Shown piece after piece: positions 1 to 64,000 of a stretch of 64,000 nt of DNA; position 1 is the stretch's first letter, and each line of letters opens with the position of its first letter. The translations under genes were made by a program, and so were the position numbers. Source of the stretch: an uncultured Eubacteriales bacterium (GTDB taxonomy: Bacteria > Bacillota > Clostridia > Lachnospirales > Bianqueaceae); the NCBI GenBank assembly GCA_900315265.1, contig OMYN01000010.1, positions 1-64,000 of the forward strand. Reading direction: 5' to 3'. A model generated the notes under the pieces. The model did not search any database. It saw only the letters and a program-made list of their open reading frames with translations, and was not told where the DNA came from.

Positions 1-200
1 TGTCAACGACCCACCCCCTAAAGGGAGTGGGCTTGTGACTGCCCGGCAGTGATAGCGGCTTACGCCTCCTGCCTTTGACCCCGACGGGCATTTCTGTCCG
101 AAGTGGCGTCACATCATGGGGCGGTTGACTGCGCCCCTTGCGAACAAGATCTACTCGTTTGCAACTGTATCCGGTACTAAATATTCGATTCCCATACGAT
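1..200 (-). ncRNA. Putative omega RNA (TnpB guide RNA scaffold) over the IS right end
   Basis: In IS200/IS605 elements the TnpB guide RNA covers the 3' end of tnpB and the right end, with the guide read from flanking DNA. Here the minus strand downstream of tnpB can fold several hairpins: GGGGCG/CGCCCC at about 122-143, a CTGCCGGGCAG palindrome at about 40-50, and the terminal hairpin at 10-31. The guide would lie left of position 1, outside the window. The 5' start of the RNA cannot be placed from sequence. The call rests on family knowledge plus these hairpins. Confidence 0.45.
10..31 (-). repeat. Right-end subterminal hairpin of the IS element
   Basis: Nine-pair stem (one G-T pair) with a TTTA loop. 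This is the kind of structure TnpA binds at an IS605 right end. The trailing bases GTTGAC toward position 2 resemble the GTTCAC that ends the second, decayed element near 2987. Confidence 0.7.
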
Positions 201-1278
201 ACAGATTCATGGCTCCGATCCGGTCATCATTGGAACGGTAGCCGCAGTTCCTGCAGCGGAACAGGTGGAGCTTTTTGTTGCGGTTGGCTCTTTCCGTATG
301 TCCGCAGACGGGACAGCATTGGCTGGTATAAGCCGGGTCAACCTTGATCACCTTGTCTTTATGCAGACGCGCTTTATAGATCAGTTTCTGCTCAAGGTCG
401 TAGAACGTCCAGCTCACACAGGTATAGCGGTCTTTAAGGCGGACTTTCTCTGTCGCGGAACGGATGCCGGTCAGGTCTTCCAGAACGAACAGGGTATTAG
501 ACGGGTTATTTTCAACGAGTGCCTTCGACACACAATGGTTTACATCCTGCATCCAACGGTTTTCTCGCTGACCGATCTCTCTGATCCTGCGTCTTGAAGA
601 TGGCGTATGGACTCTCTGAAGTTCCCTGCGCAATTCTTTGTAATGAGCCCGCTTCTGTTTAACGGTACGACCGCTGACAAAACCTGACTTATGGCGGCTG
701 TCATAGGTCGCGACGATAAAGTTAATACCGCGGTCAATGCCGACGACGTTGCAGACATCTTCATTACGGCATTCCTCAATACTTCGCGTGACCGGTATGT
801 GAAGAAAGTACTTTCCGTGCTTTGACACCAGTTTCGCCGTTCCGAACCGATAGGTGTCCGTGTCGAAATATTTTTCCATTCCCTCGGAGAAATACCGGAG
901 TTTCACCCGCCCGTTCAGCGTATTGACGGAAAACCAGTCCATCTTTAGAGAATAGTCCCGGTTCCACACGAGATCATACTGCGGTTTCTGAAATTCTGCC
1001 TTCAGCCATCGGTGCTGATTCTCCAGAATAGTCCGGTAGCGGGCAATGACTGTCTTGATAACGGACTGTGCCATCTGGGACTTAAGACCGAACCGGTCGC
1101 GGAGATCCGTATACAGCTTTTCATTCAGCGAAAACTGTTTCAGATCATGTGTTTCAAAAACATGATCGGATACGAAGCAGCAAGCATCGCAATAGGCAGA
1201 CAAAGTCCTGTCTAGTAAGACCTTATCCGTGTCTGATACGAGTACCTGTATTTTGGCGGTAACCGTAAGCGTTTCCAT
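151..1278 (-). CDS. tnpB: TnpB, RNA-guided RuvC endonuclease of an IS200/IS605 element
   Basis: 375 residues, a normal full length. TnpB proteins are guide-RNA-directed DNA nucleases that help retain the transposon and are the ancestors of Cas12. The RuvC core is complete: Asp182 in GIDRGINF (RuvC-I), Glu267 in FVLEDLTGIR (RuvC-II) and Asp352 near the C-terminus (RuvC-III). A four-cysteine zinc ribbon (CPVC at 322-325 and CRNC at 342-345) lies between the last two motifs. The gene starts at an ATG behind AAAGGAGG and ends only 150 bases from the element end. It is divergent from tnpA. No frameshift or missing catalytic residue is seen, so it may be active. Confidence 0.93.
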   Translation of the reverse strand: METLTVTAKIQVLVSDTDKVLLDRTLSAYCDACCFVSDHVFETHDLKQFSLNEKLYTDLRDRFGLKSQMAQSVIKTVIARYRTILENQHRWLKAEFQKPQYDLVWNRDYSLKMDWFSVNTLNGRVKLRYFSEGMEKYFDTDTYRFGTAKLVSKHGKYFLHIPVTRSIEECRNEDVCNVVGIDRGINFIVATYDSRHKSGFVSGRTVKQKRAHYKELRRELQRVHTPSSRRRIREIGQRENRWMQDVNHCVSKALVENNPSNTLFVLEDLTGIRSATEKVRLKDRYTCVSWTFYDLEQKLIYKARLHKDKVIKVDPAYTSQCCPVCGHTERANRNKKLHLFRCRNCGYRSNDDRIGAMNLYRMGIEYLVPDTVANE

Positions 1279-1353
1279 TTATAAAGCCTCCTTTCTTCAG
1301 ATTCACTATATAATATTATATAATATAATTAGTGAATTATCAAAGAGGCTGTG
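1279..1353. promoter_or_regulatory. AT-rich divergent control region between tnpB and tnpA
   Basis: Two exact inverted arms, ATTCACTA (1301-1308) and TAGTGAAT (1330-1337), flank a nearly pure A/T core that holds -10-like TATAAT words on both strands. Ribosome sites for tnpB (AAAGGAGG) and tnpA (AAAGAGG) lie just outside. The palindrome is well placed to control both genes, but no binding protein is known from the sequence. Confidence 0.5.
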
Positions 1354-1815
1354 ATGGAAAACCGATATCATCACCATAATCGTCGGAAATACAGTTTAAA
1401 AGTTCATATCGTTCTGGTAACGAAATACCGGAAGCAGATACTAAAGGGACACATTTCTGACGATGTAAAGCAAAAGATATACGATATTGCGAATGTCTAT
1501 GGTTATGAGATCCTTGCTATGGAAACGGACAAAGATCACATCCATTTTCTGCTTGGCTGCGATACGACAGACAGGGTATCGGATATCGTCGGCATGATCA
1601 AACAGCAGACGACTTATTACCTGTGGCAGAAATATCCACGTTTTCTTGCAAAATGTTACTGGCAGAAAAGGATCTTTTGGTCAGACGGGTATTTTGCATG
1701 CAGTATTGGAGAAGTTTCTACGGCGACCATACGCAGATATATAGATTCTCCTGCTAAAGCAAGTGGGTTTCCGCCGCTGGGTAATATTATGAACTACGAT
1801 CCCTGGCAGTCTTGA
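1354..1815 (+). CDS. tnpA: TnpA, Y1 HUH transposase of IS200/IS605 family
   Basis: 153 residues. It is the single-strand DNA transposase that cuts and rejoins IS ends at their hairpins. The HUH metal site is visible as DHIHFLL near residue 60, and the catalytic Tyr is expected in the C-terminal helix at RRYIDSP. Family members usually have a Y-x3-Q motif there; in this protein the position four after Tyr is Pro, and the tail after it (about 18 residues) looks like translated IS-end sequence. ATG 1354 is chosen over the GTG three bases upstream. The altered tail may make the enzyme weak or dead, or may be a normal variant of this subgroup. Confidence 0.88.
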   Translation: MENRYHHHNRRKYSLKVHIVLVTKYRKQILKGHISDDVKQKIYDIANVYGYEILAMETDKDHIHFLLGCDTTDRVSDIVGMIKQQTTYYLWQKYPRFLAKCYWQKRIFWSDGYFACSIGEVSTATIRRYIDSPAKASGFPPLGNIMNYDPWQS

Positions 1816-1825
1816 GGTGAGTATA

Positions 1826-2377
1826 AAATAATAAGTCATGTTGACCCACTGGTCTTTGCCGAATAATTTATTCAGAACATTAAAAAGTCCATAACAGGAG
1901 GCACATGCCGCAGCCGGTCAGATCGGTCACGGCAAAGCCGGAAAAGCTTTTTCCTTTCGAAATAATAAGGATTACACCGCAAAAAGATAACAATATGGCA
2001 GAGACTTTTCTAAGAGTCAGTTTTTCTTTTAGGAAGATACAGGAAAAAATGACAGCGGTGATCGGCCAAAGATAATTGAGAATGCAGGCATCTGTTGCGG
2101 ATATCAGGGAAAGCCCCTTATAGTACAAGGCAGAATACAGAAATTCACCCAGCAGCCCCAGGCCGGTAAGACAGAGTAAGTATCGTTTGGAGTAAGTCCT
2201 AATATTGCGTATCCTTCCCGTGGCCAGCAGAAAGACCAGCAGGGCAGCGGATGCTAAAACGGAACTGTAGTATAACAGTGTCATACTTGGAAAATCCGAA
2301 AGGATCGATTTGGTCATTGACGGCAGCGTTGCCCAAAGAATGATGGATGTTCCGGCCATTACATATTGTTTCTACAT
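1826..2377 (-). pseudogene. Broken EamA-type (DMT superfamily) permease
   Basis: Five or more hydrophobic helices and the start ILWATLPSMTK match the first half of a drug/metabolite transporter (family length near 300 residues). Three lesions are visible. (1) The likely original start, ATG at 2377 behind AGAGGTGA, is followed at once by a TAG codon, so translation could only begin at ATG 2359. (2) A one-base insertion in a T-run near 1882-1886 stops the frame at 1880, and the protein resumes in the next frame as FNVLNKLFGKDQWVNM. (3) The gene then runs into the IS end near 1826-1838. It was divergent from the Crp-type regulator fragment at 2459, a common regulator/transporter pairing. Confidence 0.8.
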
Positions 2378-2458
2378 TGATTCTTCACCTCTCCGGAAAC
2401 GTATGGTATCATTGAAACAGAGAAAAAGATGTAGCGCAGACTACAAGCAGAGGTAACT

Positions 2459-2560
2459 ATGAACAGCGTTCCGAAACATTTATTCCAGTATTTTGAGTCG
2501 GCAGGGATCAAAAGAACATTTGCAGCCGGAAACCTGGTCTATATGGAGGGCGATGACGCG
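2459..2560 (+). pseudogene. N-terminal fragment of a Crp/Fnr-type regulator
   Basis: An ATG behind AGAGGT opens a frame whose 34 codons include RTFAAGNLVYMEGDDA, the start of a cyclic-nucleotide-binding-like sensor fold (the Gly...Tyr...Gly-Asp pattern of Crp/Fnr proteins). At about 2560 the sequence switches without a gap into a TnpB-like reading frame. The rest of the regulator (about 190 residues, including the DNA-binding domain) is not recognisable after the remnant ends near 2990. It was presumably the regulator of the divergent permease. Confidence 0.65.
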
Positions 2561-2987
2561 CCAAGTTCCCGAAGTTCCATTCCAAAAGAGGGCGGCAGTC
2601 TTATACGACGCCAATGAACAGCGGAAGCATCCAAGTCACGGATAAGTGCGTCTCCTTACCGAAGATCGGAGAGATAAAAGCCATCATCCACCGGGAGATC
2701 CCCAAAGACGCGGTCGTCGGATCTGCTACGGTGTCCAGGGAGCCGGACGGTTCTTCGTATCCCTTCAGTATCAGATCGCCGTCGAAATGTCTCCGACAGT
2801 GAAAGATCTGAAGCCCGTCCTCGGTCTGGATTATAAGTCAGATGGGCTTTACGTCGATTCCGAAGGGAACAAGGCGAATATGCCACGCTATTATCATGAC
2901 GCTCAGAGGCAGCTCGACGCGCTGCGATGGTCGAAACAGGAAGCCCCCCACTTCAAACGCTATGCGTAAAGTGGGGGTAGTTCACCC
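2560..2987 (+). pseudogene. Decayed second IS605-type element: tnpB remnant plus right end
   Basis: Translation from 2560 gives AKFPKFHSKRGRQSYTT and LPKIGEIKAIIHREIP, typical of the middle of another TnpB subfamily. A one-base shift near 2748 moves the match to the next frame, where RFFVSLQYQ and the RuvC-I box VLGLDYKSDGLYVDS follow. The frame then jumps at about 2925 straight to the right-end hairpin, so RuvC-II, zinc ribbon, RuvC-III, the N-terminal part and tnpA are all missing. It is not closely related to the TnpB at 151-1278 (different motif spelling). Confidence 0.8.
2944..2987 (+). repeat. Right-end hairpin of the decayed IS605-type element
   Basis: Inverted arms CCCCCACTT and AAGTGGGGG enclose a loop with GCTATGC, followed by TAGTTCAC. 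This is a typical IS605-group right end, preserved better than the gene it belonged to. Confidence 0.75.
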
Positions 2988-3124
2988 GTACATGGTTTTT
3001 CAAATAAAGCTATTTCGGTATGGGCAAGACTGTTTCCGAGAGGGGCAGTGCGAAGTATATCGGCAAAGTTTGGGTAATGTTCCCTCACCGCTTACCGGTA
3101 AAAAACATATAGGAGGAATAAGCA

Positions 3125-3658
3125 ATGAAAATGGTAGTTATTACAGGCAGTGCCCATAAAAAAGGTACTTCCGCCTGCCTGGCCGACAATTTTATCAAAG
3201 GCGCGGAAGAAGCCGGTTATGAGGTTTATCGTTTTGACGCAGCGTTTAAAAAGGTACATCCCTGTCTCGGATGCAATCATTGCTACAAGTCCGGAGAAGG
3301 CTGCGTTTTCAAAGACGATATGGAAGAACTGAATCCGAGGCTCATTGAAGCAGATGCGGTCGTCTTCGTTTCCCCGATCTATTATTACAACATTAATTCA
3401 CAGATCAAATCCGTGATCGATCGCTTCTATGCAAATGACCAGAAGCTGCACGGCGGCAAAAAAACCGCTCTACTTACGACCATGGCCGATGATGTAATGA
3501 AATCGGCCGATGCAGCTGATCTGTGGCTGAAGAACTGTGCGGAATTCCTGAACTGGGAAATCGTGGGAACGGTCAATGCCAAGAACTCTTTGACCCGTGA
3601 GGATATCGAAAAATCCGACTATCCGCAGCAGGCATATGAGCTTGGAAAGAAGTTCTGA
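3125..3658 (+). CDS. Flavodoxin-fold NAD(P)H-dependent oxidoreductase
   Basis: 177 residues. The N-terminal strand-loop MKMVVITGSAHKKGTSA is the FMN phosphate-binding loop of the NADPH-dependent FMN reductase / iron-sulfur flavoprotein group. FVSPIYYYNINSQIKSVIDRF is the second conserved block. A cysteine patch, CLGCNHCYKSGEGCVF (about residues 47-62), resembles the cluster-binding region of iron-sulfur flavoproteins, so electron transfer through FMN is likely. The start ATG has AGGAGG seven bases upstream. The following TIGR04076 gene begins 23 bases after its stop and is probably cotranscribed. The physiological substrate is unknown. Confidence 0.85.
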   Translation: MKMVVITGSAHKKGTSACLADNFIKGAEEAGYEVYRFDAAFKKVHPCLGCNHCYKSGEGCVFKDDMEELNPRLIEADAVVFVSPIYYYNINSQIKSVIDRFYANDQKLHGGKKTALLTTMADDVMKSADAADLWLKNCAEFLNWEIVGTVNAKNSLTREDIEKSDYPQQAYELGKKF

Positions 3659-3681
3659 AATATGGTACAGGAGGAAAATAT

Positions 3682-4146
3682 ATGCAGCACATAGTAAAAG
3701 TAACGGTTCTTGATAAAAAACTATTTCCGGAGCTTCAGCAGCAGTATTGCATGGTACCCGACAGTGGCGTCTGCCCATGCTACAACATCGGTGACCAATT
3801 TGTTTTTTACCGCAACGATGAGCGTGATGACTACTGGCATATGGGGGCAGGGACACTTGTAAAATCCGGTAAGCCGGATACGGGAAACCTGCAGTCTCCG
3901 GGAACCAGGCACTGCGGCTCAGAAGGCGTTCCTTTCTGTTCCGAAGCCTGGGACGCTATCAGTCGATACATTTACAGCGGGCTGCAGGGCGGTCATATAA
4001 TGAAAGGCCGGATGAAGAATGAAAATGAGATGATCACCTGCTGTAATGACGGAACGAGACCGGTCATCTTCAAGATCGAACGGATCGATATTCCGGACTC
4101 GGACGAAAAGGATACGTCGGTGAAGACAGACGGTCCCATTTCTTAA
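3682..4146 (+). CDS. TIGR04076 family protein
   Basis: 154 residues. It matches the small TIGR04076 family by its pattern: KVTVLDKKL at the start, a central GVCPCYNIGDQF, then FCSEAWDAISRYI and CCNDGTRPVIFKIERI. Function of the family is unknown; the conserved Cys residues and the flavoprotein neighbour suggest a redox or metal link (inference). It is longer than most members because of an inserted stretch after residue 60 and a charged C-terminal tail. It has a good ribosome site (AGGAGG). Probably second gene of a two-gene unit with the flavoprotein. Confidence 0.75.
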   Translation: MQHIVKVTVLDKKLFPELQQQYCMVPDSGVCPCYNIGDQFVFYRNDERDDYWHMGAGTLVKSGKPDTGNLQSPGTRHCGSEGVPFCSEAWDAISRYIYSGLQGGHIMKGRMKNENEMITCCNDGTRPVIFKIERIDIPDSDEKDTSVKTDGPIS

Positions 4147-4162
4147 TATCAATAAGGATATC

Positions 4163-4322
4163 ATGAAAAGCATAACGATAGGACAGATATCTCTGATCCT
4201 TTGCTGCGGTCTGTATCTTGTATTACCGGATGGATAAGGCTAAAGCTTATTATGCGGCCATGATCCCTTTAATTACAGAAGCAGCTGCCATGGGAGGCTG
4301 CCTAATATGTGTTTTACAATAA
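4163..4322 (+). pseudogene. Possible small membrane protein broken by a frameshift
   Basis: ATG 4163 gives MKSITIGQISLILCCGLYLV and then stops early. Shifting one base near 4222 gives YYRMDKAKAYYAAMIPLI, ending at the TAA at 4320-4322. Joined, this would be a peptide of about 50 residues with two hydrophobic segments. It is too short for family assignment, and it could also be non-coding. Confidence 0.3.
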
Positions 4323-4384
4323 AAAAGAGCAAGGCTGAATGCCGAGGCTTAATGCCAAGGCTGCATGCCCTGCTCTTTTTTTAT
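4321..4384. terminator. Bidirectional intrinsic terminator
   Basis: AAAAAAGAGCA at 4321-4331 pairs with TGCTCTTTTTTT at 4371-4382. It lies between the plus-strand TIGR04076 unit and the 3' end of the minus-strand GNAT gene, and its A- and T-rich flanks suit both directions. Confidence 0.75.
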
Positions 4385-5493
4385 AATTTTCTCCACAGAT
4401 AAACCTTGTCTTTTAGCTGCTTGCCGCCTTCGAAGATGGGCTGGCGGTAGTGGTCAACGATATAATTTGGTATGACATGATGGATCGTAAATCCGCAGTG
4501 CTGGTAAAAAGGAACGGTCAGGGGGCTGTCACCGGTCCCGACCTGAAGGACTGAGTAACTGCCTTTATAACGGTCCGCCACGTATTCGATTATTGCCTTG
4601 CCGTGGCCCTTTCCCTGATAAGCAGGCCGTACCGCCAGATTCTGGATCTCAAGGATACCGCCGCCTTCATCGGTTACCACACATTCTGCGACAGCAGTAT
4701 TTTCCTCCTTCTTCACGAACATAGTACCCCGCTCAAGATAGCGGTCGATCATATCTTCCTGCTCGTCCGCAAGAAGAAGCAGGTCCAAATAATCCTTTTT
4801 ATTTTTCGTAACTTCCCGGATGCTCAGCACTTCTTCGTCCGGGGCAGCTTCGATCCCGGCCAGGGCGGGGTGATCGGTCAGCCGTTTGACGATGCGCCAG
4901 CCCATATAGTCCTTTTTCAGGCTTTCTTCCATTGGCAGAAAGCCCAGATCCAGGTATACTTTTACCGCCAGCCAGGTCGTGCACTGGGTGGGGATCTGCG
5001 CATAGGATTCTTTGAAATCATCCCTGAGGATATCCAGTGTATGCAGGATCAAAGGCTTAGAAAGGCCTTTCCCTTGAAAATCCTTTCGCACCGATACCCA
5101 GTGCAGCCATCCGTCATGATAAGGATCGCGTCCGAAGTTGTCGTAATAAGCGGTTGCCGTTGCTACCTTACGACCGGCTGCCGGATAGGAGGCATTGCTG
5201 CTGTCCGGGTAACTTTCGGCATCCGCGGTGACAAAGATCATACGCCGGGTCAGTTCATCTTCATGACCGCCGTAATAATTTTGCCAGGCCTGCAGGCCTT
5301 CCTGATAAGTGGAGAACTCCCCGGCTGACTTTTCGATTTCGATCCAGGCATCCCGGTCTCCCGGCTGATAAAAAACGAAATGAAAGCCCTGGGGAAGTTC
5401 TATTACAGGAAGCGTATGATCCAGTTTCCTCCTCAGCTGCAGCGGATAATAAGTGATGCGGGAGTCCAGATTTTCAAATTTCGGAAGGGACAT
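4381..5493 (-). CDS. Tandem GNAT-domain acetyltransferase
   Basis: 370 residues from ATG 5493 (a GTG 12 bases upstream is less well placed behind AGAGGTG). Two GCN5-type N-acetyltransferase folds are fused. The first, about residues 30-205, has the acetyl-CoA loop motif as VRKDFQGKGLSKPLI. The second, about 215-350, has LAVRPAYQGKGHGKAII with the full Q-x-x-G-x-G pattern. The C-terminal module ends with a FYQHCGF block typical of the fold. The substrate is unknown; small-molecule or peptide N-acetylation is the usual role. It is followed closely upstream by pepT on the same strand (29 bases between pepT stop and this start), so the two may share a transcript. Confidence 0.85.
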   Translation of the reverse strand: MSLPKFENLDSRITYYPLQLRRKLDHTLPVIELPQGFHFVFYQPGDRDAWIEIEKSAGEFSTYQEGLQAWQNYYGGHEDELTRRMIFVTADAESYPDSSNASYPAAGRKVATATAYYDNFGRDPYHDGWLHWVSVRKDFQGKGLSKPLILHTLDILRDDFKESYAQIPTQCTTWLAVKVYLDLGFLPMEESLKKDYMGWRIVKRLTDHPALAGIEAAPDEEVLSIREVTKNKKDYLDLLLLADEQEDMIDRYLERGTMFVKKEENTAVAECVVTDEGGGILEIQNLAVRPAYQGKGHGKAIIEYVADRYKGSYSVLQVGTGDSPLTVPFYQHCGFTIHHVIPNYIVDHYRQPIFEGGKQLKDKVYLWRKL

Positions 5494-5522
5494 CGTAAAT
5501 AGCACCTCTAAAGCCGGATTTT

Positions 5523-6764
5523 TTAACTTCTTTTCTTTTCTGAGGCAAAGCGTACAGCCAGGCGCACCAGCACTTCGACGGACTGGTGCATCTGGTCGAT
5601 GCTGACGTACTCAAAGTGACCGTGGCAGTTAAAGTCACCGGTGCCCAGGTTGGGGCAGGGAAGACCCATATAGCTCAAGGTCGCTCCGTCAGTGCCTCCC
5701 CGGATCGCCTGAATGCGGGGCTCGATGCCCATAGCCTTGTAGACTTCTTTGACGTGGTCAAGCAGGAAGGGATAAGGTTCTACCTTTTCCTTCATATTAT
5801 AATAGGAGTCCCGGACGGTCAGAGCGACCGTGCCCTTCCCGTATTTGGCGTTCAGAAAATCCGTAATGTTCTGAAGGAAAGCCTTTTTCTGCTCAAACAG
5901 GCCGCGGTCATGGTCGCGCACGATATAGGTAAGGCGGCAGTGTTCAACGGTTCCGTTGATGCTGATCAGGTGGATGAACCCCTCATATCCTTCTGTATAT
6001 TCCGGTTTCTGGAAAGTCGGAAGCATCTCGTTGAACTCCATCCCCACGCGGGCAGCGCTCAGCATCTTGCCTTTGGCGGAACCTGGGTGGATGGCGATAC
6101 CGGTGATATCGACATCTGCCTGAGCGGCATTAAAGTTTTCATATTCCAGTTCGCCGATCTCGCCGCCGTCCATGGTATAGGCGTAGTCGGCTCCGAATTT
6201 GGCCGTGTCGAAATATTCAACGCCTCTTCCTATTTCTTCATCGGGAGTAAAAGCAATGCGGATAGGACCGTGTTTGATTTCGGGATGCCCGATCAGATAT
6301 TCAGCCATGGCGATGATCTCGGCAACACCGGCCTTGTCATCGCCGCCCAGCAGAGTGTTGCCGTCAGTGACGATCAGATCCTGGCCTGTGCAGCGGGTCA
6401 GAGAAGCAAACTCGGACGGTTTCATCACGATGTTTTTTTCTTTATTTAACACGATATCGGAGCCGTCGTAGTTTTTGATGACACAAGGTTGAATATTATT
6501 GCCGGGAGCGTCGCTGGCCGTGTCCATATGGGCGATAAAGCCGAGCACAGCGCCGGTGTAATTTTCGATGGTAGAAGGAACGGTCCCCATGACGTATCCG
6601 TTCGGATCGCGGGCAGCGTCAGTGACTCCTGCGGATCTAAGTTCATCAACGATCATGTCGGCAAAAGCAAGTTCTGCTTCCCGGCTGGAGGGGATGGTAT
6701 CGGATGCAGGATCCGAGGTCGTATCGATCTTGACATATTTTATGAAGCGTTCTTCAACAGACAT
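5523..6764 (-). CDS. pepT: Peptidase T (tripeptide aminopeptidase)
   Basis: 413 residues, the usual PepT length. A zinc aminopeptidase of family M20B that releases the N-terminal residue of tripeptides in the cytoplasm. Seen: FIAHMDTASD (metal His and catalytic Asp), GGDDKAGVAE (bridging Asp), PDEEIGRG (catalytic Glu and metal Glu), TMDGGEIGE, and the late IRGGTDGATLS block with GTGDFNCHGHFEYV near the C-terminus. The start ATG has AAAGGAGG. The unit ends with the GNAT gene and a terminator. It suits an organism that imports peptides. Confidence 0.95.
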   Translation of the reverse strand: MSVEERFIKYVKIDTTSDPASDTIPSSREAELAFADMIVDELRSAGVTDAARDPNGYVMGTVPSTIENYTGAVLGFIAHMDTASDAPGNNIQPCVIKNYDGSDIVLNKEKNIVMKPSEFASLTRCTGQDLIVTDGNTLLGGDDKAGVAEIIAMAEYLIGHPEIKHGPIRIAFTPDEEIGRGVEYFDTAKFGADYAYTMDGGEIGELEYENFNAAQADVDITGIAIHPGSAKGKMLSAARVGMEFNEMLPTFQKPEYTEGYEGFIHLISINGTVEHCRLTYIVRDHDRGLFEQKKAFLQNITDFLNAKYGKGTVALTVRDSYYNMKEKVEPYPFLLDHVKEVYKAMGIEPRIQAIRGGTDGATLSYMGLPCPNLGTGDFNCHGHFEYVSIDQMHQSVEVLVRLAVRFASEKKRS

Positions 6765-6913
6765 GAGATGCCTCCTTTGTTATTTCAGGTGAGATACAGG
6801 CATTATAGCACGGCAGGGGCCTTTATTAAAGCACGCCTCCTGCGAAGAAAGAGGGGCCGCTCAGTGAGGCCTGTCAGTGAAGCCACTTCGTGACTGACAG
6901 CCGTAAACTGGCA

Positions 6914-6951
6914 TAAAAAAGACAGCTGAGAAATCATTCTCAGCTGTCTTG
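6914..6951 (-). terminator. Terminator of the tRNA-Glu/tRNA-Cys unit
   Basis: On the minus strand AAGACAGCTGAGAA pairs with TTCTCAGCTGTCTT, followed by TTTTTT. It lies four bases after the tRNA-Cys. Confidence 0.9.
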
Positions 6952-6954
6952 GTA

Positions 6955-7025
6955 AGGTGCCACCCAGAATCGAACTGGGGATATAGGTGTTGCAGACCTT
7001 TGCCTTACCGCTTGGCCATGGCACC
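6955..7025 (-). tRNA. tRNA-Cys (GCA)
   Basis: Complete cloverleaf of 71 bases. Acceptor GGTGCC pairs with GGCACC, the anticodon loop is CTGCAAC (anticodon GCA), and the T arm CCCAGTTCGATTCTGGG is intact. CCA is not encoded. It lies 11 bases downstream of tRNA-Glu and is cotranscribed with it. Confidence 0.95.
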
Positions 7026-7036
7026 ATATGGAAAAA

Positions 7037-7108
7037 TGACCCCTGCGGGATTCGGACCCACGTTACCGCCGTGAAAGGGCGATGTCTTAACCGCTTGACC
7101 AAGGGGCC
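7037..7108 (-). tRNA. tRNA-Glu (TTC)
   Basis: 72-base cloverleaf. Acceptor GGCCCCT pairs with AGGGGTC (one G-T pair), the anticodon loop is CTTTCAC (anticodon TTC), and the T arm contains GGGTCCGAATCCC. It is the first of two tRNAs in the unit. Confidence 0.95.
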
Positions 7109-7161
7109 ATATGATTTAATGCAATGCAGATGATGCAATGCATGTGATGCAAGCGAATGTT

Positions 7162-7191
7162 AGTATAGCATCGCCGGTAAATATCTGTCAA
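7162..7191 (-). promoter_or_regulatory. Promoter of the tRNA-Glu/Cys unit
   Basis: On the minus strand TTGACA, an 18-base spacer and TATACT. Transcription would start about 45-50 bases before tRNA-Glu. The short repeat ATGCAATGCA occurs twice in that leader. Confidence 0.85.
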
Positions 7192-7229
7192 GGGTAAATT
7201 TGATTTTTCCCCCTTAAATGGCAAAGGAT

Positions 7230-7258
7230 TTGCCTAGCTTGTGCCCGTGTGCTACAAT
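7230..7258 (+). promoter_or_regulatory. Promoter of the Mrp-family ATPase gene
   Basis: TTGCCT, a 17-base spacer and TACAAT, 41 bases before the ATG. Divergent from the tRNA promoter. Confidence 0.7.
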
Positions 7259-7299
7259 CGGAATAACACTCCATACAAGCATCAGAAAGGATATTGATC

Positions 7300-8112
7300 A
7301 TGGCAGAACCACGTAAAGTCATTCAGCATAAATTTACGACAGAGGAACGCAAAAACTTCGCTGAAAAAGCAAATCCTCACAGCAGTGTCAAAAAAATGAT
7401 CGGCGTCATCAGCGGCAAAGGAGGCGTCGGTAAGTCGATGGTTTCCGCTATGCTGGCCAGCCAGCTTCAGAAACAGGGTCTTCATACCGGTGTTCTGGAT
7501 GCGGATATTACCGGTCCTTCGATTCCTAAGGCTTTCGGCATCCACGAACATGCCACCGGCACTCAGGCAGGCGTCGATCCTGTTAAAAGCAAGGGCGGCG
7601 TTGATGTAATGAGCATCAATCTGATGCTGCAGAATGAAAGCGATCCCGTCATCTGGAGAGGGCCCATCATTGCAGGTACGGTAAAACAGTTCTGGAGCGA
7701 GGTCGTCTGGAAAGACATCGACGTTCTTCTGGTGGATATGCCTCCCGGAACCGGCGACGTGGCCCTGACCGTTTTCCAGTCCCTTCCGATCGACGGAGTC
7801 ATCATCGTGACCAGTCCTCAGGATCTGGTTTCCATGATCGTTGAAAAAGCAGTAAATATGACTCAGATGATGAACATCCCGATCTTGGGCGTCGTTGAAA
7901 ACATGAGTTATCTGGTCTGCCCTCACTGCGGCGAAAAGATCAATGTCTTCGGCGACAGTCATATCGACCAGATCGCTAAAGACAACGACACTAAGGTCCT
8001 GGCCAAAGTTCCCATGGATCCGGCCATCGCACAGGCAATGGACAAAGGCGAGGTCGAAAGTATCGACGCAGGCTTCCTTCAGGGGGCAGTCGATGCGATC
8101 AAAGCTTTGTAA
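7300..8112 (+). CDS. mrp: Mrp/NBP35 family P-loop ATPase (iron-sulfur carrier)
   Basis: 270 residues from ATG 7300, eight bases after AGAAAGGA (a TTG at 7294 is less likely). Mrp proteins bind and pass Fe-S clusters to target proteins. Seen: deviant Walker A SGKGGVGKSMV near residue 40, switch I DADITGPS, Walker B LLVDMPPGTGD, and the C-terminal CPHCGE pair that holds a bridging cluster between subunits. It lacks the N-terminal MIP18-like domain of long Mrp proteins. The chromate-type transporter genes start 24 bases downstream and may share the transcript. Confidence 0.92.
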   Translation: MAEPRKVIQHKFTTEERKNFAEKANPHSSVKKMIGVISGKGGVGKSMVSAMLASQLQKQGLHTGVLDADITGPSIPKAFGIHEHATGTQAGVDPVKSKGGVDVMSINLMLQNESDPVIWRGPIIAGTVKQFWSEVVWKDIDVLLVDMPPGTGDVALTVFQSLPIDGVIIVTSPQDLVSMIVEKAVNMTQMMNIPILGVVENMSYLVCPHCGEKINVFGDSHIDQIAKDNDTKVLAKVPMDPAIAQAMDKGEVESIDAGFLQGAVDAIKAL

Positions 8113-8136
8113 GGGACGCCGGGTCAAAACGCAAGT

Positions 8137-8766
8137 ATGAGAACTGTTACAAAGGCAAAAAAAAATAAAAAACCGGTGCCCAAGCTGCTGCAGCTTTTTC
8201 TCAGCTGCCTGTATATCAGCGCCTTCACCTTCGGCGGCGGCTTTGTGATCGTTACCTTCATGAAGAAAAAATTCGTCGACCAGCTGCACTGGATCGACGA
8301 TGAGGAGATGCTGGATCTGGCCGCTCTTGCCCAGTCCGGCCCCGGTGCCATCGCTGTCAACGCCGCCATCATGGTGGGCTGGCGCATCGACGGTTTCATT
8401 GGGATGCTGGTCGCCGTTTTGGGGACCATCATTCCTCCTATGGTCATTCTGTCCGTCATCTCCCTTTTCTATAAAGCTTTTGCCAGCAACCGTTACGTGG
8501 CCCTGGTGCTTAGGGGCATGCAGTCCGGGGTCGCCGCGGTCATTTTTGATGTAGTCGTGGGCCTTGGGCAAAATGTAATCGACACGCGGAACGTGGTCTA
8601 TTACCTGGTTATGGCGGCTGCTTTTGCCGCTTCCGTCGTTCTGAAGGTCAATGTTATCTATATCATCCTGGCGGCGGCTGCTCTGGGCCTGGTGCTGGCC
8701 CTGATCGAGAAAAAGACCGGAAAGACGGTCGGTCAGCTGCCTAAACGGAAGGAGGAACAGAAATGA
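8137..8766 (+). CDS. Chromate transporter family protein, first half-size subunit
   Basis: 209 residues. It is one domain of the CHR family (ChrA proteins have two such domains; short members work as pairs). Seen: LFLSCLYISAFTFGGGFVIV, with the conserved FGGG turn, and LAALAQSGPGAIAVNAAIMVGWRIDG, the central PGP-like block. Six or so hydrophobic helices follow, with a basic C-terminal end. It overlaps the next gene by four bases (ATGA), so the two are translationally coupled. The true substrate may be sulfate, chromate or another oxyanion; sequence does not decide. Confidence 0.88.
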   Translation: MRTVTKAKKNKKPVPKLLQLFLSCLYISAFTFGGGFVIVTFMKKKFVDQLHWIDDEEMLDLAALAQSGPGAIAVNAAIMVGWRIDGFIGMLVAVLGTIIPPMVILSVISLFYKAFASNRYVALVLRGMQSGVAAVIFDVVVGLGQNVIDTRNVVYYLVMAAAFAASVVLKVNVIYIILAAAALGLVLALIEKKTGKTVGQLPKRKEEQK

Positions 8767-9332
8767 AGTTATTTCTGGAATTGTTCCTGAGCTTCCTACA
8801 GGTAGGAGCCTTCAGTGTGGGCGGGGGCTATGCGGCTATGCCGGTCATTCAATCCCAGGTGGTCGAAAAATACGGCTGGCTTACCATGAGTGAGTTCACC
8901 GACCTGATCACCATCGCCGAAATGACACCGGGCCCTATCGCCGTCAATTCCGCCACTTTCGTCGGCATCCGTATAGCCGGCATACCGGGAGCGATCATCG
9001 CGACCTTCGGCTGCATCCTGCCGTCGATGGTCTTCCTGTCCATTTTAGCCAAACTCTACTATAAATATAAAACACTTTCCACTATCCAGCATGTGCTGGC
9101 AGCTCTCAGACCGGCAGTAGTCGCGCTGATCGCCGGAGCAGGGGTATCTATTCTAATGATGGTCCTGTGGCACGGAGCCAGTGTGTCTTTCAACAATATC
9201 GACTGGGTGGGCCTGGGCCTTTTTGCTGCAGCTTTCTTTGCCCTCAGAAAGTGGAAATTGAATCCTATCCTGGTGATGGCCTTATGCGGCGTCGTCGGAG
9301 CGGCCTTGAATCTGGCCCTGGGGCTTGGATAA
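8763..9332 (+). CDS. Chromate transporter family protein, second half-size subunit
   Basis: 189 residues. Partner of the preceding protein, with the same conserved blocks in diverged form: FLQVGAFSVGGGYAAMPV and IAEMTPGPIAVNSATFVGIRIAG. Five or six membrane helices. Paired short ChrA subunits normally insert in opposite orientation to build one antiporter. The start overlaps the upstream stop, with AAGGAGG inside the upstream gene. A terminator follows. Confidence 0.88.
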   Translation: MKLFLELFLSFLQVGAFSVGGGYAAMPVIQSQVVEKYGWLTMSEFTDLITIAEMTPGPIAVNSATFVGIRIAGIPGAIIATFGCILPSMVFLSILAKLYYKYKTLSTIQHVLAALRPAVVALIAGAGVSILMMVLWHGASVSFNNIDWVGLGLFAAAFFALRKWKLNPILVMALCGVVGAALNLALGLG

Positions 9333-9371
9333 GGTGCGGAGCCTGTAAGGTCCGTACGGGAAGTCCGCTCA

Positions 9372-9396
9372 GGACGGACATCTGTCCGGTTTTTTA
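9372..9396 (+). terminator. Terminator after the chromate-type transporter genes
   Basis: CGGACA and TGTCCG arms at 9375-9388 followed by GTTTTTT. Confidence 0.75.
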
Positions 9397-9465
9397 GCAG
9401 TTGAAAGCTTTTGAAAGGCGTGTTAAGAGAGGCGTTGTCAGGCAGAATAGACAAAGGAGGAGGCT

Positions 9466-10434
9466 ATGTATACCGTAACGCTTCAGCAGATTGCCGACCA
9501 GTTTCATCTGGTCAATCTGACCGAAGGCATCGATCTGACAAAACGAAAGATCACAACGGCCGAGATCAATCGTCCGGCTCTGCAGCTGACCGGTTTTTAC
9601 GATTATTTCGATCATGAACGGGTCCAGCTGATCGGTATGGTCGAAAGCGCTTATTTAAACAGCGTTTCAAAAGACATGCGCTGCCGTATCTATGAGCGTC
9701 TGTTTGCAACCAAGATCCCCTGCCTTATTTTCTGCCGCGGGCTGACATCCTGCAAAGAGGATAACATCCCTCAGATGGCCGAAAAGTACGGGATCCCTCT
9801 TCTGGTCACCAATGACCCCACTACCACCTTTACCTCGAGGCTGATCCGGTATCTTTCGTATGAACTGGCTCCGAGGATGTCCCTTCACGGTGTTATGGTC
9901 GATGTCTTCGGCGAAGGCGTCCTGATCCTGGGTGAAAGCGGCCTGGGCAAAAGTGAGACCGCTCTTGAGCTGGTACAAAGAGGACACCGCCTGGTCGCGG
10001 ACGATATCGTTGAGATCCGCCGTATCAGTGATAATGAGCTGATGGCCCAGGGTGCGGAGATGATCCAAAACCTGGTAGAACTCAGAGGCATCGGTGTCAT
10101 CAACATCAAGGAAATGTACGGAGTTCAGGCTGTCAGGATGAACAAGTCCATCGACATGGTCATCAAGCTTGAACCCTGGAAGCCGGATGTGGTCTATGAC
10201 CGCATCGGTCTGGAGCAGGAAACGACAGATATCTTAGGTAATGCCGTTGCCTGTTATACCATTCCCATCATGGTCGGCCGTAACCTGGCCATGGTCATCG
10301 AGGCGGCGGCGCTGAACCATCGCGTCAAAAAGATGGGTTACAACGCGGCCGAAGAACTGAAGCGGCGCGTCAATGAAAATGTAGAAAAACGCCTGAAAGA
10401 AAGGGCGGAAAACGAAGAAAAAGAGCAGGAATGA
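9466..10434 (+). CDS. hprK: HPr kinase/phosphorylase
   Basis: 322 residues. It adds and removes phosphate on Ser46 of HPr and Crh in answer to ATP, fructose-1,6-bisphosphate and phosphate levels, and so controls CcpA-dependent catabolite repression. Seen: an N-terminal Hpr_K_N domain (about 1-130), Walker A GESGLGKSETALEL near 155, LVADDIVEI, and the HprK signature ELRGIGVINIKEMYGVQAV near 205. The charged C-terminal tail is typical. Ribosome site AAAGGAGGAGG. glcK follows after 28 bases. An HPr-like protein with an intact Ser46 site lies 3 kb downstream, and a cre site lies at 32818. Confidence 0.96.
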   Translation: MYTVTLQQIADQFHLVNLTEGIDLTKRKITTAEINRPALQLTGFYDYFDHERVQLIGMVESAYLNSVSKDMRCRIYERLFATKIPCLIFCRGLTSCKEDNIPQMAEKYGIPLLVTNDPTTTFTSRLIRYLSYELAPRMSLHGVMVDVFGEGVLILGESGLGKSETALELVQRGHRLVADDIVEIRRISDNELMAQGAEMIQNLVELRGIGVINIKEMYGVQAVRMNKSIDMVIKLEPWKPDVVYDRIGLEQETTDILGNAVACYTIPIMVGRNLAMVIEAAALNHRVKKMGYNAAEELKRRVNENVEKRLKERAENEEKEQE

Positions 10435-10462
10435 ACCTGCAGGGATGAAAAAGGGAGACAAC

Positions 10463-11422
10463 ATGATTTACGCAGGAATCGATCTTGGCGGAACGACCAT
10501 CAAAGCGGCTTTGGTAAACGAAAAAGGAGAGATCCTGATCTCCAGGAGCATTCCGACCAAAGCAGAACGTCCTTATCAGGAGATTGCCGCGGATATGGCT
10601 GACCTGGTGCTGGATCTGATCAAGGACCAGGGACTGGAACTTGGCGATGTCCACTCGGTAGGTATCGGCTCTCCCGGAGCCATTGACCCTGTCAACGGTG
10701 AGATCATTTTCGCAGCCAACTTTGCCGATTTTCACCATGTACCGATGGCAGCACTGATCCGTGAGCGGATCGATCTGCCGGTATATCTGGAAAATGATGC
10801 CAACGTTGCCGCGCTGGGCGAGGCTATGTTCGGTGCCGGTGAAGGCAGCAAGAACTCTATTCTGATCACACTGGGGACCGGCCTTGGCGGAGGCATCATT
10901 ATCAACGGCAAGATCTTTTCCGGTTATTACATGGGCGGCGGAGAGCTCGGCCATATCGTTATCAAGGCCGACGGCTTCCAGTGCACCTGCGGCCGTAAGG
11001 GCTGCTGGGAGGTCTACAGCGCGGCAACGGCCCTGATCCGTATGGGACGGGAGCGCGCCCAGCAGCATCCCGAGTGCCGCCTGAACCGCCTGTATGACGG
11101 GGATCTGACCAAGCTGAATGCCAAGGATGTCTTCGACGCGGCCAACGGAGGGGATGTGTTTGCCATCGATGCCGTGGAGGAATACAGCCATTATCTGGCT
11201 ATCGGTACCGGAAATGTCATCAATATCTTCCAGCCGGAATACGTTATTATCGGAGGAGGCCCGTCCGCTCAGGGCGACAAACTGCTGGATCCGGTCAAAC
11301 GCCAGCTTAAACGAGAGGTCTTCGGAGGCGATACCAAGACCAAAGTCGTGATCGCAAAACTTGGCAACAGTGCCGGTGTGATCGGCGCGGCCATGCTGGG
11401 CGTCATCAACGAAAACGACTGA
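10463..11422 (+). CDS. glcK: ROK-family glucokinase
   Basis: 319 residues from ATG 10463, chosen because AAGGGAG lies just upstream; an in-frame ATG at 10445 would put that site inside the gene. Phosphorylates glucose with ATP. Seen: phosphate loop AGIDLGGTTIKAAL, ENDANVAALGEA (catalytic Asp), TLGTGLGGGII, and the ROK zinc motif CTCGRKGCWE preceded by GELGH. Second gene after hprK, so glucose entry to glycolysis is encoded next to the sensor kinase for catabolite control. Confidence 0.93.
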   Translation: MIYAGIDLGGTTIKAALVNEKGEILISRSIPTKAERPYQEIAADMADLVLDLIKDQGLELGDVHSVGIGSPGAIDPVNGEIIFAANFADFHHVPMAALIRERIDLPVYLENDANVAALGEAMFGAGEGSKNSILITLGTGLGGGIIINGKIFSGYYMGGGELGHIVIKADGFQCTCGRKGCWEVYSAATALIRMGRERAQQHPECRLNRLYDGDLTKLNAKDVFDAANGGDVFAIDAVEEYSHYLAIGTGNVINIFQPEYVIIGGGPSAQGDKLLDPVKRQLKREVFGGDTKTKVVIAKLGNSAGVIGAAMLGVINEND

Positions 11423-11440
11423 CTTTTAACAAAGACAGAG

Positions 11441-11474
11441 ACCGGAAACCGAGTCTGTCGGTTTCCGGTTTTTT
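11441..11474 (+). terminator. Terminator after hprK-glcK
   Basis: ACCGGAAACC pairs with GGTTTCCGGT, followed by TTTTT. Confidence 0.9.
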
Positions 11475-11554
11475 CTTGCTCCGGTTTGTATATTTCTCAC
11501 AGCCCCGGCGGTTTTTTGGCAAAATAAATCGGCCATCTGAATAACGGCCCCGTG

Positions 11555-11583
11555 TTGTTTTTTAAATCGGGAGCGTATATAAT
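11555..11583 (+). promoter_or_regulatory. Promoter of murB-whiA-HPr-like unit
   Basis: TTGTTT, a 17-base spacer and TATAAT, about 60 bases before the murB start. With the terminator upstream this separates murB transcription from hprK-glcK. Confidence 0.75.
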
Positions 11584-11642
11584 TTTTAAAGCTATGAAAA
11601 TAAAATAGGGACAATTCTAGATACACCCGGGAAGGAAGCGCC

Positions 11643-12584
11643 ATGTTCGGACTTTATCATACCGATGGTCTTATTGAAGAACTGTCAAAAGTCTGCCCGG
11701 GCCGTGTGTCGACCGATGTTTTACTAAGCGGGCTGACAACCTTTCGCATCGGCGGACCGGCTGACCTGGTAGTCGAGCCTGCCTCGGTGGACCAGCTTAA
11801 AAAAGTATTGGTCATTTTGTCCGAGCGTGAAGAAAAATATGTCGTCATCGGGCGGGGGAGCAATATTCTGGCCTGTGACGATGGTTTCCGCGGCGTCGTC
11901 GTCAGGATCGGTGAGGCGATGCAGCAGGTTTCCAAACAGAATGCCATTATCGTAGCTCAGGCAGGAGCTTCTTTATCAAGTCTTGCCAGGACCTGCGCCT
12001 TGTGGGGGCGGGGCGGCCTGGAGTTCGCTGCCGGGATCCCCGGCACCGTCGGAGGCGCTTTATATATGAATGCGGGCGCTTACGGCGGCGAGATGAAACA
12101 GGTCGTACAGGAAGTCACGGCGGTCGATCAGACCGGACGGCTGTTCAGACTGGATAAAGTGGATATGCAGATGGGCTACCGAAGGTCCATTTTACAGCGA
12201 AAATCGTGGATCGCAGTTGAGTGTGCCCTTCAGTTGGAAGAGAGAGATCCACTGGCCGTTAAGGCGCTGATAAAGAAATACAATCAACAGCGCCGCGATA
12301 AGCAGCCTCTTGAATATCCAAGCGCCGGCAGCGTCTTTAAAAGGCCGGAGGGGTATTTCGCGGGACAGCTGATCGAACAGGCCGGCTTGAAGGGGCTCCG
12401 CATCGGAGGAGCTCAGATCAGTCCCAAGCACGCCGGTTTCATCGTCAATATGGGAGGCGCGACCTGCAGCGACGTCCTCGAACTGATCCGGCAGGCTCAG
12501 AAGCGGGTCTATGAAAATTCAGGCGTCAGTCTGGAGCCGGAGATCCGTTATCTGTCGGCCCGTGGACTGGATCAGATCCAATGA
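11643..12584 (+). CDS. murB: UDP-N-acetylenolpyruvoylglucosamine reductase
   Basis: 313 residues. The FAD enzyme that makes UDP-N-acetylmuramic acid for peptidoglycan. Seen: TFRIGGPADL and VIGRGSNILA (FAD binding), GLEFAAGIPGTVGGALYMNAGAYGGE, and the type II form signature YPSAGSVFKRP with the catalytic Ser and GGAQISPKHAGFIVN. C-terminal Glu in LEPEIRYL is the usual proton-transfer residue. Start after GAAGGAAG. Its stop overlaps the whiA start by four bases, leaving no room for the rapZ gene often found between them. Confidence 0.96.
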   Translation: MFGLYHTDGLIEELSKVCPGRVSTDVLLSGLTTFRIGGPADLVVEPASVDQLKKVLVILSEREEKYVVIGRGSNILACDDGFRGVVVRIGEAMQQVSKQNAIIVAQAGASLSSLARTCALWGRGGLEFAAGIPGTVGGALYMNAGAYGGEMKQVVQEVTAVDQTGRLFRLDKVDMQMGYRRSILQRKSWIAVECALQLEERDPLAVKALIKKYNQQRRDKQPLEYPSAGSVFKRPEGYFAGQLIEQAGLKGLRIGGAQISPKHAGFIVNMGGATCSDVLELIRQAQKRVYENSGVSLEPEIRYLSARGLDQIQ

Positions 12585-13570
12585 TAGATCAAACAGGCAA
12601 AGCAGAACCGGTATCTCTGTCTTTTTCCGCCAGGGTCAAAGGCCAGATCGAAGAAAACCTTCCCAAGGCCAAACACTGCCGCATGGCAATGCTGGGCGCC
12701 ATTTTAAGCAGCGTAGGAGAGTTCGGCATGGACCCCTATAAGATCGAGGTGTTCAGCGAAAACTCATCTCTGATCCATGTGACGGCGGAATTGTTGGAAA
12801 GTGTTTTCAATATAAAACCGGTAACGGCTCTTGACGCGGTGATCCTGGACGATTCCACGCAGGCCAAGTCGGTGCTGAGGGATCTGGGGTTTCTGACAGG
12901 ATCCAGACAGGACAAAGTCCTGGACCCGTTCATGCCGGATCTTATGCTGAAAAAACCTTGCTGCAGGCGGGCTTACATCAGCGGTGCTTTTTTGGCTTCC
13001 GGATCGATCAATGATCCGACCAAAAATTATCACATCGAGTTTTTGCAGGAAGAAGAGCGCGGCGCCATCAGGCTGCAGCAGTTTCTGAAGGATTACGGGA
13101 TCGAGTCCCGCATCCTGGAAAGGACCAGACCCAGCCGTAAAAAGGGCGAAAAGACCGTTTTCGTACTCTATCTTAAGGACGGCGAGCAGATCGTCGATGT
13201 GTTGGCGGTGATGAAGGCAAATCAGGCTCTGATGGAGCTTGAAAACGTGCGGATCGTCAAAGATGTCCGCAACAAGGTCAACCGCCAGGTCAATTGTGAG
13301 ACAGCCAACCTGAACCGGGTGGTGTCAAGCTCGGTGCGTCAGGTCAACGATATACGCTATCTGGCTTCCAAAGGGGTATTGACTCGGCTGAGCCCCGAAC
13401 TTAAGCAGATGGCGGAAGTCAGGCTGAGCCATGAAAACATGGCTTTGAAGGATCTTGGAGTCCTGATGGATCCTCCGGTCAGTAAGTCGGGTGTCTATCA
13501 CCGGCTGAAGAAATTGTCCGAAATAGCCGAGAATCTTCGCTTGGAGGGTAAAGTAAAAGAAGATGGTTGA
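12581..13570 (+). CDS. whiA: WhiA-family DNA-binding regulator
   Basis: 329 residues. WhiA proteins combine a LAGLIDADG-like domain with a C-terminal helix-turn-helix; in Bacillus they influence cell division and chromosome segregation. Seen: the CCRRAYISGAFLASGSINDP block at about 127-146, then NRVVSSSVRQVNDI and the C-terminal LGVLMDPPVSKSGVYHRLKKL helix-turn-helix near 290-310. Start ATG overlaps the murB stop (ATGA). The HPr-like gene begins eight bases before its stop, so the three genes are translationally linked. Confidence 0.95.
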   Translation: MIDQTGKAEPVSLSFSARVKGQIEENLPKAKHCRMAMLGAILSSVGEFGMDPYKIEVFSENSSLIHVTAELLESVFNIKPVTALDAVILDDSTQAKSVLRDLGFLTGSRQDKVLDPFMPDLMLKKPCCRRAYISGAFLASGSINDPTKNYHIEFLQEEERGAIRLQQFLKDYGIESRILERTRPSRKKGEKTVFVLYLKDGEQIVDVLAVMKANQALMELENVRIVKDVRNKVNRQVNCETANLNRVVSSSVRQVNDIRYLASKGVLTRLSPELKQMAEVRLSHENMALKDLGVLMDPPVSKSGVYHRLKKLSEIAENLRLEGKVKEDG

Positions 13571-13814
13571 AAAAGAACTGCATATCAATAATGCCAGTAA
13601 CCATGAATTCGAGCTGGCCACTTTGATCGTTCAGCAGGCCAGCCAGTTCGACAGCATGATCCGCATCATCATGGACGACAAACAGGTCAATGCCAAAAGC
13701 ATTATGGGTATGACGTATCTTTCTCTGATGGACGGAGACACCGTTACCGTGACCTGCAGCGGACAGGATGAACAAAAGGCTCTTGTTGCCCTGCAGGAGC
13801 TGCTCGAGAAATGA
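13563..13814 (+). CDS. HPr-like protein lacking His15 (Crh-type)
   Basis: 83 residues, HPr fold length. Counting from Met1, Ser46 falls exactly at residue 46 in NAKSIMGM, the HprK target site. The PTS active site, normally Gly-Ile/Leu-His15-Ala-Arg17-Pro, reads N13-H14-E15-F16-E17-L18 here, so His15 is Glu and Arg17 is Glu. Ala19-Thr20 and the following helix are kept. Bacillus Crh, also coded just after whiA, has Gln at 15 and acts only as a Ser46-phosphorylated CcpA partner. By analogy this protein should not carry PTS phosphate. Overlaps whiA by eight bases. Alternative: a diverged HPr in which His14 acts one position early, which seems unlikely. Confidence 0.85.
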   Translation: MVEKELHINNASNHEFELATLIVQQASQFDSMIRIIMDDKQVNAKSIMGMTYLSLMDGDTVTVTCSGQDEQKALVALQELLEK

Positions 13815-13850
13815 TCCGATCGTGCAGATGATTTTTTTTAGATAACAAGT

Positions 13851-14429
13851 ATGTGGGTATTTATTTGTAACAGCATCCTTCTGGGGGTAGGCCTTGCGAT
13901 GGATGCTTTTTCTGTTTCACTGGCAAACGGACTGGCCGAACCTAAGATGCCTTTTGGTAAGATGGTCGGGGTTTCCGGCGTTTATGCCGTCTTTCAGTGG
14001 GCCATGCCCATGATCGGATGGTTTTTCGTCCACAACCTGGTCCGGTTTTTCAAGGTATTTGAGAAATTTATTCCCTGGATCGCCCTGATCCTCCTGGCTT
14101 ACATCGGAGGAAAGATGATCGTCGAAGGCGTCAAAAAGAAGGAATCCCAGGAGAAGAGCAAGGGCTTAGGCCTGGGTACTCTTATGGTGCAGGGGATCGC
14201 CACTTCCATCGACGCTTTGTCGGTAGGTTTTACGACCGCCGAGTATAGTTTCGGAGCCGCTATGGGAAGCTCATTGATCATCGGTCTGGTGACCTGGGTC
14301 ATCTGCCTGGCTGGCCTGAAACTGGGCAAAACGGTCGGCATGAAGCTGGCGGATAAGGCAACCATCGTGGGCGGCGTTATCCTGATTGCGATCGGACTTG
14401 AGATCTTTATCAGCCATATGATCGGGTAA
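13851..14429 (+). CDS. mntP: Manganese efflux pump MntP
   Basis: 192 residues, six membrane helices. MntP exports Mn(II). Seen: the two repeated family motifs with membrane Asp, GLAMDAFSVSLANG near the N-terminus and ATSIDALSVGFT in the second half, plus a short cytoplasmic loop rich in Lys and Glu between them. The leader is only 36 bases, so no yybP-ykoY manganese riboswitch is present. It probably reads through from the murB unit or uses a promoter inside the HPr-like gene. Confidence 0.93.
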   Translation: MWVFICNSILLGVGLAMDAFSVSLANGLAEPKMPFGKMVGVSGVYAVFQWAMPMIGWFFVHNLVRFFKVFEKFIPWIALILLAYIGGKMIVEGVKKKESQEKSKGLGLGTLMVQGIATSIDALSVGFTTAEYSFGAAMGSSLIIGLVTWVICLAGLKLGKTVGMKLADKATIVGGVILIAIGLEIFISHMIG

Positions 14430-14472
14430 GACAAGTCTCTTCTGCAGGAAAGACAATAAAAGATAGGAACGC

Positions 14473-14508
14473 GAACCGGAGCTGTAAATTTTACAGCTCC
14501 GGTTTTTT
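14473..14508 (+). terminator. Terminator after mntP
   Basis: Perfect AACCGGAGCTGTAAA / TTTACAGCTCCGGTT hairpin followed by T residues. Confidence 0.92.
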
Positions 14509-14523
14509 ACAGGAGGTTTATCA

Positions 14524-14585
14524 ATGGCAAGTACTTTTAAGATGGTCGGATCTTACTTATAAGAAGGATCGGAAGTGACGGTCGA
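14524..14585 (+). pseudogene. Tiny gene remnant with an intact ribosome site
   Basis: AGGAGG at 14511 is spaced seven bases from an ATG that encodes MASTFKMVGSYL and then TAA. Reading through the stop continues sensibly in the same frame as EGSEVTVDQL before meeting the 3' end of metQ on the other strand. It looks like the first 20-odd codons of a lost gene with one nonsense codon. Family not recognised. Confidence 0.35.
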
Positions 14586-15563
14586 TCAGTTGTCTTTCTT
14601 TCCCGCCAGCTCTTTCAGCTCGTCCACGGAGGAGACTTTCTTGGAGTACAAGGTCAGAGGAGCGGATGCGGTATCGCCGATTGCCGTAATGTCGTAGCCC
14701 TGAGAATCGATTTCGGACTGCAGGTAGGTTTTGTGCTGGAAAGCGTTAAGGTCGATCTCTCCGGCGTTCAGTGCTTCATTGGGAAGGTTGTAGGCATCAA
14801 AGATGACAACGTCGACATAAAGACCGGAGTTGGTATCATCTAGCTGTTTCTGAACGGCTTTCCAAACGTCTCCGGTACCGCAGACACCGACTTTGATCAC
14901 CTTTTTACCCTCTTTGCTGCTGGTGTATCCTTCGATCTGATCAACGAAATCATCCGAAACGGTAAAGTTGGGGTCATAATCGAACTGAGGAATGGAAGCT
15001 CCCTGGTATTTGGTCAGTGTGTATTCAGCCACGATCTGAGACTGGTATGCTTTTACGATGGTCTGGTAATCGGGATTGTCCTTATCTGCAGTACGGGCAA
15101 CGATCACGTTGATAAAGGGGTTGTCGGAACCTTTTTCCTGGACCTCGGTAAACAATCCGTCCTTTTGAGGATTCAATCCGGAGGTAAGAGCGTAGGTGCC
15201 GTTGATGCAGGAAGCTCCGAAGTCATCCAAAGTGGCGACAAGGGTATTAGCCTGCGTGGGAACGATCTCGATATTGTACAGATACTTGGTAACATCCTTT
15301 AGTTCAGGTGTATAACCGGCGGCATCATCTACCTCGATCAGTCCGGCCGATTCCAGAAGCAGAAGTCCCCGGGCCTGGTTGGTTGCATCGGCGGGGATAC
15401 CTATTTTTACGGGATCTTTGGAAGTAGTTACCGTCGTGGACGCGGATGTGCTGCCGCTTTCGTCGGTGGTTTTACTGGAAGAAGATGAGGAAGAGCAGCC
15501 TGCCAAAAGAGAAATGGTCAGGGCCAGAAGGCAGGCCAGAGCGATGAGTTTTTTAGCTTTCAT
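14586..15563 (-). CDS. metQ: Methionine ABC transporter substrate-binding lipoprotein
   Basis: 325 residues from ATG 15563, the only start that leaves a proper lipoprotein signal: basic MKAKK, a hydrophobic run and the lipobox LLAGC near residue 22. A serine-rich linker follows. The NlpA/MetQ fold then shows VKIGIPADATNQARGLLLLE and VPTQANTLVATLDDFGASCING, with AFQHKTYL near the ligand pocket. It captures methionine at the outer membrane face for MetNI. Last gene of the M20-metN-metI-metQ unit. Confidence 0.92.
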   Translation of the reverse strand: MKAKKLIALACLLALTISLLAGCSSSSSSSKTTDESGSTSASTTVTTSKDPVKIGIPADATNQARGLLLLESAGLIEVDDAAGYTPELKDVTKYLYNIEIVPTQANTLVATLDDFGASCINGTYALTSGLNPQKDGLFTEVQEKGSDNPFINVIVARTADKDNPDYQTIVKAYQSQIVAEYTLTKYQGASIPQFDYDPNFTVSDDFVDQIEGYTSSKEGKKVIKVGVCGTGDVWKAVQKQLDDTNSGLYVDVVIFDAYNLPNEALNAGEIDLNAFQHKTYLQSEIDSQGYDITAIGDTASAPLTLYSKKVSSVDELKELAGKKDN

Positions 15564-15595
15564 GATAAGGTAAATTCCTTTCTTTATTATTTTGA

Positions 15596-16294
15596 TCAAA
15601 GGTGGAAGAGCTCTTTGTTGACAGTTGCTCTTGAAAGAGTGTTGCCGATCAGCTGGATCAAGGAGACAATGATCAGCAGGACGATCACGCACAGGTTAAC
15701 GACATCCTGGTAGTGCATGTTCTGCCCATAGTTGATGGCAAAAGAGCCAACTCCGCCTGCACCTACCGCACCTGCTGAAGTCGTCAGACCGATCATGGAA
15801 ATTGCGGTAATGGTGATCGCGCGGATCAGGTCCGGGCAAGCCTCGTGCAGGTAAACTCTAAAGACGATGCCTACGGGAGAACTTCCCATGGAACGGGCTG
15901 CTTCGATCTTACCGGGATCCACGTCGGCCAGAGCGCTTTCGGTCTGACGGGTGAAGAAGGGAACGGCTCCGAATACCAGAGGAACGATCGCACCTTTTAC
16001 TCCAATGGAAGTACCTACGATCAACCTGGTCAAAGGGATCAGGAAGATCAGCAAAATGATAAAGGGAATGGATCGGAAGACGTTGGTAATGATCTCGAAG
16101 ATCATATGGACAGGTTTGCTTGGCGTGATGCCTTCCGGTTTGGTAATGGTCAGGATCACTCCGAAAGCACCGCCGATCAGAATGACCAGGATACCGGCGA
16201 TGAAGAACATCTGAAAGGTAGCGGCCAGACTTTCAAGAAAAGTCGACCAGTAATTGGCTACATTAGGAAACCAGGTTGCAAAAGGTTCAGGCAT
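15596..16294 (-). CDS. metI: Methionine ABC transporter permease
   Basis: 232 residues with five membrane helices. Membrane subunit of the MetNIQ importer. Seen: FRSIPFIILLIFLIPLTRLIVGTSIG and the EAA coupling loop around ALADVDPGKIEAARSMGSS, which docks on MetN. Its start overlaps the metN stop by eight bases. Confidence 0.94.
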   Translation of the reverse strand: MPEPFATWFPNVANYWSTFLESLAATFQMFFIAGILVILIGGAFGVILTITKPEGITPSKPVHMIFEIITNVFRSIPFIILLIFLIPLTRLIVGTSIGVKGAIVPLVFGAVPFFTRQTESALADVDPGKIEAARSMGSSPVGIVFRVYLHEACPDLIRAITITAISMIGLTTSAGAVGAGGVGSFAINYGQNMHYQDVVNLCVIVLLIIVSLIQLIGNTLSRATVNKELFHL

Positions 16295-17369
16295 GATCGA
16301 TCACCTCCACGCGGACGCCGCTCTTTTGAATGTAGTCCAAAGCCTGTGAAACATGGTCGGGATCTCCTTCCAGGGTCGCGATGATCCCGCCTAAAGCATC
16401 AGTGCCGATCAGATTCACGTTGGCAAGCACAATGCTGAGGTCTACATCGAATTTGCGCGATACACTGGAAATGAGGGCTTCCCCGACACTGTCGCGGGTA
16501 AAGGTCAGTTTGATCAACTTCTTCCGAGGTGTGTTTTCAAGGCTGACCGTATGATTTTCAACCAGCTTGCCTATGTTGCCCAGACTGGAAGAGGTCTCCA
16601 CAAAGCGGCGGGTGATGGGCTGCTGAGGGGTTGAAAAGATGTCGTATACTTCTCCTTCTTCCACGATCCGGCCGTTTTCCATGACGGCCGCCCGGTCCGC
16701 GATCTCACGGATGACCGCCATTTCATGGGTAATGATGATGATCGTCAGGCCCAATTCTTTATTGAGCTTTTTCAAAAGCTTCAGGATCGATTCGGTAGCG
16801 TCCGGGTCCAGGGCCGAAGTTGCTTCGTCGGAAAGTAGGATCTTGGGTGAATTGGCCAGGGCTCTTGCAATGGCTACCCGCTGTTTTTGCCCGCCAGACA
16901 GCTGACTGGGGTAAGCATCTTTTTTATCCGAAAGATCGACCAACTCAAGAAGTTTCAGAACTTTTTCTTTGATCTCTCCTCGCGAAAGGCCTGTATGTTT
17001 GAGGGGATAAGCGATATTTTCAAATACCGTACTGCGGTCCAAAAGGTTGAAGTGCTGGAAGATCATACCTATGGAACGTCTTAACTTTCTCAGGTCTTTT
17101 TCTGTTACCGGTACGGTTTTTCCGTCTCTTTCCGTTGTCAGCTTCCCGTTCTCGGAAGTTACTTTTCCGAAATCATCAATGCTGATGGATCCGGAATCCG
17201 GTTTTTCAAGGAAATTGATACATCGGACAATGGTGCTTTTTCCGGCACCGGAATACCCCATGATCCCGTAGATGCTGCCGGTCGCGATGGTGAGGGATAC
17301 GTCGTCAAGAGCCCTGACATCACTGTTTTTAAGATGGAAGGTCTTTTTGACGTGCTCGATTTGAATCAT
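16287..17369 (-). CDS. metN: Methionine ABC transporter ATP-binding protein
   Basis: 360 residues. Drives MetI. Seen: Walker A GYSGAGKST near 35-43, Q-loop in GMIFQHFNLLD, signature LSGGQKQRVAIARAL, Walker B ILLSDEATSALDP and switch His in IIITHEM. About residues 270-360 form the NIL domain, which senses cytoplasmic methionine and blocks transport when it is full. An insertion between Walker A and the Q-loop (about residues 65-90) is slightly longer than usual. Upstream is the M20 amidohydrolase gene, 80 bases away. Confidence 0.95.
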   Translation of the reverse strand: MIQIEHVKKTFHLKNSDVRALDDVSLTIATGSIYGIMGYSGAGKSTIVRCINFLEKPDSGSISIDDFGKVTSENGKLTTERDGKTVPVTEKDLRKLRRSIGMIFQHFNLLDRSTVFENIAYPLKHTGLSRGEIKEKVLKLLELVDLSDKKDAYPSQLSGGQKQRVAIARALANSPKILLSDEATSALDPDATESILKLLKKLNKELGLTIIIITHEMAVIREIADRAAVMENGRIVEEGEVYDIFSTPQQPITRRFVETSSSLGNIGKLVENHTVSLENTPRKKLIKLTFTRDSVGEALISSVSRKFDVDLSIVLANVNLIGTDALGGIIATLEGDPDHVSQALDYIQKSGVRVEVIDHA

Positions 17370-17449
17370 GTAATTACCTGGCCTTTTTTATAAGTTTGAT
17401 TTGGGCGGGCAGGCCCCGCTGTTTGCTGCCGTCAATTCGTTGACAGCTT

Positions 17450-18661
17450 TTATACGGGGACATCGCTCTGATGCTCTACCTGGTAAGCGTGGTCCTCTTT
17501 GATCTTCTTTAACAGCTGAGGATCCAGAAAGACATCCAGAGAGGTAAGAGCGATAGCCTTGGCTGCTTTGACCAGTGCTGCAAGAGCTTTGTCGGAAGCG
17601 GCTGCCTTGACCATTTCAATACTGTGGCCGGGGATCTGAGTGTCCGTGATGCTGATACTGGGCTGGATGGTGGGAACTACCTGCGAAATGTTGCCTACGT
17701 CACTGCTTCCGGGAGAAACCTTGTCGGACTGAGGCTCGACGGTGTTTCCTAAAGCCGTGATCTCTTTTTCGTAAACGGCATCCAGAGAGGGGGTCAGCAC
17801 CATGTTTTCGACCAGGTTCTGATAATCTTTCATGCTGCCGGTGCATCCGGTAGCTAAAGCTGCGCCTTGTACGATGTTTTCGACCTTTTTATGCAGGTCG
17901 TTCAGAGTATTGATGTCTGCGGCGCGCAGGTAATATTTGGAAAGGGTGTAATCCGGGATGACGTTGGGAGCCTGGCCTCCGTTGACGATGACGCCGTGAA
18001 TGCGGATGCGGTTGGTCAGCTGCTGGCGCAGGACGGAGATGGCGTTGTATACCAGGATCTGAGCGTCCAGAGCGTTGATCCCGTCCTGGGGATTGCCGGC
18101 TGCATGAGCGGATTTACCGTGGAACTCGATATCTACGGGCTCGCAGGCAAAATTCCGCCCGCTCAGTGAATCCGTGGGCTTTGTTCCCGGATGGACACCG
18201 ATGGCAAAATCTACATCGGAAAGGTAGCCCTTTTTGGCGAAGGATCCTTTGGAGCTTCCGTTCTGGCCGCCTTCCTCACCGGGGGTGCCGTAAACTCTGA
18301 CTTCGCCGCCGATCTGGTCGATCACCTGTTTGAAGGAGGCGCCGGCCAGAGCGGAGGTAGCTCCGTAGATGTTATGGCCGCAACCGTGTCCCAGCCCTCC
18401 CAGAGCGTCATATTCGGCCAGGAAGACGACTACCGGACCCGGCTTTGAACTCTTATAGGAAGCGGCAAATGCGGTGCGGTGACCGGCAGCCGGTTTTTCA
18501 ATGGTGAAGCCCTCTTTTTCAAGTTGAGAGCTCAGGGTATCACAGGCAAAAAACTCAAAGTCGGAAACTTCCGGTTTATCGTGAATAGCCAGTGCGATCT
18601 TCTGATATACCTCCGCGTTATTATCTGCGTAATCAATAATCGTTTTTCTTAGATCAGACAT
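17450..18661 (-). CDS. M20D-type amidohydrolase / aminoacylase-like peptidase
   Basis: 403 residues from ATG 18661, six bases after GGAGG. A zinc-dependent amidohydrolase related to p-aminobenzoyl-glutamate hydrolase and aminoacylases. Seen: AEYDALGGLGHGCGHN (metal His), GTPGEEGGQNGSSKG (catalytic Glu), AIGVHPG, and the lid-domain EFHGKSAHAAGNPQDGINALDA. Being first in a unit with metNIQ suggests the substrate releases methionine or a related sulfur amino acid, for example an N-acyl or dipeptide form (inference). Other M20D activities cannot be excluded. Confidence 0.85.
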   Translation of the reverse strand: MSDLRKTIIDYADNNAEVYQKIALAIHDKPEVSDFEFFACDTLSSQLEKEGFTIEKPAAGHRTAFAASYKSSKPGPVVVFLAEYDALGGLGHGCGHNIYGATSALAGASFKQVIDQIGGEVRVYGTPGEEGGQNGSSKGSFAKKGYLSDVDFAIGVHPGTKPTDSLSGRNFACEPVDIEFHGKSAHAAGNPQDGINALDAQILVYNAISVLRQQLTNRIRIHGVIVNGGQAPNVIPDYTLSKYYLRAADINTLNDLHKKVENIVQGAALATGCTGSMKDYQNLVENMVLTPSLDAVYEKEITALGNTVEPQSDKVSPGSSDVGNISQVVPTIQPSISITDTQIPGHSIEMVKAAASDKALAALVKAAKAIALTSLDVFLDPQLLKKIKEDHAYQVEHQSDVPV

Positions 18662-18684
18662 GGGAACCTCCAAATTCCGGGACA

Positions 18685-18702
18685 ACGATCCGCTCGGATC
18701 GT
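18685..18702 (-). promoter_or_regulatory. Perfect inverted repeat in the M20-metNIQ leader
   Basis: ACGATCCG and CGGATCGT separated by two bases, lying between the presumed start of transcription and the ribosome site. It could be an operator or an RNA hairpin. No S-box (SAM riboswitch) pattern is visible in the 300-base leader. Confidence 0.45.
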
Positions 18703-18906
18703 GTGATTTTCTAAGCAAGACATCCTTGACTTGAGGATTGACGTTATCATAACAAATGTATCAAAGTTTGTATAATGCTAAAAATATATGGTAAGTTATA
18801 GCATCAGGCTATATAATCATAAATAATATAATTTTAATATTAATACAGGCTATTAAACTTTATAGGTTAAAGCTATAGGGGAAACGTCTGTAAAATGTTT
18901 GAATTA
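18703..18906. other. AT-rich intergenic region
   Basis: Very AT-rich stretch between the M20-metNIQ unit and the terminator of the M19 gene. It should hold the promoter of the M20-metNIQ unit on the minus strand, for example a TATGAT word near 18745, but no convincing -35/-10 pair was found. No open frame is supported. Confidence 0.4.
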
Positions 18907-18948
18907 TAAAAAGCGAACCGGTCATCCTTGACAGATCCCGGTCCGCTT
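18907..18948 (-). terminator. Terminator of the M19 dipeptidase gene
   Basis: On the minus strand AAGCGGACCGG pairs with CCGGTTCGCTT, followed by TTT. Confidence 0.8.
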
Positions 18949-19007
18949 GCGTCACTTAGTATATTGCGTATTCTATTTTCGATTTGCCTTGGCACTTAAT
19001 AGCTGTT

Positions 19008-20042
19008 TCAGTCCAGTATATCTTTGATGACGCGCCCGGCGTTTTCGTGGGCGATCTTCTCGATCTGTCCCCATTTCCAGCCCCGCTTTTCCAGCTCTTC
19101 AAAGATCTTGTGCATGTCCAGAGGGCTGGCGACATCGCAGATGCTGTCGAAGCCGTCAAAATCAGAACCGAGCCCGACCGAATCGATGCCGGCAGTGTTG
19201 ACGGCGTGTTCGATATGATCGCAGATGTCCTCGACCCGGCTGTATTCGTCTTTGACAGATCGCCCGCAGAAATAGGAAAAGAAGTTGATGCCGATAAATC
19301 CGCCCTTTTCGGCCAGACGGCGCAGCATGGGGTCGGTCAGGTTACGGCGGTGAGGGTTCAGCGCCCGGCAGCAGGAATGGCTGGCGACGAAAGGTTTGGA
19401 GCTGACATCGGCCACGTCCCAGAATCCTCTGTCCGAAAGGTGAGAAACGTCCACGATCATTCCCAGTTCATTCATGCGCTGTACAACGTCTTTGCCCAGG
19501 GGAGTCAATCCCTTTTCCATGTCAAGCGGATCGTCGGAAGAGGGATTGCCCAGACAATTGGAATGGTTCCAGGTCAGGGTGATCAAACGGTAGCCCAGTT
19601 GGTAATACTGATCCAAAAGGTCCAGTGACTTGACCATGCGGCCGTCTTCAAAGGTCAGAAATAAGCTGATCAGACCCTTGGCTTTGTTGGATATCAGATC
19701 TTCATAGCTTTTGGCGAAAGCGATCTTATCCGGGTATTTTTTGACGGCATCCGTCAGCCCGTCGTATAAATGGCTCCGGTAGCTTTCGTCGGATTGAGTC
19801 ATGTGATTTTCCGGGGGCAGAAAAGTGGAGAAAAACTGAGCCTCGCAGCCGCCTTCCGCAAGGCGCCTTATGTCGACCATGCCCTGGGGAAAGTCCCACA
19901 GGTCAGGTTTAAGACCGGCCCGCGGGCCTTCTTTGGGTCCTTCGGGACCATCGGAGAACATCATTAAGGTGTCCGCGTGAAAATCTATATAGGGGTGAAA
20001 GGCAGGATCCCTCAATACCGGGGCAGCTTCAACAAGACTCAT
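19008..20042 (-). CDS. Membrane-dipeptidase-type (M19) dipeptidase
   Basis: 344 residues. Zinc dipeptidase of the renal dipeptidase family; bacterial members are usually cytoplasmic. Seen: YIDFHADTLM (first metal His and Asp), LTFEDGRMV with the bridging Glu, LTWNHSN, VDVSHLSDRGFWDV (metal His), ASHSCCRALNPHRRNLTD and GLGSDFDGFD near the end. No signal peptide. Start ATG after AAAAGGAG. Monocistronic, with its own promoter and terminator. With pepT and the M20 and M42 peptidases it points to peptide use. Confidence 0.93.
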   Translation of the reverse strand: MSLVEAAPVLRDPAFHPYIDFHADTLMMFSDGPEGPKEGPRAGLKPDLWDFPQGMVDIRRLAEGGCEAQFFSTFLPPENHMTQSDESYRSHLYDGLTDAVKKYPDKIAFAKSYEDLISNKAKGLISLFLTFEDGRMVKSLDLLDQYYQLGYRLITLTWNHSNCLGNPSSDDPLDMEKGLTPLGKDVVQRMNELGMIVDVSHLSDRGFWDVADVSSKPFVASHSCCRALNPHRRNLTDPMLRRLAEKGGFIGINFFSYFCGRSVKDEYSRVEDICDHIEHAVNTAGIDSVGLGSDFDGFDSICDVASPLDMHKIFEELEKRGWKWGQIEKIAHENAGRVIKDILD

Positions 20043-20105
20043 GAAAGACTCCTTTTCTGAAAGCTGCGATCAGACGCAGTCAGATAGATTGATAATAATA
20101 CAATA

Positions 20106-20134
20106 ATTATAATGAGCTTATAAAAGGACGTCAA
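20106..20134 (-). promoter_or_regulatory. Promoter of the M19 dipeptidase gene
   Basis: On the minus strand TTGACG, a 17-base spacer and TATAAT, about 60 bases before the ATG. Confidence 0.85.
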
Positions 20135-20187
20135 TTGAAACAAAGTTTTGACTTCCGGGCAGGGAACTGTCTTCGGAAGGCTTTTTA

Positions 20188-21183
20188 TTATTGTAACCGC
20201 TTGTATTTCTGGTTTTTGCTTCTCGGATGTTCCGGATCGGTCATTTGTATTTTCCCGGTTTCAATAGCCGGATGCAGGTAATTTCCCTGAAGCCCTCTTC
20301 GTGATTTTAAATGCAGCAACTGCATAAGTTCCATGGCCGTATATTCCCGTCGGTCTTCCATTAAGCTTAGAAGCCGTGCAGTTCTTGCAAGCTGGTCATT
20401 TCCCGTTAATGACTCTTCTGACAGCATATGCATGAGGATCTCGTCGATCCTTTGCAGCATGAAAAGAATGAATACGTCTGAATTTCCGTTTTTATGGCAT
20501 TCTGATATTGCTTGATAATATCCATCCTGAAAGTTTTGGATCTGACTTTCCAGCGGTATATACTGAAAGATATCTTTCCACCGATATAAGAGAGATGTCT
20601 GCCAAAGCCTTGCCATTCTCCCATTGCCGTCAGAAAAAGGATGGATAAAAACGAACTCATAATGAAATACGGATGACAGGATAAGAGGATGTATTTTACC
20701 TTTATTTTCCTTCATCCAGGTAAACAACTGCCGCATCAGTTCCGGAACCATATCCGGAGGCGGTGCCATGAAGACACAGACATCTCCGTTAAAGACGCCC
20801 TCGTTCCCATGACGGTAATTCCCGCTATCTGCGATTATCTGATCCATCATGATCTTGTGGGTATGGAGAAGATCGGATTCTTTATACGGATCTATGGCTG
20901 GGATCTGCTCATATGCTTTATAGGCGTTCTGCACTTCCCGTATCTCTTTTTCCGGACCTATGACCGGATTCCCGTCAATAACGGCACGAGTTTCTTCCAA
21001 AGTAAGAGAATTTGCCTCGATTGCCAGTGACGAATGAATGGAGCGGATGCGGTAGTCTCTTTTAAGATGTGGTTTTGTATTCAGAGCGTTCCTTTCAGCG
21101 ATCCTTCCTATATTTTCCGAAATTCTGCTGACCAGCATCAGCATCTCGTTGTTGACGGTAAATGGCGGTTGATAGTTGTCCAT
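20188..21183 (-). CDS. Fic-domain protein (AMPylase family)
   Basis: 331 residues. Fic proteins transfer AMP or another nucleotide part to target hydroxyls. The catalytic motif HPFSDGNGRMAR (His to Arg, about residues 176-187) is complete. The N-terminal SSLAIEANSLT, near residue 50, fits the inhibitory-helix region of class II proteins, with the Glu that blocks ATP binding. A C-terminal winged-helix-like part (about 265-331) follows. It is a single gene with no small antitoxin beside it, as expected when the inhibitory helix is in the same chain. Target unknown. Confidence 0.92.
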   Translation of the reverse strand: MDNYQPPFTVNNEMLMLVSRISENIGRIAERNALNTKPHLKRDYRIRSIHSSLAIEANSLTLEETRAVIDGNPVIGPEKEIREVQNAYKAYEQIPAIDPYKESDLLHTHKIMMDQIIADSGNYRHGNEGVFNGDVCVFMAPPPDMVPELMRQLFTWMKENKGKIHPLILSSVFHYEFVFIHPFSDGNGRMARLWQTSLLYRWKDIFQYIPLESQIQNFQDGYYQAISECHKNGNSDVFILFMLQRIDEILMHMLSEESLTGNDQLARTARLLSLMEDRREYTAMELMQLLHLKSRRGLQGNYLHPAIETGKIQMTDPEHPRSKNQKYKRLQ

Positions 21184-21201
21184 AGATTTCTCCTTTTTAT
21201 A

Positions 21202-21230
21202 ATTATATCATCTTCATAGGCATTTTCATA
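21202..21230 (-). promoter_or_regulatory. Possible promoter of the fic gene
   Basis: On the minus strand TATAAT with a weak -35 (TATGAA) 17 bases upstream. The -35 word is part of the 12-base tandem repeat at 21213-21248. Confidence 0.45.
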
Positions 21231-21248
21231 GGCATTTTCATAGGTATT
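21213..21248 (+). repeat. Three tandem 12-base repeats
   Basis: TTCATAGGCATT twice and TTCATAGGTATT once, end to end, in the gap between fic and the esterase gene. It overlaps the spacer and -35 of the presumed fic promoter. Such arrays can gain or lose units by slippage. Confidence 0.9.
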
Positions 21249-21328
21249 TCCTGCCGCAAGTAACGGAATAAGACCGATGAAATAAAGCGAATTATAGCGT
21301 ATAATTTAAGTAGAGAAAGGAGAAGACG

Positions 21329-22057
21329 ATGAAGGAATTTGCGAAAGATTCTTACCGGGTCCGCTGGTACGGCCATGGGACGGGAGCCAAAGCCAATCCG
21401 GGCTGCGCGGCTGTCGTTCTTTGTTACGATGGGGAATATGCCGAACGGGTCAGCAAATATTTGTCCCCTATTTGTACGACTTTGTGCGTATATGCCGTTT
21501 CGACTGCAGAAGAAGTTGGGGACGATAGGGAAGAAGTGCCGGACGAAATCGACTTTTCTCCTTTTGCAGCACCTTCTCTTCGCAGAGAAGGCGACATAGC
21601 AGGAGGCGGCCGCTTGTTCCTGGAAGATATTACATCCACTGTGCTGCCCCAGGCAGAGCAGTTTTTCGGACTGTCATTATCCTACCGGATGCTGGTCGGC
21701 TATTCCATGGCTGGTCTATTGGCTTTGTACGGGCTTTACCAGTCGGATTATTTTCAGGCTGCGGCGACGGTGAGCGGATCACTGTGGCTGGAAGGATGGT
21801 CGGATTTTATCAGAGAGCATTCGTTTAAAACCAGGCAGCCGGATATTTATTTGTCGGTTGGAGCCAAGGAGAAGAGGACGGCAAATCCGCGGATGCAGCG
21901 GGTCGAGGAAGCAACCAGGGATACCTATCAGTATTATTTGTACGATGATGAGGTCAAAAGTGTGGTTTTTGAACTCAATCCCGGGGGACATGGGGCAGAC
22001 GATGCCGACCGGATCCGCAAGGCGGTCAAGTCGCTTTTATCGCAGCACCGGGAATGA
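21329..22057 (+). CDS. Alpha/beta-hydrolase (esterase-like)
   Basis: 242 residues. Serine hydrolase fold of the esterase D / enterochelin esterase type: nucleophile in GYSMAGLLALYGL near residue 131, SGSLWLEGW after it, and a C-terminal His in PGGHGAD. No signal peptide, so cytoplasmic. Start ATG behind AAAGGAG with a TATAAT word about 30 bases upstream. Substrate not predictable; neighbours give no clue. Confidence 0.8.
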   Translation: MKEFAKDSYRVRWYGHGTGAKANPGCAAVVLCYDGEYAERVSKYLSPICTTLCVYAVSTAEEVGDDREEVPDEIDFSPFAAPSLRREGDIAGGGRLFLEDITSTVLPQAEQFFGLSLSYRMLVGYSMAGLLALYGLYQSDYFQAAATVSGSLWLEGWSDFIREHSFKTRQPDIYLSVGAKEKRTANPRMQRVEEATRDTYQYYLYDDEVKSVVFELNPGGHGADDADRIRKAVKSLLSQHRE

Positions 22058-22126
22058 CGGGGAGCTGGCGGAAGCATCGACCACTTCCCGCAACAGGGGC
22101 AATTTCGAAAAAAATGAAATTGATGG

Positions 22127-22155
22127 TTGACAGAAAAATTCCTTAATGGTAGAAT
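22127..22155 (+). promoter_or_regulatory. Promoter of tRNA-Leu
   Basis: Consensus-like TTGACA, a 17-base spacer and TAGAAT, 33 bases before the tRNA. Confidence 0.88.
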
Positions 22156-22188
22156 AACACTTGTCCTTGACGAAAAGGACTGCCGGAT

Positions 22189-22273
22189 GCGGATGTGGCG
22201 GAACTGGCAGACGCGCAAGATTCAGGTTCTTGTGATCGATAAGGTCATGGGGGTTCGATTCCCTTCATCCGCA
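22189..22273 (+). tRNA. tRNA-Leu (CAG)
   Basis: 85-base class II tRNA. Acceptor GCGGATG pairs with CATCCGC, the anticodon loop is TTCAGGT (anticodon CAG), and there is a long variable arm and a GGTTCGATTCC T loop. CCA is not encoded. Confidence 0.95.
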
Positions 22274-22279
22274 CTAGAT

Positions 22280-22311
22280 AAGCTGTGAAGCAGATGCTTC
22301 ACAGCTTTTTT
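22280..22311 (+). terminator. Terminator of tRNA-Leu
   Basis: AAGCTGTGAAGC pairs with GCTTCACAGCTT, then T residues. Confidence 0.9.
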
Positions 22312-22320
22312 CGTGTTGAT

Positions 22321-22350
22321 TTGACAAAGATTACCGGGCCGCTTTACAAT
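22321..22350 (+). promoter_or_regulatory. Promoter of the gene at 22426
   Basis: TTGACA, an 18-base spacer and TACAAT, about 75 bases before the start codon. Confidence 0.75.
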
Positions 22351-22425
22351 AGAAAGACCTTTTAATGCAGGCAGCAGTAAATCAGTCATCCCTTACAAAT
22401 CTACATATTATCTTAGGAGAACATC

Positions 22426-23628
22426 ATGACGCTGCAGGATTATGCCAGGGGCCTTGGAGAACGCGGCCTTTTGATCGTAAAAGATAGGGCTTTCGGCCAG
22501 ATGAACGGATATCCTTATTTTATTTATCCCAACTGGCGCGGTTCGGTCATTCATTCATTGGCGGCCGTGTTCCACTTCAGCCAGAATGTCCGTCCCCGGT
22601 ACCTGAAAAATCAAGTTCCGGATACAAAGTTGACTTCGGGGACCAATCCCGGCACTCTGACCATGACGGTCAAGGTCGATAAACTTGACGACGGAAAAGA
22701 CAGCCTGAACCGCTTCTTTCAGAAGATGGGGGAGTTTACCGATGCCGCCCATAAGATGGGGCTGACTGCCCCCGGCAAATGTCCCATCTGCAAGCAGGGA
22801 AACTGCGATTCACTTGCCTTGTTCCCCCAGGGCTATGTTCCCACTCACCGCGCCTGCGTGGAGCAGAGCAATTTTGACCGGATCCGGGACGCTGCCGACA
22901 ACAGCGAACACGGCAATCACGGATTAGGCATCCTGGGCGCCTTTCTGGGGGCCATGCTGGGCTGCCTTCTGGTATTTCTGATAGCTATGTTCAGCGGAAA
23001 CATCTATGCTGTCCTTTATGTTGTTATTCCTCTGGCCTCCTATTACGGCTATAAACTTTTTAAAGGCAGGATGGATAAGACGGCTCTGACCAGTGTCCTT
23101 ATTTTTTCGATCTTGTCCTTGTTCGCCTTTGAATTCGCTAACTTTGCCGTCGTATGGCACCGGCAGATCGGAGAATGGCTGTCACCGGCAGGACTTTTCA
23201 GCCGTTACTTCCAGATCATGTCCGGCAGCGCTATGCTGTCAGATATGGCCATGCCGGCCCTGTTCCTGTTTTTCGGCATCCTGCTAGACTGGAACACGAT
23301 AAAAAGCTCAAACAAAACGTATGTCCAAAACGCTGAAAATCAGCTGCAGACGCTGATGGTCCTGGATCCTCAGGCGCCGGCTGTGCCGGGATCGGAAGTT
23401 GAAAAGGCATCCCGGAACGCGGCGGCTGTGGAAGGTAGGGACAGCCTAGAACGTTTTGGCTCAGCAGGAGAAGGAGAGGTCCTTGGCGACGATATAGCCC
23501 GTCAGAGCGGCAAGCAGTCCTTCAGCGAAGCCCTCAAAGAATACCAGCAGCAGAAAAGCCAGGAAGACTCCCGCAGAAAAGAACCGCCAGAGAATCCGCA
23601 AAACAATGACACATTTGATGTAAAATAA
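22426..23628 (+). CDS. Uncharacterised membrane protein with a cysteine motif
   Basis: 400 residues, family not recognised. The first 115 residues are soluble and lack known motifs. Residues about 118-145 carry a Cys/His set (CPICKQGNC ... HRAC) that could bind zinc. Four hydrophobic helices follow: LGILGAFLGAMLGCLLVFLI, then IYAVLYVVIPLASYYGY, TSVLIFSILSLFAFEFANF and MPALFLFFGILL. The last 100 residues are hydrophilic and rich in Gln, Glu and Ser, probably disordered. The next gene, 43 bases on, codes for another zinc-ribbon membrane protein, so the two may act together. Start after CTTAGGAG. Confidence 0.75.
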   Translation: MTLQDYARGLGERGLLIVKDRAFGQMNGYPYFIYPNWRGSVIHSLAAVFHFSQNVRPRYLKNQVPDTKLTSGTNPGTLTMTVKVDKLDDGKDSLNRFFQKMGEFTDAAHKMGLTAPGKCPICKQGNCDSLALFPQGYVPTHRACVEQSNFDRIRDAADNSEHGNHGLGILGAFLGAMLGCLLVFLIAMFSGNIYAVLYVVIPLASYYGYKLFKGRMDKTALTSVLIFSILSLFAFEFANFAVVWHRQIGEWLSPAGLFSRYFQIMSGSAMLSDMAMPALFLFFGILLDWNTIKSSNKTYVQNAENQLQTLMVLDPQAPAVPGSEVEKASRNAAAVEGRDSLERFGSAGEGEVLGDDIARQSGKQSFSEALKEYQQQKSQEDSRRKEPPENPQNNDTFDVK

Positions 23629-23671
23629 GATATAATATAACCTATATTTACCGAAGAAAGGATCCTATCCT

Positions 23672-24949
23672 ATGATTTGCCCGCATTGCGGATATGACAA
23701 TGTATCAGGGTCCAAGTTCTGCTATCGGTGCGGAAAGCCTTTGCCGGCTGAAACAGATCAGTCCGGACAGCCTGCCGGAGCGGAACAGCCCTATCAGCCC
23801 GAAGGTCCGCAGACGATGTATCAGCCGCCTCAGGGACAGTCTTCTGTGCCGCAGCCTCCTGCCAATAAAATTTCGCCGCTGGTTCCTGTTTTGATCAGCG
23901 TAGCTGGCTTATTGCTAGTCCTGGTAGTGGTGCTTTCTGCCCTGCTTGTGACAGGTCATAAAAAATCGGCAGGCGCAGGGCACAGCTTTTCGACCATTGA
24001 TCAGCTTTTGGAGAAGTCGGACAAGGAAAACGGCTCAAAAGCAGGACTTCTTACGGATGAAGATTCTGACAGCGTAATGGTATCGCAGCCGTTCATTGAC
24101 GGTTCTGACAGCGCAGCAGACAAAGGTCCGGAAGACGATTCGGACAAAAAGGATGAACAGGAGATGGAAAAAGCTCCGGAAAGCGTCCAGCTGTCCTGCG
24201 GCGCACAGATCCTTAAGGACGCGGATAGCGCAGACCTGTCCCAATATTCGGTCGGCGATCTAAACGGGATCGAGCAGTGCCCTGACTTGTCCAGCCTGAT
24301 CATTAAACAAGGCTCTCTGACCGACCTGGGACCTTTATCCAAGCTGACCCATCTCAGAAATCTGGTCCTGAATAATGTCCCGGTTTCGGATCTGGATGCG
24401 CTGACGGGACTTTCGAGTCTTACAACGCTGGACATTCATGATACCCAGCTGAGCGCGGATGCGGTCAAACGGTTTACCGATACCCGTCCGGATGTCCAGA
24501 TCTCGGGCTATACGGCATTCTCCTATACGGTCGTGATCAAGGACACGAGCTGGGACCAGGCCGAAGCAGAGTGCGAGGCGGCCGGCGGGCACCTGGCCAG
24601 TATCAGGAGCCAGGACGAGCTCAACCTGATCATTGACGGCATCAGCCGGGCTCAGGATCAAAGCGGGGTCGTCCTGCACTATGTATGGCTTGGCGCATCC
24701 TCGTCGTCCGGTTCCTGGCAGTGGGTGGACGGCACGCCCTGGACACAGCTTGACGGCTGGTATCCGGGGGAACCTTCGGGACACGATGTTGACGGGACCG
24801 TGGAAGACAAGCTTTGCCTGTGGAATATCGATGATTACGGGTGGACGCTGAACGACCAGCGCAATGACCTGACCGGTTTCAATCAGGTGGCAGGCCACAT
24901 GGCTTATGTGCTGGAGAAGGAAGAATTGACCGGTATAAAGCCGCAGTAA
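23672..24949 (+). CDS. Zinc-ribbon membrane protein with LRR-like and C-type-lectin domains
   Basis: 425 residues in a clear modular order. Residues 1-22 form a zinc ribbon (CPHC and CYRC). A Pro/Gln-rich linker follows. A membrane helix lies at about 70-95 (LVPVLISVAGLLLVLVVVLSALLV). An acidic Ser/Asp-rich stalk runs to about 175. About 180-280 shows LRR-like strands (LSSLIIKQGSLTDLGPLSKL, LRNLVLNNVPVSDLDALTGL). About 290-415 is a C-type lectin-like domain (WDQAEAECEAAGGHLASI, WQWVDGTPW, EPSG, EDKLCLW, final AYVLEKE). The ribbon would be cytoplasmic and the lectin part outside. Ligand unknown; the EPS triplet sits where sugar-binding lectins have EPN or QPD. Confidence 0.85.
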   Translation: MICPHCGYDNVSGSKFCYRCGKPLPAETDQSGQPAGAEQPYQPEGPQTMYQPPQGQSSVPQPPANKISPLVPVLISVAGLLLVLVVVLSALLVTGHKKSAGAGHSFSTIDQLLEKSDKENGSKAGLLTDEDSDSVMVSQPFIDGSDSAADKGPEDDSDKKDEQEMEKAPESVQLSCGAQILKDADSADLSQYSVGDLNGIEQCPDLSSLIIKQGSLTDLGPLSKLTHLRNLVLNNVPVSDLDALTGLSSLTTLDIHDTQLSADAVKRFTDTRPDVQISGYTAFSYTVVIKDTSWDQAEAECEAAGGHLASIRSQDELNLIIDGISRAQDQSGVVLHYVWLGASSSSGSWQWVDGTPWTQLDGWYPGEPSGHDVDGTVEDKLCLWNIDDYGWTLNDQRNDLTGFNQVAGHMAYVLEKEELTGIKPQ

Positions 24950-24966
24950 CAATAAGGAGACTATCA

Positions 24967-26190
24967 ATGAAGATTTCTGAAGAATTAAAGGCGCGCGGAC
25001 TGATCGCGCAGATGACGGACGAAGAGGAGATCTGCGATCTGATCGATAACGGTAAAGCCGTTTTCTATATCGGCTTTGATCCTACCGCGGACAGCCTGCA
25101 CGTCGGCCATTTTATGGCCCTGACATTGATGAAACGGCTGCAGATGGCCGGCAACCGGCCTATTGCCCTGGTCGGCGGCGGGACCGGTATGATCGGCGAT
25201 CCTTCCGGCCGGTCGGATATGCGCAAGATGATGACCATCGAGACCATCGATCATAATGTGGAATGCTTTAAAAAGCAGATGAGCCGCTTTATCGATTTCG
25301 GACCCGGCAAGGCTATGATCGTCAATAACGGGGACTGGCTGCGCAATCTGAATTTCCTTGATTTTATGCGTGATATCGGTCCCTGCTTTTCTGTGAACGA
25401 GATGCTGCGCGCGCGCTGCTATGTCAACCGTCTTGAAAATGGTCTGAGCTTTTTGGAATTCAGCTACATGCTGATGCAGGCTTACGATTTTTATGAGTTA
25501 TACCAGCGCTACGGCTGCAACCTGGAGTTCGGAGGAGACGATCAGTGGTCCAACATGCTGGCCGGCACCGATCTGATCCGCCGCAAGCTGGGCAAGAACG
25601 CCTGCGCCATGACCATCAACCTGCTTTTGAAGCATGACGGGACGAAAATGGGAAAGACGGCCGGCGGAGCGGTATGGCTGGATCCCAACAAGACCGCTCC
25701 CTATGATTTTTATCAGTACTGGCGTAATGTGGACGATCAGGATGTCCTGAAGTTCCTGCGCATGATGACCTTCCTTCCTTTGGAACAGATCGATGAGATG
25801 GATAAATGGGAAGGCAGCCAGCTCAACGAAGCAAAACGGATCCTGGCTTATGAGCTGACCAAGATGGTCCACGGCGAAGAAGAGGCTCAAAAGGCGGAAG
25901 AAGCGGCCAAGTCCCTGTTCGGTGCCGGTGCTGCTTCTGAGAATATGCCCGAAGTCGTTCTTGCCGACAGTGATTTCAACGACGGCACCATCGACATTAT
26001 TACCATGATGCAGAAAGCCGGTCTGGCTTCCAGCCGCAGCGATGCCCGCCGCAATATCGAAGGGGGCGGCGTCAGCGCTGACGGGACCAAGGTGACTGAG
26101 ATCGGCCTGACCTTTACCAAAGAGGATCTGGCAAATGGCGGCATCATCGTAAAACGGGGCAAGAAGAAGTTCGTCCGCATTAAAGCCTGA
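24967..26190 (+). CDS. tyrS: Tyrosyl-tRNA synthetase
   Basis: 407 residues, bacterial TyrRS. Class I motifs are present as HVGHF (HIGH-like, near residue 45) and KMGKT (KMSKS-like, near 227). Tyrosine pocket residues lie in YIGFDPTADSLHVGH and in SYMLMQAYDF. C-terminal S4-type RNA-binding domain at about 345-405. The gene starts 17 bases after the lectin-like protein, so it has no T-box leader of its own and is likely to be cotranscribed from upstream. Confidence 0.96.
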   Translation: MKISEELKARGLIAQMTDEEEICDLIDNGKAVFYIGFDPTADSLHVGHFMALTLMKRLQMAGNRPIALVGGGTGMIGDPSGRSDMRKMMTIETIDHNVECFKKQMSRFIDFGPGKAMIVNNGDWLRNLNFLDFMRDIGPCFSVNEMLRARCYVNRLENGLSFLEFSYMLMQAYDFYELYQRYGCNLEFGGDDQWSNMLAGTDLIRRKLGKNACAMTINLLLKHDGTKMGKTAGGAVWLDPNKTAPYDFYQYWRNVDDQDVLKFLRMMTFLPLEQIDEMDKWEGSQLNEAKRILAYELTKMVHGEEEAQKAEEAAKSLFGAGAASENMPEVVLADSDFNDGTIDIITMMQKAGLASSRSDARRNIEGGGVSADGTKVTEIGLTFTKEDLANGGIIVKRGKKKFVRIKA

Positions 26191-26195
26191 TTTGT

Positions 26196-26224
26196 TTGAC
26201 AATCTACGGCCTTAATGTTACAAT
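26196..26224 (+). promoter_or_regulatory. Promoter of the T-box-pheST unit
   Basis: TTGACA, a 17-base spacer and TACAAT, placed just after the tyrS stop. Confidence 0.88.
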
Positions 26225-26230
26225 TCTTTA

Positions 26231-26512
26231 TGTTTGACAGCGATAAAAGCAATGAAATCGGCACAGTAGATGCACGCGCGGGCATACAGAGAGTCGGGAC
26301 CACAGGCTGAAAGTTCCGGCCGTAAGGCGGGCATTCGAAATTTCACCGGTCAAGCTGCCCTTAGAAGGGGCTGGGCGCCATCCCATTATGAATGGCAGTG
26401 AGGAAAAACAAAGACAAGGCTGTAAAATTTGATAGCCGGTCTTTGGTTTTCGAAACATGGTGGTACCACGGTAACAAACCCGTCCAATGTAACAGTTGGA
26501 CGGGTATTTTTA
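26231..26512 (+). promoter_or_regulatory. T-box riboswitch (Phe) controlling pheST
   Basis: A leader of about 280 bases with the T-box core TGGTGGTACCACGG (26458-26471), which binds the uncharged tRNA acceptor end. The terminator at 26477-26512 (CCCGTCCAA / TTGGACGGG then TATTTTT) competes with an antiterminator formed by the T-box. The stem I region contains CAGAGAG and GGCTGAAAG elements. The specifier is most likely TTC (Phe) at 26342-26344, followed by A as usual. Uncharged tRNA-Phe should allow read-through into pheS. Confidence 0.93.
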
Positions 26513-26530
26513 ATGTAAGGAGATATAGTC

Positions 26531-27559
26531 GTGAGCGAAAAAATCGACGAGCTGAAACAAACCTTTCAGGAAGATATGGACAAGGCTCAGAACACAGAGG
26601 ATCTGGAAAATATCCGGGTCAAGTATCTGGGAAAGAAAGGCACCATTACCGAATTGCTGAAGGGCATGCGCAATATGCAGGGTGACGAGCGTAAAGAAGC
26701 CGGCAAACGCATCAACCTTCTGAAGGCTCAGGTATCCGAGAGTATCCAGGAAAGAGGAAAGCAGATCCAGAAGGAAATGGAAAAGCGCCTGCTGATGGCA
26801 GACCGGCGCGTGGATATCAGCCTTCCGGCGGGTAACAATATCGGCAGCCTTCATCCTATTACCATCGTACAAAGAGAACTGGAAGAGATCTTTTCCAGCA
26901 TGGGCTTTGCCGTCGAGGATTATAACGAAGTCGTTACGGAATACCAGAACTTTGAGGCGGTCAATGTCCCTAAAAACCATCCGGCCCGCGACATGCAGGA
27001 TACTTACTACCTGGATAACGGCGAACTGTTAAAGACGCAGACCAGCGCGGCCCAGAACTACATCCTGAGAAAATACGGGGCACCCTGCCGTGCCATTTTC
27101 CCCGGACGGTGCTTCCGCAACGAGGCTCTGGACGCCAGCCATGAAAATACTTTCTTCCAGATGGAAGGTATGATGGTCGACAAAGACATTTCGGTCGCCA
27201 ACCTGATCTATTTCATGGAAACCATGCTGTCCGAGGTCTTCCAGACCGACATCACCGTCCGCCTGCGCCCCGGATTCTTCCCCTTTACCGAGCCCTCCTT
27301 CGAGCTGGATATCCATTGCCCCTTCTGCGGAGGAAAAGGATGCGCTACCTGTAAGCACGGCGGCTGGATCGAACTGTGCCCCTGCGGCATGATCCATCCC
27401 AACGTTTTGAAGATGGGCGGCGTCGACCCTGATAAGTACACCGGATTTGCCTTCGGACTGGGCCTGACCCGTCTGGCCATGATGAAGTTTGATATCAATG
27501 ATATCCGTGTCCTAAACAGCGGCAATCTGAAAGCTCTGGATCAGTTCACGATCCTGTAA
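26531..27559 (+). CDS. pheS: Phenylalanyl-tRNA synthetase alpha subunit
   Basis: 342 residues from GTG 26531 behind TAAGGAGA. Catalytic subunit of the alpha2-beta2 enzyme. An N-terminal coiled-coil (about 1-85) contacts tRNA. Class II motifs: HPARDMQDTYYL region, motif 2 GRCFRNEALDASH ... FFQMEG, and motif 3 GFAFGLGLTRLAMMKF. A Cys-rich insert (CPFCGGKGCATCKHGGW) is a more Cys-rich version of the usual PheS segment and could bind a metal. Under T-box control. Confidence 0.97.
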   Translation: MSEKIDELKQTFQEDMDKAQNTEDLENIRVKYLGKKGTITELLKGMRNMQGDERKEAGKRINLLKAQVSESIQERGKQIQKEMEKRLLMADRRVDISLPAGNNIGSLHPITIVQRELEEIFSSMGFAVEDYNEVVTEYQNFEAVNVPKNHPARDMQDTYYLDNGELLKTQTSAAQNYILRKYGAPCRAIFPGRCFRNEALDASHENTFFQMEGMMVDKDISVANLIYFMETMLSEVFQTDITVRLRPGFFPFTEPSFELDIHCPFCGGKGCATCKHGGWIELCPCGMIHPNVLKMGGVDPDKYTGFAFGLGLTRLAMMKFDINDIRVLNSGNLKALDQFTIL

Positions 27560-27589
27560 TCGAAAGAATCCTGAAAGCGGAGGAAAAAT

Positions 27590-29989
27590 ATGTTTTTATC
27601 AATGAACTGGATCGGCGACTTCGTAGACCTTACCGGAGTCGATATGGACGATCTGATGCATAAATTCACCATGGGTACTGCTGAAGTAGAGGGGTACCAG
27701 TGGGTCGGAAAAGATGTTCAGGATGTCGTCGTAGGAAAGATCATATCCTGTGAAAAACATCCGGATTCCAGAAAGCTGCACCTCTTAAAGGTCGACGTCG
27801 GCGATAAGGTCCTGGATATCGTCTGCGGGGCGCCCAATGCCCGCGTGGGGATCAAGGTCCCGGTCGCTCTGCCCGGCGGCAAGGCCGGCGGTATGGATAT
27901 TGAACCCCGCATGCTGGCAGGCTGCATTTCCAACGGTATGTGCTGCAGCCAGAAAGAGCTGGGCGTATCCGACGACCATTCGGGGCTGTGGGAACTGCCG
28001 GAGGATCTTCCTCTCGGCAAAGACCTGAAAGAGATCTATGAAATCGACGATTTCATCTTTGAAGTAGATAACAAATCGCTGACCAACCGTCCCGACCTGT
28101 GGGGCCACTACGGGATCGCCCGCGAGGTAGCGGCGCTGACCGGACGGACGCTGAAACCTTACCAGACCCACTCGCTGGACGCTTACGAGAGTCTGCCTGA
28201 GGTGCCGATCAGCGTTGAGGACGACAGCTGCTACCGGTATTCGGCCATGGCCATTTCGAATATTACCGTGCCGAAAAGCCCCGAAAACATGCAGATCCGG
28301 CTTTACCGCTGCGGTATGCGGGGCATCAACCTTCTGACGGACCTTACCAACTATCTGATGCTGGAACTGGGCCAGCCTATGCACGCTTATGACTATAAAC
28401 GCGTCAGCCAGATCGAAGTCAAGAAATTCGACCAGCCTTTCCAGTTCACGACCCTGGACGATAAAGTCCGTACGGTAGGCACCGACACGCTGATGATCTG
28501 CTCTCAGGGCAAGCCGGTCTGCGTAGCCGGCATCATGGGCGGACAGGAAAGCGAGATCGTGGATGACACCGACAGCTTCCTTTTGGAATGCGCCAATTTT
28601 GATTCCATGAGCGTGCGCAAGTCCACCCAGGCCCTGGGCCTTCGCACTGACGCGGCCCTGCGCTACGAAAAGACCCTGGATCCGGAGATGACCAGGACGG
28701 CAGTAGCCCGTTATCTGAAGCTCCTTCTGGAGATCGATCCGGACGTCAAAGTCATCAGCCGCTTCAGCGACTGCTATAAAAAGCACTATCCGCACCGAGT
28801 CATTACCATCGACAAGGACTATGTCGACCGTTATACCGGCATCGATATTTCCGAAGACCGTATCACCAAGACCCTGACCGATCTGGGATTCGGAGTGACC
28901 CGCCGGGGCAAGGACTTCATTGTCGATGTTCCCAGCTATCGGGCCACCAAAGATGTCACTATCCCGGCCGACCTGATCGAGGAGATCAGCCGTATCTACG
29001 GGTACGATAACTTTGCCAAGAAGACGACCCGGGCCGCTATCCATCCGATCACCATGACTCCCGAGCACCGTCTGCACCGGGGCGTCAAGAATCTGCTGGC
29101 CTTCAGCTACGGCAGCCACGAGGTCCACACCTACATCTGGAACGACGGCAAGACGCTTGGCCAGCTGGGCCTTTCCAATAAGGGCATCCTTCATCTGACC
29201 AATGCCGTTTCGCCGGATATCGACACCATCCGCGAGGAAATGGTACCTTCTTTGATTTGTGTCGCAGCCAAAAACAAGACCTACGCGCAGGAGTTCTCTG
29301 TTTTTGAGATCGGAAGTGTTGTGACCGGTCTTGATAAAGACAATCTTGCCATCGAAGAGAAACATCTGGGTGTCGTTCTGGTCGGACAAAAGGGCAGCGA
29401 GGAAAAGCTGGTAATGAGGGCCAAGAGTATTTGCGAGTCGATCGCCAAGATGCTGCGCGGCATCAGCTTTTACTACACCAATGATGAATCCGGGGACGTT
29501 AAAGAGTGGGAGCATCCTTACAATGCCTTCACGGTCATGGCCGCTGATGAAGATCCGATTACGCCTGACCTGAACGTCGGACGCATCGCCATCGTTCATC
29601 CTTCGGTAAGCGCTAAGATCAACAAGAAGCTGGCCCTGGTTGGCATCGAGTTGAATATGGACGCTATCTGGCCTTTGACCCGCATCATGCCCAAGTTCCA
29701 GGAGCCCAGCCGCTTCCCCAGCATCACGGCGGATATCACCTATCAGGTGGACAGCAGTGTCCGTTATTCCGAATTCATGCGCGTCATTGCCCAGCATCCC
29801 AGCCAGCTTCTGAAGGATACCGAACTGATGGGCATTTATGAAGATCCGGACGTGAAAGGTAAGAAGGCCGTCACCATTCGCTATACCTTCGGGGCGGATG
29901 ACCGTACCCTGACTTCGGAAGAGGTCACCGATGCCATCGAAATGTACCGCGGTGTAATGCGCGAACTTGGAGCGATGGTAGAAGGCTGA
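27590..29989 (+). CDS. pheT: Phenylalanyl-tRNA synthetase beta subunit
   Basis: 799 residues. Editing and tRNA-binding subunit. Order of domains: EMAP-type tRNA-binding domain (about 40-150; ISCEKHPDSRKLHLLKVDVG, VCGAPNARVG), B3/B4 editing domain (about 210-390; LTDLTNYLMLELGQPMHAYD), B5 (about 405-475; RVITIDKDYVDRYTGIDIS), catalytic-like core, and ferredoxin-fold anticodon-binding domain at 705-799. Follows pheS by 30 bases with AGCGGAGG. Confidence 0.97.
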   Translation: MFLSMNWIGDFVDLTGVDMDDLMHKFTMGTAEVEGYQWVGKDVQDVVVGKIISCEKHPDSRKLHLLKVDVGDKVLDIVCGAPNARVGIKVPVALPGGKAGGMDIEPRMLAGCISNGMCCSQKELGVSDDHSGLWELPEDLPLGKDLKEIYEIDDFIFEVDNKSLTNRPDLWGHYGIAREVAALTGRTLKPYQTHSLDAYESLPEVPISVEDDSCYRYSAMAISNITVPKSPENMQIRLYRCGMRGINLLTDLTNYLMLELGQPMHAYDYKRVSQIEVKKFDQPFQFTTLDDKVRTVGTDTLMICSQGKPVCVAGIMGGQESEIVDDTDSFLLECANFDSMSVRKSTQALGLRTDAALRYEKTLDPEMTRTAVARYLKLLLEIDPDVKVISRFSDCYKKHYPHRVITIDKDYVDRYTGIDISEDRITKTLTDLGFGVTRRGKDFIVDVPSYRATKDVTIPADLIEEISRIYGYDNFAKKTTRAAIHPITMTPEHRLHRGVKNLLAFSYGSHEVHTYIWNDGKTLGQLGLSNKGILHLTNAVSPDIDTIREEMVPSLICVAAKNKTYAQEFSVFEIGSVVTGLDKDNLAIEEKHLGVVLVGQKGSEEKLVMRAKSICESIAKMLRGISFYYTNDESGDVKEWEHPYNAFTVMAADEDPITPDLNVGRIAIVHPSVSAKINKKLALVGIELNMDAIWPLTRIMPKFQEPSRFPSITADITYQVDSSVRYSEFMRVIAQHPSQLLKDTELMGIYEDPDVKGKKAVTIRYTFGADDRTLTSEEVTDAIEMYRGVMRELGAMVEG

Positions 29990-30015
29990 CCGGTTCTGAT
30001 CCAATAAAGAAATCG

Positions 30016-30050
30016 ACCCAGGCGGCAGGGCTTTTGCCCGCTGCCTGGGT
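30016..30050 (+). terminator. Hairpin after pheT, probable terminator
   Basis: ACCCAGGCGGCAGGGC pairs with GCCCGCTGCCTGGGT around TTTT. The tail is only TTGCTATTT, so termination may be partial. The -35 of the rnz promoter begins right after it. Confidence 0.6.
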
Positions 30051-30080
30051 TTGCTATTTACCGGGGGCCTGGTGTATAAT
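30051..30080 (+). promoter_or_regulatory. Promoter of rnz-tsaD
   Basis: TTGCTA, an 18-base spacer and extended TG-n-TATAAT, 50 bases before the rnz start. Confidence 0.7.
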
Positions 30081-30129
30081 AAAAAACCAGTTTACAGGAA
30101 CAGATCGTTAAGGGGATAGGGGGACTTGT

Positions 30130-31056
30130 ATGTTTGACGTGTGTCTTTTGGGGACCAGCGGTATGCTGCCGCTGCCCAACCGATGGCTGACCAGCTGTCT
30201 TATCCGCTATGGCGGGACCTCTCTGCTGATCGATTGCGGAGAGGGTACCCAGATCACCATGAGGATGCAGGGGTGGAGCTTTAAGGATATCGATACTATC
30301 CTCTTTACCCATTATCACGCAGACCATGTGGCCGGCCTGCCCGGCCTTTTACTGACCATCGGAAACAGCGGCCGGACCGAGCCTATCACAATCATCGGAC
30401 CTAAAGGGCTCAAGCGAGTACTGGACGGTCTGCTGCAGATCGCGCGGGGCCTTCCTTTTCAGGTACTGTACCGGGAACTGACAGCGGAAGAGATCGACGG
30501 GCAGCTGCCCATAGAGCGGGGCCCTCTTATCATCAAGTCCTGCCGCTGCGATCACGGAGTGCCCTGTGTCGGCTACAGTGTACAGATCAGCCGCAAGCCC
30601 CGTTTTGACCCGGACCGGGCAAAAGCAGCCAATATCCCTCTTCCCTACTGGCACTGTCTTCAAAACGGAGAAACAGTCAGGGGGGAGGATGGGACCGTCT
30701 TTACCCCGGATATGGTCCTGGGAGGCGCCCGCCGTGGCCTTAAGGTTACTTATGCGACCGATTCGCGGCCCAAAGACACCATCGTCAGCCTGGCAAAAGG
30801 GTCGGACCTTTTCATCTGCGAGGGTATGTACGGAGCCAAGGACAAGCAGGAGAAGGTCAAAGAACACAAGCATATGTCCTTTCAGGAAGCCGCGGCCATG
30901 GCGAAAGCAGCCGGCGTGAGCGAGCTGTGGCTGACTCATTTTTCACCGGCTATGCCCCAGCCCAAGGATTATCTGCCTGAGGCAGCGGCCATATTTGCCA
31001 ACACCAGGATCGGGCGCGACCGACAGACGCGTGAACTTACCTTTGAGGAAGACTGA
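30130..31056 (+). CDS. rnz: Ribonuclease Z
   Basis: 308 residues. Metallo-beta-lactamase-fold endonuclease that trims tRNA 3' ends, needed here because the visible tRNAs lack encoded CCA. Seen: FTHYHADHVAGLPGLL (the HxHxDH zinc motif, near residue 60), YATDSRP with the bridging Asp, and THFSPAMPQP at the C-terminus. The flexible arm (about 155-180) is present. Start ATG after AGGGGGA. tsaD follows after 33 bases. Confidence 0.94.
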   Translation: MFDVCLLGTSGMLPLPNRWLTSCLIRYGGTSLLIDCGEGTQITMRMQGWSFKDIDTILFTHYHADHVAGLPGLLLTIGNSGRTEPITIIGPKGLKRVLDGLLQIARGLPFQVLYRELTAEEIDGQLPIERGPLIIKSCRCDHGVPCVGYSVQISRKPRFDPDRAKAANIPLPYWHCLQNGETVRGEDGTVFTPDMVLGGARRGLKVTYATDSRPKDTIVSLAKGSDLFICEGMYGAKDKQEKVKEHKHMSFQEAAAMAKAAGVSELWLTHFSPAMPQPKDYLPEAAAIFANTRIGRDRQTRELTFEED

Positions 31057-31089
31057 CACGGAGGCGAAAGCCGACAGAAAGAAGGATCC

Positions 31090-32103
31090 ATGGAAAAATA
31101 TCCCGTTATTTTAGGCATCGAATCCAGCTGCGACGAGACAGCGGCAGCCGTGGTCAAAAACGGCCGTCAGGTCTTGTCCAATGTGATCAGCTCCCAGGTG
31201 CCCGTCCACACCATTTTCGGAGGCGTCGTGCCGGAGATCGCCAGCCGCAAACATATCGAAGCGATCGACGGGGTCATTAAAAAAGCCCTTGCCGACGCCG
31301 GTATGACCTTTGACGATATCGACGCCATTGCCGTAACCTACGGCCCCGGGCTGGTGGGAGCCCTGCTGGTCGGCCTTTCGGAGGCCAAAGCCTTGGCTTA
31401 CGCCCTGAATAAGCCTCTTCTGGGCGTGCATCATCTGAAGGGACACATAGCCGCCAACTATATTACTGACCCTGACTGGGAGCCTCCTTTCTTATGCCTG
31501 GTCGTCAGCGGAGGCCATACCCATATTATTATGGTCGATGATTACCGCCATTATCACATCCTGGGACACACCCGCGATGATGCTGCCGGCGAAGCCTTTG
31601 ATAAGGTCGCAAGGGCGATCGGACTCGGTTATCCCGGCGGGCCCAAGATCCAGAAAGCAGCGGAGAATGGCAATCCCGATGCTATTCATTTTCCGCGCCC
31701 CTGTCTGGATGAAGAAGGGTACAACTTCAGTTTCAGCGGTCTTAAGTCAGCCGTCCTCAATTATTTGAACACTGAGAAAATGCAGGGACACACGGTCAGC
31801 CAGGCCGATGTGGCCGCGTCTTTCCAGGCGGCCGTGGTCGAGGTGCTGGTAACGAAAACCATGCAGGCTGCGGTGGATCACCATGTGAAACGGGTAGCCG
31901 TAGCCGGGGGCGTGTCGGCCAATAAGGCTTTGCGTCAATCCCTGGAAGCAGCCTGCAAAAAGCATGGTTTCGAATTCTGCCGTCCCGAGATCATTTTGTG
32001 TACGGATAATGCCGCTATGATCGCTTCGGCGGCTTATTATGAGTATGATAAAGGCGAGCAAAGTGAGCTCTCGCTGAATGCCGATCCTAACCTGACTTTA
32101 TAA
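31090..32103 (+). CDS. tsaD: tRNA threonylcarbamoyladenosine synthase subunit TsaD
   Basis: 337 residues. Transfers threonylcarbamoyl to A37 of tRNAs reading ANN codons, with TsaB, TsaE and TsaC. Seen: [16 protein letters not shown], metal motif [11 protein letters not shown] (H-x3-H), [31 protein letters not shown] and [12 protein letters not shown]. Likely cotranscribed with rnz, pairing two tRNA-maturation genes. Confidence 0.97.
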
Positions 32104-32135
32104 GATATAAGAATCTGAAAAAAAGAAGGCCTGCC

Positions 32136-32735
32136 ATGAGCGATTTACCAAAAGGTGTTTTGGAGCTGAAATGCCCCCAGTGCGGCGCCAACATGAATTA
32201 TGATCCGGTCAAGGGACTGGTTACCTGCGACTATTGCGGCTACCGTCTGGTGCTTCCGGAAGAAAATAAGGAACAGATGGACAAGGCACAGGGGATCCAG
32301 CCTAAGACCCTGACCGAGCAGATGGCCGAGAAGACCAAAGAAGAGCAAGAGAAACACCGCCGGGAAGAGGAAGAAGCCCAAAAGGCAATGGAACAGAATG
32401 GGAAAAGCAGCCGCGATGCTTACGATTTCGGCCGTTTCCTGATGGGAATGTTTACCGGAGGTTTCGGCTGGCATCTGAGACGCTTTGTGCGTTATGTCAT
32501 AACTTTTCTGATCTGCGCAGTCAGTGCTGCGGCCGGCTTTTTTGTCTGCAAGTACCTGCCGGTATGGACGGGTGCAGATCTTGCCTCGTATAACGGGTAT
32601 TTGCTGATCGTAGGAGCGGTCCTGGCGATCGTCGGGATCTTTTGCCTCAGGATCTCTTATAAGAAGGCTAAAAGCATCCCGCTGGGACTGGGGATCGGAC
32701 TGCTGCTGGCTTACTTTTTAAAGCTTTGGCTGTAA
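32136..32735 (+). CDS. Zinc-ribbon membrane protein of unknown function
   Basis: 199 residues. An N-terminal zinc ribbon (CPQCGAN at about 13 and CDYCGY at about 32) is followed by a strongly charged Lys/Glu coiled-coil-like stretch (about 45-95). Then come two or three helices: FVRYVITFLICAVSAAAGFFV, LIVGAVLAIVGIFCL and LGLGIGLLLAYFL. Domain order resembles the proteins at 22426 and 23672 in joining a ribbon with membrane helices, but there is no close sequence match. Follows tsaD by 32 bases. Function unknown. Confidence 0.7.
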   Translation: MSDLPKGVLELKCPQCGANMNYDPVKGLVTCDYCGYRLVLPEENKEQMDKAQGIQPKTLTEQMAEKTKEEQEKHRREEEEAQKAMEQNGKSSRDAYDFGRFLMGMFTGGFGWHLRRFVRYVITFLICAVSAAAGFFVCKYLPVWTGADLASYNGYLLIVGAVLAIVGIFCLRISYKKAKSIPLGLGIGLLLAYFLKLWL

Positions 32736-32778
32736 GACATTTGACGGTTATCTTTTTATAGCCTTGGATATAAGGTGG

Positions 32779-32807
32779 TTGACGGCTGTCTTTTTGCGGC
32801 CTATAAT
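32779..32807 (+). promoter_or_regulatory. Promoter of the GH13 glucosidase gene
   Basis: TTGACG, a 17-base spacer and TATAAT. An imperfect copy of the same stretch (TTGACGGTTATCTTTTT) lies about 35 bases upstream at 32745, as if the promoter region had been duplicated. Confidence 0.88.
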
Positions 32808-32817
32808 GCCCTGTAGT

Positions 32818-32831
32818 TGTAATCGTTTACA
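32818..32831 (+). promoter_or_regulatory. Catabolite-responsive element (cre)
   Basis: TGTAATCGTTTACA fits the cre consensus TGWAANCGNTNWCA at every position. It lies 11 bases after the -10, across the transcription start region, a place where CcpA with HPr-Ser46-P or Crh-Ser46-P normally represses. Confidence 0.82.
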
Positions 32832-32893
32832 GGTGAAGCGCCGGTTTTCGGTTACATGCAAGGCAATAACTATTTCACAGGAGGATCTTCCCA

Positions 32894-34582
32894 ATGAACG
32901 GTAACAACTGGTACAAGTCCATGGTCGTATACCAGATCTGGTGCCGCAGTTTCTGCGACGGAAACGGCGACGGGATCGGCGATCTGTGGGGCGTGCTCAG
33001 CAAGCTTGACTATATCAAGAGCCTTGGCGCCGACGCCATCTGGTTCTCTCCCATTTATCCTTCGCCCAACGCCGACTATGGATACGACATCTCCGATTAC
33101 ATGAATATCCATCCGGATTTCGGCAATCTTGGCATCTTTAAGGAAGTCCTGGACGGTGCTCACAAAAGAGGCATGAAAGTCTTTATGGACCTGGTCGTCA
33201 ACCATACTTCCGACGAACACAAGTGGTTCATCGAAAGCAAAAAAGGCGATGACAATCCCTATCATGATTACTATTACTGGCGCAAGGGCAAGGTCGTCGA
33301 CGGAAAACGGGTACCTCCCAACAACTGGACGAGCCTGTTCGAAGGCGGCGCCTGGGAGTATGACGAGGGCCTGGACGAGTATTATCTGCATGTTTTTGCT
33401 AAAAAACAGCCTGATCTGAACATGGCTAATCCCAAAGTCCGCGAGGAAGTAAAAAAGATCCTGAAATTCTGGCTGGATATGGGGGTCGACGGCTTCCGCG
33501 AGGACGTTATCACCTTTATCGATAAAGCCGAAGGGCTGCCGGACGACTATCCGGTACGTGACCGCGGCACCGGTGCCAGATATTACGTGGATCGTCCCAA
33601 AGTCCATCAGTATCTGAAAGAGTTCCGCGATGATGTGCTTAGCCATTATGACTGCTATACCATCGGAGAAGCTCCCGGGACCAGCCCGGAAGGATGCCTG
33701 CGCTATACGGCGGAGGGACCGGATCATGTACTGGATGAGATGATCAGCTTCGAGCCCATGGACGCGGACGGCGATTCTCTGACCGGCCTGCCCAAGAAGT
33801 TCGATCTGGTTCAGATGAAGACTGCTTTCACCAATTGGCAGAATGTCCTGGCCGCAGGAAAGGCGTGGAACTCCCTCTACATCGAGAACCATGATCATCC
33901 CAGGATCATCAGCCGCTACGGGTCTGAAAAATACTGGAAGGAGTCCGGCAAGATGCTGGCAGCCATGTATATGCTGCAAAGAGGTACTCCTTTCGTATAT
34001 CAGGGTCAGGAGCTGGGCATGATGAATCTGAGACTGGACAGTGTCGATAAATATATCGATATCGCCTCCAAGAACAATGCCCGCATCTACAGCAAGACCA
34101 TGAGCAAGGAAGAGGTCCTTAAAGCCATCCAGGCTTCCACCCGTGACAGCGCCCGCACTCCCGTACAGTGGAGCAGCGACGAAAACGCCGGCTTTACTAC
34201 CGGGAAACCGTGGTTCTATGTCAATCCCAACTATACGACGGTCAATGAGGCCGATGAGGATAAGGATCCGGATTCCATCCTTAATTTCTACCGTCAGCTG
34301 ATCAAATACCGCAAGGAAAGCCCTGTCGCTGTCTGGGGTGATTTCAAGGAATTCTATCCTGATGACACCAATTTCTACGTATATCAGCGCACCTATGAAG
34401 GCAAACGCCTGCTGGTGATCTGCTGCTTCAGCGGCCAGCCCCTTACCTTTACTGCTCCGGAGGGCTATGACCTGTCTAAAGGAAAGCTGGCTGTCACCAA
34501 CTATCCGACTGAAAGTGCCAAAATCGACGGCAGCACCTTTACTACCCGTCCTTACGAACTGCGCGTGTACGAGTTCGACTGA
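32894..34582 (+). CDS. GH13 alpha-glucosidase (oligo-1,6-glucosidase type)
   Basis: 562 residues, no signal peptide, so it acts on imported oligosaccharides. GH13 subfamily 31 pattern: WYKSMVVYQIWCRSFCD, DLVVNHTSDEHKWF, GVDGFREDVITF with the nucleophile Asp near 198, YTIGEAPG with the acid/base Glu near 255, and ENHDHPRIISRYG with the third acid. C-terminal beta domain from about 470. Oligo-1,6-glucosidase or alpha-glucosidase is most likely; trehalose-6-phosphate hydrolase is an alternative. No transporter or regulator gene is beside it. Expression should fall when preferred sugars are present, from the cre site. Confidence 0.9.
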   Translation: MNGNNWYKSMVVYQIWCRSFCDGNGDGIGDLWGVLSKLDYIKSLGADAIWFSPIYPSPNADYGYDISDYMNIHPDFGNLGIFKEVLDGAHKRGMKVFMDLVVNHTSDEHKWFIESKKGDDNPYHDYYYWRKGKVVDGKRVPPNNWTSLFEGGAWEYDEGLDEYYLHVFAKKQPDLNMANPKVREEVKKILKFWLDMGVDGFREDVITFIDKAEGLPDDYPVRDRGTGARYYVDRPKVHQYLKEFRDDVLSHYDCYTIGEAPGTSPEGCLRYTAEGPDHVLDEMISFEPMDADGDSLTGLPKKFDLVQMKTAFTNWQNVLAAGKAWNSLYIENHDHPRIISRYGSEKYWKESGKMLAAMYMLQRGTPFVYQGQELGMMNLRLDSVDKYIDIASKNNARIYSKTMSKEEVLKAIQASTRDSARTPVQWSSDENAGFTTGKPWFYVNPNYTTVNEADEDKDPDSILNFYRQLIKYRKESPVAVWGDFKEFYPDDTNFYVYQRTYEGKRLLVICCFSGQPLTFTAPEGYDLSKGKLAVTNYPTESAKIDGSTFTTRPYELRVYEFD

Positions 34583-34651
34583 TCGTTCGGGACCGCCCCG
34601 AAAGAGGATTGACTGGAAAGTTGCCTTGGCGCAGCCCGCAGGCGGACGGTA

Positions 34652-34883
34652 GGCGGATAAAATACCCTAAAAGGGCTATTTTATCCGCCAAAATCAACTT
34701 ATAAAACCTGACGAAGGCGGATAAAATTCCGTAAACTTCTCCTTTTTATCCGCCTAAGTAGGCCTTAGAACTGGTCAAATTGGCGGATATATTCGCGGGA
34801 TCCAGCTTATTTATCCGCCTGGGCGTTTTGAAAACACTTCAAACTGGCGGATATATTCCGGAAAATCCGCCTTTTTATCCGCC
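34652..34883. repeat. Array of four 38-39-base hairpin units at 64-66-base spacing
   Basis: Units at 34652-34689, 34716-34754, 34782-34819 and 34846-34883. Each begins GGCGGATA and ends TATCCGCC, so every unit is an inverted repeat with arms of 8-13 bases and a variable middle. The first unit has a near-perfect 16-pair stem (inner CCC/GGG). Gaps are 26, 27 and 26 bases and are weakly alike (each has an AAAAC/GAAC-like then TCAAA-like stretch), so the full 65-base unit is a degraded tandem repeat. No open reading frame crosses it. It fills the space between the glucosidase and ohrR. Function unknown. Confidence 0.93.
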
Positions 34884-34997
34884 GCTGGTACAGTCAGCTG
34901 CCGGTACAGCCCAACCCAGCCCAACCGAAAAGAAAGAAAAGAAAGACCTTTTTTGAGAATCCGCTCCAATATTTGCCCAAATATTTAATAAAAGGTG

Positions 34998-35026
34998 TTG
35001 ACATACGCAATTAAATAGCATACAAT
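34998..35026 (+). promoter_or_regulatory. Promoter of ohrR-trxA-trxB
   Basis: Consensus TTGACA, a 17-base spacer and TACAAT, about 70 bases before ohrR. Confidence 0.9.
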
Positions 35027-35035
35027 ATAATTGTA
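35021..35035 (+). promoter_or_regulatory. OhrR-type operator over the -10 element
   Basis: Perfect palindrome TACAATATAATTGTA. Its half-site TACAAT/ATTGTA matches the AT-rich inverted repeat bound by Bacillus OhrR. It covers the -10, so the MarR-type protein coded next is expected to repress its own operon. Confidence 0.75.
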
Positions 35036-35093
35036 AAAAATAAAAACGGTTGACGAAAAGACAACAAGTCAACAAGAAAGGAGGCAGCATCGA

Positions 35094-35549
35094 ATGGATA
35101 GTCAGGAAACGGAGTGGGATTGTCTGAAGCTGAGCCGTCAGCTATGTTTCCCACTGTATGTCTGCTCAAAAGAGATCACCCGGCGCTATAAGCCTTACCT
35201 GGACCAGATCGGGCTGACTTACACCCAGTACATAACCATGCTGGTCCTGTGGGAACACCCTCAGAACGCTGTCAATGTCACTGAGCTTGGCAAAAGTCTT
35301 TATCTTGATTCGGGCACCCTGACACCGCTTTTAAAAAAGCTGGAAGCAAAAGGCCTGATCACGCGGCACCGCGATCAAAGCGATGAGCGGAGCGTACTGG
35401 TCAGCGTTACGCAAAAGGGAATGGACCTGCGCGAAAAAGCGGTCTCCGTACCGGCCAGGATGAGCGCCTGCGTCGACCTGACAGAAGATGAGGTCCGGCA
35501 GCTGCTGACTCTTTTACAGAAAGTCATCCATCACGTAGAACGATCGTAA
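35094..35549 (+). CDS. ohrR: OhrR-type MarR regulator (peroxide/thiol sensor)
   Basis: 151 residues. MarR-family winged helix; the segment LKLSRQLCFPLYVCSKEITRRY closely follows OhrR proteins, where the conserved Cys (here Cys18) is oxidised by organic peroxides. A second Cys at 126 (MSACVDL) sits where two-cysteine OhrR proteins have their disulfide partner; Cys10 and Cys24 are extra. DNA-binding helix SGTLTPLLKKLEAKGLI and wing DQSDERSVLVSVT are intact. Ribosome site AAAGGAGG. Directly upstream of trxA and trxB, with a palindrome over the promoter. No ohr peroxidase gene is seen in the window. Confidence 0.88.
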   Translation: MDSQETEWDCLKLSRQLCFPLYVCSKEITRRYKPYLDQIGLTYTQYITMLVLWEHPQNAVNVTELGKSLYLDSGTLTPLLKKLEAKGLITRHRDQSDERSVLVSVTQKGMDLREKAVSVPARMSACVDLTEDEVRQLLTLLQKVIHHVERS

Positions 35550-35605
35550 TTACACTCTATCACACATTTATCACACTTTAAAACACATCAAGGAGGATTA
35601 TCATC

Positions 35606-35917
35606 ATGGCAGTTATCCAGGCAAATGAAGCTACTTTCAAAAACGAAGTATTGAACGCACAAGGCACCGTTCTGGTCGATTTCTGGGCAGACTGGTGCGG
35701 CCCCTGCAGAATGCTCAGCCCTATGGTAGACCGTGTCGCATCTCGCGTGGAAAACGCCAAGGTCGTTAAGGTCAATGTAGACGACAACATGGCCCTGGCT
35801 CAGCAGTACGGCATCGTCAATATCCCCTGCCTGATCGTTTTCAAAGACGGTAAAGAGGTAAATCGCTCCGTAGGCGTGATCCCCGAAAAATCCATCGAAG
35901 AACTGCTGAAGGCATAA
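35606..35917 (+). CDS. trxA: Thioredoxin
   Basis: 103 residues. General dithiol reductant. Active site WADWCGPCRM with Cys31 and Cys34; cis-Pro in NIPCLIVFKDG (an extra Cys precedes the Leu there). Good ribosome site AAGGAGGA. Between ohrR and its own reductase gene, so reduction capacity is likely induced by peroxide or thiol stress. Confidence 0.97.
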   Translation: MAVIQANEATFKNEVLNAQGTVLVDFWADWCGPCRMLSPMVDRVASRVENAKVVKVNVDDNMALAQQYGIVNIPCLIVFKDGKEVNRSVGVIPEKSIEELLKA

Positions 35918-35947
35918 GGCTTCGCAATAAGCAGCAAGGAGTCTACT

Positions 35948-36880
35948 ATGTACGATATTGTCATCATCGGAGCAGGCACCGCCGGCATGAGCGCCGCTAT
36001 CTATGCGCAGCGGGGCGGAAAAAAGTCCCTGATGCTGGAGAAGCTTACCTACGGCGGACAGATCATCAACACCCCCGACATCGAAAATTACCCCGGCCTG
36101 ATGCATGTCAGCGGCTTCGATTTTGCCGGAAAACTCTTCGAACAGGCCAGCCAGCTGGGAGCGTCCTATGAAGCCGCCTCGGTACTGGGCATCGAAGACA
36201 AGGGAGATGTCAAAGTCGTTCATACCGATAACGGGGATTATCAGGCCGGAGCTGTGATCATTGCGGCCGGAGCAAAAAACCGGCCCCTCGCTGCGGAAGG
36301 AACGCCGCTGTTTGATAAAGAAAAGTCCCTGACGGGCCGGGGCGTCAGCTACTGCGCGACCTGCGACGGCATGTTCTACCGCAACAAAGTGACGGCTGTG
36401 GTAGGCGGAGGCAATACGGCCCTGGACGATGCCGTTTTTCTGGCAGACATTTGTCAGAAAGTCTATGTCATCCACAGAAGAGACCAATTCCGCGGAAGCC
36501 GGACGACACTGGATAAACTGAAAGAAAAACCAAACGTCGAGTTCATTCTGAATTCCGAAGTGACGGATCTTCTGACGGATGAGCAGGCCCAAACCTTGGA
36601 CCGGGTAGAGACCTGCGATAAGGTAACCGGGCAGAAAAGACAGATCCCGGTAAACGGCCTGTTCGTAGCTGTAGGGCAGGCTCCCTGTAACCAGCCTTTC
36701 GCCGATGTCGTTGACTTAGACGAAAAGGGATACATCATTGCCGGTGAAGATACCCATACCAGGACGGCGGGTATTTTTGCGGCAGGCGACTGCCGTACCA
36801 AGACCCTGCGCCAGCTGAGCACGGCTGCCGCGGACGGGGCCCAGGCAGCGACCGAAGCGATCCGTTATCTGAATACTTGA
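35948..36880 (+). CDS. trxB: Thioredoxin reductase
   Basis: 310 residues, low-molecular-weight type. Seen: FAD loop IIGAGTAGMSAAIYAQR, redox pair CATC (GVSYCATCDGMFY, near 136-139), NAD(P)H loop VVGGGNTALDDAVFL followed by VIHRRDQFRG, and C-terminal GIFAAGDCRTKTLRQLSTAAADGAQA. Lone HRRDxFR pattern fits NADPH use. Last gene of the ohrR operon, with a terminator seven bases after the stop. Confidence 0.96.
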   Translation: MYDIVIIGAGTAGMSAAIYAQRGGKKSLMLEKLTYGGQIINTPDIENYPGLMHVSGFDFAGKLFEQASQLGASYEAASVLGIEDKGDVKVVHTDNGDYQAGAVIIAAGAKNRPLAAEGTPLFDKEKSLTGRGVSYCATCDGMFYRNKVTAVVGGGNTALDDAVFLADICQKVYVIHRRDQFRGSRTTLDKLKEKPNVEFILNSEVTDLLTDEQAQTLDRVETCDKVTGQKRQIPVNGLFVAVGQAPCNQPFADVVDLDEKGYIIAGEDTHTRTAGIFAAGDCRTKTLRQLSTAAADGAQAATEAIRYLNT

Positions 36881-36886
36881 ACAATT

Positions 36887-36936
36887 AAAAAGTCCTTCCG
36901 CAAAGATAGTCCTTCTTTTGGCGGAAGGACTTTTTT
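36887..36936 (+). terminator. Terminator after trxB
   Basis: AAAAAGTCCTTCCGC pairs with GCGGAAGGACTTTTT. Confidence 0.92.
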
Positions 36937-37172
36937 ATGGCAATATGAAAAAAGAGATGAATGAACGTAAGGGAATGATTAACCTTGTAAAAACCTGAAA
37001 AAATCAAAAAAATTAATGATAGGTTCATAACATTGTCTTGTAAAACATCTTTATCATTGTTAAAATGTCATTATTGTAGAGAGAGAAAAAATATGGACAG
37101 GGCTTAGGGAGAAGACATGTAAATAAGCTGTCTGTCCGCTGTTTCGTGTGTTTTTTACATGGAGGAAAGAAA

Positions 37173-38522
37173 ATGAATGAGTTTAATCCGGACGTTCGCA
37201 CTTTCTACCTGTCTCAACTGCTGGACAAAAAAGATAATGGGAACGTTAAGATCATTACAGGCCTGCGCAGAACAGGAAAAAGTATACTTATCAAACAGTT
37301 CGCCAAAGCCCTGGAGCAGGAGGGAGTGGCACAGGAAAATATAATCCGTGTAGATTTTGAAGCGACCGGCGTCCGCTGCTACACGTCGGAAGAGACCGTT
37401 ACTCTGATCAAACGTTTGTGCGGAAGCCGCAAACATGTTTATCTGCTGCTGGATGAAGTTTCCCGTGTCAATGATTGGGAGACGGCGATCAATACGGTCG
37501 TAGACACCATGGACGCGGACATCTACCTGATCGCGTCCAACGCCGGTATCCTGTCCAAGAAATTCCGGCCCAATGAGGAAGGGACCACGGACGTGATCAA
37601 CGTGCTTCCTTTTTCGATGCCGGAGTTTATCAAGCGTCATGAGTATGTGCCCTCGGAAGAAGTTTATTTTCCGCAGAAGGATCACCGCGTTGATTACAGC
37701 GGTATCTCCTTCAGAGGCAAGGACAATATCAACTATTCGCTGGAAGAGGTATATTACCAGTATGTACGGTACGGCGGCATGCCGGTGGTAAGCGAGCAGT
37801 ACTCCGATAATGACCGTCTGCGCATCCTTTTCGACGCTATCTATTCGAACGTAGTCGTCCGGGATATCCTTGAATATGAAAAACGCAACGGCCGCATGAT
37901 CACGGATCCGCTGCTTCTGACTGATGTCATCTCGATCATGATCCGCAGCATCGGCAGCCATATTTCAGCAACCAGCGTAGGCAATCAGCTTATGACCGAA
38001 AAGAAGGCCAGCCGTGCCTTCAAGCCCGCTACCCGTACCATAGAGACCTATATGCAGGCTCTGGTAGAGTCCTACATGTTTTCGAAAGTATCCCGCTATG
38101 ATATCCGCAACAACGTGGTGCTCAAGACCCTGGATAAGTATTACCTGGTCGACACCGGCCTGTACAACTATCTGATGGGCATGAATAACCAGAATCGTCC
38201 GGCCATGCTTGAAAACCTGATCTATTACGAGCTGATCCGCCGGGGCTACACCGTTTACAATGGCAAGATCGACCGGGATGAGATCGATTTCGTACTGCAG
38301 ACCAGTGAGGGCCGCGTCTATGTTCAAAGCTGCTATGATCTGGCAGACGATACGGGACGCAAAGCCGTCCGGGCCCTGCGCCGCATCCGGGACAGCTATC
38401 CTAAGATCGTGGCTGTCTTTAACGGCGAGAACCGTGTCCTTTATGACGGCATCCGCGAAGTCAACGCCCTGGAGCTTTTGATGGGGGCCGACCTTCCCGG
38501 AGGAGATCGCAATTATCGCTAA
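37173..38522 (+). CDS. AAA-type ATPase with DUF4143 domain
   Basis: 449 residues from ATG 37173, behind GGAGGAAAG. Member of the large bacterial and archaeal ATPase/DUF4143 family (COG1373). Walker A GLRRTGKS at 30-37, Walker B VYLLLDEVSRV near 92, an IYLIASNAGIL sensor strand, and the DUF4143 nuclease-like end with LENLIYYELIRRGYTVYNGKI and DEIDFVLQ. The role is unknown for the family. It stands alone with a 236-base AT-rich leader; a weak TTGTAA-17-TAAAAT promoter lies near 37030-37060. Confidence 0.9.
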   Translation: MNEFNPDVRTFYLSQLLDKKDNGNVKIITGLRRTGKSILIKQFAKALEQEGVAQENIIRVDFEATGVRCYTSEETVTLIKRLCGSRKHVYLLLDEVSRVNDWETAINTVVDTMDADIYLIASNAGILSKKFRPNEEGTTDVINVLPFSMPEFIKRHEYVPSEEVYFPQKDHRVDYSGISFRGKDNINYSLEEVYYQYVRYGGMPVVSEQYSDNDRLRILFDAIYSNVVVRDILEYEKRNGRMITDPLLLTDVISIMIRSIGSHISATSVGNQLMTEKKASRAFKPATRTIETYMQALVESYMFSKVSRYDIRNNVVLKTLDKYYLVDTGLYNYLMGMNNQNRPAMLENLIYYELIRRGYTVYNGKIDRDEIDFVLQTSEGRVYVQSCYDLADDTGRKAVRALRRIRDSYPKIVAVFNGENRVLYDGIREVNALELLMGADLPGGDRNYR

Positions 38523-38528
38523 GTAATC

Positions 38529-38577
38529 AACTGCCTTGGCTGCACCGGGCTTTGCCCGGCCGGCCGGGGCAGTCTTT
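38529..38577 (+). terminator. Probable terminator after the DUF4143 gene
   Basis: ACTGCC pairs with GGGCAGT and encloses a strong CCGGGC/GCCCGG inner hairpin; tail CTTTAT is weak. A second GCAGCTG/CAGCTGC hairpin ending in TTTCTTTT follows at about 38596-38642. Confidence 0.5.
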
Positions 38578-38661
38578 ATGATATCCTGTTTTTTAGCAGC
38601 TGTAAGGGCCGGATCGATTTTGTCTTGTCAGCTGCTTTCTTTTCGCTTACGGAGGTATAAG

Positions 38662-39738
38662 ATGAACGAAACGGTTACCATGATCAAAGAATTGTCCGAT
38701 GCTTTCGGAGCCAGTGGTTTTGAAGAAGATGTCGTTGCCCTTGCCCGCAAATATACCAGGGACCTGGATCTGTCCTTTAAAGTGGACCACATGAACAACG
38801 TGATCATGCAGCGCCCGGCAAAGGAGGGGCTGCCTACGGTGATGCTGGACGCCCATTCGGATGAGGTCAGCTTTATGATCCAGGCTATCCGTGAAAACGG
38901 TACTCTGGACTTTCTTACTCTGGGCGGCTTTGATCCCAAGACCTTGTCGGCTTCCAAAGTGGTGGTGCGCACCCGGACCGGCAAGCTGGTCAGCGGGATC
39001 ATTTCGTCCAAACCGGTCCATTTTCAGACGGCGGAGGACCGGACCAGTCTTCCTGCAGTAGATAAGATGGTCATCGATGTCGGCGCTACCAGTAAAAAAG
39101 AAGCAATGGAAGATTACGGCATTCATGTGGGCGACCCGGCCGTTCCCGGTGTCACTCTGGAAGAAAAACCGGAGACCGGTCTTCTGATGGGTAAGGCATT
39201 TGACTGCCGTATCGGAGTCGCCGTAGTTATCGAAGCCCTGAAAAGGCTCAACGGGAAACCGCTTACCGTCAACCTGACCGGCACCCTGACGTCTCAGGAA
39301 GAGGTCGGCGAAAGAGGGGCCCAGGCAGCTGTCGCAGAGGTAAACCCGGATCTTGCCATCATGATCGAAGGAGCTCCCGCGGACGATACCTTTACCCCGG
39401 AATATAAGATCCAGACCGGCATCCACAGAGGACCTATGGTCCGCCACATGGATGTCAGCATGATCGCCAATCCCCGCCTGACAGGCTACGTGATCGATGA
39501 AGCCCAAAAGGCAGGTATTCCTCTGCAGGAGGCCGTCCGCAGGGGAGGCGGCACCAACGGTAAGGTCGTTCATGTAGCGCCGGGCGGTGTGCCGTCTGTC
39601 GTTATCAGTGTCCCGGTCCGCTACGCTCATTCCAGTTACTGCTATATTGCGCTGGACGATTTCGAAAAGACGGTCGACCTGGTATGCCGCATCCTGACGG
39701 ATCTGGATGCAGAGACCATCGGCAGATTTTCCATTTGA
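38662..39738 (+). CDS. M42-family aminopeptidase
   Basis: 358 residues from ATG 38662, seven bases after GGAGGT; upstream in-frame codons lack a ribosome site. Dinuclear-metal aminopeptidase of the PepA/deblocking group, cytoplasmic and tetrahedral in known members. Seen: LDAHSDEVSFMI (metal His/Asp), KAFDCRIGVAVVIEAL (bridging Asp), TGTLTSQEEVGERGA (catalytic Glu pair), IEGAPADDT and VPVRYAHSSY with the last metal His. Single gene. Adds to the set of four peptidases in the window. Confidence 0.93.
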   Translation: MNETVTMIKELSDAFGASGFEEDVVALARKYTRDLDLSFKVDHMNNVIMQRPAKEGLPTVMLDAHSDEVSFMIQAIRENGTLDFLTLGGFDPKTLSASKVVVRTRTGKLVSGIISSKPVHFQTAEDRTSLPAVDKMVIDVGATSKKEAMEDYGIHVGDPAVPGVTLEEKPETGLLMGKAFDCRIGVAVVIEALKRLNGKPLTVNLTGTLTSQEEVGERGAQAAVAEVNPDLAIMIEGAPADDTFTPEYKIQTGIHRGPMVRHMDVSMIANPRLTGYVIDEAQKAGIPLQEAVRRGGGTNGKVVHVAPGGVPSVVISVPVRYAHSSYCYIALDDFEKTVDLVCRILTDLDAETIGRFSI

Positions 39739-39797
39739 TCCGGTGAACAAAAATACGGCGCAAGCCAAAATGAAAAATAATTAAGAGGGTAATTATA

Positions 39798-41291
39798 GTG
39801 CGAAAAAACGTGATCGGTATCATATTATTGTGCCTGCAGCTGGCCGCTTCGGCAGCCTTTGTCCTGATCCTGAACCGGCTGAATGTGCTGAACGCCAAGT
39901 TTACCGCGGTCATTATCGGTGTGATCGTTCTTTTATTTATCTTTGCCCTGGTCACGCAATTCTTTAAGGGCGGAAGGATCGTCGGCAAGGTCTTTTCCGT
40001 CCTGGTTACCCTTGTGCTTGTCATCGGCTGCGTGTTTATGAATAAAACATACACGACTTTGACAAAGGTATCGTCCGGTTCGTCCACCCCGGTCGTTCAG
40101 GAAGCCCATATGGCCTTCCTGGTCATGAAAGATTCACCCGTGACCGGACAGCAGGATCTGAACGGCCGCGCAATTGGCCTGATCAAATCCCAGGACCGCG
40201 ATCTGTCCGACCAGACCATCGATGAGCTGAACGGCAAGCTGACCACGGCCGCACAGGAAGTGGCTTATGAAAACCCTCAGCAGCTGATAACGGCCTTATA
40301 TGATGGAAGCGTCGACTGCATCGTTCTGAACGAGGCACTGCGCCCCTTGATCATTGAGAATATCAAGCCGAACTTTAATGAAGAGACCCGTGTCCTGGAT
40401 ACCTACCGGATCGAAAACCCGGTCACCAGGGAAACCGGAGAGAAAAAAGACGAGTCGTCGGATGCGGATCTGGCCCAAAAGAAAACGCAGCAGAAATCCT
40501 TTACTGTTTACCTGTCGGGCAATGATGCCTACGGACAGGTAAGTCTGGACGGCGGACGGTCGGATGTCAACATCATTGCGGCTGTCAATCCCAGCACACA
40601 TACCATTCTGCTGGTAACCACCCCCCGTGACTATTATGTACCTTTGTGTTTCGGTCAGGGAGAAGGGGGTACCGATGAATACAGAGACAAACTGACCCAT
40701 GCCGGTGTCTATGGGATCGACTGCTCCATGGCTACCCTGGAAAATGTCTACGGAGTCAAGCTGGATTATTATGCCCGTGTGAACTTTACCGGGTTCAAAA
40801 ATATTGTCGACGTGCTCGGCGGCATCGATGTGGACTCCCAATATGCTTTTACGGCCGGCAAATACTCCTTCTCGGAAGGGGTCAATCACCTGGACGGTGA
40901 TCAGGCTTTGACTTTTGCCCGTGAGCGGCATGCCTTTGCGGACGGAGACTTCCAGAGGGGACGCAACCAGATGCAGGTGATCAAAGCTATGGCCGATAAG
41001 ATCCTGTCTCCGTCCGTCCTGCCTAATTTTATGCCTTTGATGGATCAGGTAAGCGACAGTTTCCTGACGGATATGCCGGCAGAGGCCATCACGGATCTTG
41101 TCAAAAATCAGCTTTCCGATAATTCCAAATGGACCATCCAGACCATCGAAGTAGAGGGAACCCCGGCCAGCGCGTATTCGTATACGATGGGGACAGACCT
41201 TTCCATGGTGCTGCCGGACGCGGAGTCTGTCGAAAACACTTCGGCGGCCATTCGGAATGTCCTGGAAGGGAAAAGCGACGGTCAGCAGTAA
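39798..41291 (+). CDS. LytR-CpsA-Psr family protein
   Basis: 497 residues from GTG 39798. LCP proteins attach teichoic acids or capsule chains from lipid carriers to peptidoglycan outside the cell. Three hydrophobic helices occupy about residues 5-85. Residues about 90-225 form an extra extracellular domain resembling a substrate-binding fold. The LCP catalytic domain is at about 240-430: RSDVNIIAAVNP, TPRDYYVP with the conserved Arg, FTGFKNIVDVLGGIDV, and ALTFARERHAFADGDFQRGRNQ. An adjacent glycosyltransferase gene fits a cell-envelope role. Confidence 0.92.
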   Translation: MRKNVIGIILLCLQLAASAAFVLILNRLNVLNAKFTAVIIGVIVLLFIFALVTQFFKGGRIVGKVFSVLVTLVLVIGCVFMNKTYTTLTKVSSGSSTPVVQEAHMAFLVMKDSPVTGQQDLNGRAIGLIKSQDRDLSDQTIDELNGKLTTAAQEVAYENPQQLITALYDGSVDCIVLNEALRPLIIENIKPNFNEETRVLDTYRIENPVTRETGEKKDESSDADLAQKKTQQKSFTVYLSGNDAYGQVSLDGGRSDVNIIAAVNPSTHTILLVTTPRDYYVPLCFGQGEGGTDEYRDKLTHAGVYGIDCSMATLENVYGVKLDYYARVNFTGFKNIVDVLGGIDVDSQYAFTAGKYSFSEGVNHLDGDQALTFARERHAFADGDFQRGRNQMQVIKAMADKILSPSVLPNFMPLMDQVSDSFLTDMPAEAITDLVKNQLSDNSKWTIQTIEVEGTPASAYSYTMGTDLSMVLPDAESVENTSAAIRNVLEGKSDGQQ

Positions 41292-41347
41292 TTGCGACAG
41301 TTTTCAAGAATGTTAGGAACCCTTTATCGAGGCTTAATGTTTGGGAT

Positions 41348-41376
41348 TTGCTTTTGTTATCTATAACAAGTAGAAT
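41348..41376 (+). promoter_or_regulatory. Promoter of the GT2 gene with a palindrome filling the spacer
   Basis: TTGCTT, a 17-base spacer and TAGAAT. The spacer holds the inverted repeat TTGTTA-TCTA-TAACAA (41354-41369). A protein bound there would block both promoter elements. Confidence 0.65.
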
Positions 41377-41466
41377 GTCTTATAAGTAAGCAAGTGATAA
41401 AAAGCAAGACTGTCGAAAACGATTCTGCCGTTGATAACGATATTTGAGGATAATGGGAGATTTTGT

Positions 41467-42669
41467 ATGCCAAATAAAGCCACAACATTCTTTTTGTCCA
41501 TGAGTGTCCTTTCTTTACTATTTAAAACAGCGGCGCAGCCTTTCGGTAAAAATAAACCAAAACCGCTGCCGGAGGAAGACCAGAAGCGTGACCCGCACTT
41601 TGCCGTGCTGATCCCGGCCAGGGATGAATCCAAAGTGATCGAGGGCCTGTTTAAGGATCTTTGCAGACAGACCCAGAAAGTGCCGGCACAGGATATCTAT
41701 GTGATCATCGAAAGTCCGGATGACCCTACCGCCAAGCTCGCCGCCAAATACGGGATGACGGTCAGGCTCAGAAAGAATATGGGGCCGGGACGCCGCTGCA
41801 AGGGCTGTGCGCTGGAAGAGGTCGTGGAAGATATCTGGCCCAAGCTGTATGACGCCTATTTTATTTTTGACGCAGACAACCGGGTCGACAAGGATTTCTT
41901 CAAAGAAATGACGAAGACCTGGAGACAGGGCTATGATATCGGTATCGGCTTCCGCAATATCAAGAACCCGGTCAATGCCATGGCGGTCGCTTCCGGCATG
42001 ATCTTTACGGCTCTGAATGTACTGGGCAATAAGATGCGTACCAGGCGCAATATGACCTGCAACGTAACGGGTACCGGTTTTTATATAAGCGGCAGGGTCC
42101 TTAATCAGCTGAAGACGTATCCCTTCCATACCCTGACGGAGGATTATGAGCTTTCCTTGTACGCCTGTGTCAATAATCTGACCTGCTGCTACAATGATAA
42201 GGCTGTTTTTTATGACGAACAGCCTACCGATTATAATCAGTATTTCAAACAGAGGGTCCGCTGGGTCAAAGGATATATGCAGGCCCGTAAGATCTATTAC
42301 CCCCAGCTGGTCCGCAAGGCCAGGATCCATAATCCTAATTTGGCCTCGGTCATCGATCAGTTAGTGGGAGTCGGAGAGCTTGTCTTCGCGATCATCGGTT
42401 TGTTTCTGCTGTTCCTGCACGACAGAAAAAGCCTCAAATATATTGTCCTTGAGGCCACGTATATCTATGTGGTGCTGTTTGTGTTTTCAGAATTCCTGCT
42501 GCTGACGGAAAAGCGCTATCACTGTCCCAAACGGCTGCTTTTGAAGTCGCTGCTGCTGAATCCGCTTTTACTCTTGTCTTATATTCCCTGCGGGGTCAAA
42601 GCGATTTTCAAGAAGGATGTTAAGTGGGATAAGATCGAACATGGAGAACAGCAGGAAAAAGCAGGGTAA
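41467..42669 (+). CDS. Family 2 glycosyltransferase, membrane-bound
   Basis: 400 residues from ATG 41467 (a TTG 36 bases upstream has no better ribosome site). GT-A fold of the processive GT2 type: FAVLIPARDESKVIEGL, FDADNRVDKDF (DxD), LTEDYELSLYA (TED) and QRVRWVKGY (QxxRW). A first hydrophobic helix lies at the N-terminus, and C-terminal helices at about 300-385 anchor it in the membrane. The product could be a surface polysaccharide or glycolipid. The stop codon lies inside the stem-loop of its own terminator. Confidence 0.9.
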   Translation: MPNKATTFFLSMSVLSLLFKTAAQPFGKNKPKPLPEEDQKRDPHFAVLIPARDESKVIEGLFKDLCRQTQKVPAQDIYVIIESPDDPTAKLAAKYGMTVRLRKNMGPGRRCKGCALEEVVEDIWPKLYDAYFIFDADNRVDKDFFKEMTKTWRQGYDIGIGFRNIKNPVNAMAVASGMIFTALNVLGNKMRTRRNMTCNVTGTGFYISGRVLNQLKTYPFHTLTEDYELSLYACVNNLTCCYNDKAVFYDEQPTDYNQYFKQRVRWVKGYMQARKIYYPQLVRKARIHNPNLASVIDQLVGVGELVFAIIGLFLLFLHDRKSLKYIVLEATYIYVVLFVFSEFLLLTEKRYHCPKRLLLKSLLLNPLLLLSYIPCGVKAIFKKDVKWDKIEHGEQQEKAG

Positions 42670-42685
42670 ACCTGCTTTTTCCTGC
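42651..42685 (+). terminator. Terminator overlapping the GT2 stop codon
   Basis: Perfect 15-pair stem: GCAGGAAAAAGCAGG and CCTGCTTTTTCCTGC around GTAAA. The T-run is inside the stem rather than after it, so it may also act as a stabilising 3' hairpin. Confidence 0.65.
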
Positions 42686-42781
42686 TGTGCAAGTTTTACT
42701 TACGTAAAACTTGCGGTTGAATCTTTTACGGATGAAATTCCGCTTAACCTTGCTGTGCAAGTTTTGCTGGCGCAAAACCTG
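42683..42781 (+). repeat. Two related hairpins before gpsA
   Basis: The direct repeat TGCTGTGCAAGTTTT occurs at 42683 and 42751. Each copy opens a hairpin: GCAAGTTTTAC/GTAAAACTTGC (42689-42714) and GTTTTGC/GCAAAAC (about 42761-42778). The arms differ but both stay paired. A third small hairpin (CGGA/TTCCG) lies between. Confidence 0.75.
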
Positions 42782-42803
42782 TTGAGTTTTTAGGAGGTGC
42801 GGT

Positions 42804-43808
42804 GTGGCTAGGGTCGGTGTATTGGGAGCGGGTACCTGGGGTACGGCTTTGGCCAGGATGCTGGCCTTGAACGGACATGAGACGGCTTTGTGGTCGCCGC
42901 GTCCGCGGGATATCGATGCTCTTGCTAAGACACACTATCATAAACATCTGGAAGGAGTCAGGATCCCGGAAACGATCCTGTTGACCAAAGACGCTCAGGA
43001 GGCTTGCGCGGAAAAGGATCTGATCGTCTTTGCCCTGCCTTCGGTGGCGATCCGTCAGACAGCCCAAACAGTGAAGCCGTATCTTAGGGACGGCCAGATC
43101 CTTGTAAGCGTAGCCAAGGGCATGGAAGCAGATACACTGCTTACTATGACAGGGATCATAAATGATGTTTTGGAAGAAGGCCGGCAGGAGCGGTTTCATT
43201 ACGCGGCTTTGTCTGGACCGACCCATGCCGAAGAAGTGGCCAGGGATCTTCCGTCAGCTATCGTAGCAGCCTGCAGGGAGGACCGGGTCGCCCGTACAGT
43301 CCAGGATGTCTTTATGAATTCGTCCATGCGGGTCTACCGCAGCAGTGATCTTTTAGGCGTAGAACTATGCGGGGCGCTGAAAAATGTGATCGCGATCGCA
43401 GCCGGAGCCTGCGTAGGCATGGGCTTCGGTGATAATACCCGGGCAGCTCTGGTGACACGGGGCATGGCCGAAATCAAAAGACTGGGGCTGAAAATGGGCT
43501 GCCGGCCGGAGACGTTCGACGGCCTGGCCGGCATTGGAGATATGATCGTAACTTCGACCAGCCTGCACAGCCGTAATATGAGGGCCGGCATGCTGATCGG
43601 TCAGGGAATGGAACCTAAAAAGGCAGTTGAGTCCATCGGTATGGTCGTTGAAGGGATCAACGCTCTCCCGGCAGCTTTGGAACTGGCAGACCGTTATCAG
43701 GTGGAGCTGCCCATTACATTTGCGGTCGATGCGGTCGTAAACGGCGGGCAGGATCCTCGACGGGTGGTCCTGGACCTGATGATGAGGGACAAAAAAGCAG
43801 AATTTTAA
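42804..43808 (+). CDS. gpsA: Glycerol-3-phosphate dehydrogenase (NAD(P)+)
   Basis: 334 residues from GTG 42804, seven bases after AGGAGG. Makes sn-glycerol-3-phosphate for lipids from dihydroxyacetone phosphate. Seen: VGVLGAGTWGTALARML (dinucleotide loop), FALPSVAIRQ, SGPTHAEEVARDLPSA, the catalytic Lys in GALKNVIAIAAGACVGMGFGDN and GLAGIGDMIVTSTSLHSRN. glpK lies 9 kb away on the other strand. Confidence 0.96.
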   Translation: MARVGVLGAGTWGTALARMLALNGHETALWSPRPRDIDALAKTHYHKHLEGVRIPETILLTKDAQEACAEKDLIVFALPSVAIRQTAQTVKPYLRDGQILVSVAKGMEADTLLTMTGIINDVLEEGRQERFHYAALSGPTHAEEVARDLPSAIVAACREDRVARTVQDVFMNSSMRVYRSSDLLGVELCGALKNVIAIAAGACVGMGFGDNTRAALVTRGMAEIKRLGLKMGCRPETFDGLAGIGDMIVTSTSLHSRNMRAGMLIGQGMEPKKAVESIGMVVEGINALPAALELADRYQVELPITFAVDAVVNGGQDPRRVVLDLMMRDKKAEF

Positions 43809-43846
43809 CAGGAAAATTAAGGAGGCGCAGGGCCTATAGGGGATCT

Positions 43847-44347
43847 TTACCGGTCCTTCCAGCTGAGATGGTGCAGCTGCCCCGTTTCCTCAAGCCCGGC
43901 AAAATGGTTTTGCCGCAGAGCTTCATATAGAACAATGGCTACGGAGTTGCACAGATTTAAAGATCGTTCGCCTTCCATCATGGGGATGCGGATGCAGTCT
44001 TCTTCGTGATCGACCAGGATCTGCTCGGGGATGCCGCGGCTTTCCGGCCCGAACATGATGTAGTCGCCCGGCTGGAAGTGAACATCGGTATAGACCTGAT
44101 GAGCCTTGGTAGTAGCCAGCCAGACGCGGCGGCCGCCGGTCGTTTTCAAAAAAGCCTGGTAATCGACATGGAGGGTAGGGGCAAGGCGGGGCCAGTAGTC
44201 AAGCCCGGCTCTTTTGATGTATTTATCCGTCAGGAAGAAACCTAATGGCTCGATCAGGTGCAGGGACGCGCCGGAGGCGACGCAGGTCCTGCCAATATTT
44301 CCGGTATTGTAAGGGATTTCAGGTTCGAATAAAACAATATTAAACAT
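43847..44347 (-). CDS. trmL: tRNA (cytidine(34)-2'-O)-methyltransferase
   Basis: 166 residues, SPOUT fold with the C-terminal knot. Methylates the wobble ribose of certain tRNA-Leu species. Seen: LFEPEIPYNTGNIGRTC (motif 1), FGPESRGIPEQIL (motif 2) and IPMMEGERSLNLCNSVAIVLYEALRQ (motif 3, SAM site). Convergent with gpsA; 38 bases separate the two stops. Confidence 0.95.
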   Translation of the reverse strand: MFNIVLFEPEIPYNTGNIGRTCVASGASLHLIEPLGFFLTDKYIKRAGLDYWPRLAPTLHVDYQAFLKTTGGRRVWLATTKAHQVYTDVHFQPGDYIMFGPESRGIPEQILVDHEEDCIRIPMMEGERSLNLCNSVAIVLYEALRQNHFAGLEETGQLHHLSWKDR

Positions 44348-44551
44348 GTCCGGGTCCTTTGCTTTACGAATGTCAGTACTGCTTATTATATCTCAAATAT
44401 ACGTAAAAACCGTTCCCTTGTTATTAAATTTGGCCTTTAATCTGGCTTTATAAGGTCTGAGAGTTTATAATAGACATGGTTTGTGTTTTTTTACATGTAA
44501 ATACATTATCCGGGCGCAATGAGCCGCCGATCACAGTAATAAGGAAAGCAT

Positions 44552-45625
44552 ATGGCAAATTTTTATATTGATTATGAGAACGTAAAAAGCAAGGGAGTAG
44601 ACGGTATCGAGACACTGAAAAAGGGAGATAAGGTCTTCCTTTTCTACAGTGATCAGGCCGACTCCATTAAATTTGAGACGGTGATCCGGCTCAACTCCAC
44701 CAGGGCCGAGGTCCAGCTGATCCGCGCTGACAACGGCACCCGCAACTCGCTGGATTTTCAGCTGATCGCGCATCTTTTTAACGGCATCCGGCACAAAACG
44801 GATACATATATCGTAACCAACGACAATGGCTTCGACGCCGCGGTCAAAATGGGACACCGTCTGGGCTACCCGGCTCTTCACCGCATTTCTTCACTGAGCG
44901 TTTACGTCGACAAGATGACCAAGTCCGTGTCTTCGGACAAACAGGAGACCTCCGCGGAAGACAGAAAGAAGCTTCCCTTGGCAAAGCCTCTGCTTTTGTC
45001 GGATCCGGACACGAAAAAGAAGGAGCCGAATGCCGACGTAAAAGAGGCTGTCAGAGAAGCGGAAAGGGAGCAGCAGCCCAAGGCGCAGACGCAAGAAGCA
45101 TCTGCCGTATTGCCGCTTCCGGAAACAGCTGCGGAATCAGTTGTAAAAGCAGCTCCTTCGGAACCTGCAAAAGAGGCCTCTCAGGAGACGGCCCAGGATA
45201 AAAACAAGGGGTGCGGTTCCAATCACCACAGGGGAAGAGGCCGCACAAGAAGGACCAATAAACCTCAGGCAGGTCAGGCGGAAGCTAAAACGGAGAATAA
45301 GCCGGAAGCTAAGACGGAAGTTAAAGCAGAAGCCGAGACAGAAGTAAAAGCGGAGGAAAAACCGCGCCGCGGGCGTCGCCCGGGCAGAAGAAGAAAGACG
45401 ACCCTTCCTCAGGCAGCCGGAACGGCCGATTCTCCGGCAGCAGCCGGAACGGAAACCGCAAAAACTGAGCTTGTAAAAGCAGAGCCTGTGAAAGCAGAGC
45501 CCGAAAAAGCTGAGACAGTAAAAGCAGAGGTCATAAAAGCAGAGCCTGTGAAAGCAGAGCCCGAAAAAGCAGAGGCCGTAAAAGCGGAAGCAGTATCGGC
45601 TCCGGAACCGGTACAGACCAAATAA
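44552..45625 (+). CDS. PIN/NYN-like nuclease-domain protein with a long repetitive charged tail
   Basis: 357 residues. Residues 1-125 form a small alpha/beta domain of PIN/NYN-like type, with acidic residues at the expected positions (FYIDYENVKSKG, DNGTRNSLDFQL, YIVTNDNGFDAAV). The rest is low-complexity: two basic patches (HHRGRGRTRR and RRGRRPGRRRK) suited to RNA binding, and Lys-Ala-Glu repeats of the form VKAEPVKAEPEKAE. The basic Arg-Gly patches within an acidic disordered tail recall RNA-processing scaffolds (inference). A TATAAT word at 44466 may be its -10. Target and activity unknown. Confidence 0.75.
   Translation: MANFYIDYENVKSKGVDGIETLKKGDKVFLFYSDQADSIKFETVIRLNSTRAEVQLIRADNGTRNSLDFQLIAHLFNGIRHKTDTYIVTNDNGFDAAVKMGHRLGYPALHRISSLSVYVDKMTKSVSSDKQETSAEDRKKLPLAKPLLLSDPDTKKKEPNADVKEAVREAEREQQPKAQTQEASAVLPLPETAAESVVKAAPSEPAKEASQETAQDKNKGCGSNHHRGRGRTRRTNKPQAGQAEAKTENKPEAKTEVKAEAETEVKAEEKPRRGRRPGRRRKTTLPQAAGTADSPAAAGTETAKTELVKAEPVKAEPEKAETVKAEVIKAEPVKAEPEKAEAVKAEAVSAPEPVQTK
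45473..45570 (+). repeat. 60-base tandem repeat inside the tail of the PIN-like gene
   Basis: The first 30 bases from 45481 recur exactly from 45541, with similar bases around them, giving the VKAEPVKAEPEKAE peptide repeats. Such repeats can change copy number and so tail length. Confidence 0.85.
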
Positions 45626-45678
45626 GATACGGGATCGTGCCGGCAGGATCGGTCCGGTAAAGGAAGGGGGGCCTTTAC

Positions 45679-46653
45679 ATGGTTCAAGATCGTCAAGATC
45701 CGAAAAATAGTTCTTCATTTTTGATCACCGTCTACGCGGCGGGATGGTCACAGCCTTGGAGGTATCCGGAAAACTGGAAGTGTCTCGACCGCATCAATTT
45801 CGCTTTCGCCATTCCCACGCCGGACGGGCATTTGAGGCCTCTGGACGGGAAGGGAAGCGATCCCGCCGTCAGTGAGGACTATGCCCGGGATCTGATCGCC
45901 CAGGCTCACGCGCATGGGGTAAAAGTCCTGATATCCGTGGGCGGCTGGAGTTATCATCAGATCCCTTTGGAAGCCACCTTTGCGGAAGCGACCGAAAATG
46001 ACGGGAAGATCAATAGTCTGGTCAGAGACATCGTGACAATGGTTGAAGACTACGACTTCGACGGAGCGGACATCGACTGGGAATATCCCCGTAAGGCTAC
46101 CGCCGCGGCCAACGAGAAGCTGTTGACACTTCTTAAACACGAATTAAAGGCAAGAGGAAAACTGCTGACCTGCGCCGTCTACGCGGGGGCATCGGCCAAA
46201 GAAAACGGATGCGACAACCTGGGAAATCCCGTTACGGATATCCTGGACGGCTTTACACCGGCGGCTATCGAAGCGGTGGATAATGTCAACATCATGGCTT
46301 ACGACGGCGGCGATAAAGAGCTGCATGCCGGCTATGAGTGGACCGTTCGCGGAGTCGAGGCGTGGAAGTCAAAATGCCCGGCAGGCAAGCTGGTACTGGG
46401 AGTGCCCTTTTACGGGCGTCCGCGCGGCAGCTACCGCAAGCTTTTGGAGGCGGAGCCAAAGGCGAAACTGTGCGATACCTGCCTGGTGGGCAGCAGTATG
46501 GCCTATTACAACGGACCGGATACCATCGCTCGTAAGACACGCTTCGCAATGGAACAGGGCCTGGGCGGCATGATGGCCTGGGAAATGTCAGAAGATGCGC
46601 CGGGCGAAGACAGCTTGTTATATCAGATGGCAAAAACTTGCGGGAAAATTTGA
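45679..46653 (+). CDS. GH18 family glycosidase (chitinase-like)
   Basis: 324 residues. TIM-barrel GH18: VLISVGGWSYHQ (SxGG), the catalytic FDGADIDWEYPRK (DxxDxDxE, Glu near residue 137), VNIMAYDGG and the final GGMMAWEMSEDAPGE with barrel Trp. No signal peptide or membrane anchor, so it should act inside the cell on short chito- or peptidoglycan-derived oligosaccharides, or be a binding protein. Ribosome site GGAAGGGGGG. Followed after six bases by the MATE gene. Confidence 0.9.
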   Translation: MVQDRQDPKNSSSFLITVYAAGWSQPWRYPENWKCLDRINFAFAIPTPDGHLRPLDGKGSDPAVSEDYARDLIAQAHAHGVKVLISVGGWSYHQIPLEATFAEATENDGKINSLVRDIVTMVEDYDFDGADIDWEYPRKATAAANEKLLTLLKHELKARGKLLTCAVYAGASAKENGCDNLGNPVTDILDGFTPAAIEAVDNVNIMAYDGGDKELHAGYEWTVRGVEAWKSKCPAGKLVLGVPFYGRPRGSYRKLLEAEPKAKLCDTCLVGSSMAYYNGPDTIARKTRFAMEQGLGGMMAWEMSEDAPGEDSLLYQMAKTCGKI

Positions 46654-46659
46654 GGAATC

Positions 46660-48063
46660 ATGGCAGAGACTATCATTAAACAAGAGGAAGCAAAACAGGA
46701 AAACGGAATTTTAAACGGTGTGATCTGGAAGCAGATCCTGATCTTTTTCTGGCCCATCCTGTTGGGATCTTTGTTTCAGCAGCTTTATAACACGGTCGAC
46801 ACGATCGTGATCGGTAAAGCCGTCGGATCCAATGCGCTGGCGGCGGTCGGGACGACCGGCTCAATCATCAGCCTGCTGGTCGGATTCTTCGTCGGCATAT
46901 CTTCCGGCGCTACCGTCGTCCTGGCCCAGTATTACGGGGCCGGCAATCAGGAGGGGGTCTCCAAGACGGTCCATACCGCTATTGCAATGTCTTTTTGGGC
47001 CGGCCTGTTACTGACCGTGGTCGGAATCGCGACCACCCGGCCTTTCCTGATCCTGATGAAGGTGCCCGATGAGATCCTGGATGACGCGGCCTTGTATATG
47101 AAAGTTTTCTATGCCGGCATCATCGGCAACCTGGTCTACAATATGGGGACCGGCATCCTTCGCGCGGTCGGTGATTCCAAACGGCCTTTGTACGTGCTGA
47201 TCGTATGTGCCTTGTTAAATGTAGTCCTGGATCTTCTGTTTGTCCTGGCCTTTCATTGGGCGGTCTTCGGGGTTGCTTTTGCGACCATCCTGTCTCAGCT
47301 GGTCAGCGCGGTCATTATCGTAGCCATGCTGATGCGGTCGGAGGGCAGCTACCGTTTATATCTGCGCAAGCTGTCCATGGACCTGCCTATCCTGAAGGAG
47401 ATCGTACGCATCGGTATCCCCTCCGGCCTAGAGTCGGTAGTATATTCCATTTCCAACGTGCTGATCCAGACCTTTGTCAACACCTTCGGCACAACGGCCA
47501 TCGCGGCCTGGAGCGCCATCGGCCGCATCGATGTAATGATGTGGATGGTCATGCAGGCATACGGCATTTCGGTCACCACCTTTGTAGGTCAGAATTTCGG
47601 AGCCCGCCAATATGACCGTGTCAAAAAATGCGCCCGCACCGGCCTTCTGATGACCATGGTCAGTATTGTCGCCATCTCGGTCATCATATTCACCCTGTGT
47701 CCGGTTTTCCTCAGCATCTTCACCAATGATCAGGCGGTTATCGAACAGGGTACCAGATTTTTGAGGACCATATCTCCTTCCTACTTTACCTTTGTTTTTG
47801 TGCAGGTATATTCAGCCACCATCCGGGGCTGCGGCGAGTCCGTCCAGCCTACCATTCTGTCGCTGGTCTCTATCTGCGGGGTGCGCATCCTGTGGCTTTT
47901 CGCCGTGCTGCCTTTTCACCGCACCGTCGAAACCGTCGTCTTCAGCTATGATGTTTCCTGGGCCATCGCCGGTGTCTGCTATATCGTCTACTATTTGAAA
48001 GGCCGCTGGCTCAAGCGCTGCATAACCCGCCAGCAAAAGCAGACACAGACGGCGAAAGCCTGA
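46660..48063 (+). CDS. MATE family efflux transporter
   Basis: 467 residues, 12 membrane helices. Na+ or H+ driven drug/metabolite exporter. Seen: ILLGSLFQQLYNTVDTIVIGK (helix 1, MATE signature), VGISSGATVVLAQYYGAGN, MGTGILRAVGDSKRPL and, in the second half, TTFVGQNFGARQYDRV with the matching repeat. Close to the GH18 stop, so they may be cotranscribed. Substrate unknown. Confidence 0.94.
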   Translation: MAETIIKQEEAKQENGILNGVIWKQILIFFWPILLGSLFQQLYNTVDTIVIGKAVGSNALAAVGTTGSIISLLVGFFVGISSGATVVLAQYYGAGNQEGVSKTVHTAIAMSFWAGLLLTVVGIATTRPFLILMKVPDEILDDAALYMKVFYAGIIGNLVYNMGTGILRAVGDSKRPLYVLIVCALLNVVLDLLFVLAFHWAVFGVAFATILSQLVSAVIIVAMLMRSEGSYRLYLRKLSMDLPILKEIVRIGIPSGLESVVYSISNVLIQTFVNTFGTTAIAAWSAIGRIDVMMWMVMQAYGISVTTFVGQNFGARQYDRVKKCARTGLLMTMVSIVAISVIIFTLCPVFLSIFTNDQAVIEQGTRFLRTISPSYFTFVFVQVYSATIRGCGESVQPTILSLVSICGVRILWLFAVLPFHRTVETVVFSYDVSWAIAGVCYIVYYLKGRWLKRCITRQQKQTQTAKA

Positions 48064-48081
48064 CTGTTTTCCGGCATATAG

Positions 48082-48125
48082 AAAAAGACGAACGTCATCT
48101 GATCGTCCGATGCGTTCGTCTTTTT
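48082..48125. terminator. Bidirectional terminator between the MATE gene and the O-acylation cluster
   Basis: AAAAAGACGAACG pairs with CGTTCGTCTTTTT. It lies between two convergent units. Confidence 0.85.
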
Positions 48126-48177
48126 CATTTGTTTATCTTATTCCTGTACGGACCTTTATTGATCGCTGTATGAACCC

Positions 48178-49509
48178 TTATTGGTCCGCTTCTTTTTTGG
48201 CAGCCAGAGTGTCGCCGAGCGAAGGATCGGTCAGGATCGTGTCGCCGCTGTAGAGGTAGAGGACATCCGTGATCCCGAAACGGTCGATGGCCCGGTCGAC
48301 GTCGTCGTAATAATAACGGGGATCGATCAGGATGATTTTGTCGAAGTAGGGCGTCAAAAATGGAACAAAACTGTTGGCGTAGGAATCCTTGAAAATCATC
48401 AGGTTACGGCCGGTGTCGTTAGTGGTCGTGATTTCGACCAGGGGATAGTTGCCGCCTAAAAAGAGGGTGTATTGATCCCGGGAGGACAGGGCTGCCGTAT
48501 CGTACAAAGTCGAAGTCTTTTTACTGCCGTAGCGATCGCCGTCTGCCTGGCTGCCTGCCTGAGCGGCCGAAGGGATCGATACGACGTACTGGCTGTCTGC
48601 CTTTTGAGGCCGGTAGATATCGATCGAATCTTTTGACGTGGAATTTCCGCTGCGGGAGGAAAGGGTTCCCCTGAAATCGATCGAAACGGTGTACGGCGCG
48701 TAGGTGATGGACCCGTCCTGGGCCTGATCGGCCTGGTCCGGGGTTAAGGGGGTGGGTATGCCCAATGGCTGAGCTGACCCCTGGAAGACCAGGAAGGCCC
48801 CCAAGGTCGTCCAGTGATGGTCGGTCTTGTAGTATATATAGCTGTCCGCGTTAGCTTTAAGGATGGAGGAAGCGTCCACCATTTGAATCGAAGGAGCCGC
48901 GGCGGAAACGTTGCCTTCAAAATCGGCAATGTCTTTTGTCTGGTCGCGGACATCCGCGCCGTCCGGCAGTTTACCGGTCAGGACCGATGCTGCGTCCGGT
49001 GCGACGATCATGGTCTGGGTAAGGCCGGGATGACGGGCAGTAAAATCCGAAATAGCCGAGACCGTGGCATCCAGATCCTTGGAAGGCTGGGCAGGTTTAC
49101 TGAAAAGATAGCCGTTTTTTCCTATATAGCCGTCTTTGAACTCGCGGGAGCCGGTCAGATAGCGGACATTGTATGTGAGATTGATCCACCGGTCGCGCAG
49201 AAAGAACTGGTCGGCGAAGTAGGAAGAGTAATCGGAGAAAAACTTACCGCTTTTTATGGATTCCGCTGTGACCTCAGGCCGCCCGGCCAGTTTACGGTTT
49301 TCCGCCTCCGAATAGCTGCGGCTGGGAACGATCAGGTTGACGACAAAGATCAAAAGCAAAGAAGCCAGCAGCAGTAAGGTCACATTCTGACGGAGGCCGC
49401 GCTCTCGTTCCTGACGAAGCCGTTCTTTTTCGGACGGTCCCTTCTGGGGAAGACCGGGTCCGGTGCTGCTCATATATATTTTTCTTTTACCGGGCATTCT
49501 GCTTGGCAA
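48178..49509 (-). CDS. DHHW family protein (AlgJ/AlgX-like)
   Basis: 443 residues. The start is read as TTG 49509, five bases after GGAGG; ATG 49497 is the alternative. One membrane helix at about 40-60 anchors an extracytoplasmic domain. The motif YYKTDHHWTTLGAF (DHHW, Asp-His pair near residue 235) is that of alginate O-acetylation proteins AlgJ and AlgX, which take acyl groups from an MBOAT partner to a polysaccharide. A GFSNSF-like Ser is replaced by MIFKDSYANSFVPFL near 385, the usual catalytic Ser block. Last gene of the cluster, 11 bases after the MBOAT gene. Confidence 0.88.
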   Translation of the reverse strand: MPSRMPGKRKIYMSSTGPGLPQKGPSEKERLRQERERGLRQNVTLLLLASLLLIFVVNLIVPSRSYSEAENRKLAGRPEVTAESIKSGKFFSDYSSYFADQFFLRDRWINLTYNVRYLTGSREFKDGYIGKNGYLFSKPAQPSKDLDATVSAISDFTARHPGLTQTMIVAPDAASVLTGKLPDGADVRDQTKDIADFEGNVSAAAPSIQMVDASSILKANADSYIYYKTDHHWTTLGAFLVFQGSAQPLGIPTPLTPDQADQAQDGSITYAPYTVSIDFRGTLSSRSGNSTSKDSIDIYRPQKADSQYVVSIPSAAQAGSQADGDRYGSKKTSTLYDTAALSSRDQYTLFLGGNYPLVEITTTNDTGRNLMIFKDSYANSFVPFLTPYFDKIILIDPRYYYDDVDRAIDRFGITDVLYLYSGDTILTDPSLGDTLAAKKEADQ

Positions 49510-49520
49510 GACAGCCTCCT

Positions 49521-50900
49521 TTAAAATTTAAAGTATAGAAATGTCGAATATGTCGAACTTACCATGAAAGCAATGGAAATGACGAACAAGACCGCGTAGC
49601 AGACGGTAATGACGGCGGTGCCGATCTTCTGCCGCCGGCAGATAAGGTCTCGGATCTTCAGCATGGCAGGGCCGGCGCATAAGAGCGACAGGACCAGCAG
49701 AGGAAGGTTTTCTTTCAGGATCAGCAGGGCCTGGGCGTTGGAGAAGGAGACCGTCTGGGCTCCAAAAAGCTGCCCCATGTAGGTAAAGGCGGAAGCGGCA
49801 TTGGGGCTGAAGAAGAAGATCCATCCGACAAAAACGACCAGATCGGTCAGGAGGATCTGCACGAAACGCGGGGCTTTGGACAGGGCCTTGCCGACGACGT
49901 ACTTATCAAGGATGATGATCAGGCCGTTGTAAAGGCCCCATAAGAGATAGTTCCAGGTGGAGCCGTGCCAGAGGCCGGTCAGAATCCAGACGGCCATCAG
50001 GTTGAAAAGATGACGGGGGACGCTGACCCGGCTGCCGCCCAGGGGGATGTAGACATAGTCGCGGAACCAGGCTCCCAGGGTGATATGCCAGCGGCGCCAG
50101 AAGTCGGACAGGCCGGCGGCCAGATAGGGGTAGTTGAAGTTGCTGCGGCTATTGAAGCCGAACATTCGGGACAGGCCTATGGCCATGTCCGAATAGCCGC
50201 TGAAATCGAAATACAGCTGCAGACCGTAAAAGATCATGCCCAGCCAGGAAGAGAGGACCGTTGTCGAAGAAAGGGCCGCGCAGGAGGCAAAGGACTTGCT
50301 CAGTGTGTCAGCCAGCAGCACTTTTTTGAACAGGCCGGTCATAAAAAGCAGGGCGCCTTCGGTCAGATTATCGGCCGTCAGCTGAGGCTGGACCATCTGG
50401 TCGGCCATATCCTGATAGCGGACGATGGGGCCCATGGTGACCTTGGGAAAGAAAGAAAGGTACAAAGCGCAGTAAAAGGGATTGGTCCTGGGTTTAAAAT
50501 CGCCTTTGAAGATGTCGGCCAGATAGGAAATGGCGGAAAACAGAAAGAAGGAAACTCCCAGGGGCATGGCCAGGCTGGTGTATTTATATAGGGCCAGCAC
50601 CAGCACGTTCAGGATGACCGACACGGCCAGGGACAGACCCGACAGGGTCAGACGGAAAGAGGAGGGACCTTCCCAAAGAAGGCGGTCGCGTCCCTTAAGA
50701 TAGTAGATCTCCAGACCGGCCGCCCAGTTGAAAACAATGACCAGGACCAGTACTAACAGATTATTCAGGCCCGTCCAGGCGTAAAAGACCAGGCTGGCCA
50801 GCAGCATGACTCCCGGTTTGATCTTTTTGGGGGCCAGATAATAGAGGATCAGGCAAAGAGGCAGAAAGAAAAATACAAATGACAGATTGGAAAATGCCAC
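49521..50900 (-). CDS. MBOAT family O-acyltransferase (AlgI-like)
   Basis: 459 residues from GTG 50900 behind GGAGG. About ten membrane helices. It moves acyl groups, usually acetyl, across the membrane for attachment to surface polymers. Seen: FFLPLCLILYYLAPKK, GPIVRYQDMADQM, SDFWRRWHITLGAWFRDYVYIPLGGSR and the catalytic His in LTGLWHGSTWNYLLWG. Paired with the DHHW protein, as AlgI is with AlgJ. The polymer modified is unknown; DltB (D-alanylation) is unlikely, as no dltA, dltC or dltD is seen. Confidence 0.93.
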   Translation of the reverse strand: MAFSNLSFVFFFLPLCLILYYLAPKKIKPGVMLLASLVFYAWTGLNNLLVLVLVIVFNWAAGLEIYYLKGRDRLLWEGPSSFRLTLSGLSLAVSVILNVLVLALYKYTSLAMPLGVSFFLFSAISYLADIFKGDFKPRTNPFYCALYLSFFPKVTMGPIVRYQDMADQMVQPQLTADNLTEGALLFMTGLFKKVLLADTLSKSFASCAALSSTTVLSSWLGMIFYGLQLYFDFSGYSDMAIGLSRMFGFNSRSNFNYPYLAAGLSDFWRRWHITLGAWFRDYVYIPLGGSRVSVPRHLFNLMAVWILTGLWHGSTWNYLLWGLYNGLIIILDKYVVGKALSKAPRFVQILLTDLVVFVGWIFFFSPNAASAFTYMGQLFGAQTVSFSNAQALLILKENLPLLVLSLLCAGPAMLKIRDLICRRQKIGTAVITVCYAVLFVISIAFMVSSTYSTFLYFKF

Positions 50901-50912
50901 CTTTCTACCTCC

Positions 50913-51425
50913 TCACAATGATTTTTTAAAAGCGGCCACGGTCTTATCGGGCTGGGCCGAGCTGATGAACAAAATATAATTGCCCTCTACATCGATCTGC
51001 GCCGCCTCCAGCATGGCGGTCTGGTCCGCTCCGTAGCCGGCGAAACTGGCTTTCTGGGCCGACAGGCGCCTGTCGACGGCCTGGCGGACAAGACCGGCCT
51101 GGTCCGTGTCGTGCAGTTTGACCAGCAGGACTTCCTCGGCACCCATATTGGAAGAGGGATAATACAGGATGATCCGGTCGAAGTCTTTGCTTTCCAAACC
51201 GTACAGGCGGCGGATCATAGCAGGGTCTGCCTCTTTAATGACGCTTGTGTCGACCGTGTCCATAACAGCTTTCTCGACGGTGTCAAAGTCGGCCTTGCTG
51301 ATCTTCTGCCCTTTGAGCTGAACGATCATCAAAAAGAGCAAAAGGACGATAGCCGCGATCTTCAGCAGGGCAAAAATAAGGGCCGCGGCCGGACTGGTGT
51401 GTTTGGCGGGGATGGATCCTGACAT
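50913..51425 (-). CDS. DUF4358 domain protein
   Basis: 170 residues. One membrane helix near the N-terminus (AALIFALLKIAAIVLLLFLM), then an outside domain with MIRRLYGLESKDFDRIILYYPSSNMGAEEVLLVKL, the DUF4358 pattern. Family function is unknown, though it is often coded with MBOAT and SGNH genes, as here. Starts 13 bases from the SGNH stop, and its stop is 12 bases before the MBOAT start. Confidence 0.8.
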   Translation of the reverse strand: MSGSIPAKHTSPAAALIFALLKIAAIVLLLFLMIVQLKGQKISKADFDTVEKAVMDTVDTSVIKEADPAMIRRLYGLESKDFDRIILYYPSSNMGAEEVLLVKLHDTDQAGLVRQAVDRRLSAQKASFAGYGADQTAMLEAAQIDVEGNYILFISSAQPDKTVAAFKKSL

Positions 51426-51438
51426 TTGTCATGTCTCC

Positions 51439-52353
51439 TTATGGTGTCGTTGAACTTTTTTCGGTCATTTGCTGATCGGCCATATCGTTTAGTGACTCCG
51501 GATCCCGGTAGATGCCCAGCAGCATATCCGCACCCCAGTAGGGGTAAAAGGCAGCGGACACATGGATGCCGTCGCCTTCATACAGGTCCTGATGCTGGCT
51601 GGCGGTGTCGGTGCAGTCGATGAAGACGTAGCCGTTGGCATCGCACATAGTTTTTAAAGCTGCATTGTAAGCGTCGATATTTTGAAAATTCGGAGTATCC
51701 GCATAGGTCGAAGGCAGGGTCGGAAGGATGGAAAGTACGAAAAACCTCGAATCCGGAAGGCTTTCCTGAAGCTGGGCCAGTTTCTGACGATATTCCTCCG
51801 CGTAACCTGCGGCGTCGCCGCCGATCATGTTTTTGACACCGTTGGCACCGAAACTGAAAAGAACATAGGAAGGATCCAGAGCGGTCAGCTGATCGGTGTA
51901 ATCGGGGATATTTTCGATGGTAAGACCCAGATCGGCAAAGCAGCGGTCTTCGGATAAATAACCGTAATAACTGAAACCGCTGGCCCGTGAGTCGCCCAGC
52001 AGGGCATAGTCTTTAAAATAACTCCACAGGCTGGGAGCGGAAGCATCAGAATCATCCGTAACACTGGCTGCCGCCTTCGTCACCATATCGGACATATGAT
52101 TGAGGATGGTCTGGCGTTCCAGGGCGATCTTATCCAGCTGATGCTGTTTGATGACCGCCTCGACAGATTCCGGCTTGACCGAGTCCATCTGGGCCAGATA
52201 CTCGCGGCCTTCTTTAACGGCCGCCTCGTTTTGGCGGGACCGGGCATGATGAGTGAGTATAAGAACCACAGCTGTAATTAGAAAAATAAGAACGATCACG
52301 TCCGGGATAACATTTGTTTTTTTCTTTTTGGAAGGCGATGTTTGACGTGGCAT
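51439..52353 (-). CDS. SGNH/GDSL-type hydrolase, membrane anchored
   Basis: 304 residues from ATG 52353, seven bases after GCGGAG. Membrane helix at about 16-36 (VIPDVIVLIFLITAVVLIL). Extracellular SGNH fold: LLGDSRASGFSYYGYL (nucleophile Ser), LFSFGANGVKNM (Asn block III), and GDGIHVSAAFYPYWG (Asp-x-x-His, block V). It may add or remove acetyl groups on the same polymer as the MBOAT and DHHW proteins. First gene of the cluster. Confidence 0.88.
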   Translation of the reverse strand: MPRQTSPSKKKKTNVIPDVIVLIFLITAVVLILTHHARSRQNEAAVKEGREYLAQMDSVKPESVEAVIKQHQLDKIALERQTILNHMSDMVTKAAASVTDDSDASAPSLWSYFKDYALLGDSRASGFSYYGYLSEDRCFADLGLTIENIPDYTDQLTALDPSYVLFSFGANGVKNMIGGDAAGYAEEYRQKLAQLQESLPDSRFFVLSILPTLPSTYADTPNFQNIDAYNAALKTMCDANGYVFIDCTDTASQHQDLYEGDGIHVSAAFYPYWGADMLLGIYRDPESLNDMADQQMTEKSSTTP

Positions 52354-52389
52354 GATAAAACTCCGCAAAAAAAATAATTCACATATTTA

Positions 52390-52418
52390 ATTATACAACA
52401 TCGCTCTTTTGCTGGCAA
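52390..52418 (-). promoter_or_regulatory. Promoter of the O-acylation cluster
   Basis: On the minus strand TTGCCA, a 17-base spacer and TATAAT, about 37 bases before the SGNH start. Confidence 0.82.
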
Positions 52419-52433
52419 TGCTCGCCGGTGAGA

Positions 52434-52480
52434 TAAAAAATAAAAGCCTTTTGTTCTTTGTATGGGGACAAAAGGCTTTT
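52434..52480 (-). terminator. Terminator of DUF1177-glpK
   Basis: On the minus strand AAAAGCCTTTTGT pairs with ACAAAAGGCTTTT, then ATTTTTT. Confidence 0.88.
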
Positions 52481-52536
52481 GCTGATATCAAACTTTTTTT
52501 ATGAGCTTATACGAGCTTTCCGGGGAGGGGGGAGGA

Positions 52537-54018
52537 TCAGGCCTCATCCCCGTGGCCGATCGCCTTGAGCCAGCCGCTGTACAGCTTATGTGCTTCTTTG
52601 GGGGCCATTTGAGGAAAGAGGCGGTCCTTTTCGTTTACAAGGGCCCTCAGTTCTTCCGGAGAGGACCAGATACCGGCGGTCAGGCCGGCCATGAAAGCAG
52701 CGCCCATAGCCGTCGCTTCGGCCGAAGCGGCACGAACGACCGGAGTCTGCAGGATGTCAGCCTGAAACTGCATGAGAAAGTTATTGGCGCTCATCCCTCC
52801 GTCGACCTTGAGTGACTTGCAGGGAAGGCCTGTCTCTCTTTCCATGGCCGCCACAACGTCTTTGACCCGGTAGGCGACGGATTCCAGAGCCGCCCGCACG
52901 ATGTGGGCTTTGTTGGCTTTTCTGGTCAGCCCCAGGATCTCGGCCCTGCGGCCGTTGTCCCACCAGGGGGCGCCCAGTCCCTGGAAGGTTGAAACAAAGT
53001 AGACGCCGGCCGTGTCCGGTACCGACTCAGCAATGGGACCGGTTTCGGAAGCCTTCTGGATGATGCCTAAGTTGTCGCGCAGCCACTGGACGACGGCGCC
53101 GGCCATGAAGATGGACCCTTCGAAAGCATAGTTGACGGTCCCCTGATAACCCCAGGCAACCGTGGTCAGCAGGCCCTTTTTGGACAGAAGAGGCTGGCTG
53201 CCTATATTGGACAGGATAAAAGCGCCGGTACCGTAGGTACATTTGGCTTCGCTTTTTTCAAAGCAGAGCTGGCCGAAAAGGGCGCTCTGCTGGTCGCCCA
53301 GCACGGCTCGGATAGGGATGGGGCCGCCCAGCCAGCAGGGGTCCAGGGTCCCGAAATCGGAGCCGCTTTCCTGCACTCGGGGCAGATTTTTACGGCTGAG
53401 CCCGAAGAAATCCAGGATCTCGTCGTCCCAGTCCAGATTATGAATGTTGAAAAGCATGGTGCGGGAGGCGTTGGAGTAGTCGGTGGCGTAGCTTTTACCC
53501 TTCGTCATGTTCCAGATCAGCCAGGTATCGATGGTGCCGAACAGAAGCTCGCCTTTGGCGGCTTTTTCCCTGGCTCCGGCTACGTTGGCCAGGATCCATT
53601 CGATCTTGGTGGCGGAAAAGTAAGCGTCCGGGATCAGGCCGGTCCGGGCGTGAAACCAGTTATAAAGACCCCGGGCCTCCAGCTGGCGGCAGGTCTCTTC
53701 GGTGCGGCGGCACTGCCACACGATAGCCGGATAAACGGGCCTGCCGGTCGATCTTTCCCAGGCAATCAAGGTTTCCCGCTGGTTGGTGATGCCAAGGCAG
53801 CTGATGTCGGAGAAAGAAAGGTTCTGCTGAGCCATCAACGTCCTGACTGTTCCGATCTGCCTGTCCCAGATCTCGACCGGGTCTTCTTCGACCCAGCCGG
53901 CATGGGGATAGGACTGATGGATCTCCTGCTGGCACATAGCCAGCTGCTGCCCCTTTTCATTGTAAAGGAGGCAGCGGACCGAGGTCGTGCCGGAATCAAG
54001 CGATAAGATCAGAGCCAT
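52537..54018 (-). CDS. glpK: Glycerol kinase
   Basis: 493 residues. Makes glycerol-3-phosphate from glycerol and ATP. FGGY family: LSLDSGTTSVRCLLYN, GITNQRETLIAWERSTG, FGTIDTWLIWNMT, GDQQSALFGQLCF, TYGTGAFILSN and STFQGLGAPWWDNGRRAEILGLTR. In other Bacillota GlpK, a His near residue 230 is phosphorylated by HPr; here the nearby loop reads LCFEKSEAKCTYG with no His, so direct PTS activation looks absent. Preceded by the DUF1177 gene (22-base gap). No glpF or glpD alongside. Confidence 0.95.
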   Translation of the reverse strand: MALILSLDSGTTSVRCLLYNEKGQQLAMCQQEIHQSYPHAGWVEEDPVEIWDRQIGTVRTLMAQQNLSFSDISCLGITNQRETLIAWERSTGRPVYPAIVWQCRRTEETCRQLEARGLYNWFHARTGLIPDAYFSATKIEWILANVAGAREKAAKGELLFGTIDTWLIWNMTKGKSYATDYSNASRTMLFNIHNLDWDDEILDFFGLSRKNLPRVQESGSDFGTLDPCWLGGPIPIRAVLGDQQSALFGQLCFEKSEAKCTYGTGAFILSNIGSQPLLSKKGLLTTVAWGYQGTVNYAFEGSIFMAGAVVQWLRDNLGIIQKASETGPIAESVPDTAGVYFVSTFQGLGAPWWDNGRRAEILGLTRKANKAHIVRAALESVAYRVKDVVAAMERETGLPCKSLKVDGGMSANNFLMQFQADILQTPVVRAASAEATAMGAAFMAGLTAGIWSSPEELRALVNEKDRLFPQMAPKEAHKLYSGWLKAIGHGDEA

Positions 54019-54040
54019 AAAAGGACCTCCTTATTCTAGT

Positions 54041-55000
54041 TTAATCTTCCGCGTCTGCCGGGGGCAGGGCCCCGTATCCCTGAAGCTGTTTCATAGTGCC
54101 GTAGCGTTTGACCAGATCGGCAAATTCGGCTTTGTCGTAGAACTGGCAGCTGCCTTTGGTAAAATCGATAGCCGTCTGCAGAGCAAAGGCAGCCGCTTCG
54201 GCAATATCCTCGACATGAGAGGCATTGGTAGCGCAGCCGGGGACAGCTGTTTGTGTGGTAATGGCGACGCCTACAACGGGAGCATCCGTAGACCAGGCGG
54301 GCTGCAGGATGGAGTTGAGGTGGGACAGACCGTTTCCGTAGGGGGTGATATCCTGGGTAGACAGAGGGAAGACATAAGGATCCATGCCTGTGGTGATCTC
54401 CATGATGGACAGAAGATCGCTGGAGACCGGAAGGATATAGCCCTCCTTTACGGTATTGGAAATGGCAAAACCGCGGTGGTTGATGACCCGGTTGCCCTTG
54501 GTGGTATCGATCGACAGGATGGCGTCGGCTTCTTTAATGACCTCTGATTCGTTGCATTGGTTCATGCTGATGGGGGAGCCCATGAAAGGTACCGGTTTAT
54601 GAGGAGAGGTGGGAGAGTTGGGGCAGATGTGAGTAGCCACATAGACGTCTCCCTTGAGGCGGTCTCCCTTGACTTTCATGGAAAGCAGCTTGGCCCCTAC
54701 GGTCAGCGCCGTCAAGGCCCCGTCCCCATCGGAAACCATACCCAGAAGGTCCGGCCGGGCGCCTATGCCTCCCAGACGGCCGAGGATCTCGATGGTGGGG
54801 CAGCTTCCCTTGGCACTTTTTCCCTCTGTGCCGGGGATCAGCAGTCGGACCTCGTCGGTAGAACCTTTGGAACCGGTCACGGTCGTAACGGTCACGTCAG
54901 CCTCCGGATCGATGTTTTGAAAATAACGGCGGATGCTTTCGCCGCTGGCGCAGGGGTCGTCTAATAATTCATATATTTCCGCGATTTGTTTAATAACCAT
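54041..55000 (-). CDS. DUF1177 family protein
   Basis: 319 residues from ATG 55000; a TTG nine bases upstream is closer to GGAGG and could also be used. Pattern fits DUF1177: IAEIYELLDDPCASGE, ILGRLGGIGARPDLLGMVSDGDGA, GDVYVATHICPNSPTSPHKPVPFMGSP, SIDTTKGNRVINHRGFAIS and GCATNASHVEDIAEAAAFALQTA. Family function is unknown; the Asp/His/Glu-rich conserved blocks suggest a metal-dependent hydrolase related to peptidase-like folds (inference). Being first in a unit with glpK is odd. Confidence 0.8.
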   Translation of the reverse strand: MVIKQIAEIYELLDDPCASGESIRRYFQNIDPEADVTVTTVTGSKGSTDEVRLLIPGTEGKSAKGSCPTIEILGRLGGIGARPDLLGMVSDGDGALTALTVGAKLLSMKVKGDRLKGDVYVATHICPNSPTSPHKPVPFMGSPISMNQCNESEVIKEADAILSIDTTKGNRVINHRGFAISNTVKEGYILPVSSDLLSIMEITTGMDPYVFPLSTQDITPYGNGLSHLNSILQPAWSTDAPVVGVAITTQTAVPGCATNASHVEDIAEAAAFALQTAIDFTKGSCQFYDKAEFADLVKRYGTMKQLQGYGALPPADAED

Positions 55001-55138
55001 TACAGTCAAAAGCCTCCGGTAAAAATTTCTTTTATCTTACCGCTGATCTGAGGCAGGGGCAAGCAAAAATTGGTAGTAAAGAAAGCCCATTTGTGCTATT
55101 CTTAATAGAAGATATTCGGAAACGGCAATCGATAAAAA

Positions 55139-55180
55139 GGCTTTGACAACAGACAGAAAAAAAGGTCAAAGCAGCTTTTT
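55139..55180 (+). terminator. Leader hairpin before the PatB-type gene
   Basis: GCTTTGAC at 55140 pairs with GTCAAAGC at 55165 and is followed by AGCTTTTT. It lies in the 5' leader about 40 bases before the ATG. It could be an attenuator or a terminator for upstream transcription. Confidence 0.5.
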
Positions 55181-55221
55181 CTGCCGTACAAAACAAAAAA
55201 GGAAAAGGAAAGGCACCAGAC

Positions 55222-56427
55222 ATGATCAAGTATGATTTTGAGACATTGATCGACCGGCATGGACACGATGCCATTGCAGTTGATGATATCGGCAAGGGCG
55301 GTCCTGACAAGGCCAAAGAAGGCTTTGACACCATCCCCATGTGGGTGGCGGATATGAACTTCCCCACGGCCCAGTCTATCTGCGACGCGATCATCGAGCG
55401 TGCAAAACATCCGGCCTTCGGTTATTTTGAACCGTCTGATAAGTATTTTGAGGCCATCCAATACTGGCATAAGATCCGCAAGAGGGTAGACGATGTGCCG
55501 CGCGAGGCCATCGGCTATGAAAACGGTGTCCTGGGCGGAGTCCTGTCCACGCTGAAGGTGTTTGCGGATCCCGGGGACAGTGTCCTTCTGCACAGCCCCA
55601 CATACGTCGGTTTCAACGGAGTCATTTCTTCCAACGGCTACAACATCGTTCGCTCCCCGCTGGTTAAGGACAAGGACGGTGTTTGGCGCATGGATTATGA
55701 AGACATGGATAAAAAGATCAGGGAAAACCATGTCCATGTGGCAGTCTTCTGCAATCCCCACAACCCCTGCGGCCGCGCCTGGACGGCGGAAGAGATCGAA
55801 AAGGCTGCGGAAGTATACCGCAAAAATGATGTTTTCGTTATCTGCGACGAGATCTGGTCCGACCTTTTGATGAACGGCCACAAGTACACTCCCTTCCAGT
55901 CAGTCAATGAGTGGACCAAGATGCATACCGCCGCTTTTTATGCCCCGTCCAAGACTTTCAACCTGGCCGGCCTGATCGGATCCTATCATGTTATCTATAA
56001 TAAGACGGTCCGCGAGCGGGTCGAAGCCATCAGCGGCAGGCTGGTTTATAACAACATGAACGTTTTGTCCCAGCACGCCCTGATCGGAGCCTACAGCGAG
56101 GAAGGCAATAACTGGCTGACCCAGCTGCTGCCGGTTTTGTCTCAGAATGTAAACCTGGCTTATAAGACCATTACCGAAAAGTTCGACGGCGTTTCTGCCT
56201 TTAAGACAGAGGGTACCTACATGATGTTCCTGGACTGCGAAAAATGGCTGAAAGATCATCATATGACCCAGAAGGAGCTGGTAAAGCTGGGCTGGGACTA
56301 CGGGATCGGCTGGCAGAACGGGGACATGTTCAATGCTCCCTACAGCATCCGCATCAACCTGGCGTCTCCGACCTACCGTATCCAGGACGCTTGTGACCGT
56401 ATGGACAAGTACGTTTTCAATGCCTGA
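55222..56427 (+). CDS. patB: PatB/MalY-type PLP aminotransferase-fold enzyme (cystathionine beta-lyase-like)
   Basis: 401 residues, fold type I. PatB/MalY enzymes cleave cystathionine or cysteine at the beta carbon. Seen: DTIPMWVADMNFPTAQSICDAI (family N-terminal block), ENGVLGGVLSTLKVFADPGD, FCNPHNPCGRAW, VICDEIWSDLLM (cofactor Asp) and YAPSKTFNLAGLIGSY with the PLP Lys. Ribosome site AAGGAAAGG. The peroxiredoxin-like gene follows after 26 bases. Supplies or breaks down sulfur amino acids; links in theme to metNIQ. Confidence 0.9.
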   Translation: MIKYDFETLIDRHGHDAIAVDDIGKGGPDKAKEGFDTIPMWVADMNFPTAQSICDAIIERAKHPAFGYFEPSDKYFEAIQYWHKIRKRVDDVPREAIGYENGVLGGVLSTLKVFADPGDSVLLHSPTYVGFNGVISSNGYNIVRSPLVKDKDGVWRMDYEDMDKKIRENHVHVAVFCNPHNPCGRAWTAEEIEKAAEVYRKNDVFVICDEIWSDLLMNGHKYTPFQSVNEWTKMHTAAFYAPSKTFNLAGLIGSYHVIYNKTVRERVEAISGRLVYNNMNVLSQHALIGAYSEEGNNWLTQLLPVLSQNVNLAYKTITEKFDGVSAFKTEGTYMMFLDCEKWLKDHHMTQKELVKLGWDYGIGWQNGDMFNAPYSIRINLASPTYRIQDACDRMDKYVFNA

Positions 56428-56453
56428 TCCGGGCTGAGCGCAAAGGAGGAATC

Positions 56454-56993
56454 ATGGCAAAACTTACAGTAGGAGACAAACTCCCGAACTTTACTTTTGA
56501 TACGCCTTATCAGAAGGGCTTGTCTATGTATGAAGAACTGAAAAAGGCTCCCAAAACGGCCCTGGTTTTCCTGCGCTATTACGGCTGTCCTTTCTGCCAG
56601 TTCGACATGCACAGCTACGAAGTCAGCTACGACAAGATCACGGCGTCCGGCAATCAGTTTTTTGTAGTGCTGCAGTCGGATCCGGACAAGCTGAAAAAGA
56701 CTCTCGCCGGTCATCCCTTGCCTTTCCCCATCATCTGCGACCCTCAAATGAAGCTCTACAAGGAGTTGGAGATCCCGGACGGGACAGGCATGACTCTGGC
56801 AGGCCCCAATACCATGACAAAGGCCGCAGCCGTCAAGGCGGCAGGTTATCAGCACGGGGACTATGAGGGCATAGAGACCCAGCTGCCGGCTACCTTCGCG
56901 GTCGACCAAAGCGGCACGGTCACCTACGTTCACTACGCCGAGTTTATCGATGATTCCGCTACTGATAAGCAGCTGATCGATCTGCTCGCATAA
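56454..56993 (+). CDS. AhpC/TSA-like thioredoxin-fold protein
   Basis: 179 residues. Redoxin fold: LTVGDKLPNFTFDTPYQKG, then VFLRYYGCPFCQFDMHSYEVSYDKI with a CPFC pair where peroxiredoxins have a peroxidatic Cys, FPIICDPQMKLYKELEI, and a late LPATFAVDQSGTVTYVHY with cis-Pro. It resembles the AhpC/TSA group whose CxxC may act in disulfide exchange rather than peroxide removal. Ribosome site AAAGGAGGA. It could use the thioredoxin system coded at 35606-36880. Confidence 0.85.
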   Translation: MAKLTVGDKLPNFTFDTPYQKGLSMYEELKKAPKTALVFLRYYGCPFCQFDMHSYEVSYDKITASGNQFFVVLQSDPDKLKKTLAGHPLPFPIICDPQMKLYKELEIPDGTGMTLAGPNTMTKAAAVKAAGYQHGDYEGIETQLPATFAVDQSGTVTYVHYAEFIDDSATDKQLIDLLA

Positions 56994-57014
56994 GCTAAGA
57001 CAGGTAAGGAAACG

Positions 57015-57833
57015 ATGATTTCGGAACTTAAGCTGGCTCTGGTCCAGATGGACTGCCGTCTGGGTCGGCCTGATGAAAATCTGGCCCGGATCGAAGAGCT
57101 TTTGCGGGAAGCAGCGGCCGGGGGGTCCCAATTGGCGGTCTTTCCGGAGCTGTGCACCACAGGGTACAATCTTTCGGTCATAGGCAAAAAGATCCCGTCG
57201 ATGGCGCTGAACCTGGATTCACCTGAGATAAAGCGCCTTAAGGACCTGTGCCGGGATCTTTGCATCTACGCGGTCATCCCCATGGCGCTTTGCGGACCGG
57301 AGGGGCAGCGCCCTTACAACGGGCTGATCTTTATTGATGATAAGGGGCGTCTTATAGGGACCTATGCCAAGTGCCACCTGTACGACCAGGAGAGAAATTA
57401 CTTTCAACCGGGAAATGATTTTCCGGTCTTTGACACTCCCCTGGGCAAGATCGGCTGCATGATCTGCTACGATGCCGGTTTTCCCGAATCGGCCCGCCTT
57501 TTGCGTCTGAAAGGGGCGGAGCTGATCCTGTGCCCATCGGCCTGGAATGCCCGCGACAAGATCCCATGGGATCTGAATATGGCGCAAAGAGCTTTGGAAA
57601 ACAGCTGCTATCTGGCGGCGGTCAACCGCTTCGGCCGCGAAGAGGATCTGTACATGGCCGGCTGGTCGCAGGTCACGGCGCCTGACGGCCGTGTCATCGT
57701 CAAAATGTCCGAAGAAAAAGAGGGCATCCTCTACTGCAGCCTGGACGGAGACGTTATGAATACCATCGGACCCAAGGGAGGCCCCTACCTGAGATGGCGG
57801 CGGCCTCAACTTTACGGGCCGATCGGACAATAA
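57015..57833 (+). CDS. Carbon-nitrogen hydrolase (nitrilase superfamily)
   Basis: 272 residues. Complete Glu-Lys-Cys triad: FPELCTTGYNL (Glu near 44), KCHLYDQERNYFQPG (Lys near 118) and IGCMICYDAGFPESARLLRLKGAEL (Cys near 154). The superfamily cuts amide or nitrile bonds; members near amino-acid genes are often omega-amidases or N-carbamoyl hydrolases. Starts 22 bases after the redoxin gene and ends 16 before the DUF308 gene, so it sits in a long run of same-strand genes. Confidence 0.9.
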   Translation: MISELKLALVQMDCRLGRPDENLARIEELLREAAAGGSQLAVFPELCTTGYNLSVIGKKIPSMALNLDSPEIKRLKDLCRDLCIYAVIPMALCGPEGQRPYNGLIFIDDKGRLIGTYAKCHLYDQERNYFQPGNDFPVFDTPLGKIGCMICYDAGFPESARLLRLKGAELILCPSAWNARDKIPWDLNMAQRALENSCYLAAVNRFGREEDLYMAGWSQVTAPDGRVIVKMSEEKEGILYCSLDGDVMNTIGPKGGPYLRWRRPQLYGPIGQ

Positions 57834-57848
57834 TCAAAGAGGTATACA

Positions 57849-58604
57849 ATGAAAATGAAAGCGATTTTTAAGGGATCGATCTTTGCGGCTATTGCCTACA
57901 TTATCCTGGGCCTGGTGCTGGTGATCTGGCCGGACATTACGATGAAGACGCTGGTTTACGTAACGGCGGCAGTGCTGGGGGTCGGCGGAATCGTTTCCAT
58001 CGTCCGCTATATCATCCACAGCCCCATCAAGGGAGAGATCAACAGCTATCTGGCTTCCGGCCTTGTCATGCTGATGGTGGCTCTGTTCATGTATCTGCGT
58101 GAGGATCTGGTCGTGACCATCATCCCCTTCGTGCTGGGGCTGGCGATCGTGATCGACGGTTTCGTAAAGCTGCAGAGGTCCATCGACCTGGCCCGCCTGC
58201 ATTTTGAAGGCTGGGTGCTGGTCCTTCTGATGGCGGCCATCAGCATCGCTCTGGGCGTCGTCCTTCTGACCCGTCCCATCGATACGGCCCGCGTGCTGAC
58301 CATCGTACTGGGCATCGGTCTGATCTTCAGCGGCGTTACCGGCATCGTGGTCAACATCTTTATCAACAGCAAGCTCAAGAATCTGGCCAAAGATGAGGCG
58401 ATCACCGTCGAAAGCGTTGCCAATGACGAGGAAGATCTGGGCAAGGTAAAGGTCGATGATTCTACCATCACTGTTGAACCTGTCGGAGGCCCTGCTCCTC
58501 AAAACAGCGGGGCTTCCGTTACGGGAGCACCGCATGATGCGGCGCAGGATGCTGCAGCCGGCCAGTCTGACAATGACGGCGGTATTAAAGAAGAAAAGCT
58601 GTAA
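57849..58604 (+). CDS. DUF308 / HdeD-like membrane protein
   Basis: 251 residues. Six short membrane helices in three pairs (IFAAIAYIILGLVLVIWPD, YLASGLVMLMVALFMYL, VLVLLMAAISIALGVVLL and others), the DUF308 repeat pattern. The C-terminal 65 residues are soluble, acidic and rich in Gly, Ala and Ser. Function unknown; HdeD of Escherichia coli is linked to acid resistance. The HAD gene starts immediately after the stop codon. Confidence 0.8.
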   Translation: MKMKAIFKGSIFAAIAYIILGLVLVIWPDITMKTLVYVTAAVLGVGGIVSIVRYIIHSPIKGEINSYLASGLVMLMVALFMYLREDLVVTIIPFVLGLAIVIDGFVKLQRSIDLARLHFEGWVLVLLMAAISIALGVVLLTRPIDTARVLTIVLGIGLIFSGVTGIVVNIFINSKLKNLAKDEAITVESVANDEEDLGKVKVDDSTITVEPVGGPAPQNSGASVTGAPHDAAQDAAAGQSDNDGGIKEEKL

Positions 58605-59336
58605 ATGAATGACAGAAAATTAAAAGCCGTTTTCTTTGACCTGGACGGGACACTGGGGCCTATGGATATCCCCCGCTTCGTGTCCCTTCTGGGTCAGGCT
58701 TTTCAGACTTATTTCGACCGCATGGGCATGGACGGGAAAAAACTGGCTTCTATCTTTATGAAAGGGGCTCAGGTCATGGTCGAAAATGACGGATCCAGGA
58801 CCAATAAGGAAGCCTACTGGGACTATGCCGCCAGGGCGGCCGGACCGGATGTCCTTGCCATGAAGGATACGTTCGAAAACTTTTTTACGACGGATTTCGA
58901 TCTGGCCCGGGGCGGATGCTGGCAGGAACCTCAGGTGCCGCCTCTGGTCGACTGGGTCACCTCCAGGGTCCCCGCGGTCGTAGCCACTAATCCGGTCTTT
59001 CCTCTGGCGGGGCAGAAGAGGCGCCTTGTCTGGGCCGGCCTTGATCCGGACCGTTTCGTCAGAATCACCGGTTACGAGAACAGCCGCCATGCCAAGCCCA
59101 ATCCGGCTTATTATCAGGATATACTGGACGATATGGCGCTGACGGCGGATCAGGCGGTCATGATCGGCAATGATTGTGTCGAGGACGCGGCCGCTGCCCG
59201 GGTGGGTATCGATGTTTTCCTGCTGACCACCGACTGTACCCTGAACCAGGACAAAGTAGATATCGATCAGTATGCCCATGGAGATTATGAAGATCTCCGC
59301 ACCTGGCTGGCGGAGGAAAAAGGACTTGAAAAGTAA
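58605..59336 (+). CDS. HAD-superfamily hydrolase
   Basis: 243 residues. Haloacid-dehalogenase fold: motif I VFFDLDGTLGP (Asp nucleophile near residue 12), motif II VVATNPVFP, motif III Lys in RHAKPNPAYYQ and motif IV MIGNDCVEDAAAARVGID. A cap of about 70 helical residues follows motif I. Substrate unknown. Start ATG directly abuts the DUF308 stop. A terminator-like hairpin follows and runs into the next start codon. Confidence 0.88.
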   Translation: MNDRKLKAVFFDLDGTLGPMDIPRFVSLLGQAFQTYFDRMGMDGKKLASIFMKGAQVMVENDGSRTNKEAYWDYAARAAGPDVLAMKDTFENFFTTDFDLARGGCWQEPQVPPLVDWVTSRVPAVVATNPVFPLAGQKRRLVWAGLDPDRFVRITGYENSRHAKPNPAYYQDILDDMALTADQAVMIGNDCVEDAAAARVGIDVFLLTTDCTLNQDKVDIDQYAHGDYEDLRTWLAEEKGLEK

Positions 59337-59345
59337 GGAGGGACA

Positions 59346-59369
59346 GCTGCCTTATAGGCGGCTTTTTTT
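59346..59369 (+). terminator. Terminator-like hairpin ending at the start codon of the next gene
   Basis: GCTGCC pairs with GGCGGC (59346-59362) around TTATA and is followed by seven T residues, then ATG 59370. The AAGGAGG that should serve that ATG lies before the hairpin, 28 bases away; if the hairpin forms, the effective gap is about 11 bases. Confidence 0.7.
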
Positions 59370-61286
59370 ATGAAAACAACGGTTGGAACCATCGTATTGG
59401 AAGTCAATGAAGCGACCCTGGCCCTGTCGCTAACAGCATCGGGCCAGAACTGGCAGACAGCAGAAGATTTCGTCCCCTACCTTCAGGCAGACGGACGGAG
59501 GGTCCCTCTGAATTCGGCCGCCGACATACGTGTCTCTCCCTGGCACAGCGGAGTCGGTGACGGTATATTGATCAGCCTGGATGATTTTCAAAGCGGACAG
59601 GGAGGGCCTTCATTAGAGGGTCTGTCTTTACAGCTCCTTGCCTGGGTGGAAGCATCGACTGAGATCGTGCGTCTGGAGGTGATCCCCGTCAAAGAGCCTG
59701 AGGAAGGCTGTCCGGACAAGATCGTGTGGCCGGGTCCTTTCGAATTTAACGACGGATTCAGAGAATCGGTGACCCTGCTGAATTTTGAACAAGGCCTGCT
59801 GATCCCCAACGACTGGCCGGTGGAGACCAAAAAGTCGGCCTTTGACGGCATGCTGAACACGGCCGGAGCTTACATGCCCTGGTTCGGGCAGATCCTGGAA
59901 AATCATGAAGGATATCTGGCCATCTGCGAGACCCCCTGGAACGCCGGATTTGACGTGCTGCATCCGGCAGAGGGACCCTATACGCATATGAATGTGCGCT
60001 GGGAGCCCAGCCTGGGGCACCTTGACTACCGCCGCATCCTTCAGGTACGTTTCCTGCATGGCTGCGACGTGACCAGTATGTGCAAAGAGTACCGACGTTA
60101 TGCCATCGAGACGGGACGTCTCAGGACCCTGCGCGAAAAAGCCGTCATGAATCCCAGCCTGCTGGACCTGATCGGATGCTGTTTCGTGCACGCGGGTATC
60201 AAGACCAAAGTTCAGCCGGATTCGGATTTTTACGATCCGCAAGATCCCGGTAAGAACGACCATCTGACCACCTTTGCCCAGCGGGAAGACATGGTCCGGA
60301 AGATCTACAAGGCCGGCGTCCGTAAAATGTATCTGCACCTGGACGGCTGGGCTCAGCCGGGCTATGATAACTGCCACCCGGACTACTGGCCTATCTGCGA
60401 GGAAGCCGGCGGGGCTCAGGGTATGAAGTCCCTGTCCGACACCATGAAAGAGCTGGGGTATATGTTCGGGATCCACGATCAGTACCGGGATTATTACCGC
60501 AGCGCAGAAAGTTTCGACGAAAACTTTGCCTGCCGCCTGCCGGACGGCTCTATCCCCCAGCATGCCCACTGGGCAGGCGGCCCTCAGTCCTACCTGTGCG
60601 CGACTCAGGCTCCTTACTATGTGCGCCGCAACTTCGAGCGCCTGCTGGATCAGGGGATCCGCCTGGACGGGGCTTACCTGGACGTTTTCACCTGCAACGA
60701 AGGCGATGAGTGCGACAACCCCCAGCACCGCATGACCCGTCGGGACTGCTATGACTTCCGTCAGCAGTGCTTCCGCTATCTTCTGTCCAAAGGCATCCTT
60801 CCTTCTTCGGAAGAGGTCAACGACTGGGCAATGCCGTCTCTGGTCTTCTGCCACTATGCTCCCTATGATTTTCAGCTGGCCGCGCCGGGGACGCCCAAAC
60901 GCGGGATCCCGGCACCACTGTTCAATCTGGTTTACCACGACTGCGTCATTGAACCGTTTATGATGGATGTCGTTGAGGGCGGTCAGGGATCGGCCGGGAC
61001 GGAGGATTATATGCTTTACGCCCTGCTCAACGGCCAGGCTCCCTACCTGATCCGCAATGCGGCCTATCCTAACATCGACGGGGCCTTCGGAGGCGCCGGC
61101 ATCACACTGGAAAAGGCGGTCAGCCGCTGTCAGGTCGTTCAGAAGCTGCACGAAAAAGTGGGCCTGTTGGAAATGGTCCGCTTTGAGGTGCTCAATGCGG
61201 AAGGCACCCTTCAGCGTACTACCTTCGCGGACGGGACCAGCGTAACGGTGGACTTTGAGAAAAACAGTTACAGCATCAGCCGCTGA
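59370..61286 (+). CDS. Large TIM-barrel glycosidase-like protein
   Basis: 638 residues, no signal peptide. An N-terminal beta-rich part (about 1-245) is followed by a barrel-like region with YLHLDGWAQPGYDNCHPDYWP (near 315), MFGIHDQYRDYY, LDGAYLDVFTCNEGDEC (near 450) and SEEVNDWAMPSLVFCHY (near 490). Acidic residues at strand ends suit a retaining glycoside hydrolase. Length, lack of export signal and layout recall GH129 and GH101-type alpha-N-acetylgalactosaminidases or the DUF5696 group, but none is certain. Nearby esterase and sulfatase genes suggest decorated or mucin-type glycans (inference). Start see hairpin entry. Confidence 0.7.
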   Translation: MKTTVGTIVLEVNEATLALSLTASGQNWQTAEDFVPYLQADGRRVPLNSAADIRVSPWHSGVGDGILISLDDFQSGQGGPSLEGLSLQLLAWVEASTEIVRLEVIPVKEPEEGCPDKIVWPGPFEFNDGFRESVTLLNFEQGLLIPNDWPVETKKSAFDGMLNTAGAYMPWFGQILENHEGYLAICETPWNAGFDVLHPAEGPYTHMNVRWEPSLGHLDYRRILQVRFLHGCDVTSMCKEYRRYAIETGRLRTLREKAVMNPSLLDLIGCCFVHAGIKTKVQPDSDFYDPQDPGKNDHLTTFAQREDMVRKIYKAGVRKMYLHLDGWAQPGYDNCHPDYWPICEEAGGAQGMKSLSDTMKELGYMFGIHDQYRDYYRSAESFDENFACRLPDGSIPQHAHWAGGPQSYLCATQAPYYVRRNFERLLDQGIRLDGAYLDVFTCNEGDECDNPQHRMTRRDCYDFRQQCFRYLLSKGILPSSEEVNDWAMPSLVFCHYAPYDFQLAAPGTPKRGIPAPLFNLVYHDCVIEPFMMDVVEGGQGSAGTEDYMLYALLNGQAPYLIRNAAYPNIDGAFGGAGITLEKAVSRCQVVQKLHEKVGLLEMVRFEVLNAEGTLQRTTFADGTSVTVDFEKNSYSISR

Positions 61287-61359
61287 GACTATCAGGCAGC
61301 CGATGAAAAAATCATCGGACGGCCAAAGTGAGACCTAAAAAACGGCCGGACCAAAAAAC

Positions 61360-61404
61360 AAGGCATAAAGAAGAGGGGCTTTCCCTTTTCTTTATGCCTT
61401 TTTA
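61360..61404. terminator. Bidirectional terminator between convergent genes
   Basis: AAGGCATAAAGAA pairs with TTCTTTATGCCTT, followed by TTT on the plus strand; A-rich upstream bases suit the minus strand as well. Confidence 0.85.
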
Positions 61405-61429
61405 TATGCCTATATTCCCCTGTTCCGTT

Positions 61430-62641
<1,212 letters not shown>

Positions 62642-62704
62642 TCAGTATAGCACGAAAGGGCCGCGGGAGTTGCTTTTTTATGGGCGGCGGGGTAAGATGA
62701 AAAC

Positions 62705-63649
62705 ATGCTGACACTTGAAACATGTAATCTGTGTCCCCGGCGCTGCGGCTGCGACCGGACCCGGGGACAGACGGGCCTGTGCGGAGCAGGAGGGCAGCTC
62801 AGGGCTGCCAAGGCCATGATCCATAAGGGAGAAGAGCCCTGCCTGATCGGGGGCGACACGACCAAATATGCGGAAGGAGGCCCCGGCGGAAAGGAAGCGC
62901 GCTTCGGCGCAGGAGCGGTCTTTTTCAGCGGATGCAATCTCAGATGCGTCTTCTGCCAAAACTATGAGATCTCCATTCAAAATAAAGGCTGGGTCATTTC
63001 GACCGGCCGGCTGGAAGAGATCATGCTGGACCTTCAAAAGCAGGGAGCCAGCTGCATCGACCTGGTAACGCCTACTCCCTATGTGGTCCAGATCAAAGAG
63101 GCCCTGCAGCAGATCAGAAAGGATCTGACGATCCCGGTGGTCTACAACTGCGGAGGCTATGAGAGCCTGGAAGCGATCGAGTCTTTGGACGGGCTGATCG
63201 ACATTTATATGCCGGATCTTAAATATAAAGATCCGCGCCTGTCGGCCCGCTATTCCAAGGCGGCTGACTACTTTGAAGCCGCGGCTCCTGCCCTGGAGGA
63301 AATGGTAAGGCAGACGGGCAGTCCTGTCTTTGACAGTCAGAAACGGCTGCTGAAGGGGACCCTGGTCCGCCATCTGGTGCTGCCGGGCTGCCGCCGGGAC
63401 AGTATGGATCTGATGGATTATCTGGGCAGCCACTACCGGCCCGGCCAGATCCTGATCAGCCTGCTGAGACAGTACACCCCCTGGGGGGATGCGAAAAAGT
63501 ATCCCGAGATCGACCGCCGCCTGACTACCTTTGAGTATGAATCGGTCGTCGACCGGGCCCTGGCCAACGGGCTGGAGGGCTACCGGCAGGGAAAGGATTC
63601 CCAGAATATGTCCCTTCGTCCTGATTTCGACGGATCGGGCCTTCAATAA
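62705..63649 (+). CDS. Radical SAM protein (PflA-like, COG1313)
   Basis: 314 residues. The 4Fe-4S motif CNLRCVFCQN (C-x3-C-x2-C near residues 78-85) marks a radical SAM enzyme. An N-terminal Cys set (CNLCPRRCGCDRTRGQTGLCG) is typical of COG1313 proteins, often annotated as pyruvate formate-lyase activating enzyme-like. A glycyl-radical partner is not in view. Its 3' neighbour is a Cys-type sulfatase 18 bases on, which needs formylglycine; the standard anaerobic maturase is a different radical SAM family with extra C-terminal clusters, so a link is possible but unproven. Confidence 0.88.
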   Translation: MLTLETCNLCPRRCGCDRTRGQTGLCGAGGQLRAAKAMIHKGEEPCLIGGDTTKYAEGGPGGKEARFGAGAVFFSGCNLRCVFCQNYEISIQNKGWVISTGRLEEIMLDLQKQGASCIDLVTPTPYVVQIKEALQQIRKDLTIPVVYNCGGYESLEAIESLDGLIDIYMPDLKYKDPRLSARYSKAADYFEAAAPALEEMVRQTGSPVFDSQKRLLKGTLVRHLVLPGCRRDSMDLMDYLGSHYRPGQILISLLRQYTPWGDAKKYPEIDRRLTTFEYESVVDRALANGLEGYRQGKDSQNMSLRPDFDGSGLQ

Positions 63650-63667
63650 CTTTTTAAGGAGGAAAGC

Positions 63668-64000
63668 ATGGCAAAAAAACGGAAAAATATTTTGCTGATC
63701 ATGTCCGACCAGCAGCGGATGGACACGGTCGGCGCCTATAATATGAAGGAGTTCTGCGACGTAAAGACGCCTAACATCGACCGCCTGGCACAGGAAGGCA
63801 TGAAGTTCAACAATGCCTACACCCCGTCGGCCATCTGCGCGCCGGCCCGGGCAGCCATCATGACCGGTTTATATCCCCACACCAATGGGGTGATCGATAA
63901 CTTTACTGACTATAAACCGGGAGTGTCTTTTCTGGGCCAGTGCATGCATGACGCCGGTTATTACTGCGGCTATGCGGGCAAGTGGCATGTCAGCCCCTCC
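63668..64000 (+). CDS. Sulfatase, Cys type (partial, runs off the window)
   Basis: First 111 codons only. Sulfatase/alkaline phosphatase fold: ILLIMSDQQRMDTVGAYN (metal Asp pair), KTPNIDRLAQEGMKFNNAYTP and CAPARAAIMTGLYPH. The C-x-P-x-R box (near residue 58) is the site where Cys becomes formylglycine. GKWHVSP follows with the conserved Lys and His. No signal peptide, so cytoplasmic. Ribosome site AAGGAGGAAAG. Substrate: a sulfated sugar, by family. Confidence 0.92.
   Translation, partial: MAKKRKNILLIMSDQQRMDTVGAYNMKEFCDVKTPNIDRLAQEGMKFNNAYTPSAICAPARAAIMTGLYPHTNGVIDNFTDYKPGVSFLGQCMHDAGYYCGYAGKWHVSPS

Follow-up and report, generated by a model that had tools for sequence, protein, structure and literature searches.

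Between the 3' end of a GH13 gene and an ohrR/marR-like gene lies an array of four regularly spaced inverted repeats, which raises the question of what kind of element this is and how its hairpins are kept. The window, the whole 64,000-nt stretch of DNA that was analysed, is contig 14 of a 2.16-Mb genome assembled in 43 contigs. The array occupies positions 34652-34883, with hairpin starts 64, 66 and 64 nt apart and linkers of 26, 27 and 26 nt. The stop codon of the GH13 gene (32894-34582) lies 69 nt before the array, and the ohrR/marR-like gene (35094-35549) begins about 210 nt past it. The outer arms, GGCGGATA and TATCCGCC, are exact in all eight arms of the four hairpins, with additional inward CCC/GGG pairing in unit 1. 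The pattern GGCGGATA-N10-35-TATCCGCC has four matches in the window; 100 dinucleotide shuffles yielded 0.00. The sequence-only reading had thus described the hairpins, their arms, the inner pairing of unit 1 and the neighbouring genes correctly and at their exact positions, and by the shuffles none of these hairpins is expected by chance. The features of the locus are as follows.

34652..34883, + strand: complete four-hairpin element, 232 nt, with length, order and linkers as in seven other complete genome copies
34652..34689, + strand: hairpin 1 (U1), 38 nt, GGCGGATAAAATACCC..GGGC..TTTTATCCGCC
34690..34715: linker 1, 26 nt, the same length in 8 of 8 copies; the equivalent linker elsewhere holds IS3-like insertions
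34716..34754, + strand: hairpin 2 (U2), 39 nt, the same length in 8 of 8 copies
34755..34781: linker 2, 27 nt, 26-27 nt across copies; elsewhere two IS256-like insertions at one common point
34782..34819, + strand: hairpin 3 (U3), 38 nt
34820..34845: linker 3, 26 nt, resembling across copies the reverse complement of linker 1
34846..34883, + strand: hairpin 4 (U4), 38 nt, the same length in 8 of 8 copies
34678..34705, - strand: putative weak promoter-like match pointing outward (TTTATA-16-TAAAAT), recurring at this position in 6 of 8 copies
34998..35026, + strand: probable ohrR promoter, TTGACA-17-TACAAT, outside the element and downstream of the array

The array is not confined to this locus. 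A search of the genome and its relatives for the arm pattern, as the earlier reading had proposed, recovered 22 exact hairpins of the form GGCGGATA-N8-38-TATCCGCC in the whole genome, compared with 0 for the reversed control. A covariance model brought the number to 38 hairpins at about 14 genome places; built from these 38, it recovers all of them, the extra matches being chance matches and mixed-arm hairpins adjoining the arrays, with GGCGGATA on one side and TATGCC on the other. The elements number about 14 in total, of which six are partial or cut, and contig ends bearing insertion sequence (IS) ends interrupt many of the arrays. Each of the eight complete elements has four hairpins in 231-232 nt; four of the eight were obtained by rejoining the flanks across IS insertions to show the empty site. 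Among the options of the sequence-only reading, a mobile palindromic element agrees with these dispersed copies.

The geometry of the copies is far more constant than their sequence. Four parts have an invariant length in all eight complete elements, namely hairpins U1 and U4 (38 nt each), U2 (39 nt) and linker 1 (26 nt), and linkers within the genome's hairpin arrays are 26 nt almost without exception. Pairwise identity among the complete copies averages 63% (48-85%); two copies differ on average by about 84 substitutions and by only 1.5 indel events, and the copies are old and diverged. Linker 3 matches the reverse complement of linker 1 at 45% identity across copies, compared with 27% in direct orientation, so that the whole element is roughly palindromic. 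One copy (contigs 13 and 38) carries a second arm type, GGCATA/TATGCC, partly mixed with the first, with its geometry unchanged. The hairpins retain their position-specific identity from copy to copy; the repeated unit is therefore the whole four-hairpin element, and the local tandem copying of a 65-base unit that had been proposed is not borne out. In two otherwise similar elements, L019 and L024, the centre of U2 is inverted (ACCACGAAATCCATGGT versus ACCATGGATTTCGTGGT), as if the hairpin had been flipped.

Pairing within the hairpins is maintained through this divergence. The covariation score of the 38 hairpins is 0.206, compared with 0.117 in shuffles, and was reached by none of 500 shuffles; the score of the eight complete elements was likewise reached by none of 500. 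When the partner is slid by one column, pairing among the 38 hairpins falls from 83% to 43-51%. Stem mismatches are mostly A/A and T/T. The covariance model and covariation test suggested earlier thus yielded covarying stems, and the proposed drift under pairing pressure is upheld both here and in an element from a congener, described below.

Insertion sequences mark the same units. The IS3-like ends TGAACTGTACCCCGTGTCA and TAAACTGTACCCCGTAGAG, classed by their sequence and a 3-nt duplication, occur at eight junctions, seven of them in or beside arrays. Of the five insertion sites of this IS, four are in linkers and the other lies some 20 nt away from an element. Four linker sites among five would arise by chance with a probability of about 1e-7, even if insertion were restricted to an intergenic share assumed to be only 12% of the genome. 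Two of three IS256-like insertions lie in linker 2, at an identical point in two elements. The duplicated letters at the four rejoined insertions are TTTGCAG, TAAAAC, TAG and ATA, and rejoining the flanks on these letters restores normal linkers. The IS3-like insertions rejoin, with their 3-nt duplications, to exact 26-nt linkers, which indicates that each IS entered an intact element. Insertion sequences of the IS3 and IS256 families are known to target REPs (PMC1525189).

The hairpin family with GGCGGATA arms is missing from six sequenced congeners and from nearly all genomes in an even draw of 295 from the order. The same arms occur in a genome of another family (G234), in six 37-nt hairpins joined by five linkers of exactly 26 nt. 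Several further matches were rejected as copies of the element: those in G005 and G006 are both dnaJ terminators, and those in G198 (L089, L091, L092) and G213 (L090) belong to a GGCGGATAATATCCGCC inverted repeat, GTAGGGGCGGATAATATCCGCC..GGCGGATATTATCCGCCCCTAC, which is 48 nt long, dispersed and of no relation to the array. The dnaJ terminators of two congeners (L016 and L017, near 1501-1540) have arms GGCGGATAAA/TTTATCCGCC as in the array, plus a T-tract, and are a possible origin of the hairpin arms. Ruminococcaceae bacterium RUG13427 was not counted as a further carrier, having only the array within a 2717-nt block identical to the window. This block, window positions 33371-36087 with the array included, is identical to L055 (CADAMO010000008.1, from RUG13427, another species); at its flanks identity drops immediately to 30-55% (ungapped), and either the block recombined recently or the metagenome assembly is chimeric there. 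The element has no match in viral, phage or plasmid collections.

Sister arrays with other arms were found by a scan that required at least three tandem hairpins sharing arms of any sequence; it gave 0 matches in shuffles and covered partial congener samples of 100-320 kb each, and in 462 kb of the own genome the window array was the only match. A TCGAGGA six-hairpin element is present at two places in G003, with 12 of 12 hairpins 36 nt long and spacings of about 49, 50, 62, 74 and 62. G005 contains a TAGCAAG element of five 37-nt hairpins and a TGTATAA element with hairpins of 37-38 nt. A homologous element with TCATGAA or TAATGAA arms adjoins one TCGAGGA element in G003, and the two G003 six-hairpin elements can be aligned over about 335 nt, end to end and with no internal indel. 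Within this pair, arm letters are changed at 46 of 84 positions and other letters at 90 of 256, and 97.6% of stem cells still pair, with 20 of 42 pairs changed on both sides compared with 6.6 in shuffles. Identical substitutions recur in hairpins on both arms, and the arms of all six hairpins have switched together. Local gene conversion of the 7-nt arms alone would be odd, since the loops and linkers keep their position-specific identity. A further dispersed multi-hairpin element of G003, with TGTCACAG arms (L144 14207, L150 9560, L148 and L147), has nested stems of 24-60 nt; it was left out of the class, as it has stems of 24-60 nt as well as 36-41 nt.

The element lacks the tags of classical REPs. 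GTAG or CTAC is absent from the 6-nt flanks of the 38 hairpins, in which CGTC occurs once and GACG three times; the sole GTAG (window 34649-34652) spans the edge of unit 1. No RAYT was found beside the hairpins: the genome's six Y1 matches comprise IS200/IS605-type matches, fragments and a lone 241-aa protein that NCBIfam REP_Tyr_transpos does not match. No hairpin arrays lie within several kilobases of this lone Y1 gene or its homologues in nine genomes. The lone Y1-domain protein (L040 / L209, C28 6587-7309) is encoded close to ftsY; its diverged homologues (25-34%) are mostly single, occur family-wide and have no adjoining repeats. The window itself holds an IS200/IS605-type Y1 transposase gene (1387-1746), adjoined on the other strand by a TnpB-like frame, and a stretch at about 26200-26600 with the sequence features of a T-box leader (GGTGGTACCACG..), ahead of a pheS-like reading frame.

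Compared with defined classes, the element consists of multi-copy palindromic units in composite arrays between genes, as in a broadly REP/BIME-like family, and it conserves hairpin capacity and spacer length with compensatory changes, as REPINs do. MITEs, derivatives of DD(E/D) transposons, are defined by terminal inverted repeats plus a target-site duplication; here the outer arms are inverted repeats, and inspection of the flanks by eye showed neither a constant duplication nor a target-site duplication made by the element. Three other assignments were rejected. BOX elements are boxA-(boxB)n-boxC with variable n, whereas the complete copies here all have four hairpins with shared arms. A CRISPR array, defined by near-identical repeats, unique spacers and cas genes, does not fit hairpin middles that differ by unit and linkers that are common to loci at homologous positions. 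Integron attC sites have RYYYAAC/GTTRRRY ends, whereas these arms end in GGCGGATA/TATCCGCC and no cassettes lie between the hairpins. No named repeat family of such a kind in this bacterial group was found in the literature.

Four other explanations were weighed. The array could be a structured non-coding RNA or a multi-hairpin transcript end, acting as tandem bidirectional terminators or 3'-end protectors and spread by ordinary duplication. Judged by open reading frames alone, the elements whose neighbours can be called on both sides lie between convergent genes in five cases, between co-directional genes in two and between divergent ones in none; the predicted RNA fold of the array is much more stable than that of shuffles (z = -7.0), and a true terminator with the array's arms, CGGCGGATAAATTC..GTTTATCCGCCGCTTTTT, follows dnaJ in two congeners. 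However, T-tracts past the stems are weak or missing, terminator scans give values near the shuffle level, and terminators have no need of exact linker lengths. G.U pairs in the stems are no more frequent than A.C mismatches (7 versus 11), and the stems thus show no preference for RNA of one strand. Rfam has no match either: the best in the array scores 20.8 bits against a cut-off of 44, and arrays at other loci give none. This explanation, which includes the structured RNA of the earlier reading, is unlikely. Alternatively, the hairpins could be protein-binding dyads in double-stranded DNA, for a nucleoid, condensin or partition protein or gyrase, with protein-protein contacts setting the spacing. 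The constant 64-66-bp period, the identity of arms within each element and the intergenic placement are consistent with this, but the half-sites are matched by compensatory changes within each hairpin, a feature unnecessary for a double-stranded site, linker length varies from family to family within the genus (in G003, from about 13 to 38 nt), and the family is missing from all congeners. Such a dyad array is improbable.

A promoter with an overlapping operator in each unit, controlling ohrR or neighbours, had been suggested for the window array. Promoter-like words are indeed in excess (1.4 per element versus 0.4 in shuffles), and one site recurs at a fixed place: in 6 of 8 copies, the right arm of hairpin 1 carries its -10 word, TAAAAT, on the minus strand, a recurrence that may be due to common descent. 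The remaining words are at no fixed place, so that a promoter in every unit does not stand. The copies also adjoin genes that are unrelated to one another, for the most part at their 3' ends, the best match to an ohrR promoter is found only downstream of the array, and sister families include arms without TAWAAT words, leaving this explanation very improbable. Template switching is known to perfect hairpins, and matched arms could result from mutation bias alone at quasi-palindromes, with neither selection nor a factor. The predominance of A/A and T/T mismatches would agree with such a process. It leaves unexplained the constant linker and loop lengths, and the same arm change in six hairpins of one element whose loops and linkers keep their identity; we give it little credence.

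The array is instead probably a single copy of a composite palindromic repeat that is dispersed and specific to the species, REP/BIME-like but untagged, non-autonomously mobile, folded and read by its arms. Discrete full-length copies lie outside genes with length, order and pairing conserved, the linkers harbour insertion sequences, and sister families exist. The element appears to be mobile in the non-autonomous manner of REP, BIME and BOX repeats, and to fold as DNA whose arms are recognised by a trans factor. A trans-acting protein may copy it in the form of a folded single strand or a cruciform; this putative protein would recognise the stem arms and keep the element as a folding unit. 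An arm-specific protein would account for arms that are alike within an element and switch together, and for relatives with the same architecture but other arms. Counting against this reading are the age and divergence of the copies, their low number, the lack of a target-site duplication visible by eye, and a lone Y1 gene that, like its homologues, has no hairpin arrays nearby. The hairpin arrays in relatives, mostly with differing stems, suggest that these small, folded and probably mobile DNA elements form a family that evolves rapidly. More tentatively, they may form an undescribed class of multi-hairpin mobile DNA in Bacillota, with hairpins of constant length (36-39 nt), fixed architecture and linkers, and arms that switch together and serve as the address for a diverging trans factor. 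At this locus, the element probably does little more than sit between the GH13 3' end and the ohrR promoter, perhaps helping transcript ending or protection.

Among known systems, REP/BIME repeats, as portrayed in PMC3733652, share with the element palindromes of 20-40 nt, composite arrays, a location at gene ends, use as IS targets and families that differ between species. The convergent and co-directional flanks match the placement of REPs, which passages of the same article locate downstream of genes and between convergent genes. Unlike REP/BIME, the element has no GTAG or CGTC tag, no adjoining RAYT, a fixed number of four hairpins and exact 26-nt linkers, and its copy number of only about 14 is far below that of most REP families. 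REPINs retain their spacer length and, through compensatory changes, the capacity to form hairpins, and resemble the element in their conserved ends, variable middle of fixed length and within-genome families with different ends (PMC3116915); in the element, however, each 38-nt unit is one hairpin, with four per element, no RAYT is present and the copies are far more diverged. BOX of Streptococcus (PMC3049150) is likewise a composite of dispersed hairpins in Bacillota, presumed non-autonomous and with no clear transposase, but has distinct boxA and boxC ends and a variable number of boxB units, whereas the element has shared arms and exactly four hairpins. The nearest existing category is that of the untagged REP-like palindromes of M. 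tuberculosis, D. radiodurans, Bordetella, Brucella and cyanobacteria, which, in the passages of PMC3733652 that treat them, also have no terminal motif or known transposase; those passages mention no fixed multi-hairpin architecture, and pose the relatedness and binding proteins of such palindromes as a question. To this question of REP biology, raised by untagged palindromes that have no known transposase, the family brings clean material: its complete copies do not vary in length, its stems covary strongly, the genus holds sister families with other arms, and in one case the arms of all hairpins switched at once. With such material, what reads the arms becomes directly testable.
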